IMG/VR virus record: IMGVR_UViG_3300037245_000561
Coordinates: 1 to 22,357 of that record
Reading direction: 5' to 3' (one strand)
DNA from: a virus
Length of the DNA stretch: 22,357 bases
Of this stretch, positions 1-22,357 are shown one piece after another. Positions within the stretch are counted from its first letter, which is position 1. Each line of letters starts with the position of its first letter. Under the pieces are notes generated by a model. That model was not told the origin of the DNA. It worked only from the letters and a program-made list of their open reading frames with translations, and did no database searches. The translations under genes were made by a program, and so were the position numbers.

Positions 1-197
1 GTATCTAAGCCCCCTGCTCCTGAAGTGGAAATATCTACCGTTAGAGGGCTGGGATTTATAACATTGACAGAATCAGTGCTATCTCTACATTCTCCGACCC
101 CTATAGATATTTGGGCATTATTTATCCTCGTCAGTTTTAAATAGTTAAAGTTTCCTGATGGAAGAATCCTTCGTTGACCGCCTGCGTTATAACTCAT
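1..197 (-). CDS. Start of a fibre-like or virion-surface protein, cut by the left window edge
   Basis: The reading frame opens with ATG at 197-195 and stays open to the window edge, so only the first 65 residues are visible. It begins MSYNAGGQRRILPSG and contains a stretch ending SGAGGLD. That ending resembles small virion proteins I associate with tail fibre regions of marine phages, which continue into a GLDTG motif; this is recognition from memory. A good ribosome site (AAGGA, about 6 bases upstream) supports the start. The ATG overlaps the stop of the small upstream ORF in an ATGA arrangement. No catalytic motif is visible. A tail fibre or tail-tip accessory role is inferred from position downstream of the repeat fibre gene. 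Confidence 0.6.
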   Translation of the reverse strand, partial: MSYNAGGQRRILPSGNFNYLKLTRINNAQISIGVGECRDSTDSVNVINPSPLTVDISTSGAGGLD

Positions 198-286
198 AAT
201 ATTTCCTTATGTATATCTATTTTAAATCCCATTATGATTGCCAGCCCTTTAGCTAAGTCCTCAGTAAATGTATGCAGCCTTGTCAT
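194..286 (-). CDS. Possible 30-residue ORF, part of a small gene that looks frameshifted
   Basis: ATG at 286-284 opens a 30-residue frame starting MTRLHTFTEDLAKG and ending IDIHKEIL. Its stop overlaps the next start (ATGA at 197-194). Its own ATG overlaps the stop of a 9-codon ORF (MALEQLLKL) starting at 312, and that ORF does have a ribosome site (AGGA about 8 bases upstream). No ribosome site precedes 286. Joining the two frames at the AAAA run (292-289) would give one 39-residue protein beginning MALEQLLK-TMTRLH. This could be translational coupling of two tiny ORFs, a frameshifted small gene, or a one-base sequence error. Function is unknown. Confidence 0.4.
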   Translation of the reverse strand: MTRLHTFTEDLAKGLAIIMGFKIDIHKEIL

Positions 287-324
287 AGTTTTAATAATTG
301 CTCTAGCGCCATGTTACTGTCCTT

Positions 325-702
325 TTAAGTGTTTGGTTCTGACGAGGGGGGTTCTTCTACTGTTGGTATGAAAACTTCTACTTTATCCATGCGATCTAAT
401 AACCCCTTAGATTTTTTTGAGTAGTAGTTATCTTTAAACACGCAAAGATTTATTTGTTTGGTTAGTAGATTCCAATCCGAAAGTTCAAATGTTATCTTTC
501 GATCATCCTGCCAATCATAACCCTCTTTGTCGTTTTCACAACCCTCGGTTACTGTATCATCTAAGCTTTCTATTTTGCTCCACGATTTTACTGTGGAGCC
601 TTCCTTGCCAACATAGTTAGTAGCAAGCCACATAAGATGTTGTTCTTCTTTGGTGGTGTGCTCTAGTGTTTTGAACTCTAGTACTTTTTTATTTTTACTC
701 AT
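325..702 (-). CDS. Hypothetical protein, 125 residues
   Basis: The protein is hydrophilic, rich in lysine, glutamate and aspartate, with no membrane segment or signal peptide. It opens MSKNKKVLEFKTLEH, is acidic in the middle, and ends in a proline-serine tail (EEPPSSEPNT). The ATG at 702 follows a good AAGGAAG ribosome site. It sits between a 75-residue unknown and the small ORFs near the left edge, in the fibre region. I do not recognise the family. Position suggests a virion accessory or fibre-assembly role, but nothing in the sequence demands it. Confidence 0.7.
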   Translation of the reverse strand: MSKNKKVLEFKTLEHTTKEEQHLMWLATNYVGKEGSTVKSWSKIESLDDTVTEGCENDKEGYDWQDDRKITFELSDWNLLTKQINLCVFKDNYYSKKSKGLLDRMDKVEVFIPTVEEPPSSEPNT

Positions 703-737
703 TTTAGGCTTCCTTTTGGTTGTTTATGTTTGTTTAT

Positions 738-965
738 TTATCCCAAATTTGGACTAGTGTAAGAAAAAGAGCCGTCATGTGTCTTTTTCTCTTCGTTGCA
801 CGTTCTAGAATCAACTAGGTTATCTAGATAAGTTTTTATAGAAGCGTTATCAACTTCTGAAGCTTCTGTTATCGTTTCGCTTTTAACCAAACCAAACATT
901 CCTGTTTGTACTTGTAATTTATCACCGGCTGTAAGTGAATCTAAATCTATTGTGATTAATGACAT
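738..965 (-). CDS. Hypothetical protein, 75 residues, after the fibre gene
   Basis: This small acidic protein starts MSLITIDLDSLTAGDKLQVQ and has no membrane segment. A strong AGGAG ribosome site lies 9 bases before ATG 965. It follows the 575-residue fibre gene with a 31-base gap, so it is probably translated from the same message. The N-terminal half alternates hydrophobic and polar residues as a small beta domain would; the C-terminal third is polar and charged. I do not recognise a family. A tail-fibre accessory role is plausible from position only. Confidence 0.65.
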   Translation of the reverse strand: MSLITIDLDSLTAGDKLQVQTGMFGLVKSETITEASEVDNASIKTYLDNLVDSRTCNEEKKTHDGSFSYTSPNLG

Positions 966-996
966 GTTATGTTACTCCTGTTTATTGTTTAAATCT

Positions 997-2724
997 TTAA
1001 GCTAATTTTAGGAACCCACTTCCATCAACATAAACGGAGCCTGCCGTTCCCGCTGATGATGGGGGATTAAAAGACAATTCGTTCGTCCCCCCTACTCTTT
1101 TTATTTCCATTAATTCATCAAACCCATCTGTACCGCCTGTTACCTTGAACGCCCCAAAGTTATCAGCCCCATCACGGACAAATCCCATTATACCGATTTG
1201 TTCGCTTACTGCACTATCATCTTCTACCAGAAATCTTAAACCAGGACCAAACCCATCTACCATCGTGGCCGATGTTTTGTGCTTCATTGCGAATACGCTA
1301 TTAAACACATTTGTTTGGGATGTTGTTCTTTCGACCTGACCACTACCAGTTCCAGTTACGCTTATAGTGTCAATAGTTCCTGAAAAGGTTGCGTGTTTAT
1401 TTGAATCTATGGTAAGAGCTTCCTCGAACCCATCTAACCCAACATTTACAACAAATTTTCCCTTATTATCCGCTGTGTCTCTAACAAACCCTATTTGCCC
1501 TATTTGTTCATCTACTCCACTAACATCCTCAATTAAGAATCGTAAGGCTGAACCAAATCCATCTACCATATTGGCCGATGTTTTATGTTTCAAACCGAAA
1601 ATAGAATTAAACACATTTGTTTGTGATGTTGTTCTTTCCATCCTAGAACTACCCGTTCCAGTTAAATCAAAAGTTACACTTGACCCTGGAATCTTATTTA
1701 TACCAAATGTTTTGTTTGAAACATCGCCATATATAAGTACCCCAGTTGTCTCAGCTTTTACTTCAAAATCACCGGTCGATAAGGCTGAAAAATTAAGTGT
1801 AATTTTACCTGCGTTATTGATTTCTTGATGTATGCTTGAAGAACCTCCGTCAAGCTTTGTTCTAAAGTGAAATTTTGAACCTCTATCTCCAGAAGTTACA
1901 CCATCGGTTTTGGCAGTTATGTCGCCACCAAACCCTCCAAACGCTGCATCATCATAAAAAGCGATTTGAGACATATACCTATTATCCACATTACCGCTAC
2001 TTCCTTTCATAGTAAGTATAGGAAAACGATTGCTTACTATAGATTCTATGTTTAGAGAAGGATAACCAGAGCCAAGTCCTGATACATCAACATTAGCTGT
2101 ACCGATTGACGCCCCATTTTTAGATACTTCAACTTTAAAAGCTGTTCCTGTAGTTTGGGCTAGTACTTCAAGATCACCACCTGATAAGGCTGAAAAATTT
2201 AATGTAATTTTACCCGCATTATTAATTTCCTGGTGGGTACTTGAGGAACCTCCGTCAAGCTTTGTTCTAAAATAAAACTTTGAACCTCTATCTCCAGAAG
2301 TTACCCCATCAGTCCTAAAACCTATGTCTCCGCCAAAACCACCGAACGCGGCATCATCATAAAAAGTAATCTGACCTACATTCCTATTATCTACATTGCC
2401 ACTAGTACCTTTCAAGGTAAATATAGGAAAGCGATTACTTACTATAGATTCTATGTTTAGAGAAGGATAATCAGAGCCAAGTCCTGAGGGATCAACATTA
2501 GCTGTACCGATTGACGCTCCGTTTACAGACACACCAACTTTAAAAGCTGTTCCTGTAGTTTGGGCTAGTACTTCAAGATCCGCGAATTCTGTCGCGTTTA
2601 GGTTCATAGTGATTTTTTTTGTGCTATTATTTAATTCCATAGCGTCAAACGATATCATCGCTTGCTTGCCGCCTGCGGGAACTCCGCTAGGTATTGATGC
2701 TCTATTCGCTACTAATGTTGCCAT
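997..2724 (-). CDS. Tail fibre-like protein built from two sets of tandem repeats
   Basis: The protein has 575 residues and is rich in glycine, serine, threonine and asparagine, with a beta-rich look. It contains two internal duplications. Unit A is 135 residues (37-171 and 172-306, with a partial third copy at about 307-330, each beginning KIT followed by an alternating stretch). Unit B is 102 residues (355-456 and 457-558, each beginning TGTGS and sharing ERTTSQTNVFNS). The C-terminus, SSAGTAGSVYVDGSGFLKLA, resembles ends of fibre or appendage proteins in marine phages (from memory). No peptidase or intramolecular chaperone domain is visible. The start follows an AAAGGA ribosome site. It probably forms an elongated trimeric fibre or tip appendage on the tail; receptor binding is an inference. 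Confidence 0.75.
   Translation of the reverse strand: MATLVANRASIPSGVPAGGKQAMISFDAMELNNSTKKITMNLNATEFADLEVLAQTTGTAFKVGVSVNGASIGTANVDPSGLGSDYPSLNIESIVSNRFPIFTLKGTSGNVDNRNVGQITFYDDAAFGGFGGDIGFRTDGVTSGDRGSKFYFRTKLDGGSSSTHQEINNAGKITLNFSALSGGDLEVLAQTTGTAFKVEVSKNGASIGTANVDVSGLGSGYPSLNIESIVSNRFPILTMKGSSGNVDNRYMSQIAFYDDAAFGGFGGDITAKTDGVTSGDRGSKFHFRTKLDGGSSSIHQEINNAGKITLNFSALSTGDFEVKAETTGVLIYGDVSNKTFGINKIPGSSVTFDLTGTGSSRMERTTSQTNVFNSIFGLKHKTSANMVDGFGSALRFLIEDVSGVDEQIGQIGFVRDTADNKGKFVVNVGLDGFEEALTIDSNKHATFSGTIDTISVTGTGSGQVERTTSQTNVFNSVFAMKHKTSATMVDGFGPGLRFLVEDDSAVSEQIGIMGFVRDGADNFGAFKVTGGTDGFDELMEIKRVGGTNELSFNPPSSAGTAGSVYVDGSGFLKLA
1051..1662 (-). repeat. Tandem repeat pair B inside the fibre gene (about 306 bases per unit)
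   Basis: Unit B1 spans about 1357-1662 and unit B2 about 1051-1356 (residues 355-456 and 457-558). Both share TGTGS, ERTTSQTNVFNS, KHKTSA-MVDGFG and a GFVRD motif in the same register, with a constant offset of 102 residues. The DNA has diverged more than pair A, so this looks like an older duplication. Confidence 0.85.
1807..2616 (-). repeat. Tandem repeat pair A inside the fibre gene (405 bases per unit)
   Basis: Unit A1 is 2212-2616 and unit A2 is 1807-2211 (residues 37-171 and 172-306). The offset is exactly 135 residues. Long stretches are nearly identical at the DNA level, for example around 2420-2520 against 2015-2115, which points to a fairly recent in-frame duplication. A degraded third copy begins right after A2. 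Confidence 0.9.
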
Positions 2725-2736
2725 AATAATTATCCT

Positions 2737-2898
2737 TTAAGTTTCTGAGTCAGTAACATCGTTACCGCTTGTATCCGTTATTGTGTTTGCGGGCCCTTCA
2801 GTATCAGTAAGTTCATTACCTCCGCCTACGGGAGGGGGACCTGCTATACCACCGCCTTTTGAAGGAAATGCAAAATTTAATCCGAGATATAATGTCAT
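2737..2898 (-). CDS. Small Gly/Pro/Asp/Thr-rich protein, 53 residues
   Basis: ATG at 2898-2896 and TAA at 2739-2737 enclose 53 codons. The protein starts MTLYLGLNFAFPSKGGG, passes through a GPPPVGGG linker, and ends in an acidic threonine-rich tail (ITDTSGNDVTDSET). An AAGGTGA ribosome site sits 5 bases before the ATG. The gene fills the space between the 92-residue gene and the fibre gene, with 9 and 12 bases of spacer. The composition suggests a flexible virion peptide. No family is recognised with confidence. Confidence 0.65.
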   Translation of the reverse strand: MTLYLGLNFAFPSKGGGIAGPPPVGGGNELTDTEGPANTITDTSGNDVTDSET

Positions 2899-2907
2899 AT
2901 CGTCACC

Positions 2908-3186
2908 TTAAGATAAAGCATGAATTCCAGTTGCAGTACTGTCTGTATGAATTACTTTATATACCATCGCATACTGCTGCCCTGCGTTAATAAGCCATGT
3001 ATCAAACGAGTCATCTAACATCTGAAATTTAACGGTGCCAGCCACATCAGCTTGAAACCCTCTTGGATATTGAGTACTTCCTTTAAAGCCATCCATTGTA
3101 ATTTCATTTGTATCGTGAGGGGTAACAGCAATACTCTTTACAGGGGGTGCTGAGTGAACTGTTCCTTCTGGGTCTATATCTGGCAT
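2908..3186 (-). CDS. Small virion-type protein, 92 residues
   Basis: The pattern of the sequence (TPHDTNEI, then RGFQADVAGTVKFQM, then a C-terminus of the type V-HTDSTATGIHAL) matches a widespread small phage protein. That family has the outline VTPSDT, a short strand, VGTAGDV, then V--TGTTAT-I-AL. I recognise it as a recurring neighbour of tail fibre and tail-tip genes, with unproven function; this is from memory. It is beta-rich with no membrane segment. An AAGGAG ribosome site precedes ATG 3186. It is likely a virion structural or tail-tip component. Confidence 0.65.
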   Translation of the reverse strand: MPDIDPEGTVHSAPPVKSIAVTPHDTNEITMDGFKGSTQYPRGFQADVAGTVKFQMLDDSFDTWLINAGQQYAMVYKVIHTDSTATGIHALS

Positions 3187-3199
3187 AATTTTTTCTCCT

Positions 3200-3520
3200 T
3201 TATAAGCAAAGGCCTGGAGATTCTTTACAGAACCTTGCTCTTGCTTTATCTTCTATTAAAATATTTTTAACTGAATCAATTTCTTGTTTTGTAAACATTA
3301 ATCTAACGTACACTTGCTGATGAAACAGTGCTCTTTTTCTAAGCTTTAGTTCATCATCCATTCTAGTTTTTATTGGTTTTATAACAAAATCTCTTGCAGC
3401 TTGGTATCCATGGTAACCCCCTAAACTACTCACTCCCAAAAATATAGAAAATAATGTAGCTAGTATGGTGGAAGGTTTTTTAACTATTCTAATAGCTTCC
3501 GTAGTATCTACTTTAAGCAT
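3200..3520 (-). CDS. Small protein with one N-terminal membrane helix, candidate lysis accessory protein
   Basis: The protein has 106 residues. A charged N-terminus (1-16) is followed by a hydrophobic segment at about 17-40 (PSTILATLFSIFLGVSSLGG). The rest is charged and helical (51-100), with cysteines at 98 and 105. The topology, a single anchor followed by a helical soluble domain, resembles inner-membrane spanins, but no partner outer-membrane lipoprotein or lipobox is visible, so that role is speculative. It overlaps the end of the receiver-domain gene by 8 bases and has its own AAGGAAG ribosome site. It is the last of a three-gene group downstream of the tape measure. Confidence 0.65.
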   Translation of the reverse strand: MLKVDTTEAIRIVKKPSTILATLFSIFLGVSSLGGYHGYQAARDFVIKPIKTRMDDELKLRKRALFHQQVYVRLMFTKQEIDSVKNILIEDKARARFCKESPGLCL

Positions 3521-3890
3521 TTAGTAACTTCCTTTTTTCTTTAGTGTATTGAAACCACCCCAACACTGATTCTTTTTCGTACTTCTTTATAATAGCTGAA
3601 ATTTTATCGTTGTCAAGATTTGATTTTTGGTATACTTCTGAATTAGTGCTCATTAAAGCAAAATCAGCACTTATATGCTGCGCCAGTGAAGTTATTAATA
3701 TGTTTCCGTAAGTCCAACTTAAGGCATAGTCTACAAATACTATGTCGAAGAATTTCATTTCTTCTATCTCGATTTGGGATTCTGTGACAAAAGAACAAAT
3801 CTTTACATTCATACCTTCAAAATAACTAATAAATAGAGCAATGAACACCTCGTCGTCGTCAACCACAGCTATGCTAATTGTCTTTTTCAT
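3513..3890 (-). CDS. Stand-alone CheY-like receiver domain protein
   Basis: Starting at ATG 3890 the protein has 125 residues, the usual size of a single receiver domain. It shows the hallmarks in order: VVDDDE (acidic pocket D11-D13), FDIVFVDYAL with candidate phosphoacceptor D54, ALMSTN giving the S/T81-82 switch position, and IIKKYEK giving the lysine at 102-103. No DNA-binding or enzymatic output domain follows. The start was chosen because its ATG overlaps the upstream stop (ATGA at 3890-3887); an in-frame upstream extension to 3950 lies wholly inside the preceding gene. Receivers are phosphorylated by histidine kinases in the host cytoplasm. A free receiver between two small membrane proteins in a phage late operon is unusual. 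It may tap into host signalling or act as a phosphate sink. Function is inferred. Confidence 0.75.
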   Translation of the reverse strand: MKKTISIAVVDDDEVFIALFISYFEGMNVKICSFVTESQIEIEEMKFFDIVFVDYALSWTYGNILITSLAQHISADFALMSTNSEVYQKSNLDNDKISAIIKKYEKESVLGWFQYTKEKRKLLNA

Positions 3891-4258
3891 CCTGGAGGGG
3901 GCCTCACGTATGCCATAATTGTCATTACTGCCGTTATTACTGCGGTACATGCACTCATGACCACAATAAGATTAGTTAAAGAAACTGTATTTTTTAATCT
4001 TTCGTTAATAGGTTTAAGCGCAGATTCTAACTCTGGTTTTTTTACGTAGTCAGCAGCATTTACACTTGACTGCAACTCTTTTAAAGTTACTTTTATTTCC
4101 GAGTAATTTTTATGATCTTGAATTTCTACTATTTTTGCAATTTCTATGTGGCTATCCATTTTAGATTTTAAAGCTGTAGTATCATCTACTACTTTAGAAA
4201 TCCGTTTATCTTGCTTTTCAAGCTGTGAATAAGTATGTCTTTTAAATTCATCGTCCAT
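3887..4258 (-). CDS. Coiled-coil protein with a C-terminal membrane helix, holin-like candidate
   Basis: The protein has 123 residues. Residues 1-90 are highly charged and helical, with heptad-like spacing. Residues 92-118 form one hydrophobic segment (LTNLIVVMSACTAVITAVMTIM), followed by a short RPPPG tail. This layout resembles XhlA-type holin accessory proteins and other small phage membrane proteins placed after the tape measure, but no family signature is certain. It starts 9 bases after the tape-measure gene ends, and its stop overlaps the receiver-domain start (ATGA), so the two are probably translationally coupled. The ribosome site is weak. Confidence 0.65.
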   Translation of the reverse strand: MDDEFKRHTYSQLEKQDKRISKVVDDTTALKSKMDSHIEIAKIVEIQDHKNYSEIKVTLKELQSSVNAADYVKKPELESALKPINERLKNTVSLTNLIVVMSACTAVITAVMTIMAYVRPPPG

Positions 4259-4266
4259 GGTGCTCT

Positions 4267-6660
4267 TTATCCTTGTGTCGGGTTAAAAAACCCTCTATCA
4301 ACTAATTCTTCTTGTAAAAAATTACCAAAAGCAGCTTTATCTTTTTTCAAAACATCAAAAATGTCTTGCGAAGATTCTTGCCCTATAGTAAATGTGGGAC
4401 TGTAAGAAATTTCATTTGTCACTGTCGAAGTTCCTCGCCCTGCGTTCATTCTGTTAATGGTGTCTGAGCCTGCTCTAGCGGTAGCTCCTGCGTTCAGCAC
4501 AGCTTCTTGACCCTTCTCATTTACTTTTATGTTAGCATTTCTGCCTACTGGGAAACCGCCTGATTCAAAAGCTTGCGAAGCTATGGTAGCTGTCTGTGCT
4601 GCTGCTGTTGCAGTAGTCGCTATTAAAGCAGGCAAGTTAAGTGGGAAAGGAGCTGAAGCATTAGCTTTTGCAATTGCAAGAGCCCCACTCATAATTGCCT
4701 CGCCTAGCATTATCTTTTTAACAGCTTTGGCGTTCATACCCATTACACTTGATATTTGCGCAATAGATTTTATTACAGTTGAAGCAGTATTACCCCATGT
4801 AACTGCTAATGCGATTCGCGCTTGCTTCTCTCTTACTATACTCGCTACCACTTCTTTTGAAGCTTTCAACTTATCAGCAGTAGCTTTTTTATCCATAGCT
4901 GCTACTTTATCTTCATGCGCCTTTTTCTCTTCAATAATTTTTGCGTCAAACTCTTGTGTTATTGCAAGTTTAGCACCTTCAAGGTTAGCAGCTTGAGCTA
5001 GTAAATCAGATTTTTCAGTTTCTAAAAGGGCTAGTCTACCTTCGTGTGTCCTAGCTTGGAAATCTAATTCAAGTTGTTTTACTTGCTCTAGTAATGCCTT
5101 ACGTTCATCTAATTTCTGTTGGGACAAGGCAGCTTCCGCTGCTGCTGCTTCTTGAGTAATACCTACTAATTCTTTTTCAGCGGCAGTCAAATCTTTTACT
5201 GATGTTGCTGTTTCTGCGATAACTTCACTTGCGCTTCCAAAAAGCTCTAAGACACTAGATCCTTCTAACTCTTTAACGTCAGTAACAATATCTTGGAACG
5301 ACTGTCCTGCTACATCTAAATTAGTATTAGCAAACTTTTCAATACTTTCTTGCCACCCGTCAGGCAAAAACCTTTTAGGTATTTTTGAAATTAGTTTAGC
5401 TATTCCGCCTATTACCAAAGCAACATCGCCAATAATTAAATTAGCTGCTGACTTTATCACAAAAACTAAGCTTCCCCAAACATCTTGCACGGCTGCTACG
5501 GCAAAAGCAATACCTAATCTAATAGAATCCATGTGCTTTAAAATACCATCCATTAAACTTTTCATCGCAGGCATTATTTGATTTCCCACTTCTATAAACG
5601 CAACATTGAAGCTTTGCTTAACTTTGTTGGATTTAAACTCAAAGGTATCTGTAAATTTTGAATAAGCTTTAGCAGTTTCACCGGCTCTATCGCCCATTAA
5701 TTTCATAACTTCCTTGAAGTTTTTTCCTTCGTCAGCAGCTAAAGCTAAAATGCCTTTCACTCCCTGAATATTAGGGACTAATTTTTTAACCCCTTCCAAA
5801 GTTCCGCCGCCCGCTTCTGTTATGTTGTTAAGTATATCAATAAAAGTAGCGCCCTCTTCTCCGGTAACTTTAGAAGCCAAACCTAAGTCTGCCATACGTT
5901 TGGAAGCTTCTGGTGTAAGGGAGTTGATAGCAACTAAAGCACCTTGCATAGCGGTAACAGCATCTCTAGTTCCGAAACCGGCTTTGGTAAGTGCAGAAAC
6001 AGCACCTAACATCTGGTCAAATTCTAATCCCGCAGCTTTAGCAGTAGGTGCTAACACACCGACACTTTCAGCTAATTCTTGTACAGTTGTTTTACCAAAT
6101 TTCATGGCAGTAAAGAAAGCATCACTAACATCACCTGCTTGAGAGGTTTCTAAGCCAAAAGCATTGATAATAGTAGTTAATCCATCGACTGCGACTGAAG
6201 TTTCAGTAGCTCCTCCAATTGCTAGTTGAGTTGCAACACCTAAAAATTCCATAGCATCACCGGCAGCAACACCGGCAGAAACAGCATCAAATAATGAAGT
6301 TGTTAAGGTATCTAATCCTTGCCCCGACTGAGCAGACAAGTCCAATACCTCTTTAGAAAACTGCCCAATGTTGTCGCTCATTTCTTTTGAAAGCGTGGCT
6401 ACTGAAGCCATTTGACTTTCAAACTTTCCGGCAGCCCCCACTGTGGCTTGAAATGCTTTAGCTAATCCGGCCCCTAGAATCAATCCTTTGATGCTAATTA
6501 AACTATTAGCAACATTACCCATTGATTTTTTAAACGACCTAGCAGCTTTGCCCATTTTTTGAAACTGTTTGAGCGTAGCTTTCCCTATGCCTTTCATCTG
6601 GGCAGTTACGTTGTCTAACAGTCTCGCTTCGACTGAGAGTACTTCGTCAGCTCCAGGCAT
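4267..6660 (-). CDS. Tail tape measure protein (TP901 type)
   Basis: The protein has 797 residues. The N-terminal third (about 75-330) matches the TP901 tape-measure core: an FESQMASVATLSKEM opening, then SVAVDGLTTIINAFG, KFGKTTVQELAESVG and GFGTRDAVTAMQGAL. A hydrophobic stretch at about 380-430 is typical of the membrane-inserting part. A coiled coil rich in Glu, Lys and Ala covers about 490-615, and an alanine-rich hydrophobic segment lies near 650-700. The protein sets tail length inside the tube and is ejected on infection. At the usual figure of about 1.5 angstroms per residue, a tail near 120 nm is expected (inference). It follows the G/T chaperone genes as usual. A GAGGAAG ribosome site precedes ATG 6660. 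Confidence 0.95.
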   Translation of the reverse strand: MPGADEVLSVEARLLDNVTAQMKGIGKATLKQFQKMGKAARSFKKSMGNVANSLISIKGLILGAGLAKAFQATVGAAGKFESQMASVATLSKEMSDNIGQFSKEVLDLSAQSGQGLDTLTTSLFDAVSAGVAAGDAMEFLGVATQLAIGGATETSVAVDGLTTIINAFGLETSQAGDVSDAFFTAMKFGKTTVQELAESVGVLAPTAKAAGLEFDQMLGAVSALTKAGFGTRDAVTAMQGALVAINSLTPEASKRMADLGLASKVTGEEGATFIDILNNITEAGGGTLEGVKKLVPNIQGVKGILALAADEGKNFKEVMKLMGDRAGETAKAYSKFTDTFEFKSNKVKQSFNVAFIEVGNQIMPAMKSLMDGILKHMDSIRLGIAFAVAAVQDVWGSLVFVIKSAANLIIGDVALVIGGIAKLISKIPKRFLPDGWQESIEKFANTNLDVAGQSFQDIVTDVKELEGSSVLELFGSASEVIAETATSVKDLTAAEKELVGITQEAAAAEAALSQQKLDERKALLEQVKQLELDFQARTHEGRLALLETEKSDLLAQAANLEGAKLAITQEFDAKIIEEKKAHEDKVAAMDKKATADKLKASKEVVASIVREKQARIALAVTWGNTASTVIKSIAQISSVMGMNAKAVKKIMLGEAIMSGALAIAKANASAPFPLNLPALIATTATAAAQTATIASQAFESGGFPVGRNANIKVNEKGQEAVLNAGATARAGSDTINRMNAGRGTSTVTNEISYSPTFTIGQESSQDIFDVLKKDKAAFGNFLQEELVDRGFFNPTQG

Positions 6661-6678
6661 TAGTTAGCTTCCTCTAAA

Positions 6679-7014
6679 TTATTTTTTGAGAGCTTCATAC
6701 TCTGATAAAGCATCTTCGTAAACATTGATAGCTGAAATAAAACGTCTTGGAATATCTTTATAGGCGGGCATAGGTGCTGAAGAAAACTTTTTATGATATT
6801 CATATTCTGCATGCCATTTATACAATGAAAGAGGTATAAATTTTTTAGGGCAGTTCCAGTATACATAAGTTTTATCTCCAATCGTTTCTAATTCTACTCG
6901 CTTCGGGGCAGGCTTCCCGTCGCAACCTCTTTGTCTTGCCATTCTATCATCATGAGGACACAACTTACATGGTGCGGTAGGAAGTCTCCCAATGTGATAA
7001 CCTGCTAGTATTCT
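6679..7014 (-). CDS. Tail chaperone T part, made as a G-T fusion by -1 frameshift
   Basis: This frame encodes 111 residues after the slip at G GGT TTA, starting RILAGYHIGRLP and ending EYEALKK. It is open upstream only to a TGA at 7035-7033, inside gene G. No ATG with a ribosome site exists: the first possible starts are TTG at 6963 and an internal ATG at 6942. Synthesis as a G-T fusion of 263 residues is therefore the best model. The region contains APCKLCPHDD and a further RGCDG cysteine, possibly a small metal site. The later part (LYKWHAEYEYHKKF and AINVYEDAL) is helical. In lambda, gpG-T recruits tape measure and tube subunits during tail assembly. The gene sits directly before the tape measure, as expected. 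Confidence 0.8.
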   Translation of the reverse strand, partial: RILAGYHIGRLPTAPCKLCPHDDRMARQRGCDGKPAPKRVELETIGDKTYVYWNCPKKFIPLSLYKWHAEYEYHKKFSSAPMPAYKDIPRRFISAINVYEDALSEYEALKK

Positions 7015-7469
7015 AAACCCTGTAGTTCCTCTTCAGTTAAAACAGATTGCTCGTTAATCGCTTCTTGTAGCTCTCTTTGTAATTCAGCAGAGAGTCTTTG
7101 CATAGAAGTCTTGTATACTACACCACCTTCAGCATGAAATTTAATTTCTACTCCATCGCGATCTTTAAAATTTGACCAACCGAGTATATGTTTTTGTAAT
7201 GTTGCTATTCTGGATTTTCCACCAGTTAAAACTACGTGAGTAGTTTCTGCTTCCATGTACCCTGCGTTATCTTCAGACTCGGCTATCTCTAACCCGTTTT
7301 TTCCTTTGAGTTTAAATATAGGCCATTCACTTTTAGGGATAACATCCTCTCCTGCTAGCCTATAAACTTTAGGTACGTATAAAAATTCGTGAGTCTGTGA
7401 TAAGCCACGAATTTTATTGAGCTTTGCTTCTAGCTCTGGTGTAATCTTTTTTTCTTCTTCTGTATTCAT
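7005..7469 (-). CDS. Tail assembly chaperone (gpG-like)
   Basis: The protein has 154 residues, is acidic and mostly helical, with no membrane segment. Position between the tail tube gene and the tape measure, plus a -1 slippery site three codons before its stop, identifies it as the short product of the G/G-T chaperone pair. The sequence itself (MNTEEEKKITPELE... VLTEEELQGLEY) carries no motif that I would trust alone. The ATG at 7469 follows a usable purine-rich ribosome site (AAAAGGAG). In lambda-type phages an excess of G over G-T is needed to build the tail. Confidence 0.8.
   Translation of the reverse strand: MNTEEEKKITPELEAKLNKIRGLSQTHEFLYVPKVYRLAGEDVIPKSEWPIFKLKGKNGLEIAESEDNAGYMEAETTHVVLTGGKSRIATLQKHILGWSNFKDRDGVEIKFHAEGGVVYKTSMQRLSAELQRELQEAINEQSVLTEEELQGLEY
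7014..7020 (-). promoter_or_regulatory. Programmed -1 frameshift slippery heptamer G GGT TTA
   Basis: On the coding strand the sequence GGGTTTA lies in the zero frame as G GGT TTA, the canonical X XXY YYZ form. It precedes GAA TAC TAG, so the zero-frame stop comes two codons later. Slipping by -1 places the ribosome on GGG TTT then AGA, entering the open T frame. Both tRNAs can re-pair (Gly GGT to GGG, Leu TTA to TTT) with at least two bases. No convincing strong downstream pseudoknot or stem was found by eye. Confidence 0.85.
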
Positions 7470-7502
7470 AATATTGGGCTCCTTTTCCTTTTATGTTAAT
7501 GC

Positions 7503-8534
7503 TTATGATTTAGATCCTTGTAAGATTTCGAATGTATCGTTACCGCCTGTTGCTCCTTCTGGAGGAGTGCCTTGAGTAAGTAAGAAATTGGTTGCCGATG
7601 TTCGTGCCCCATTTCTATCACCGATTTCTAATCCAATACGTTGAGCCTTTGGTGCGGTTAACCTAATATCAGGGTCGCCTCCATTAGCTACAATAATTTC
7701 TAATGCCATTGCAGTGCAATTTATCCACTGCGTATATATTGGCTCTATAGAAAGCTGCTTCATAGTCGGGTCTACAGTCAATGTAGGTTCAAAACCTGCT
7801 CTGTAGAATCCTTTAATACCAGTGCTTCTGGAAGGATCTATCCATTCTTGAATGTCATTGTTCATTGCAATTTCGAATGTATCTAAGTCTTGATCGATTC
7901 CGTCTACTGCAACAGAAGTAGATAAAACAGCTCCTGGTTTGATAACTGATAACGATGTAGGGTCCAAACGACTTGCAAAAGCGCTGTCGGACATAGATGT
8001 AAATGACCCAGAAAATTCAAATTGCATTTGAACAGGTTCGCCTACTGTGCCAATCATGAATGTCACATTACCCATCATTCCTTGAAATCTAGTAACTAAA
8101 TTATTAGCAGACGCTCCTTCAAGTTGCTCGATCACAGCCATAGTTAAGGGTACATGAGTCATCTCTACGTGAGGTACGAAAGAAATACCATCTACAGCAG
8201 AACCGACGGCAACCTCTACGTTGTTGTCCCAGCCGATAGCTTTCATGCCACATGCTTGTACAAGTTTTGACCACTTAGGTTCTGTAGTTGCTAAGGCACC
8301 GGGAGCCATGTCTACAGTAAAAGAAACTGTTCCTCTTTGTCTTCCTGGTACTGATATAGCGTGGTCTAAAGTTCCATCTAAATATTTTCTTCTATATTCA
8401 TCGATTTCTACTGAGTAAGATACATCATTTCTGATACGTACATCAAAATCAGCATCGGCTAAAATTTCCCCTGACTCATTATAAGGTGTGCCTTCTAGCT
8501 TGGCGACAATGGTTGTTTTATTGGTAAGAAACAT
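7503..8534 (-). CDS. Major tail tube protein
   Basis: The protein has 343 residues, is beta-rich and has no membrane segment. Features are an N-terminal MFLTNKTTIVAKLEGTPY, an early SVEIDEYRRKYLDGTLDHA, then PGRQRGTVSFTVDM and a later FEFSGSF. These fit the phage tail tube families in which a long two-sheet domain stacks as hexameric rings. Position between the tail terminator candidate and the frameshifted chaperones is the standard place for the tube gene. It is longer than a minimal tube protein (about 150-250 residues), so an extra surface domain is likely. A strong AAGGAGAAC ribosome site precedes ATG 8534. Confidence 0.8.
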   Translation of the reverse strand: MFLTNKTTIVAKLEGTPYNESGEILADADFDVRIRNDVSYSVEIDEYRRKYLDGTLDHAISVPGRQRGTVSFTVDMAPGALATTEPKWSKLVQACGMKAIGWDNNVEVAVGSAVDGISFVPHVEMTHVPLTMAVIEQLEGASANNLVTRFQGMMGNVTFMIGTVGEPVQMQFEFSGSFTSMSDSAFASRLDPTSLSVIKPGAVLSTSVAVDGIDQDLDTFEIAMNNDIQEWIDPSRSTGIKGFYRAGFEPTLTVDPTMKQLSIEPIYTQWINCTAMALEIIVANGGDPDIRLTAPKAQRIGLEIGDRNGARTSATNFLLTQGTPPEGATGGNDTFEILQGSKS

Positions 8535-8551
8535 CTTGTGTTCTCCTTGAA

Positions 8552-9139
8552 TTAAAAATCTTGAGTTGGGTCGCCCACCTCAATCCTGTAGTAAAGTTCT
8601 ATGTTATATTCCACACTCCCGTAAGGCTCAGTGGCCTCTATTCCGTTTACGAAGTTATTAATTGGGATAGTGTTAAAAGCGGTTCTAACTCCTGAAGAAT
8701 TAGGGATGAAAAAATTGATGCCGAAATACTTATCCATATCTGCTACAAAATTTTCTCTCATTAGAACAATATCCTCTGGAGACTTTTTGCAATTTTCTTC
8801 GAATAAATGGCCGTATAAAAGTATAGATGCTATTTTGTTAAGACCTTTTAAAGAATTACCGCCTGTAATACTGTTTGTGTAGCGTTCTCTTTGCCACAAA
8901 ATATCTACTGAAGGGTATTTCTTTCTTTTAGCATTGTTAGCAACGGCATTAACATGCACTTCGCCAATGTCAAAAAAGTAACCATTAGATTTAGAAATAA
9001 TATTTTTGATGCCATAAGCTAAAGCCTCTCTTATCTTAGTACGAATAGAGGATAACCCAGACGCTCCCGTAAGCACAGGAAACACCAAAGCCCCAAGAGT
9101 CAGGCTAGAGTTTACAGTAGGTGACCCAGTTAAAATCAT
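8552..9139 (-). CDS. Probable tail terminator protein
   Basis: The protein has 195 residues. A helix near 31-47 (IRTKIREALAYGIKNII) is followed by strands and the segment YPSVDILWQRERYTN. The C-terminus, SVEYNIELYYRIEVGDPTQDF, has the strand pattern of tail-terminator and minor tail proteins that cap the tube and join it to the neck. Position directly before the tail tube gene supports this. Its ATG overlaps the last base of the upstream stop. The match is to overall shape and context rather than to a named motif. Confidence 0.6.
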   Translation of the reverse strand: MILTGSPTVNSSLTLGALVFPVLTGASGLSSIRTKIREALAYGIKNIISKSNGYFFDIGEVHVNAVANNAKRKKYPSVDILWQRERYTNSITGGNSLKGLNKIASILLYGHLFEENCKKSPEDIVLMRENFVADMDKYFGINFFIPNSSGVRTAFNTIPINNFVNGIEATEPYGSVEYNIELYYRIEVGDPTQDF

Positions 9140-9528
9140 TAACTAGCCTCCACGTATGTCAGCGATGAACATTCTACTGTCTCGCCTACAGCAATCGTGA
9201 CTGACGAGGTGTCAGATTCTAAATCTGCACCACTCCCCACAGCCCCGACTGTCCCTGAGAATATTACTGTTTCATCTCGGTCAACAACATCAAATTTTAT
9301 TGAAGCTCCTGCTAATAACCCGGTACCATTTGTAATAGCATCCGCAATTGCTGACCCATTTGTTACAGTTAAAAAAGCGGGGTTACTTAAAGGTAACTTT
9401 GCTAATACATTATCGCCTGAGTCTTTTAAAAATAATTGGCCTTCAGCATTTGTAGTTCCGTTATTAACATCGTCAACAACAGCTTGCGCTCGTGCATTCT
9501 TAGTAATTAAAGGGAAAGATATAGACAT
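9139..9528 (-). CDS. Virion-associated protein of unknown role, 129 residues
   Basis: A small beta-rich acidic protein with the outline LFLKDSGDNVLAKLPLSNPAF, then a nucleotide-independent strand series ending TIAVGETVECSSLTYVEAS. I recognise this outline (leu-pro-leu-SNPAF, then GTVG, then VECSSLT) as a recurring phage neck-region protein without settled function. It lies between the gp10-like gene and the tail terminator candidate, overlapping both by one base. It has no membrane segment, Cys cluster or enzyme motif. It may be a neck or tail accessory protein. Confidence 0.6.
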   Translation of the reverse strand: MSISFPLITKNARAQAVVDDVNNGTTNAEGQLFLKDSGDNVLAKLPLSNPAFLTVTNGSAIADAITNGTGLLAGASIKFDVVDRDETVIFSGTVGAVGSGADLESDTSSVTIAVGETVECSSLTYVEAS

Positions 9529-9923
9529 TAAAACGCCTCCTTGAGTGCTTTCTTAGCAGCATCTACAAAAGTTTCATACCCAGACCCGCCCATTAATTCT
9601 TCAGTTACAAAAGTTTTTTTCGCATGTATGTTAGAACCGAACTCATGTATGACCGCATAATTCATTTCATTTGAAACCGTAGCAACAACATCTTTACCTT
9701 CGTCAACGATTACGGGCAGCCATCTTTTACGTAAGTCTCCACTGATTTTATTTACACCTACGTCACCTTGCTGCCCAGAATAATATTTAGCCCTAATATC
9801 TTCTATGAATCTATCAGCAGCTAATGTATAGTTTTTAACTGCAAGTCTACGGAACTTACTGTTTTTCCTTTCTAAACTTTTAATAAGTTTACCCGGATTT
9901 TGTACTTCAAAAGAAAAAGACAT
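9528..9923 (-). CDS. Head-tail joining protein (HK97 gp10 / gpG virion-morphogenesis-like)
   Basis: The protein has 131 residues. An N-terminal helix pair (GKLIKSLERKNSKFRRLAVK) is followed by SGDLRKRW, where gp10-like proteins carry a conserved G-LR motif. Next comes NYAVIHEFGSN with the characteristic Y-A-IHEFG pattern, and a C-terminal helix. This family forms the ring between connector and tail. It sits right after the connector gene, and its ATG overlaps that gene's last base. Length is typical. There is nothing odd apart from the tight packing. Confidence 0.75.
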   Translation of the reverse strand: MSFSFEVQNPGKLIKSLERKNSKFRRLAVKNYTLAADRFIEDIRAKYYSGQQGDVGVNKISGDLRKRWLPVIVDEGKDVVATVSNEMNYAVIHEFGSNIHAKKTFVTEELMGGSGYETFVDAAKKALKEAF

Positions 9924-10756
9924 TAGTAAAGCACCTGCCTTCTGAATTTATTAATTAAAGAACGAACTTCAGGTTGTAAATCGTTGTATTGATGTTTGGC
10001 TGTTGGCATAGCTCTGCGAGAAACTTTATCCTGTTCTACAGAACTATTTTCAAAGTCGCTTTTAGTTCTTACATTGTAAGAAACTTGTATGTCGCATGCT
10101 GTTGCAATTTCTGGGTAAACTTCTACAAAAGATTGGCTGTCTACTGACGCTAATGTGGCTGAAATTCCATTAGAAAGACCGTCTTCTTCGCCGGATCTAA
10201 GGCCAAGAGATTCGGCTTGCTTAAATACTCCGTACAATACATCGACAGTCATAACATTAGAAACTGTATTAAAAGTTTTTATAATTCCAAATGCTCCAGA
10301 CTCTAAGCCTTCTATAAAAGAATCTACAGGGAAAGTTCCAATCACTGATGTTAACGTATACGTAGATATTGAGGTAGTAGTCGCTACTCCTCCTATGTAT
10401 GTTGCTTTAAGACCACGTTTAGCGGGGATCTGAGCGTATTGCAAGACTATAGAATTTCCTGACCTACCTACAAAAGAATTAGACAAAGCAGTTTCGCTTC
10501 CTGTAAATTCTCCAGTTGGGTCAACTGAGACTGATTCTATATCGGAAATTTCTGGGGCTCCTACCCAAAATTCTCTTTGACTTACATCATTATTAAAGTA
10601 TTCTGTGCGAGAGATCTTTTCAAATTTTCTATCGAGGTATGCTTCTATGTTAGCAGATACCGCATTGATGTATGTAACAAGAATACGGCGATCTTTAGCA
10701 CTATTATCGTCTAGGCATAAAAACCTTCGTGCTCTTTCGTAACTTGTTAATAGCAT
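9923..10756 (-). CDS. Head-tail connector / adaptor (gp6-like) with an internal inserted domain
   Basis: The protein has 277 residues. The N-terminal half has the all-helical connector pattern: YERARRFLCL, then INAVSANIEAYLDRKFEK, then an EYF strand and VQLQY-type strands ending KATYIGGVA at about 124. The C-terminal half resumes with YPEIATACDIQVSYNVR at 214-230 and a final helix. Between them (about 130-208) lies an inserted beta module containing GAFGIIKTFNTVSNVMTVDV and GVFKQAESLGLRSG. The spacing GAxG-x-(9)-L-V-x-V-G-F-GE resembles small phage surface modules (my reading). Connectors lock the portal to the tail. The usual length without the insert would be about 200. An AAGGAT ribosome site precedes ATG 10756. 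Confidence 0.75.
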   Translation of the reverse strand: MLLTSYERARRFLCLDDNSAKDRRILVTYINAVSANIEAYLDRKFEKISRTEYFNNDVSQREFWVGAPEISDIESVSVDPTGEFTGSETALSNSFVGRSGNSIVLQYAQIPAKRGLKATYIGGVATTTSISTYTLTSVIGTFPVDSFIEGLESGAFGIIKTFNTVSNVMTVDVLYGVFKQAESLGLRSGEEDGLSNGISATLASVDSQSFVEVYPEIATACDIQVSYNVRTKSDFENSSVEQDKVSRRAMPTAKHQYNDLQPEVRSLINKFRRQVLY

Positions 10757-10851
10757 ATTAAATCCTTATTCTTATTTTATTAAAGTGAGAGTGACCGACT
10801 CAGATGCAACTCAAAGCCTGCCACTCTCGTTTAGCAGTTCAGTGCTAAGAC
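10757..10851 (-). other. Intergenic spacer with small inverted repeats after the decoration gene
   Basis: Two weak hairpins are visible. One is a 6-base stem (TTAGCA/TGCTAA, 10831-10848) immediately after the upstream gene. The other is a 7-base stem GAGAGTG/CACTCTC (10787-10793 with 10822-10828) with a 28-base loop. No U-tract follows, so an intrinsic terminator is not supported. Confidence 0.35.
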
Positions 10852-11307
10852 TTAAACGGAAGCAGTACCGCCATCAGAAACATAATCCAAAGCAAATGCC
10901 ACTGTTTCTTCTTGGGTTACAGGTGCAAGTCCGTCAAACTTACCGAGTAAGACTGTCACGCCTAGCTCGACTGTATCTGTGCCGACTGTTGAAACTACTC
11001 TGATGTATCGTTCAAAGTTTTTAACTCTGATGCGACCTACAAAGAGAGTCTCGTGGTTTGCTGTAGTGATTTGAGCGAAAGCAGCTCCAGTGATGTCTGC
11101 ATAAGCGTCAGCTACAGCATCGTCCGAAGACTCCTGTAACTTAACATCTGCGGTTCCTGTTGCTGTTGCTGTGCCAGCGTTAAGAATTATGAGTGCTTCA
11201 TCATAACCCCTAGTGTCAATGCCGTCGCCGTTTACCGCAGCAACTGCGTGGTCTTGGGCTGCAATACCTACTTCGGCTTTCAGTCCTTCTTCTAGTGCTT
11301 GTATCAT
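10852..11307 (-). CDS. Probable capsid decoration or head-fibre protein, 151 residues
   Basis: The protein is alanine, threonine and glycine rich and beta-rich. It has the outline IDTRGYDEALIILNAGTATAT, then TADVKLQESSDD, then NFERYIRVVSTV and TVELGVTVLLG. I recognise this pattern (a D-x-R-G-Y-(D/E) start, then an aligned V-x-L-Q-E-S-(D/S)-D strand) as a protein commonly encoded beside the major capsid gene and described as decoration-like. It lies directly after the capsid gene, separated by a hairpin. An AGGAG ribosome site precedes ATG 11307. Being a capsid surface protein is an inference from position and fold outline. Confidence 0.6.
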   Translation of the reverse strand: MIQALEEGLKAEVGIAAQDHAVAAVNGDGIDTRGYDEALIILNAGTATATGTADVKLQESSDDAVADAYADITGAAFAQITTANHETLFVGRIRVKNFERYIRVVSTVGTDTVELGVTVLLGKFDGLAPVTQEETVAFALDYVSDGGTASV

Positions 11308-11353
11308 TTTATTTCTCCTGTTGAGAATTGAAGTTTTAATTAATCAAAGTTGC

Positions 11354-11380
11354 CCTATACATCAGTCATTGATGTATAGG
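11354..11380 (-). terminator. Perfect 11-base hairpin after the major capsid gene
   Basis: On the coding strand an 11-base arm (CCTATACATCA) and its exact reverse complement surround a 5-base loop (ATGAC). It lies 19 bases after the capsid stop. No U-run follows (the next bases are GCAACTTTG), so it is not a standard intrinsic terminator. It may partly stop transcription or protect the 3' end of the abundant capsid message. Confidence 0.6.
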
Positions 11381-11398
11381 ACGGACGGTCTTTATGAC

Positions 11399-12652
11399 TT
11401 ATAAGTCATCAGAGGCAGTCATCGCATCAGAAATAGTTGTGAAACCAGTTTCGTCTTTGATGTTTGAGTCTAAGCCTTGGAAAGCTGTGATCCAGATTTG
11501 TCTCTGAGTCATTGCTGAACCAGAAGCATTACCTGCAACATCAGATGCTTTGATTTCAAAACCTTCCCACATACCTACTGTAAGTTGGCTCCAATCACCA
11601 AAGAATACGTCAGAACCAGAATTACCAGTACCCTTAACTGTAGTATTACCTAACAAAGTAGTGGTTCTGATCTTGTAGCCTAATGTAGCTTCAAGTTCTG
11701 CGTGGCTCATGATAATATTGCTTCCACTAATCGGTTGTCCTGTTCCTGAAGGTTGTCCAGAAAACTGTGCTACTCTTTCTCTTAACATGTAAGAAAGAAC
11801 TTCAGGTCTAACAATGTAACCTAAGTTACCGTTAAGCATGTTAGCAACATCGATGTTCATTGCCATTTCAGCAGCTTTATCGATAGTGAAACGCCCACCA
11901 TTTGTACCAATCGCAGCAGTAGCAGTCAAGCCGCTAAAGTTAGAGATACCTCTTGGCACTTTGTCCGTCCCAGAGCCAGTTAAAAGGGCAGTATTAATAC
12001 CAAGGCCGAAAGATTTAACTAACTCACCGCGAATTACGCCTTCAATAGTATTAGACGACTGGTGCATAAGTCTCCGAGAAACTTTGGTAAACGCTGCAAT
12101 AGTTTTGGGACGAAGAACAATTTCTCCAAAAGTTGTTTCACTTTCAGTAGCTTCTTCTTCTTCACCAACCCAGTATGCAGTTGGTCTGCCGGTAGTTTTT
12201 GGAATAGGTAGCTCGCCTCGTAAGTTACGGAGAACAGTTGGCCCCATCTCAAATACAGGAGTGTTAGCCACTGCTAACTCAATAAGTTCAGATGTATGTT
12301 CTTCTGGTATTAAATACCCACCTGCTTCGCCTGACTGAGCATTGTTACTTTTGAGTTGTGCAGTTGCCTCAACAACTTCTTTTTCGTAACCTGCATCGTC
12401 TGCCCATTTACCGTTGACTTGTGCTTTAACACATTTGGCAAAAGAGAACTCTTTTTTCTCAGAACCTTCTAGGCCTGAAAGAGAAGCTTTTCTTTTACCC
12501 ATTTCTTTTAACTGTTCAGCCATTTTTTCGTCAAAACTTTTTTCCATTGCGGAAAGTTCGTCAGTGGTAGCTACGCCTTCTTTGGCCTTTGTAAGAACTT
12601 CGTCTTTGAATGTTACGAGGCTCTTTTCTATTTCTTTTAAATCGATTTTCAT
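11399..12652 (-). CDS. HK97-fold major capsid protein
   Basis: The protein has 417 residues. The N-terminal region (about 1-105) is helical and coiled-coil-like, rich in Lys, Glu and Met, and resembles the cleaved delta domain of HK97 gp5. A plausible processing point lies before GGYLIPEEHTSELIELA (111 onward). The remainder follows the HK97 plan: TPVFEMGPT, LPIPKTTGRPTAYWVGE with an acidic E-loop, IAAFTKVSRRLMHQSS, LGINTALLTGSG and a late TTLLGNT strand. It forms the icosahedral shell. It follows the protease gene with a strong AAAAGGAGA ribosome site. Confidence 0.95.
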   Translation of the reverse strand: MKIDLKEIEKSLVTFKDEVLTKAKEGVATTDELSAMEKSFDEKMAEQLKEMGKRKASLSGLEGSEKKEFSFAKCVKAQVNGKWADDAGYEKEVVEATAQLKSNNAQSGEAGGYLIPEEHTSELIELAVANTPVFEMGPTVLRNLRGELPIPKTTGRPTAYWVGEEEEATESETTFGEIVLRPKTIAAFTKVSRRLMHQSSNTIEGVIRGELVKSFGLGINTALLTGSGTDKVPRGISNFSGLTATAAIGTNGGRFTIDKAAEMAMNIDVANMLNGNLGYIVRPEVLSYMLRERVAQFSGQPSGTGQPISGSNIIMSHAELEATLGYKIRTTTLLGNTTVKGTGNSGSDVFFGDWSQLTVGMWEGFEIKASDVAGNASGSAMTQRQIWITAFQGLDSNIKDETGFTTISDAMTASDDL

Positions 12653-12696
12653 TGTGAAAAATCTCCTTTTAAGGTTTAGGATTATTAACTGGTAAG

Positions 12697-13779
12697 TTAA
12701 TCTTCCAGTTGTATGTTAATGATGCTTCCTTCTGGGTACAGAGCCTCGTCTTCAGAGGGTTCGCCTATGGTATCGAGGTCAATATCGATAATAGTCTTCT
12801 CTTCAGTTCCTTCTCCGTCTTCGTTTCCTGCATCGGGTGTAATTTCTTCTTGCGATGTATCTGCTGTTTTAAGCAGAGACTTTAGTGCATCAGTAGCTAG
12901 GGTCATGCCCTCGATAGCTGCTTCAACTGATTCTTTATTTTTCTTAGACAATACAGCGCCTGCTTTAGGTATAGTGAGGTTGGCTTCTTTAACCATCTCT
13001 GCTAACTGTGTCTTAATTTCTAGGGCGACAGCTTCTTTAGTAGAAGGTTCTTCTGTCTCGACAGTTTTATCTATAATTACAGTCTCATCTGGTGAACTAA
13101 CATCTTTGATCTCAGCTAATAGCTCTTCACGAATAAAGCCTTTTAAGTCTGATTTCTTGAACATACTTTTAGACATTGAATCTTGTAAAGCATTTGCATT
13201 TGCCGGAACACCGCACACAGAAAATTCCATAAGTTCGCTGTTCTCAAACATCAAACCGTACTTGCCCATACCTAATTTTTCTTGCTCTTCTGGTGTAGAC
13301 ATGTGAAATTTTGTAGGATTAAAACCTACACTACCTGCTTTCATAAACCCAGACTGTGCCATCTTGAAAGCTTTGTCCGCATCTTCACTAACATCTTTGC
13401 CTGCGAAGAGGATGTTCATCTTGAGCTTTCCTTCAACCACACCCACACTAAGGGCATTACCCACAGGGAAAGAACCGTAATCGTGAAAACCCATGATGAC
13501 AGGATTCTTTTTAAAGTTTTCAAGGTTCCACCCATCTTGTTTAATAATATCACCCATGCGATCTACTGACTCATCGGAGCATGTATAGACAAGAACTCTG
13601 CTCTCGTAGCCTTTTTTGTATTCAACGCCTATTTCTTTGCAAGCTTTTTGACAATCTTCCATGGACATCTGCACTGCAACCGGGCCTGCTTTGTCTGAAA
13701 AATCTCTTTGTTGTCCAGTAGCACCTTTTATTTTTAGGATTTCTTCAGGTTTCATTTTATCCCATTCGAACTTTTTCAT
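12697..13779 (-). CDS. HK97-family prohead maturation protease with acidic C-terminal tail
   Basis: The protein has 360 residues. The protease core spans about 55-200 with GFHDYGSFPVGNAL (candidate catalytic His99), GFMKAGSVGFNP (candidate Ser150) and LMEFSVCGVPANANA (conserved E185 context). These match the HK97 gp4 / U35 order H-S-E. The remaining residues, about 205-360, are acidic and coiled-coil-like, with a helical segment near 250-310 and a low-complexity acidic end. The usual family length is about 200, so this tail may serve as a scaffold during procapsid assembly. It lies between portal and capsid genes, as expected. An AAGGAG ribosome site precedes ATG 13779. Confidence 0.9.
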   Translation of the reverse strand: MKKFEWDKMKPEEILKIKGATGQQRDFSDKAGPVAVQMSMEDCQKACKEIGVEYKKGYESRVLVYTCSDESVDRMGDIIKQDGWNLENFKKNPVIMGFHDYGSFPVGNALSVGVVEGKLKMNILFAGKDVSEDADKAFKMAQSGFMKAGSVGFNPTKFHMSTPEEQEKLGMGKYGLMFENSELMEFSVCGVPANANALQDSMSKSMFKKSDLKGFIREELLAEIKDVSSPDETVIIDKTVETEEPSTKEAVALEIKTQLAEMVKEANLTIPKAGAVLSKKNKESVEAAIEGMTLATDALKSLLKTADTSQEEITPDAGNEDGEGTEEKTIIDIDLDTIGEPSEDEALYPEGSIINIQLED

Positions 13780-13795
13780 ACTATTTACTCCTTGT

Positions 13796-16066
13796 TTATG
13801 CTTGCGATGTTACAAAACATCTACAGTTAATAACATTGCCCGCACTAGCACTAGGGTCAAGCGGATACATAATTGTTTCACCATTGTTAAAACCAGTATC
13901 AATTTTAGCGACCTCTTGATCTAACGATGTGTGAGGGAAATCAGAGTCGCTTGCATTCCTAACTTTTTTATCGTCAGCCGTTTGCCATTTGATCTTAGTA
14001 ATACCATTGGTTTTATAAATATTCATTCTTGTCTGAGAATGTATTGAATTTGATTCTGTCGTTGCAATAGTCTTAGAATTAATTCTTCCTGTATAAACTT
14101 TGTTGACTTCTTTCTTTACTAACTTAGCCGTAGCAGCAGTTCCAAGGCCTTGCTTCGTTGCTTTTTCGATTGCTTTAGATATAGCACTTCTAGCTGAGTT
14201 GAAAGTAGTTGTGTTTATAGATTTTATTTGTTTGACTCGTGATCTGAAAACAGTTTTCATTTGGGGAGATGTAACTTCCCAATCTCCAACACCATCAGTA
14301 AGCTCTATGCTCAAAACCTCAGCTTCTTTTTCAGCCATAATTATATACTCAGGCAACACTGCCTTTCCTAACCGTATATTCTCTGCTGCTTTAAAGCTTG
14401 TCAATTTTATTGGGTCTGGTTGGTTGTCTGCTTTGATTACTTTTACCGACTTATTGGCACTCGCCCATTTATCTACTTCGTCTAATATAAGATTTCTTTG
14501 CTCTCTTAGGTAGTTGTTTATTACTTTATGGAACTTTTTTTCGTCAGGTATTAAGACTTGATCTAAGTAAGCTGACTTCAATTGCTCTATCAATTCCGCA
14601 TTCTTGGCTAATTTCCCAATGTCTAGCATCGCAGCTTCCACTGGTTCGATAGGTTCTGATTCTTCCTCAGTTGGAGTAGCGGCAGATGTAGGTTCCATTT
14701 CTGGGTCAGAAACGGGGTCAGGTTCGGGCTCTAACATCACTTGGTCGGCAGGTTTCAAAGATCCTTGCACTAATGCAGTTTGTAACCAGGGGTATTGAGC
14801 TATTGATAAGTTAAGCTCTAGCCGTTCATTTATTTCTGAAACAGGCACGAACAACTCTGCTAACTTTTTAGCTTGCTCTAACTTTTCAGTGAAATCTTGT
14901 GCAAGAGCCATCACTAGAGAGTAGTCAGTTTCTAATTTAAACCTACCGCCTTCAGCAAACTTGACCCACTGATTAGTGAACGCTCGCATGATACGTTGGT
15001 CTAAAGGTACCAATGTATTTTGCCAAAATGATTTATCAGCAGCTTTAGAAGTTGCAAAGTTAATATCTTCGTAGACACCGATGTTAAACTTAGGTACTCC
15101 ATAAGCTGCTAGTACTTCTTCCCTAGTCCATTTACGCTGCTCAATAAATTCCATGTCCTTGTGAGACTGTTGGAACATCTGATACTTCACTCCGGAATGT
15201 AATAGAGCTATTTTACCAGCGTTGTCTTGCCCAGAATACTTTTCTTCGAAACTTTCTTTTATCTCTCGCCCAACTTCAGGCTGTAATTCAGCGTCAGATT
15301 CCAATACACCACCTAAGCTCGCATTGTTATCAAAGAATCTTTCGTTCAATGTCTGTGCTTTGAAATCTTGCCTTAAGCCTAACCTAGCCGCCCATATAGG
15401 GCTCTGTCCCCTCAATGGATGTGTCGGATCAACTAAATGTATTCTGATAACTTCATGAGGCTTGTATAGAATAGGAGGCTTTGTTTCATCGGGCCAGAAC
15501 TTCCAACCCAATAAAGTTATACCATCCGATTTATCTACGATAGGAGTTACGAACTCATCACTGAATGGATAAAGCTCTTTAGGGATTTCCCCGCGCCTTA
15601 AATCTACTGGTCTATCAGTGAGAGATTCAGCGAAAATAAAACACTGGCCCCCTTTAGTTTTTGGAGTAGGTAACTGTAAATTTAGAATAACATTCTCCCA
15701 AAAAGTAGCACCTTCCATCAATGGGTTGGGGTTTTCGAGTAATGTTAATATAGGATTCTCGTCAATGAGTTCTTTTTCTGGGGTATTCCTAACGTCAAGA
15801 ACTCTAGGTAGCGGTATTAAATTTGTCGTGATAGCACTTACAGCAGCATAAACCCATACATTATTAGCATAAGGATTTGCCATTTGCTCTTTGTTATCGT
15901 TTATTCTGAAGGAAGGGGTGAAGAAATTAGGTTCGCCGTTTGGGAAAATTGACCCGGCTTGCTTTGCAATTGTAGCTGTTATTTCTCTAAACATTGAGGC
16001 GGACATTGCTGCGGGAGCATCTGAGCCTTTTTTGTCTCTAAGAGGGTAAGTTTTAAATTCTTTCAT
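13796..16066 (-). CDS. Portal protein fused to a MuF-type minor head domain
   Basis: The protein has 756 residues. The portal part covers about 60-430: WVYAAVSAITTNL at 71-83, ENPNPLM, a central LHSGVKYQMF, and TREEVLAAYGVPKFNIG (314-330), the canonical HK97-type portal motif. A proline-glutamate linker (445-478) follows. The C-terminal part (about 490-756) ends with KWQTADDKKVR, HTSLDQEVA, then YPLDPSASAGNVINCRC, the hallmark of Mu gpF-like head morphogenesis proteins. In most phages these are separate genes. The portal dodecamer is the DNA channel, and MuF domains are small-copy head proteins that may be ejected. Its ATG overlaps the terminase stop (ATGA). Confidence 0.9.
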   Translation of the reverse strand: MKEFKTYPLRDKKGSDAPAAMSASMFREITATIAKQAGSIFPNGEPNFFTPSFRINDNKEQMANPYANNVWVYAAVSAITTNLIPLPRVLDVRNTPEKELIDENPILTLLENPNPLMEGATFWENVILNLQLPTPKTKGGQCFIFAESLTDRPVDLRRGEIPKELYPFSDEFVTPIVDKSDGITLLGWKFWPDETKPPILYKPHEVIRIHLVDPTHPLRGQSPIWAARLGLRQDFKAQTLNERFFDNNASLGGVLESDAELQPEVGREIKESFEEKYSGQDNAGKIALLHSGVKYQMFQQSHKDMEFIEQRKWTREEVLAAYGVPKFNIGVYEDINFATSKAADKSFWQNTLVPLDQRIMRAFTNQWVKFAEGGRFKLETDYSLVMALAQDFTEKLEQAKKLAELFVPVSEINERLELNLSIAQYPWLQTALVQGSLKPADQVMLEPEPDPVSDPEMEPTSAATPTEEESEPIEPVEAAMLDIGKLAKNAELIEQLKSAYLDQVLIPDEKKFHKVINNYLREQRNLILDEVDKWASANKSVKVIKADNQPDPIKLTSFKAAENIRLGKAVLPEYIIMAEKEAEVLSIELTDGVGDWEVTSPQMKTVFRSRVKQIKSINTTTFNSARSAISKAIEKATKQGLGTAATAKLVKKEVNKVYTGRINSKTIATTESNSIHSQTRMNIYKTNGITKIKWQTADDKKVRNASDSDFPHTSLDQEVAKIDTGFNNGETIMYPLDPSASAGNVINCRCFVTSQA

Positions 16067-17640
16067 ATTATATAACTCTTCTTTTTCTGTTTACGGCATT
16101 GCCATGCGATACCCCACGCTATAATGGAGTCATCATGTTGCCCTTTATCGGCTTCGTACCTTCCGCCGTTATCAACGAAAGTTTTGCACTCAGCCAAGAA
16201 TAATGCGTCATTGACTTGCATATATCTTTGCTCAAGTGCTTCATTAAGGCCATCAAGAAGCAGAGGCCTAGTAGAAGCATTAGTATGCCACCCAGGACGG
16301 TTCTCAGTTTTTTGTTGGCTGTACTTATCTTTATCAAGAGGTCTTTTCCTGTAAAAAACATTCTTGTAATGTAATGTATTGAGCACTGTGTTCATTACAG
16401 AGTGACCGTGGTTGTTTATTTCGCAAGCGAACATCGCACCATTGTAGTCTTTGCAGAGAGTTATACATTTTCTTGCAAATACCTCTGGCCTCCAACGACC
16501 TCTTAAAACTGCAACCTGCTTACCAGATTCTTTTTCTATTATGCCACAGACACTCATATCAGAATTAGCATTACCTTCTGACGTATCTGCTCCGGCACAA
16601 TATTCTACATTGGGCTTTGGTCTTTCCCAAATAAGTAAATTATCGCCTTCGGTCAATGGTTTATTTAAATTTTTCATTAACCCGTCTATCATTTGCGGGT
16701 CGAAGAAGCTTTGGCCTCTTACTAAGAATGCTTGAACCCATGTCTCAGGATATTCTTGTAAGAATAGTTTTTTCAACTCATTAGACTTATCAGCGCGCCA
16801 TATCATCTGAGCCATTGAGAGGTCGTACTCGTTCATAATTTCACGTTCTTCTTGAGTTACGGTATCCAACCATTCTTCTTCTTGGAGTTGGGTTGGGAGT
16901 ATAACATTCTCAGGATCTAACCACCATGGATAAAATAGCGGTATCCATTGATTGCCACCTTCCATTGCTTCTTTATATTTTTCGTAGAACCACCCTTGAG
17001 CACCGTCAGCAGTGGTTTCTAAAACTACTTCCCCATGTCTCGCAGCTTCAGTCACACCGGCCATTAAGTTATCAATGGTATCATAGTCACCTGCCCAACG
17101 ACTTACTTCAGAACCATGGGCCCTGTATATGTTATCGCCACGAGCGAAAGAACGTGAGCCTGCTGTACCTATGTGAAAGTATGTATTGATGGCGGGGATT
17201 TCGATAGCGACTTTAGAGTCCATTATTTTATGCTTCAACTGAGGATCTAACTTAGCCATCAGGTTGACCATGCGGAATATTGATTTAGTGTTGGGGATAG
17301 TGTCCGCTAGGGTCACGCATGTAGTATTTGGCATTGTAGTGACTACCCTATATGATAGGGCTTGTTCCCATGTTGTCATCCCCATTCTTCTGGATTTGAG
17401 TAACAAATAGCGGGCTTTTTTACCTGCTGCTAAGGCCTCTTCTTTTCTTTGCTGATGTAACAACTGAACTTTTTTAGCTTTGAGGTTAACAATATTAGAG
17501 TGTAGGTTCTTTATCCTAATGCGGTTACTTAAAAATCTTTCGAGGGTTAGAGCCCCGGCTCCTGTAGTGTCTAAATGTACGTCAAGCATCTCCAACCATC
17601 TATTACCAGACATAGCATAAGGAGAGGCAGCAGCTATCAC
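16063..17640 (-). CDS. Terminase large subunit
   Basis: The protein has 525 residues. The ATPase half has a Walker-A-like KSRRMGMTT (82-90), a hydrophobic-acidic Walker-B region IYRAHGSEVSRW (171-182, E178) and a coupling motif VVLETTADG (205-213). The nuclease half has GADTSEG (D352), CEINNHGHSV (E407) and GQHDDSIIAWG (D503-D504), the RNase-H-like triad. Together these drive DNA packaging into the prohead and cut the concatemer. Start is GTG at 17640 preceded by AGAGG; the alternative ATG at 17616 lacks a ribosome site. It overlaps the DUF5675 stop by one base (TAGTG) and the portal start by four. Confidence 0.95.
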   Translation of the reverse strand: MIAAASPYAMSGNRWLEMLDVHLDTTGAGALTLERFLSNRIRIKNLHSNIVNLKAKKVQLLHQQRKEEALAAGKKARYLLLKSRRMGMTTWEQALSYRVVTTMPNTTCVTLADTIPNTKSIFRMVNLMAKLDPQLKHKIMDSKVAIEIPAINTYFHIGTAGSRSFARGDNIYRAHGSEVSRWAGDYDTIDNLMAGVTEAARHGEVVLETTADGAQGWFYEKYKEAMEGGNQWIPLFYPWWLDPENVILPTQLQEEEWLDTVTQEEREIMNEYDLSMAQMIWRADKSNELKKLFLQEYPETWVQAFLVRGQSFFDPQMIDGLMKNLNKPLTEGDNLLIWERPKPNVEYCAGADTSEGNANSDMSVCGIIEKESGKQVAVLRGRWRPEVFARKCITLCKDYNGAMFACEINNHGHSVMNTVLNTLHYKNVFYRKRPLDKDKYSQQKTENRPGWHTNASTRPLLLDGLNEALEQRYMQVNDALFLAECKTFVDNGGRYEADKGQHDDSIIAWGIAWQCRKQKKKSYII

Positions 17641-18050
17641 TAATATGCCTCTGTGATAGTCAAGTTTAGTTCGTCGGAATCTTCTGCCATCTCTAAGAAC
17701 TTTTTGAATGTAGTGCCTGAATTAAGGACTGCTCTGTTTCCTTTCAGTTTGCCGAAATACTGTGCAACAAGTATACACCCTCTTGTGTGTGATACAACAT
17801 TTCCCCCATGGAACAAAACATAGGTTCTATTGGGGACGTTTGAGACTGCCCATGTTGCTTTATATTTGGGTGACTGAAATTTGGTACAGGTGTATTGTCC
17901 TGCGGGTATTGAGGATCTTCCAACTGCATTCTCCCTGTCAGGCGGTTCTAAAGTTACGCATAAAACCTTACCGTTAAATACTAGAACGCCAAACGTACCT
18001 TCTGTCTGGTGATCTTCAACTCTTATTAATCTTAGAGTAGCTATTCTCAT
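17640..18050 (-). CDS. DUF5675 family protein
   Basis: The protein has 136 residues. Matches to the DUF5675 outline are: TEGTFGVLVFNGKVLCVTLEPPDR (16-39), SIPAGQYTCT (47-56), VPNRTYVLFHGGN (72-84) with the conserved HxGN, and TRGCILVAQYFG (89-100) with a conserved GCI. The family is of unknown function. Its conserved His and Cys are reminiscent of cell-wall transpeptidase-like folds, so a lysis role is possible but unproven. It sits between the small and large terminase genes, an unusual place. A promoter-like element lies directly upstream and no ribosome site is seen before ATG 18050. Confidence 0.8.
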   Translation of the reverse strand: MRIATLRLIRVEDHQTEGTFGVLVFNGKVLCVTLEPPDRENAVGRSSIPAGQYTCTKFQSPKYKATWAVSNVPNRTYVLFHGGNVVSHTRGCILVAQYFGKLKGNRAVLNSGTTFKKFLEMAEDSDELNLTITEAY

Positions 18051-18056
18051 ACTATT

Positions 18057-18085
18057 ATGGTAGTCAGTTTAAGGTTAAAAGTCAA
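18057..18085 (-). promoter_or_regulatory. Sigma-70-like promoter candidate before the DUF5675 gene
   Basis: TTGACT (18085-18080) is followed after 17 bases by TACCAT (18062-18057), which matches the -35 well and the -10 in four of six bases. The predicted start would fall about one base before the ATG at 18050, giving a leaderless or nearly leaderless message. That fits the absence of a ribosome site, but it could be chance in AT-rich DNA. Confidence 0.35.
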
Positions 18086-18091
18086 GTGGTA

Positions 18092-18250
18092 TTATTTTAC
18101 ATTGCCTTTGTGTATATGCACTTTGAACGCTCTGAGGCCTTGGCCTACAGGTATACACTTGGGCTTTGGGGTTGTGCACGGGTCTTTCATTCCGCCTCTT
18201 TGCTGTTGGCCGTTGTTCAGCCATTTACTAATTATTTTTATTAAGTTCAA
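18092..18250 (-). CDS. Small TTG-initiated ORF, 52 residues, between terminase genes
   Basis: TTG at 18250-18248 is preceded by a strong AAGGAGGA five bases upstream that overlaps the terminase small-subunit stop. The frame runs 52 codons to TAA at 18094-18092. The protein is basic: M-NLIKIISKWLNN, a GG and CTTPKPKC segment, then GLRAFKVHIHKGNVK. A later in-frame ATG would give 32 residues and has a weaker purine stretch. It fills most of the 210-base gap between the TerS and DUF5675 genes. Function is unknown and no family is recognised. The ribosome site is the main evidence that it is real. Confidence 0.55.
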   Translation of the reverse strand: MNLIKIISKWLNNGQQQRGGMKDPCTTPKPKCIPVGQGLRAFKVHIHKGNVK

Positions 18251-18260
18251 AACTTCCTCC

Positions 18261-18824
18261 TTATGATATCATCTTTTGGTTAGGGGGCATTCCTTCAGTT
18301 GGCCTTATTACAGCTACTTGTTCGGAGATGTCTGTAATAAAAAGTTTGAGAGTTTCGGGATCTTTGATATAACGTACCGCAGCGTCGAACACCACACGAG
18401 TGATATTGTCGATCATCGTATGATTAACTTCGACCTTAATCTCTTTGCCATACTCATCACGATACTTTCTTTCTAATAGGAACTGTGCAGCTTTAGATAT
18501 AGTAGAAGACACCTTCTTAGGGTTGTCCTGCATCAATGTCTTAAGTAGTCGCCTCTTGTTATCAGCTCTGTGGTAATCAACTTCATAGGCAAAGTTACAG
18601 TAGTTAGTCTTATACCAATGCTGCACTCTCTGTGGCGGAAGTCTTACTATGTTGGCAACGTCAGTTAAGTTTGCACCTAACTGTACATGTAACATAATGT
18701 CTTTTATAATCTCTGGTGTGAAGCCTTGCAATGCCTGTTCCGACGACTCTGGATAGTAGAGTTTAGTGTCTTCAACAGGAAGCTCATTGATCGTTCGTTC
18801 TGGTAGTGGTTCAGCTTCTTCCAT
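18261..18824 (-). CDS. Probable terminase small subunit
   Basis: The protein has 187 residues. A helix-turn-helix-like segment occupies about 51-73 (GANLTDVANIVRLPPQRVQHWYK), followed by a long helical region (ADNKRRLLKTLMQDNPKKVSS and AAQFLLERKYRDEYGK). This is the usual layout of small terminases: N-terminal DNA-binding domain and central oligomerisation helices. It recognises the packaging site and presents DNA to TerL. It is the first packaging gene after the modification cassette. It starts 6 bases after the FolE stop, without a good ribosome site, so coupling to FolE translation is possible. The assignment rests on HTH plus position. Confidence 0.7.
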   Translation of the reverse strand: MEEAEPLPERTINELPVEDTKLYYPESSEQALQGFTPEIIKDIMLHVQLGANLTDVANIVRLPPQRVQHWYKTNYCNFAYEVDYHRADNKRRLLKTLMQDNPKKVSSTISKAAQFLLERKYRDEYGKEIKVEVNHTMIDNITRVVFDAAVRYIKDPETLKLFITDISEQVAVIRPTEGMPPNQKMIS

Positions 18825-18830
18825 AGTGTT

Positions 18831-19715
18831 TTATTTTATTAATGCGTTAAACTCTTGTCTCAAGTCTGGTTGCTTAAAAGCCCCTCTTAGCGCAGATGTG
18901 ATCATAGATCTGTTTTGCTTACCTACTCCTCTTGCGCACATGCAATGATGCTTCGCTTCGATAACTACCATTGCAGACTCGCATCCGTCAATGTGTTCGG
19001 TGATAGCATTAGCAACTTGATCAGTTAGCTGTTCTTGTATCTGCAATCGTCTCGCATAGACATCTACCAGCCTTGCTAACTTAGACAAGCCAACTACCTT
19101 ACCGTTAGGTATGTAACCTATGTGAACTTTACCAAAGAAAGGTAGCATGTGATGTTCACACATACTGTAGAACTCTATGTCTTTACATATTACGAGAGAT
19201 GTATTATCAGAAGAGAACACTGTGCCTAGGACATCTTTGGCTTTTTGATTGTATCCTGAGTAGAGTTCTTTCCATGACTTAACTACACGCTTAGGTGTAT
19301 CTAACAAGCCTTCTCTTGTTGGGTCTTCCCCTATGTGTTGTAGATAGCGAGTTATGGTAGACATGGCATCACCATCTTTGCCTTCATGCTCCCATGGGAA
19401 TACAAGCCAATGCCCGTCAGCCTTAGTGCATCCCCAAAACTTTTTATCGGGATACATCTTCATCCATTTCTTTTCAGTAGCTCCTGAGTCTATAATGTCG
19501 TCAACTATTACATTGCACTCATGTGCATGCTGAACCATTACAGCTTTGCCCATTACATGTAAGAGCATAGCGATGTATGTACCGCCTCTAGGGACACCAT
19601 ACACTTTAGTCTCAGGAGGTAACTCCCAATAGTCATTTATCTCATCTCTAAGATTGTCCCATGTAAGGTTTACGGTTGGTTTATTATCTTGTGTGTCTGT
19701 AGGCTTAGTCTCCAT
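18831..19715 (-). CDS. folE: GTP cyclohydrolase I with an N-terminal phosphoribosyltransferase domain
   Basis: The protein has 294 residues. FolE occupies about 116-294: [33 protein letters not shown] with zinc ligands C186 and H189, [23 protein letters not shown], and [15 protein letters not shown] with C258. FolE turns GTP into dihydroneopterin triphosphate, the first step to preQ0. Residues 1-115 form a small type I phosphoribosyltransferase-like domain: [15 protein letters not shown], then the PRPP-binding [13 protein letters not shown] (69-81) and WLVFPWE, typical of purine PRTases. FolE proteins are normally 180-220 residues. The fusion may couple purine salvage to deazaguanine synthesis (inference). 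It overlaps QueE by 46 bases and has an AAGGAG site 11 bases upstream. Confidence 0.95.
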
Positions 19716-20344
19716 GGAAGTCCTAGCTCCTTAACTTTTTGAATGGTTGCATTAGTGTTGAATAAGTTTATCTGAGCGTCTTGCTTGTCGATAGGTTGCA
19801 AGAAGCGTTGTATGCTGTGACTGCTTACTTTAACTATTACTTTATTAAAGTCCTCTGGTGTGATCTTTGGATTAGGGTGAGGGTACAATAACTTTAAGGT
19901 GGTTACATGTTGCCAATCTATTTTACATTCTTCTGGAGATAACTTAGGGCTACATGTTACGAAGTCTAGTATGCTTAGTATAGCAGGCTTGTTAACGGTG
20001 CCGTTAGTTTCGACTTGCGTGGTGAAACCTAACTCATGTAACTCTTTAACTAGGTCTACTAGGTCGGATTCTTGTTGTAACAAGGGCTCACCTCCAGACA
20101 GCACTACTAACATGTTAGTCTTGCCTCTTGTTAGATGTGCTACTTCGCCTACGACTTCGTGTACAGACATCTTCTCACCGTCAGTGAAGTCTGTGTCACA
20201 GAAGGGACACTTACTCTCTGCTTGGTCTTCGGGCTTACCAGACCACATGTTACATCCAGAGAAACGAATGAAGATGGCGGGACATCCTGCTGTCTCTCCT
20301 TCGCCTTGTATAGTGGGCCCGAATATTTCTTTAACTAATAACAT
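19670..20344 (-). CDS. queE: 7-carboxy-7-deazaguanine synthase (radical SAM), long-loop type
   Basis: The protein has 224 residues. It opens [28 protein letters not shown], the QueE signature. The iron-sulphur cysteines are C31, C46 and C49, a CX14CX2C spacing like the Burkholderia-type QueE rather than the usual CX3CX2C. SGGEPLLQ at 83-90 binds the methionine of SAM. The enzyme converts 6-carboxytetrahydropterin (from QueD) to 7-carboxy-7-deazaguanine, the substrate of QueC. ATG 20344 directly follows the upstream 64-residue gene's stop, and AAAGGA provides a ribosome site. Length is normal. Confidence 0.95.
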
Positions 20345-20345
20345 C

Positions 20346-20540
20346 TTATTTCAGTCCTTTGATGTAATCGACAACCGCGTCTACTATTGCTAATGACAAG
20401 CGGTACTCGTGCTTCTCTTGGACTTTGGGAATGTCTATCTTGTCTGAGATAGTCTTTGCAATCTTCTCGCGGAACTCTCCATCATCTAACTTCTTGAGGA
20501 CGTAGCCTAGTGCTATCTTCAGTGCGAATTTTTTAATCAT
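20346..20540 (-). CDS. Unknown 64-residue helical protein inside the que cluster
   Basis: A small lysine-rich helical protein: MIKKFALKIALGYVLKKLDDGEF, then DKIDIPKVQEKHEYRLSLAIVDAVVDY. It has no clear membrane segment, although the first 17 residues are amphipathic. An AGGAG ribosome site lies upstream of ATG 20540. It sits between QueD and QueE, so it is co-expressed with the preQ0 enzymes. I do not recognise it. A role as regulator or stabiliser of the pathway is only a guess. Confidence 0.7.
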   Translation of the reverse strand: MIKKFALKIALGYVLKKLDDGEFREKIAKTISDKIDIPKVQEKHEYRLSLAIVDAVVDYIKGLK

Positions 20541-20566
20541 GTTGTTACTCCTGGTTTGTGGGTTGG

Positions 20567-21010
20567 TTAATCTAATTCAACTTCTACGAAGCAGTTCTCA
20601 GTTTCCCACAGCACTATCTTGTATATCTCGACATCAGTGTCTTCGAACAGTCCAGGACATATAACATTAAGGAAGTGGTCTGCCATGTTCTCGGCAGTAG
20701 GGTTGGTAGACATGCCGTACTTCTTCTGCTTGTGTCCAATGAGCTTATCTAGCGCGTGAGCTACTTCTATATCATCGAAGAAGTAAATAAAGCCGTGATC
20801 CCACTTGTCTTGAATCCAATCGTTGCACTTAGCTTTAATGACTGAGAAGTCTATTACCCTACCTAACGTGTCTAGGGCAAGACCCTTCTTAGGCCTAGCA
20901 TGTATGTATATGATATAGTTGTGTCCGTGCATGTTATTGCACTTGGACTCGTGCTTGTGGACTCTATGTCCTGCACAGAACTGTAGTCTTCTAACTGCTG
21001 TGTATGCCAT
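20567..21010 (-). CDS. queD: 6-carboxy-5,6,7,8-tetrahydropterin synthase
   Basis: From ATG 21010 the protein has 147 residues. The family signature is clear: RLQFCAGHRVHKHESKC, then NNMHGHNY with zinc ligands H15, H28 and H30 and catalytic C24. Next come GRVIDFSVIK, a DHGFIYF segment, NPTAENMADHF and LWETENCFVEVEL. The enzyme turns dihydroneopterin triphosphate from FolE into carboxytetrahydropterin for QueE. The start at 21010, not an in-frame codon 30 bases upstream, is chosen because AGGAGA lies 8 bases before it. It overlaps the end of QueC by 20 bases. Length is slightly longer than the usual 120. Confidence 0.95.
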   Translation of the reverse strand: MAYTAVRRLQFCAGHRVHKHESKCNNMHGHNYIIYIHARPKKGLALDTLGRVIDFSVIKAKCNDWIQDKWDHGFIYFFDDIEVAHALDKLIGHKQKKYGMSTNPTAENMADHFLNVICPGLFEDTDVEIYKIVLWETENCFVEVELD

Positions 21011-21521
21011 GTATCTGTCTCCTCTCTTTGCAATTAACACAATCGCAAGTTAAATAGTTGTCTTTGTTATTGTAGCAGTTATATCCGTAGAACTGTAAAT
21101 CTTCCTTAAATAGGTAACGGAAGATGCGACGCTTAGTCCACCACATTACAGGAAACTTAACTTTGATGCCTAACAACCAGGCAAAGAGTTTGAGTGCTAT
21201 GTAATTAGAGTCGCCATACTTGTCACCTATGTATGTTGGGTTACGAGTACCCATGTATACGTGAGTGTAACCTTCTTGTTTAAGCCTTAATAGGAATAAG
21301 AAGTTGCGTCCAGGCATATCGGTTGTTCCCTGGCTAAGGCGATAGGTTTTTAATTTATGTGACTGCCGTGCTGTATACATAGCAGCAGCTTTATACTCTT
21401 TACCTTCATAGAGCTGTCCGTATTTGAAGAACACATATGCCGCTTCTACGTCCTTAACTCTTTCAGCTACCGCTATGCTATCGAAGCCTCCACTCATTAG
21501 GGTAGCTACCTTCTTAATCAT
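20991..21521 (-). CDS. queC: 7-cyano-7-deazaguanine (preQ0) synthase
   Basis: The protein has 176 residues. A PP-loop nucleotide-binding motif SGGFDS (10-15) opens the protein, PGRNFLFLL (70-78) follows, and the C-terminal zinc cysteines are C149, C159, C161 and C164 within NYLTCDCVNCKERR. QueC uses ATP to convert 7-carboxy-7-deazaguanine and ammonia to preQ0. It is shorter than bacterial QueC (about 220-230), with the loss in the middle. Key motifs remain, so it is likely active. Its ATG overlaps the upstream stop (ATGA), indicating coupling. It could be a diverged phage QueC, and no amidotransferase domain is attached. Confidence 0.92.
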   Translation of the reverse strand: MIKKVATLMSGGFDSIAVAERVKDVEAAYVFFKYGQLYEGKEYKAAAMYTARQSHKLKTYRLSQGTTDMPGRNFLFLLRLKQEGYTHVYMGTRNPTYIGDKYGDSNYIALKLFAWLLGIKVKFPVMWWTKRRIFRYLFKEDLQFYGYNCYNNKDNYLTCDCVNCKERRQIHGIHSS

Positions 21522-21865
21522 TTCAATACCTCTTTACCATAGGTTACATGGTAGTTGCTTAAGGGATAGTAGGGCTTCCATGCAAACTTACCAGTGTGAG
21601 TGAAGGAGTCAGTACCTACATGTATAGCATAGGCTATTCCAAACGTTGGACTTATTAAGAATGCTAACAGTACTGCCCATACGCTATGGACTACGCTATA
21701 CATGAACATCGACACACGGTCTACCTTAGTAGGGTTGAATGGTCGATTGACTATCTCGTTGTATAGGAGAGTTACATCTTGGACTAGCGAGCCTACTAAG
21801 AACATAGGGTCCTGCGTTATGAGTAAGCCAGTTACACCTATTGATGTATGATACATGATGTTCAT
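21518..21865 (-). CDS. Small membrane protein resembling YdjM/DUF457 metal-dependent hydrolases
   Basis: The protein has 115 residues with hydrophobic stretches (about 9-32 and 54-86). It carries the sparse histidine/aspartate pattern of the YdjM/DUF457 family: an early H-SIG, a middle SLVQD, VHSVWAV, then AIHVGTDSFTHTGKF and a PYYPLS tail, where H-x3-D and THxG would bind metal. Family members sit in the inner membrane and are poorly characterised. It is much shorter than full-length YdjM (about 200). It is coupled by ATGA overlaps to both DpdA and QueC, so it is probably part of the modification pathway, perhaps in import or membrane anchoring of precursors (guess). Confidence 0.6.
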   Translation of the reverse strand: MNIMYHTSIGVTGLLITQDPMFLVGSLVQDVTLLYNEIVNRPFNPTKVDRVSMFMYSVVHSVWAVLLAFLISPTFGIAYAIHVGTDSFTHTGKFAWKPYYPLSNYHVTYGKEVLK

Positions 21866-22357
21866 ACTAGTAAGTCCTTAATGCTCTTGGTCTCTTTGGC
21901 TTTAGCGATGAGTTCCTTTACTCTGGAGTAGTTGACTCTACCCTTTTCCTGCCTACATCTATCAATAGCAGCTATAGTAGCGATGTCTATTAGATCACCA
22001 CATACAAAGAAGAACTCTAAGCCTTGCTGTCGTGAATATAAGAACTGGTCTAGGTAAGCTTCAGTGATGGTGTAGTTGTTGAATGTATCTCGCCCACTAT
22101 AATATTCTTCTTTAAAACGGTCTTTGGGATTGAGCCCCATGCTAGTCCACATGTTCTTTAGCTTACCAGGGATGTCTTGAGCTTTAGCTTGCTTCATCTC
22201 TTGTACGGTAAAGCCTTTCATGCCTTCACGCTTATCGAAGTAATGTACCCGACCAAAGCGTCTGCCCATTGTCCATGTGCTAGAGTCTACAGTCTTTAAG
22301 GGTAGTTGATACATCTCAGGGAACGTAACATAGCCTAGCCCATGTATCTTAGCATAT
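21862..22357 (-). CDS. dpdA: DpdA-like DNA deazaguanine transglycosylase, C-terminal part (cut by window edge)
   Basis: The frame is open from the right edge (residues YAKIHGLGYVTFPE precede an internal Met at 22314), so the gene begins outside the window. About 164 C-terminal residues are visible. KIHGLG and KTVDSSTWTMGRRFGRVHYF match the end of the TIM-barrel of tRNA-guanine transglycosylase relatives. The Asp in VDSSTW corresponds to the catalytic Asp position in the TGT barrel (my alignment by eye). DpdA proteins exchange guanine in DNA for preQ0 or a derivative. The context with FolE, QueD, QueE and QueC supports DNA over tRNA as substrate. It is followed by a coupled membrane protein gene. 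Confidence 0.8.
   Translation of the reverse strand, partial: YAKIHGLGYVTFPEMYQLPLKTVDSSTWTMGRRFGRVHYFDKREGMKGFTVQEMKQAKAQDIPGKLKNMWTSMGLNPKDRFKEEYYSGRDTFNNYTITEAYLDQFLYSRQQGLEFFFVCGDLIDIATIAAIDRCRQEKGRVNYSRVKELIAKAKETKSIKDLLV

Follow-up and report, generated by a model that had tools for sequence, protein, structure and literature searches.

What would a tailed phage do with a response-regulator receiver domain that has no output domain and stands among its late genes? The preliminary description of this locus had offered three roles: sensing the host phosphorelay state to time lysis, sequestering a phosphotransfer protein, or altering chemotaxis. Single receivers as phage genes are already known. 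The pairing of a receiver with a membrane coiled-coil protein inside lysis cassettes was not described in the literature found, a search that mostly did not extend to subscription papers.

The locus and its phage

The window, that is, the whole stretch of DNA analyzed, is one entire IMG/VR record of 22,357 bases; it is linear and probably a fragment. Pfam and PHROG profiles identify in it the minus-strand late region of a tailed phage, with terminase, portal, HK97-type capsid and tail genes and a tape measure gene. Three small genes lie 3' of the tape measure, in the order 4258-3887 (123 aa), 3890-3513 (125 aa, the receiver) and 3520-3200 (106 aa). The features of this part of the window are:

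4267..6660, minus strand: tape measure protein (Pfam/PHROG), upstream of the triplet; anchor for the comparison with phages L002 and L003
3887..4258, minus strand: upstream partner, 123 aa, with a helical/coiled-coil N-terminal part and a predicted C-terminal membrane segment at aa 97-115; class III pinholin layout
3887..3890, minus strand: ATGA overlap of partner stop and receiver start, seen in the sequence; probable translational coupling
3513..3890, minus strand: stand-alone receiver, 125 aa (Pfam Response_reg, AlphaFold2 strands β1-β4, PDB fold matches)
3860-3852, minus strand: receiver residues D11-D13
3731-3729, minus strand: receiver residue D54
3650-3645, minus strand: receiver residues S81/T82
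3587-3585, minus strand: receiver residue K102
3513..3520, minus strand: 8-nt overlap of receiver stop and downstream gene start, seen in the sequence
3200..3520, minus strand: downstream protein, 106 aa, with a borderline N-terminal membrane segment and helical tail; i-spanin-like layout, no family match

The terminase is only distantly related to those of isolates, the best being 29% identical (Roseobacter and Vibrio phages). The near-relative contigs L054-L057 from IMG/VR are short. Three of them (L054, L056 and L057), which cover 4-7 kb around TerL, encode a TerL 94-100% identical to that of the window, indicating that near relatives of this phage are present in other metagenomes. No related prophage turned up when genome contigs were searched with the tape measure profile.

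Other parts of the window have features of their own. Upstream of the late region, positions 18831-21521 encode FolE, a QueE-like radical SAM protein, QueD and a short QueC, which together make up a 7-deazaguanine cluster; a gene for a transglycosylase could not be seen in the 22,357-base fragment. The GTP cyclohydrolase I of this cluster (18831-19715) occupies residues 120-293 of its ORF; the N-terminal extension before it, about 115 aa long and unrecognized by Pfam, contains VPRGG and a second motif that resemble the PRPP loop of type I phosphoribosyltransferases. A 575-aa tail-region protein (997-2724) has internal repeats and no significant family match.

A divergent stand-alone receiver

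The receiver ORF begins with the ATG at 3890 and stops at 3513. An alternative in-frame start is possible at 3950; it is the ATG at 3890 that falls in the 4-nt ATGA overlap with the upstream stop. Among 24,736 Pfam-A models the top family is Response_reg (E 1.3e-4), with residues 7-106 matching positions 1-103 of the 111 in PF00072, at a score of 22.5 bits that is below the curated cut-off of 30.2. Searched against the window's own record, the Response_reg profile gave E 2.5e-6 at the receiver position. A profile built from phage receivers only scored the ORF at 13.9 bits, rank 2 among itself and 20,000 shuffles. Direct searches found no relative in IMG/VR, and the phage records yielded nothing beyond a jumbo phage receiver at E 0.6. 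Known defence models gave no match.

Single-sequence AlphaFold2 gave a poor model (pLDDT 44). A second run used a 16-row alignment that is informative only up to strand 4, the relatives having been truncated there to avoid imposing a C-terminal register on the model. It predicts β1-α1-β2-α2-β3-α3-β4 fairly confidently, with block pLDDT of 72-86, and an uncertain last third (β5/α5). Among the best 50 PDB matches listed by Foldseek almost all are response-regulator receivers, the best at E 3.7e-4, the top matches having a TM of about 0.5. Matches to viral models span E 1.4e-3 to 2.5e-3. A protein named as cREC (cyclic-phosphate-processing receiver) is the best at E 1.4e-3, the receiver of Alteromonas phage V22 is second at a similar score, and a "CheY-like receiver" of an uncultured phage is also among them. 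The predicted receiver fold of the first 82 residues is thus well supported.

The residues D11-D13, D54 and S81/T82 are placed at the ends of strands 1, 3 and 4, as a receiver site requires. In the alignment D11-D13 and D54 correspond to D8, D9 and D52, which are invariant in phage receivers; these receivers keep the acidic pair and the phospho-Asp. For the lysine, the Pfam span (β5 = ISAIIKK) makes K102 the probable residue, whereas MAFFT alignment with the phage receivers puts it one residue off. The MAFFT register would leave out helix 4 and was judged unlikely on the argument that about three residues cannot span the distance between parallel strands.

The reading of this ORF as a divergent stand-alone receiver holds. 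The preliminary description of a free-standing CheY-like receiver of 125 aa on the minus strand, lacking an output domain, is borne out in its coordinates, its extent and, for strands 1-4, its fold; the ORF ends directly after the receiver. The conserved D54 and pocket acids that it expected in homologues are there. Its "complete receiver site" stands for the acid triplet, D54 and S81/T82, and is likely for the site as a whole, the lysine differing between the two alignments. The profile search that it proposed returned the expected family at a sub-threshold score, and structure prediction returned a receiver-like fold for strands 1-4, leaving the last third uncertain.

The coupled neighbors

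The stop of the 123-aa partner and the start of the receiver share the ATGA, as expected for the translational coupling to a coiled-coil membrane protein that had been proposed. The partner has no convincing Pfam family. Its layout, a helical N-terminal domain and a single C-terminal anchor at residues 97-115 of 123, is that of a class III pinholin, the helical domain being predicted to lie on the cytoplasmic side. The overlap with a second membrane protein was also confirmed: the receiver shares 8 nt with the 106-aa ORF, whose N-terminal membrane segment is borderline, just under the threshold of 1.6. None of the genes adjacent to the receiver matched a holin, spanin or endolysin profile in Pfam or PHROG. 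The triplet may itself be a lysis unit.

The likely hydrolase of the window lies 14 kb from the receiver, which counts against a role of the receiver in lysis timing:

17640..18050, minus strand: DUF5675 protein, putative murein hydrolase (Pfam E 6.1e-30), distant from the triplet

DUF5675 has no known function. It is probably a murein hydrolase, because in otherwise matching lysis cassettes it and peptidase M15_3 take each other's place. The exchange was seen twice, between the Alteromonas phages XX1924 and PB15 and between V22 and contig L020. The H..N...(S/T)xGC pattern of DUF5675 is reminiscent of that of YkuD transpeptidases. Besides the window copy, DUF5675 or M15_3 loci are found at L018:12829-13236, L027:2438-2836, L020:5007-5396 and L028:3384-3740.

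A recurrent partner and receiver module

The 13 loci inspected belong to Alteromonas phages, which represent several unrelated families, and to related IMG/VR contigs. They were collected through receiver similarity and are partly of common ancestry. The partners in several of the locus groups also resemble each other, so the 13 do not amount to 13 independent cases. In all 13 a protein of 98-125 aa lies directly upstream of a lone receiver, with a gap of -4 to +17 nt, and has one membrane or marginally hydrophobic segment plus a coiled-coil-like helix; on the Kyte-Doolittle scale the segment is marginal in the V22/A5 group. As background, an upstream gene of up to 130 aa with exactly one membrane segment is found in 15 of 174 adjacent co-directional pairs (~9%) of such loci.

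Twelve of the 13 loci have spanin, holin or endolysin genes as neighbors, and it is in marine viruses unrelated to this phage that such a receiver is found within a lysis gene set. In phages V22 and A5 and contigs L020, L022, L023 and L049 the receiver overlaps an Rz-like i-spanin gene (PHROG E 8.5e-6 in V22 and 2.9e-8 in A5), followed by an o-spanin-like lipobox ORF and a 2-TM protein; the A5 module lies between tail fibre and portal, near the A5 endolysin. The R9Y1 group has ATGA on both sides of the receiver and then a GH108 endolysin (E 5e-24 in R9Y1). The order in R8W and H4/4 is holin, partner, receiver, membrane protein and TerS, the R8W holin being annotated as class II. In XX1924 partner and receiver are followed by DUF5675 and GTA_holin_3TM (E 1.4e-14), and in PB15 by peptidase M15 and a holin-like protein closely similar to that of XX1924. 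L046 has an o-spanin-like lipoprotein (weak PHROG match) and a 2-TM protein after the pair. L045 has the partner and receiver, and no lysis gene was seen downstream. A further stand-alone receiver, in a jumbo phage (LR756501.1; L014:2974-3345, Pfam E 1.1e-18), is outside any visible lysis context and is a counterexample to a universal lysis link.

Two of these groups can be compared closely with the window. V22 gp30 and A5 gp11 share with the window receiver the stand-alone form, the place after a small membrane/coiled-coil protein, the overlap with a following membrane protein and the late region. They differ in their Pfam scores (79 and 63 bits against 22.5), in their length of 147-149 aa, which includes a C-terminal extension, and in having an N-anchored partner and a recognized Rz/Rz1-type spanin pair after the receiver. 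XX1924 and PB15 are like the window in that the partner has a coiled coil followed by a C-terminal anchor, its sequence being weakly but measurably similar; XX1924 also has the ATGA overlap. The DUF5675 or peptidase M15 and the 3-TM holin that follow the receiver in these two phages are absent beside the window receiver.

The statement that stand-alone receivers are rare in phages is broadly correct, yet such receivers recur. The XX1924 receiver matches 58 phage records, of which 11 are Alteromonas phages, and most of the others look like bacterial contamination. CheY/receiver searches of phage records are in general dominated by apparent contamination (Listeria, Staphylococcus, fecal contigs). 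Receivers match many OR84xxxx-OR85xxxx and CAKLQ records labelled as Listeria, Staphylococcus, Enterococcus, Salmonella and Acinetobacter phages; the pattern suggests bacterial chromosome fragments, which distort searches for phage-borne receivers. A 42.7-kb contig in a Candidatus Neomarinimicrobiota bin (PBFM01000045.1; L036) carries the R9Y1 receiver at 99% identity and is probably an R9Y1-type Alteromonas phage placed there by a binning error.

Relatives that lack the receiver

Two phage relatives, with tape measures 51 and 48% identical to that of the window, are L002 and L003. At the place of the triplet L003 has a 75-aa protein with a coil and a C-terminal anchor and a 103-aa N-anchored protein, and L002 has a 117-aa N-anchored protein. 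Neither record has a receiver anywhere. The small proteins of both match those of the window at chance level only, and the L003 proteins were rejected as homologues, position and layout being all that they have in common with the window proteins. L002 and L003 have small membrane genes here but no receiver, which suggests that the receiver was inserted between two membrane-protein genes of the late region, into a pair or site that was there before. The same triplet, for which a search in related phages had been proposed, is missing from the nearest relatives; the pair of membrane partner and receiver is found in 13 of 13 inspected loci.

Partner types and the N4 pinholin

The partners are of two types. 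Those of V22, A5, R9Y1, R8W, L045 and L046 have an N-terminal membrane segment and those of the window, XX1924 and PB15 a C-terminal one. In the comparison of the window partner with that of XX1924, 4 of 1000 heptad-preserving shuffles scored as well, and in the comparison with that of PB15 none of 1000 did; most coiled-coil controls scored below these comparisons. A conserved phosphoacceptor histidine was sought in the partners and rejected: no His is common to the N-anchored partners, a single His is alike only in some, and a shared His column in the C-anchored partners rests on a weak alignment.

The experimental precedent comes from phage N4, whose gp63, a class III pinholin, determines the time of lysis and has a cytoplasmic helical N-terminal part and a C-terminal membrane anchor (PMC12642591). 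The "receiver domain" in that work is a short stretch of gp63, not a response-regulator receiver. The layout of gp63 equals that of the window partner; sequence homology was not found in the shuffle comparison, in which 30 of 1000 heptad-preserving shuffles scored as well, near chance for coiled coils. The N4 lysis genes gp60-gp63 adjoin the gene of the 94-kDa protein. Unlike the window, the N4 cassette of gp63 pinholin and gp62 lysis regulator has no described phosphoreceiver. CheY and DivK have the phosphorylation site of the window receiver and, over strands 1-4, its predicted fold; they differ from it in being cellular, in having known kinases and targets and in that their genes are not coupled to one for a membrane coiled-coil protein.

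What the receiver may do

Quite possibly, judging from gene layout and comparison, the receiver is an add-on that couples the phosphorylation state of the host to a holin-like partner, and hence to lysis timing. The partner and the receiver would be made together, the ATGA overlap being observed and the coupling likely. The partner is predicted to sit in the inner membrane with its helical domain facing the cytoplasm, as a class III (pin)holin or a regulator of holins would. The receiver would bind this helical domain, as the constant pairing of the genes suggests. D54 would be phosphorylated by a host kinase, a phosphotransfer protein or acetyl phosphate; the donor is placed in the host because no kinase gene was seen within the window. 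Phosphorylation would alter the interaction and advance or delay holin triggering, so that lysis time tracks the physiological state of the host. Comparisons favor this role over sequestration of a phosphotransfer protein or altered chemotaxis because a membrane coiled-coil protein with a receiver sits inside lysis cassettes elsewhere. Against it count the lack of a lysis profile match beside the window receiver and the divergence of the C-terminal third, the usual output face of a receiver.

Host reprogramming, in which the receiver would drain a host phosphorelay (that of the phosphate response, motility or chemotaxis) or compete for it to the advantage of the phage, with no direct link to lysis, is unlikely but is the most serious rival. 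A phosphorylatable single domain without output would suit it, and it is how the authors on V22 and R8W read their genes: the "CheY-like" genes of V22, A5 and P24 were described as auxiliary metabolic genes common to a host-recognition module (PMC7289586, PMC10579305), and R8W gp48 was taken as PhoB (PMC8228385). Moreover, the module-bearing isolates found (V22, A5, R9Y1-3, R8W, H4/4, XX1924 and PB15) all infect Alteromonas, which suggests a host-specific target. The late position argues against it, however, as does the close linkage of the receiver gene with lysis genes and a membrane-protein gene, and the DNA-binding domain of PhoB is absent from the receivers. It is rather improbable that the ORF is a degenerate receiver, serving as a structural or chaperone part of a tail or lysis complex in which phosphorylation is no longer relevant. 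The sub-threshold Pfam score, the short C-terminal third that is uncertain in the model and the insecurely placed lysine would fit such a protein, but a drifting scaffold would not need the acid triplet, D54 and S/T, all of which are kept.

A sensor for superinfection exclusion or lysis inhibition, in which the inner-membrane pair reacts to a second phage or to envelope stress and blocks DNA entry or delays lysis, is a little less probable still. It draws on the probable cytoplasmic domain of the membrane partner and on the precedent of N4, where lysis inhibition acts through lysis regulators (PMC12642591). Lysis timing, however, explains the linkage to lysis genes at least as well, and defence models miss the window receiver and match the partner and other phage receivers weakly. 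Very improbable is a cREC directed against nucleotide-based immunity, as proposed for jumbo phages. These phages also encode a receiver-like domain with aspartates, and the catalytic aspartates are kept in cREC domains (PMC7824862); the best viral fold match of the window receiver bears that name. But the jumbo phage domains belong to a different family and an NAD-related gene context. The Pfam scan at E up to 1 gave Response_reg and no cREC family, the V22 receiver matched with a similar score, and no recognized NAD or ADP-ribose gene is adjacent to the window receiver.

Implications for phage lysis

Holin accumulation, membrane potential and superinfection are known to affect when a phage lyses its host. 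Host signal transduction would gain a direct connection to lysis if a receiver acted on a holin-like protein. It is conceivable, on the doubtful side, that unrelated phages, above all those of Alteromonas, acquired a two-gene module that lets host two-component signaling gate lysis. If true, this would be a new type of lysis regulator, controlled by phosphorylation and not by a holin/antiholin ratio or by superinfection, and the labels PhoB and auxiliary metabolic gene now given to these receivers would be corrected. Isolates that carry the module are available, some of them growing on Alteromonas macleodii ATCC 27126, so that the idea can be tested quickly. The virus may thus rely on signals of its host to choose the moment of lysis.

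Follow-up and report, generated by a model that had tools for sequence, protein, structure and literature searches.

A conserved G_GGT_TTA slip site and a probable lambda G/GT-type −1 frameshift in a tail gene family of uncultured phages

Results

Two overlapping reading frames that precede the tape measure gene in a 22,357-nucleotide stretch of viral DNA (IMG/VR record IMGVR_UViG_3300037245_000561, positions 1 to 22,357; hereafter the window) are almost certainly joined by a programmed −1 frameshift of the lambda G/GT type at the heptamer G_GGT_TTA, which would yield a G-T fusion protein. A preliminary description made from the letters of the window had proposed such a shift, and a programmed −1 shift to a G-T fusion, lying between the tube-like and tape measure genes, is supported as by far the best reading of the sequence. 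The source appears, from the same evidence, to be an uncultured tailed phage that produces a tail-building helper protein in two forms. The evidence computed here comprises the anatomy of the sequence, its conservation in relatives, a signature of coding in T before any start codon is reached, the order of the genes and a chaperone-like predicted fold of G. The genes run on the minus strand in the order tube-like gene, G, T, tape measure gene, and the features referred to below are the following.

7503 to 8534, minus strand: tube-like gene (343 amino acids), which, judged by position, probably encodes the major tail tube protein
7005 to 7469, minus strand: G reading frame, 154 amino acids, the zero-frame product and a probable tail assembly chaperone, as judged from its ribosome-binding site, predicted fold and position
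7027 to 7031, minus strand: GAGGA, candidate Shine-Dalgarno-like 5′ stimulator, ending 6 nt before the heptamer
7014 to 7020, minus strand: slippery heptamer G_GGT_TTA in the zero frame, shared by 18 of the 22 dereplicated records
7005 to 7007, minus strand: zero-frame stop codon TAG of G, two codons past the heptamer
6679 to 7014, minus strand: T frame (−1), which starts at junction residue R and comprises 111 codons and a stop codon
4267 to 6660, minus strand: tape measure protein gene (PF10145, E 6.8e-22; PHROG tape measure families, best E 9.8e-52)

For the tube-like gene (7503 to 8534), Pfam and PHROG searches gave no match up to E 0.1.

Slip site at the end of G

The 3′ end of G reads ..GAA GAG GAA CTA CAG GGT TTA GAA TAC TAG, and GGGTTTA begins on the last base of a zero-frame codon (CAG GGT TTA). 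The heptamer is thus seen where it had been described, in the zero frame and two codons before TAG, at 7020-7014. The fusion of 263 residues claimed at the outset was also reproduced: continuing G in the −1 frame gives 152 + 111 residues, with a stop codon ending at 6679 and the junction ..LQGL/RILAGYH... Upstream of this junction the −1 frame is open for 18 nt only, and the first ATG, GTG or TTG in that frame lies 17 codons past the junction with no ribosome-binding-site pairing, which bears out the remark that T has no good start of its own.

Of 6698 in-frame codon-pair positions in the 25 minus-strand open reading frames of the window, 41 have the form XXXYYYZ, and shuffling of the G codons placed any XXXYYYZ within the last eight codons in 5.3% of 20,000 shuffles. 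Taken alone, the single heptamer in the window is suggestive, its occurrence by chance being only moderately surprising; its recurrence at the same place in 18 of the 22 dereplicated records indicates that chance is not the cause.

Relatives and variation of the site

Relatives were collected by protein and profile scans of viral contigs, one DNA pattern scan and scans of genome contigs. Twenty-three related records cover the 3′ end of G together with the junction; along with the window, and less two near-duplicates, they make up the 22 dereplicated records. Removed before counting were 3300042731_003972 (L019/L059), truncated inside G; 3300038548_000006, which barely differs from the window; and 3300017987_000122, whose site sequence, G and T are the same as those of 3300029267_002069. 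One record, 3300018080_002239, was recovered solely through the DNA pattern that contains TTTAGAAT; some later profiles were built partly from pattern-found sequences, and none of the DNA patterns included the GGG of the heptamer. The G proteins of 19 aligned relatives are 22 to 55% identical to that of the window. The order tube-like gene, G, T is kept in 23 of 23 related records, the tube-like gene standing directly before G. In 10 of these records T is followed by a gene whose product is homologous to the tape measure protein of the window, some other loci ending before that position. No isolated phage relative was found in the 'phages' collection at E 0.01 or 0.1 with G and T of the window, T of two relatives and G of one relative as queries. 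Genome contigs scanned with the first G profile gave no match, and those scanned with the first T profile gave one contig of a Bacteroidetes MAG, which may be a phage, a prophage or a misbinned contig. One further search recovered nothing beyond the G of the window itself.

The heptamer proved to be conserved, a check that the preliminary description had called for: the site reads GGGTTTA in 18 of the 22 records, AGGTTTA in two, TTCTTTA in one and AGGCTTA, then AAA, in one. The four variants lie at the heptamer position as follows.

L044, 2995-3001: AGGCTTA(AAA)
L006, 3465-3471: TTCTTTA
L049, 2995-3001: AGGTTTA
L060, 3432-3438: AGGTTTA

A strict XXXYYYZ is therefore absent from 4 of the 22 records. 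Relatives that lack the heptamer and keep both reading frames had been named in advance as evidence against a frameshift; these four are such relatives in form, and in them frame and register are kept. At all four variant sites a slip-prone A-site step is retained (T_TTA in three, A_AAA in one) and the P-site triplet deviates. Judged from the sequences, they weaken the case for strict canonical tandem slippage in those four relatives, not the case for frameshifting itself. In the data presented in the cited part of PMC10885494, XXXYYY is missing from most frameshift overlaps. The zero-frame stop of G is TAG or TAA and follows the site by one or two codons (spacing 3 or 6 nt); while this stop varies, the T frame at the junction reads RI[LI]AG.H.G or a variant of it, and the register of T relative to the G codons is identical in all 22 records.

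Constraint on T ahead of any start codon

T codons 4-9 lie past the G stop and ahead of any ATG, GTG or TTG downstream of the junction; in records with the six-nucleotide spacing, the last base of the G stop is the first base of T codon 4. Across this stretch, pairwise differences at codon positions 1, 2 and 3 number 134, 106 and 555, respectively, in 17 of the 21 dereplicated records then available (four with a T start within five codons were removed); the sequence pairs are not independent and no P value is claimed. Third-position bias before any start codon indicates that the stretch is read as protein by ribosomes coming from G. Among 20 aligned T sequences, the junction motif RI.AG never varies at A and retains R, I and G in at least 90% each.

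These data bear directly on whether T might be translated separately, through reinitiation or from a start of its own after the G stop. A nearby T-frame start codon (ATG, GTG or TTG) is present in 7 of the 22 records, in six of them 2 to 10 codons past the junction and in one 48 codons before it, and the upstream GAGGA could in principle hold ribosomes for reinitiation, an idea put forward in the cited part of PMC5009743. Yet the other 15 records have no T-frame start upstream of the junction or within 15 codons after it, the first lying at least 16 codons past (up to 102) or none occurring in the 80 codons covered. Moreover, the T-frame starts of the window show no useful anti-Shine-Dalgarno pairing (TTG 6963, +1.6; ATG 6942, +0.5; ATG 6771, −0.4 kcal/mol) as against −7.9 kcal/mol for the G start, a good ribosome-binding site, and −6.0 kcal/mol for that of the tape measure gene. 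Conservation and third-position bias, furthermore, set in at the junction. We consider separate translation of T very improbable.

Explanations that place the change of frame outside the ribosome fare less well still. RNA polymerase slipping on homopolymer runs does fuse frames elsewhere, the runs being of 9 A or T in the examples given in the cited part of PMC5009743, but the site here offers only GGG and TTT and no long run, and its phase relative to the G codons is constant in 22 of 22 records; transcriptional slippage is accordingly a very improbable source of the fusion. A one-base sequencing or assembly error could likewise produce two overlapping reading frames out of one gene. Such an error would have had to split the gene at the same codon in 22 dereplicated records with different stops (TAG or TAA) and spacings (3 or 6 nt), and we give it scarcely any credence. 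The reading to which we hold is ribosomal frameshifting at the heptamer.

Upstream GAGGA and downstream RNA

In 21 of the 22 records the heptamer is preceded by GAGGA at a distance of 6 or 9 nt (6 nt in most); among phase-matched windows from other parts of G, 88 of 3127 contain it. This feature was absent from the preliminary description. Its distance to the A-site codon is 10 or 13 nt. GAGGA overlaps conserved Glu codons, so that constraint on the protein must be excluded as its cause. At codon −4, GAG is used for 18 of 19 Glu codons versus 105 of 330 in the remainder of G (binomial 1.5e-8, with kinship ignored), and at the adjacent codon −3 for 8 of 20. Calculated pairing with the anti-Shine-Dalgarno is less telling: just 5 of 21 upstream stretches outdo all control windows taken from their own G, and for the window 7.6% of the controls pair as strongly. 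Shine-Dalgarno-like stimulators are placed 9-14 nt from −1 sites in the cited part of PMC5009743, and the spacing of GAGGA from the heptamer (6 or 9 nt) is at or below that range. The conserved GAGGA is a probable 5′ stimulator of slippage.

Downstream of the site, pseudoknot-free RNA folding gave z values of −0.14, 0.27 and −0.19 for 40, 60 and 90 nt in the window, where no stable stem-loop was found over 40-90 nt. By the same procedure, mean z over 21 records was −0.04, −0.60 and −1.35 at these lengths, and in four relatives z fell under −3 for the 60- or 90-nt segment; inspection by eye of these pseudoknot-free structures revealed no common hairpin.

The G and T proteins

The predicted model of G (pLDDT 81.8) resembles tail assembly chaperones in its fold. 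In a search of BFVD, named tail assembly chaperones took ranks 4, 5 and 7 (E 3.9e-4 with TM 0.57, 1.6e-3 and 3.9e-3, respectively) behind unnamed proteins at ranks 1-3. A second look with VIA-align listed HK97 gp13 (PDB 2ob9) as the sole entry; the resemblance is middling (Z 5.3, rmsd 6.9 over 100 residues), but identity is 7%, and Foldseek against the PDB ranked HK97 gp13 eighth at E 7.5. The model of T (pLDDT 87.7) gave nothing convincing against BFVD, the best hit being an unnamed protein at E 0.24 over 59 columns, and against the PDB no chain reached Z ≥2 among 113 aligned. Such a lack of structural matches is no proof of a new fold. Four cysteines of T, at positions 16, 19, 31 and 55, are invariant in 20 aligned sequences and fall in the motifs C-x2-C, GC and N/SCP, a pattern that suggests a putative metal site.

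At the sequence level, none of the 13 G and 13 T sequences then available matched a Pfam or PHROGs family below E 0.01; phrog_3096, a tail assembly chaperone family, was matched by 1 of the 13 G sequences at E 0.037 and by 0 of the 13 T sequences. Profile searches of PDB sequences produced nothing convincing, and literature searches recognised no published description of this G/T family or of a zinc-binding T domain. The G/T sequence family is thus apparently undescribed, and outside Pfam and PHROGs at the thresholds used.

Discussion

We infer slippage from the features above and picture it as follows. The majority of ribosomes would translate G as far as TAG and release the 154-residue protein, and a minority, a share that we also infer, would slip back by one base on G_GGT_TTA and continue into T to give 263 residues. 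In the slip, tRNA-Gly would re-pair with GGG in place of GGT and tRNA-Leu with TTT in place of TTA; GAGGA upstream would probably pair with the anti-Shine-Dalgarno of 16S rRNA and thereby promote the event. By analogy with lambda gpG and gpGT, G may coat the tape measure protein and T may recruit the tail tube subunit.

A −1 shift of the G/GT kind is a known trick of tailed phages; what appears to be new here is the protein family. The slip heptamer of lambda is G_GGA_AAG, unlike the GGGTTTA found here. Totiviruses such as L-A use GGGUUUA at their gag-pol slip site, the same heptamer as here, in unrelated genes and on a eukaryotic ribosome. The arrangement is otherwise that of lambda gpG/gpGT as set out in the cited part of PMC5009743, with two open reading frames before the tape measure gene, a −1 shift late in the first and a C-terminal T domain fused to it; in that account, G of lambda sits on the tape measure protein and T recruits tube subunits. 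Further apparent differences from lambda are the four invariant cysteines of T and the conserved GAGGA before the site. The −1 sites of E. coli dnaX and of IS elements have a 5′ Shine-Dalgarno stimulator, as here, according to PMC5009743; dnaX has a 3′ stem-loop as well, whereas no common one was found here. Relative to those sites, the spacing to the heptamer in this family is 6 or 9 nt.

More tentatively, and with less than even confidence, we suggest that T may be an unclassified domain whose four cysteines bind zinc, and that a −1 shift may be its sole route of expression. Such a shift would rely on the 5′ Shine-Dalgarno element, need no structure in the 3′ RNA and put up with mismatch in the P site (AGG, TTC or CTT for GGG), re-pairing in the A site carrying most of the change of frame. 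The natural series GGGTTTA, AGGTTTA, TTCTTTA and CTTAAAA, together with GAGGA, would let the contribution of each tRNA and of upstream pairing be tested. The G/GT frameshift class hereby gains a sequence family unmatched by Pfam and PHROGs at the thresholds used. For annotation, the benefit is that T would otherwise be called a short separate reading frame or be overlooked.

Other genes in the window

Downstream of the tape measure gene, positions 3513-3950 (minus strand) hold a gene with a match to the response-regulator receiver domain that lies below the curated cut-off (PF00072, E 2e-4). A 575-residue protein with repeated segments, encoded at 997-2724 (minus strand) and with no Pfam match at 0.01, is possibly a tail fibre or appendage. 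At 18831-21521 (minus strand) lies a 7-deazaguanine/queuosine-type gene set consisting of QueC (PF06508), a PTPS/QueD-like protein (PF01242), a QueE-like radical SAM protein (PF04055) and GTP cyclohydrolase I (PF01227), which suggests phage DNA modification. The GTP cyclohydrolase I gene (18831-19715, minus strand) specifies an N-terminal extension of about 115 residues that has no Pfam match at 0.01 and, by a motif in it, resembles a phosphoribosyltransferase-type domain; the product may be a fusion.
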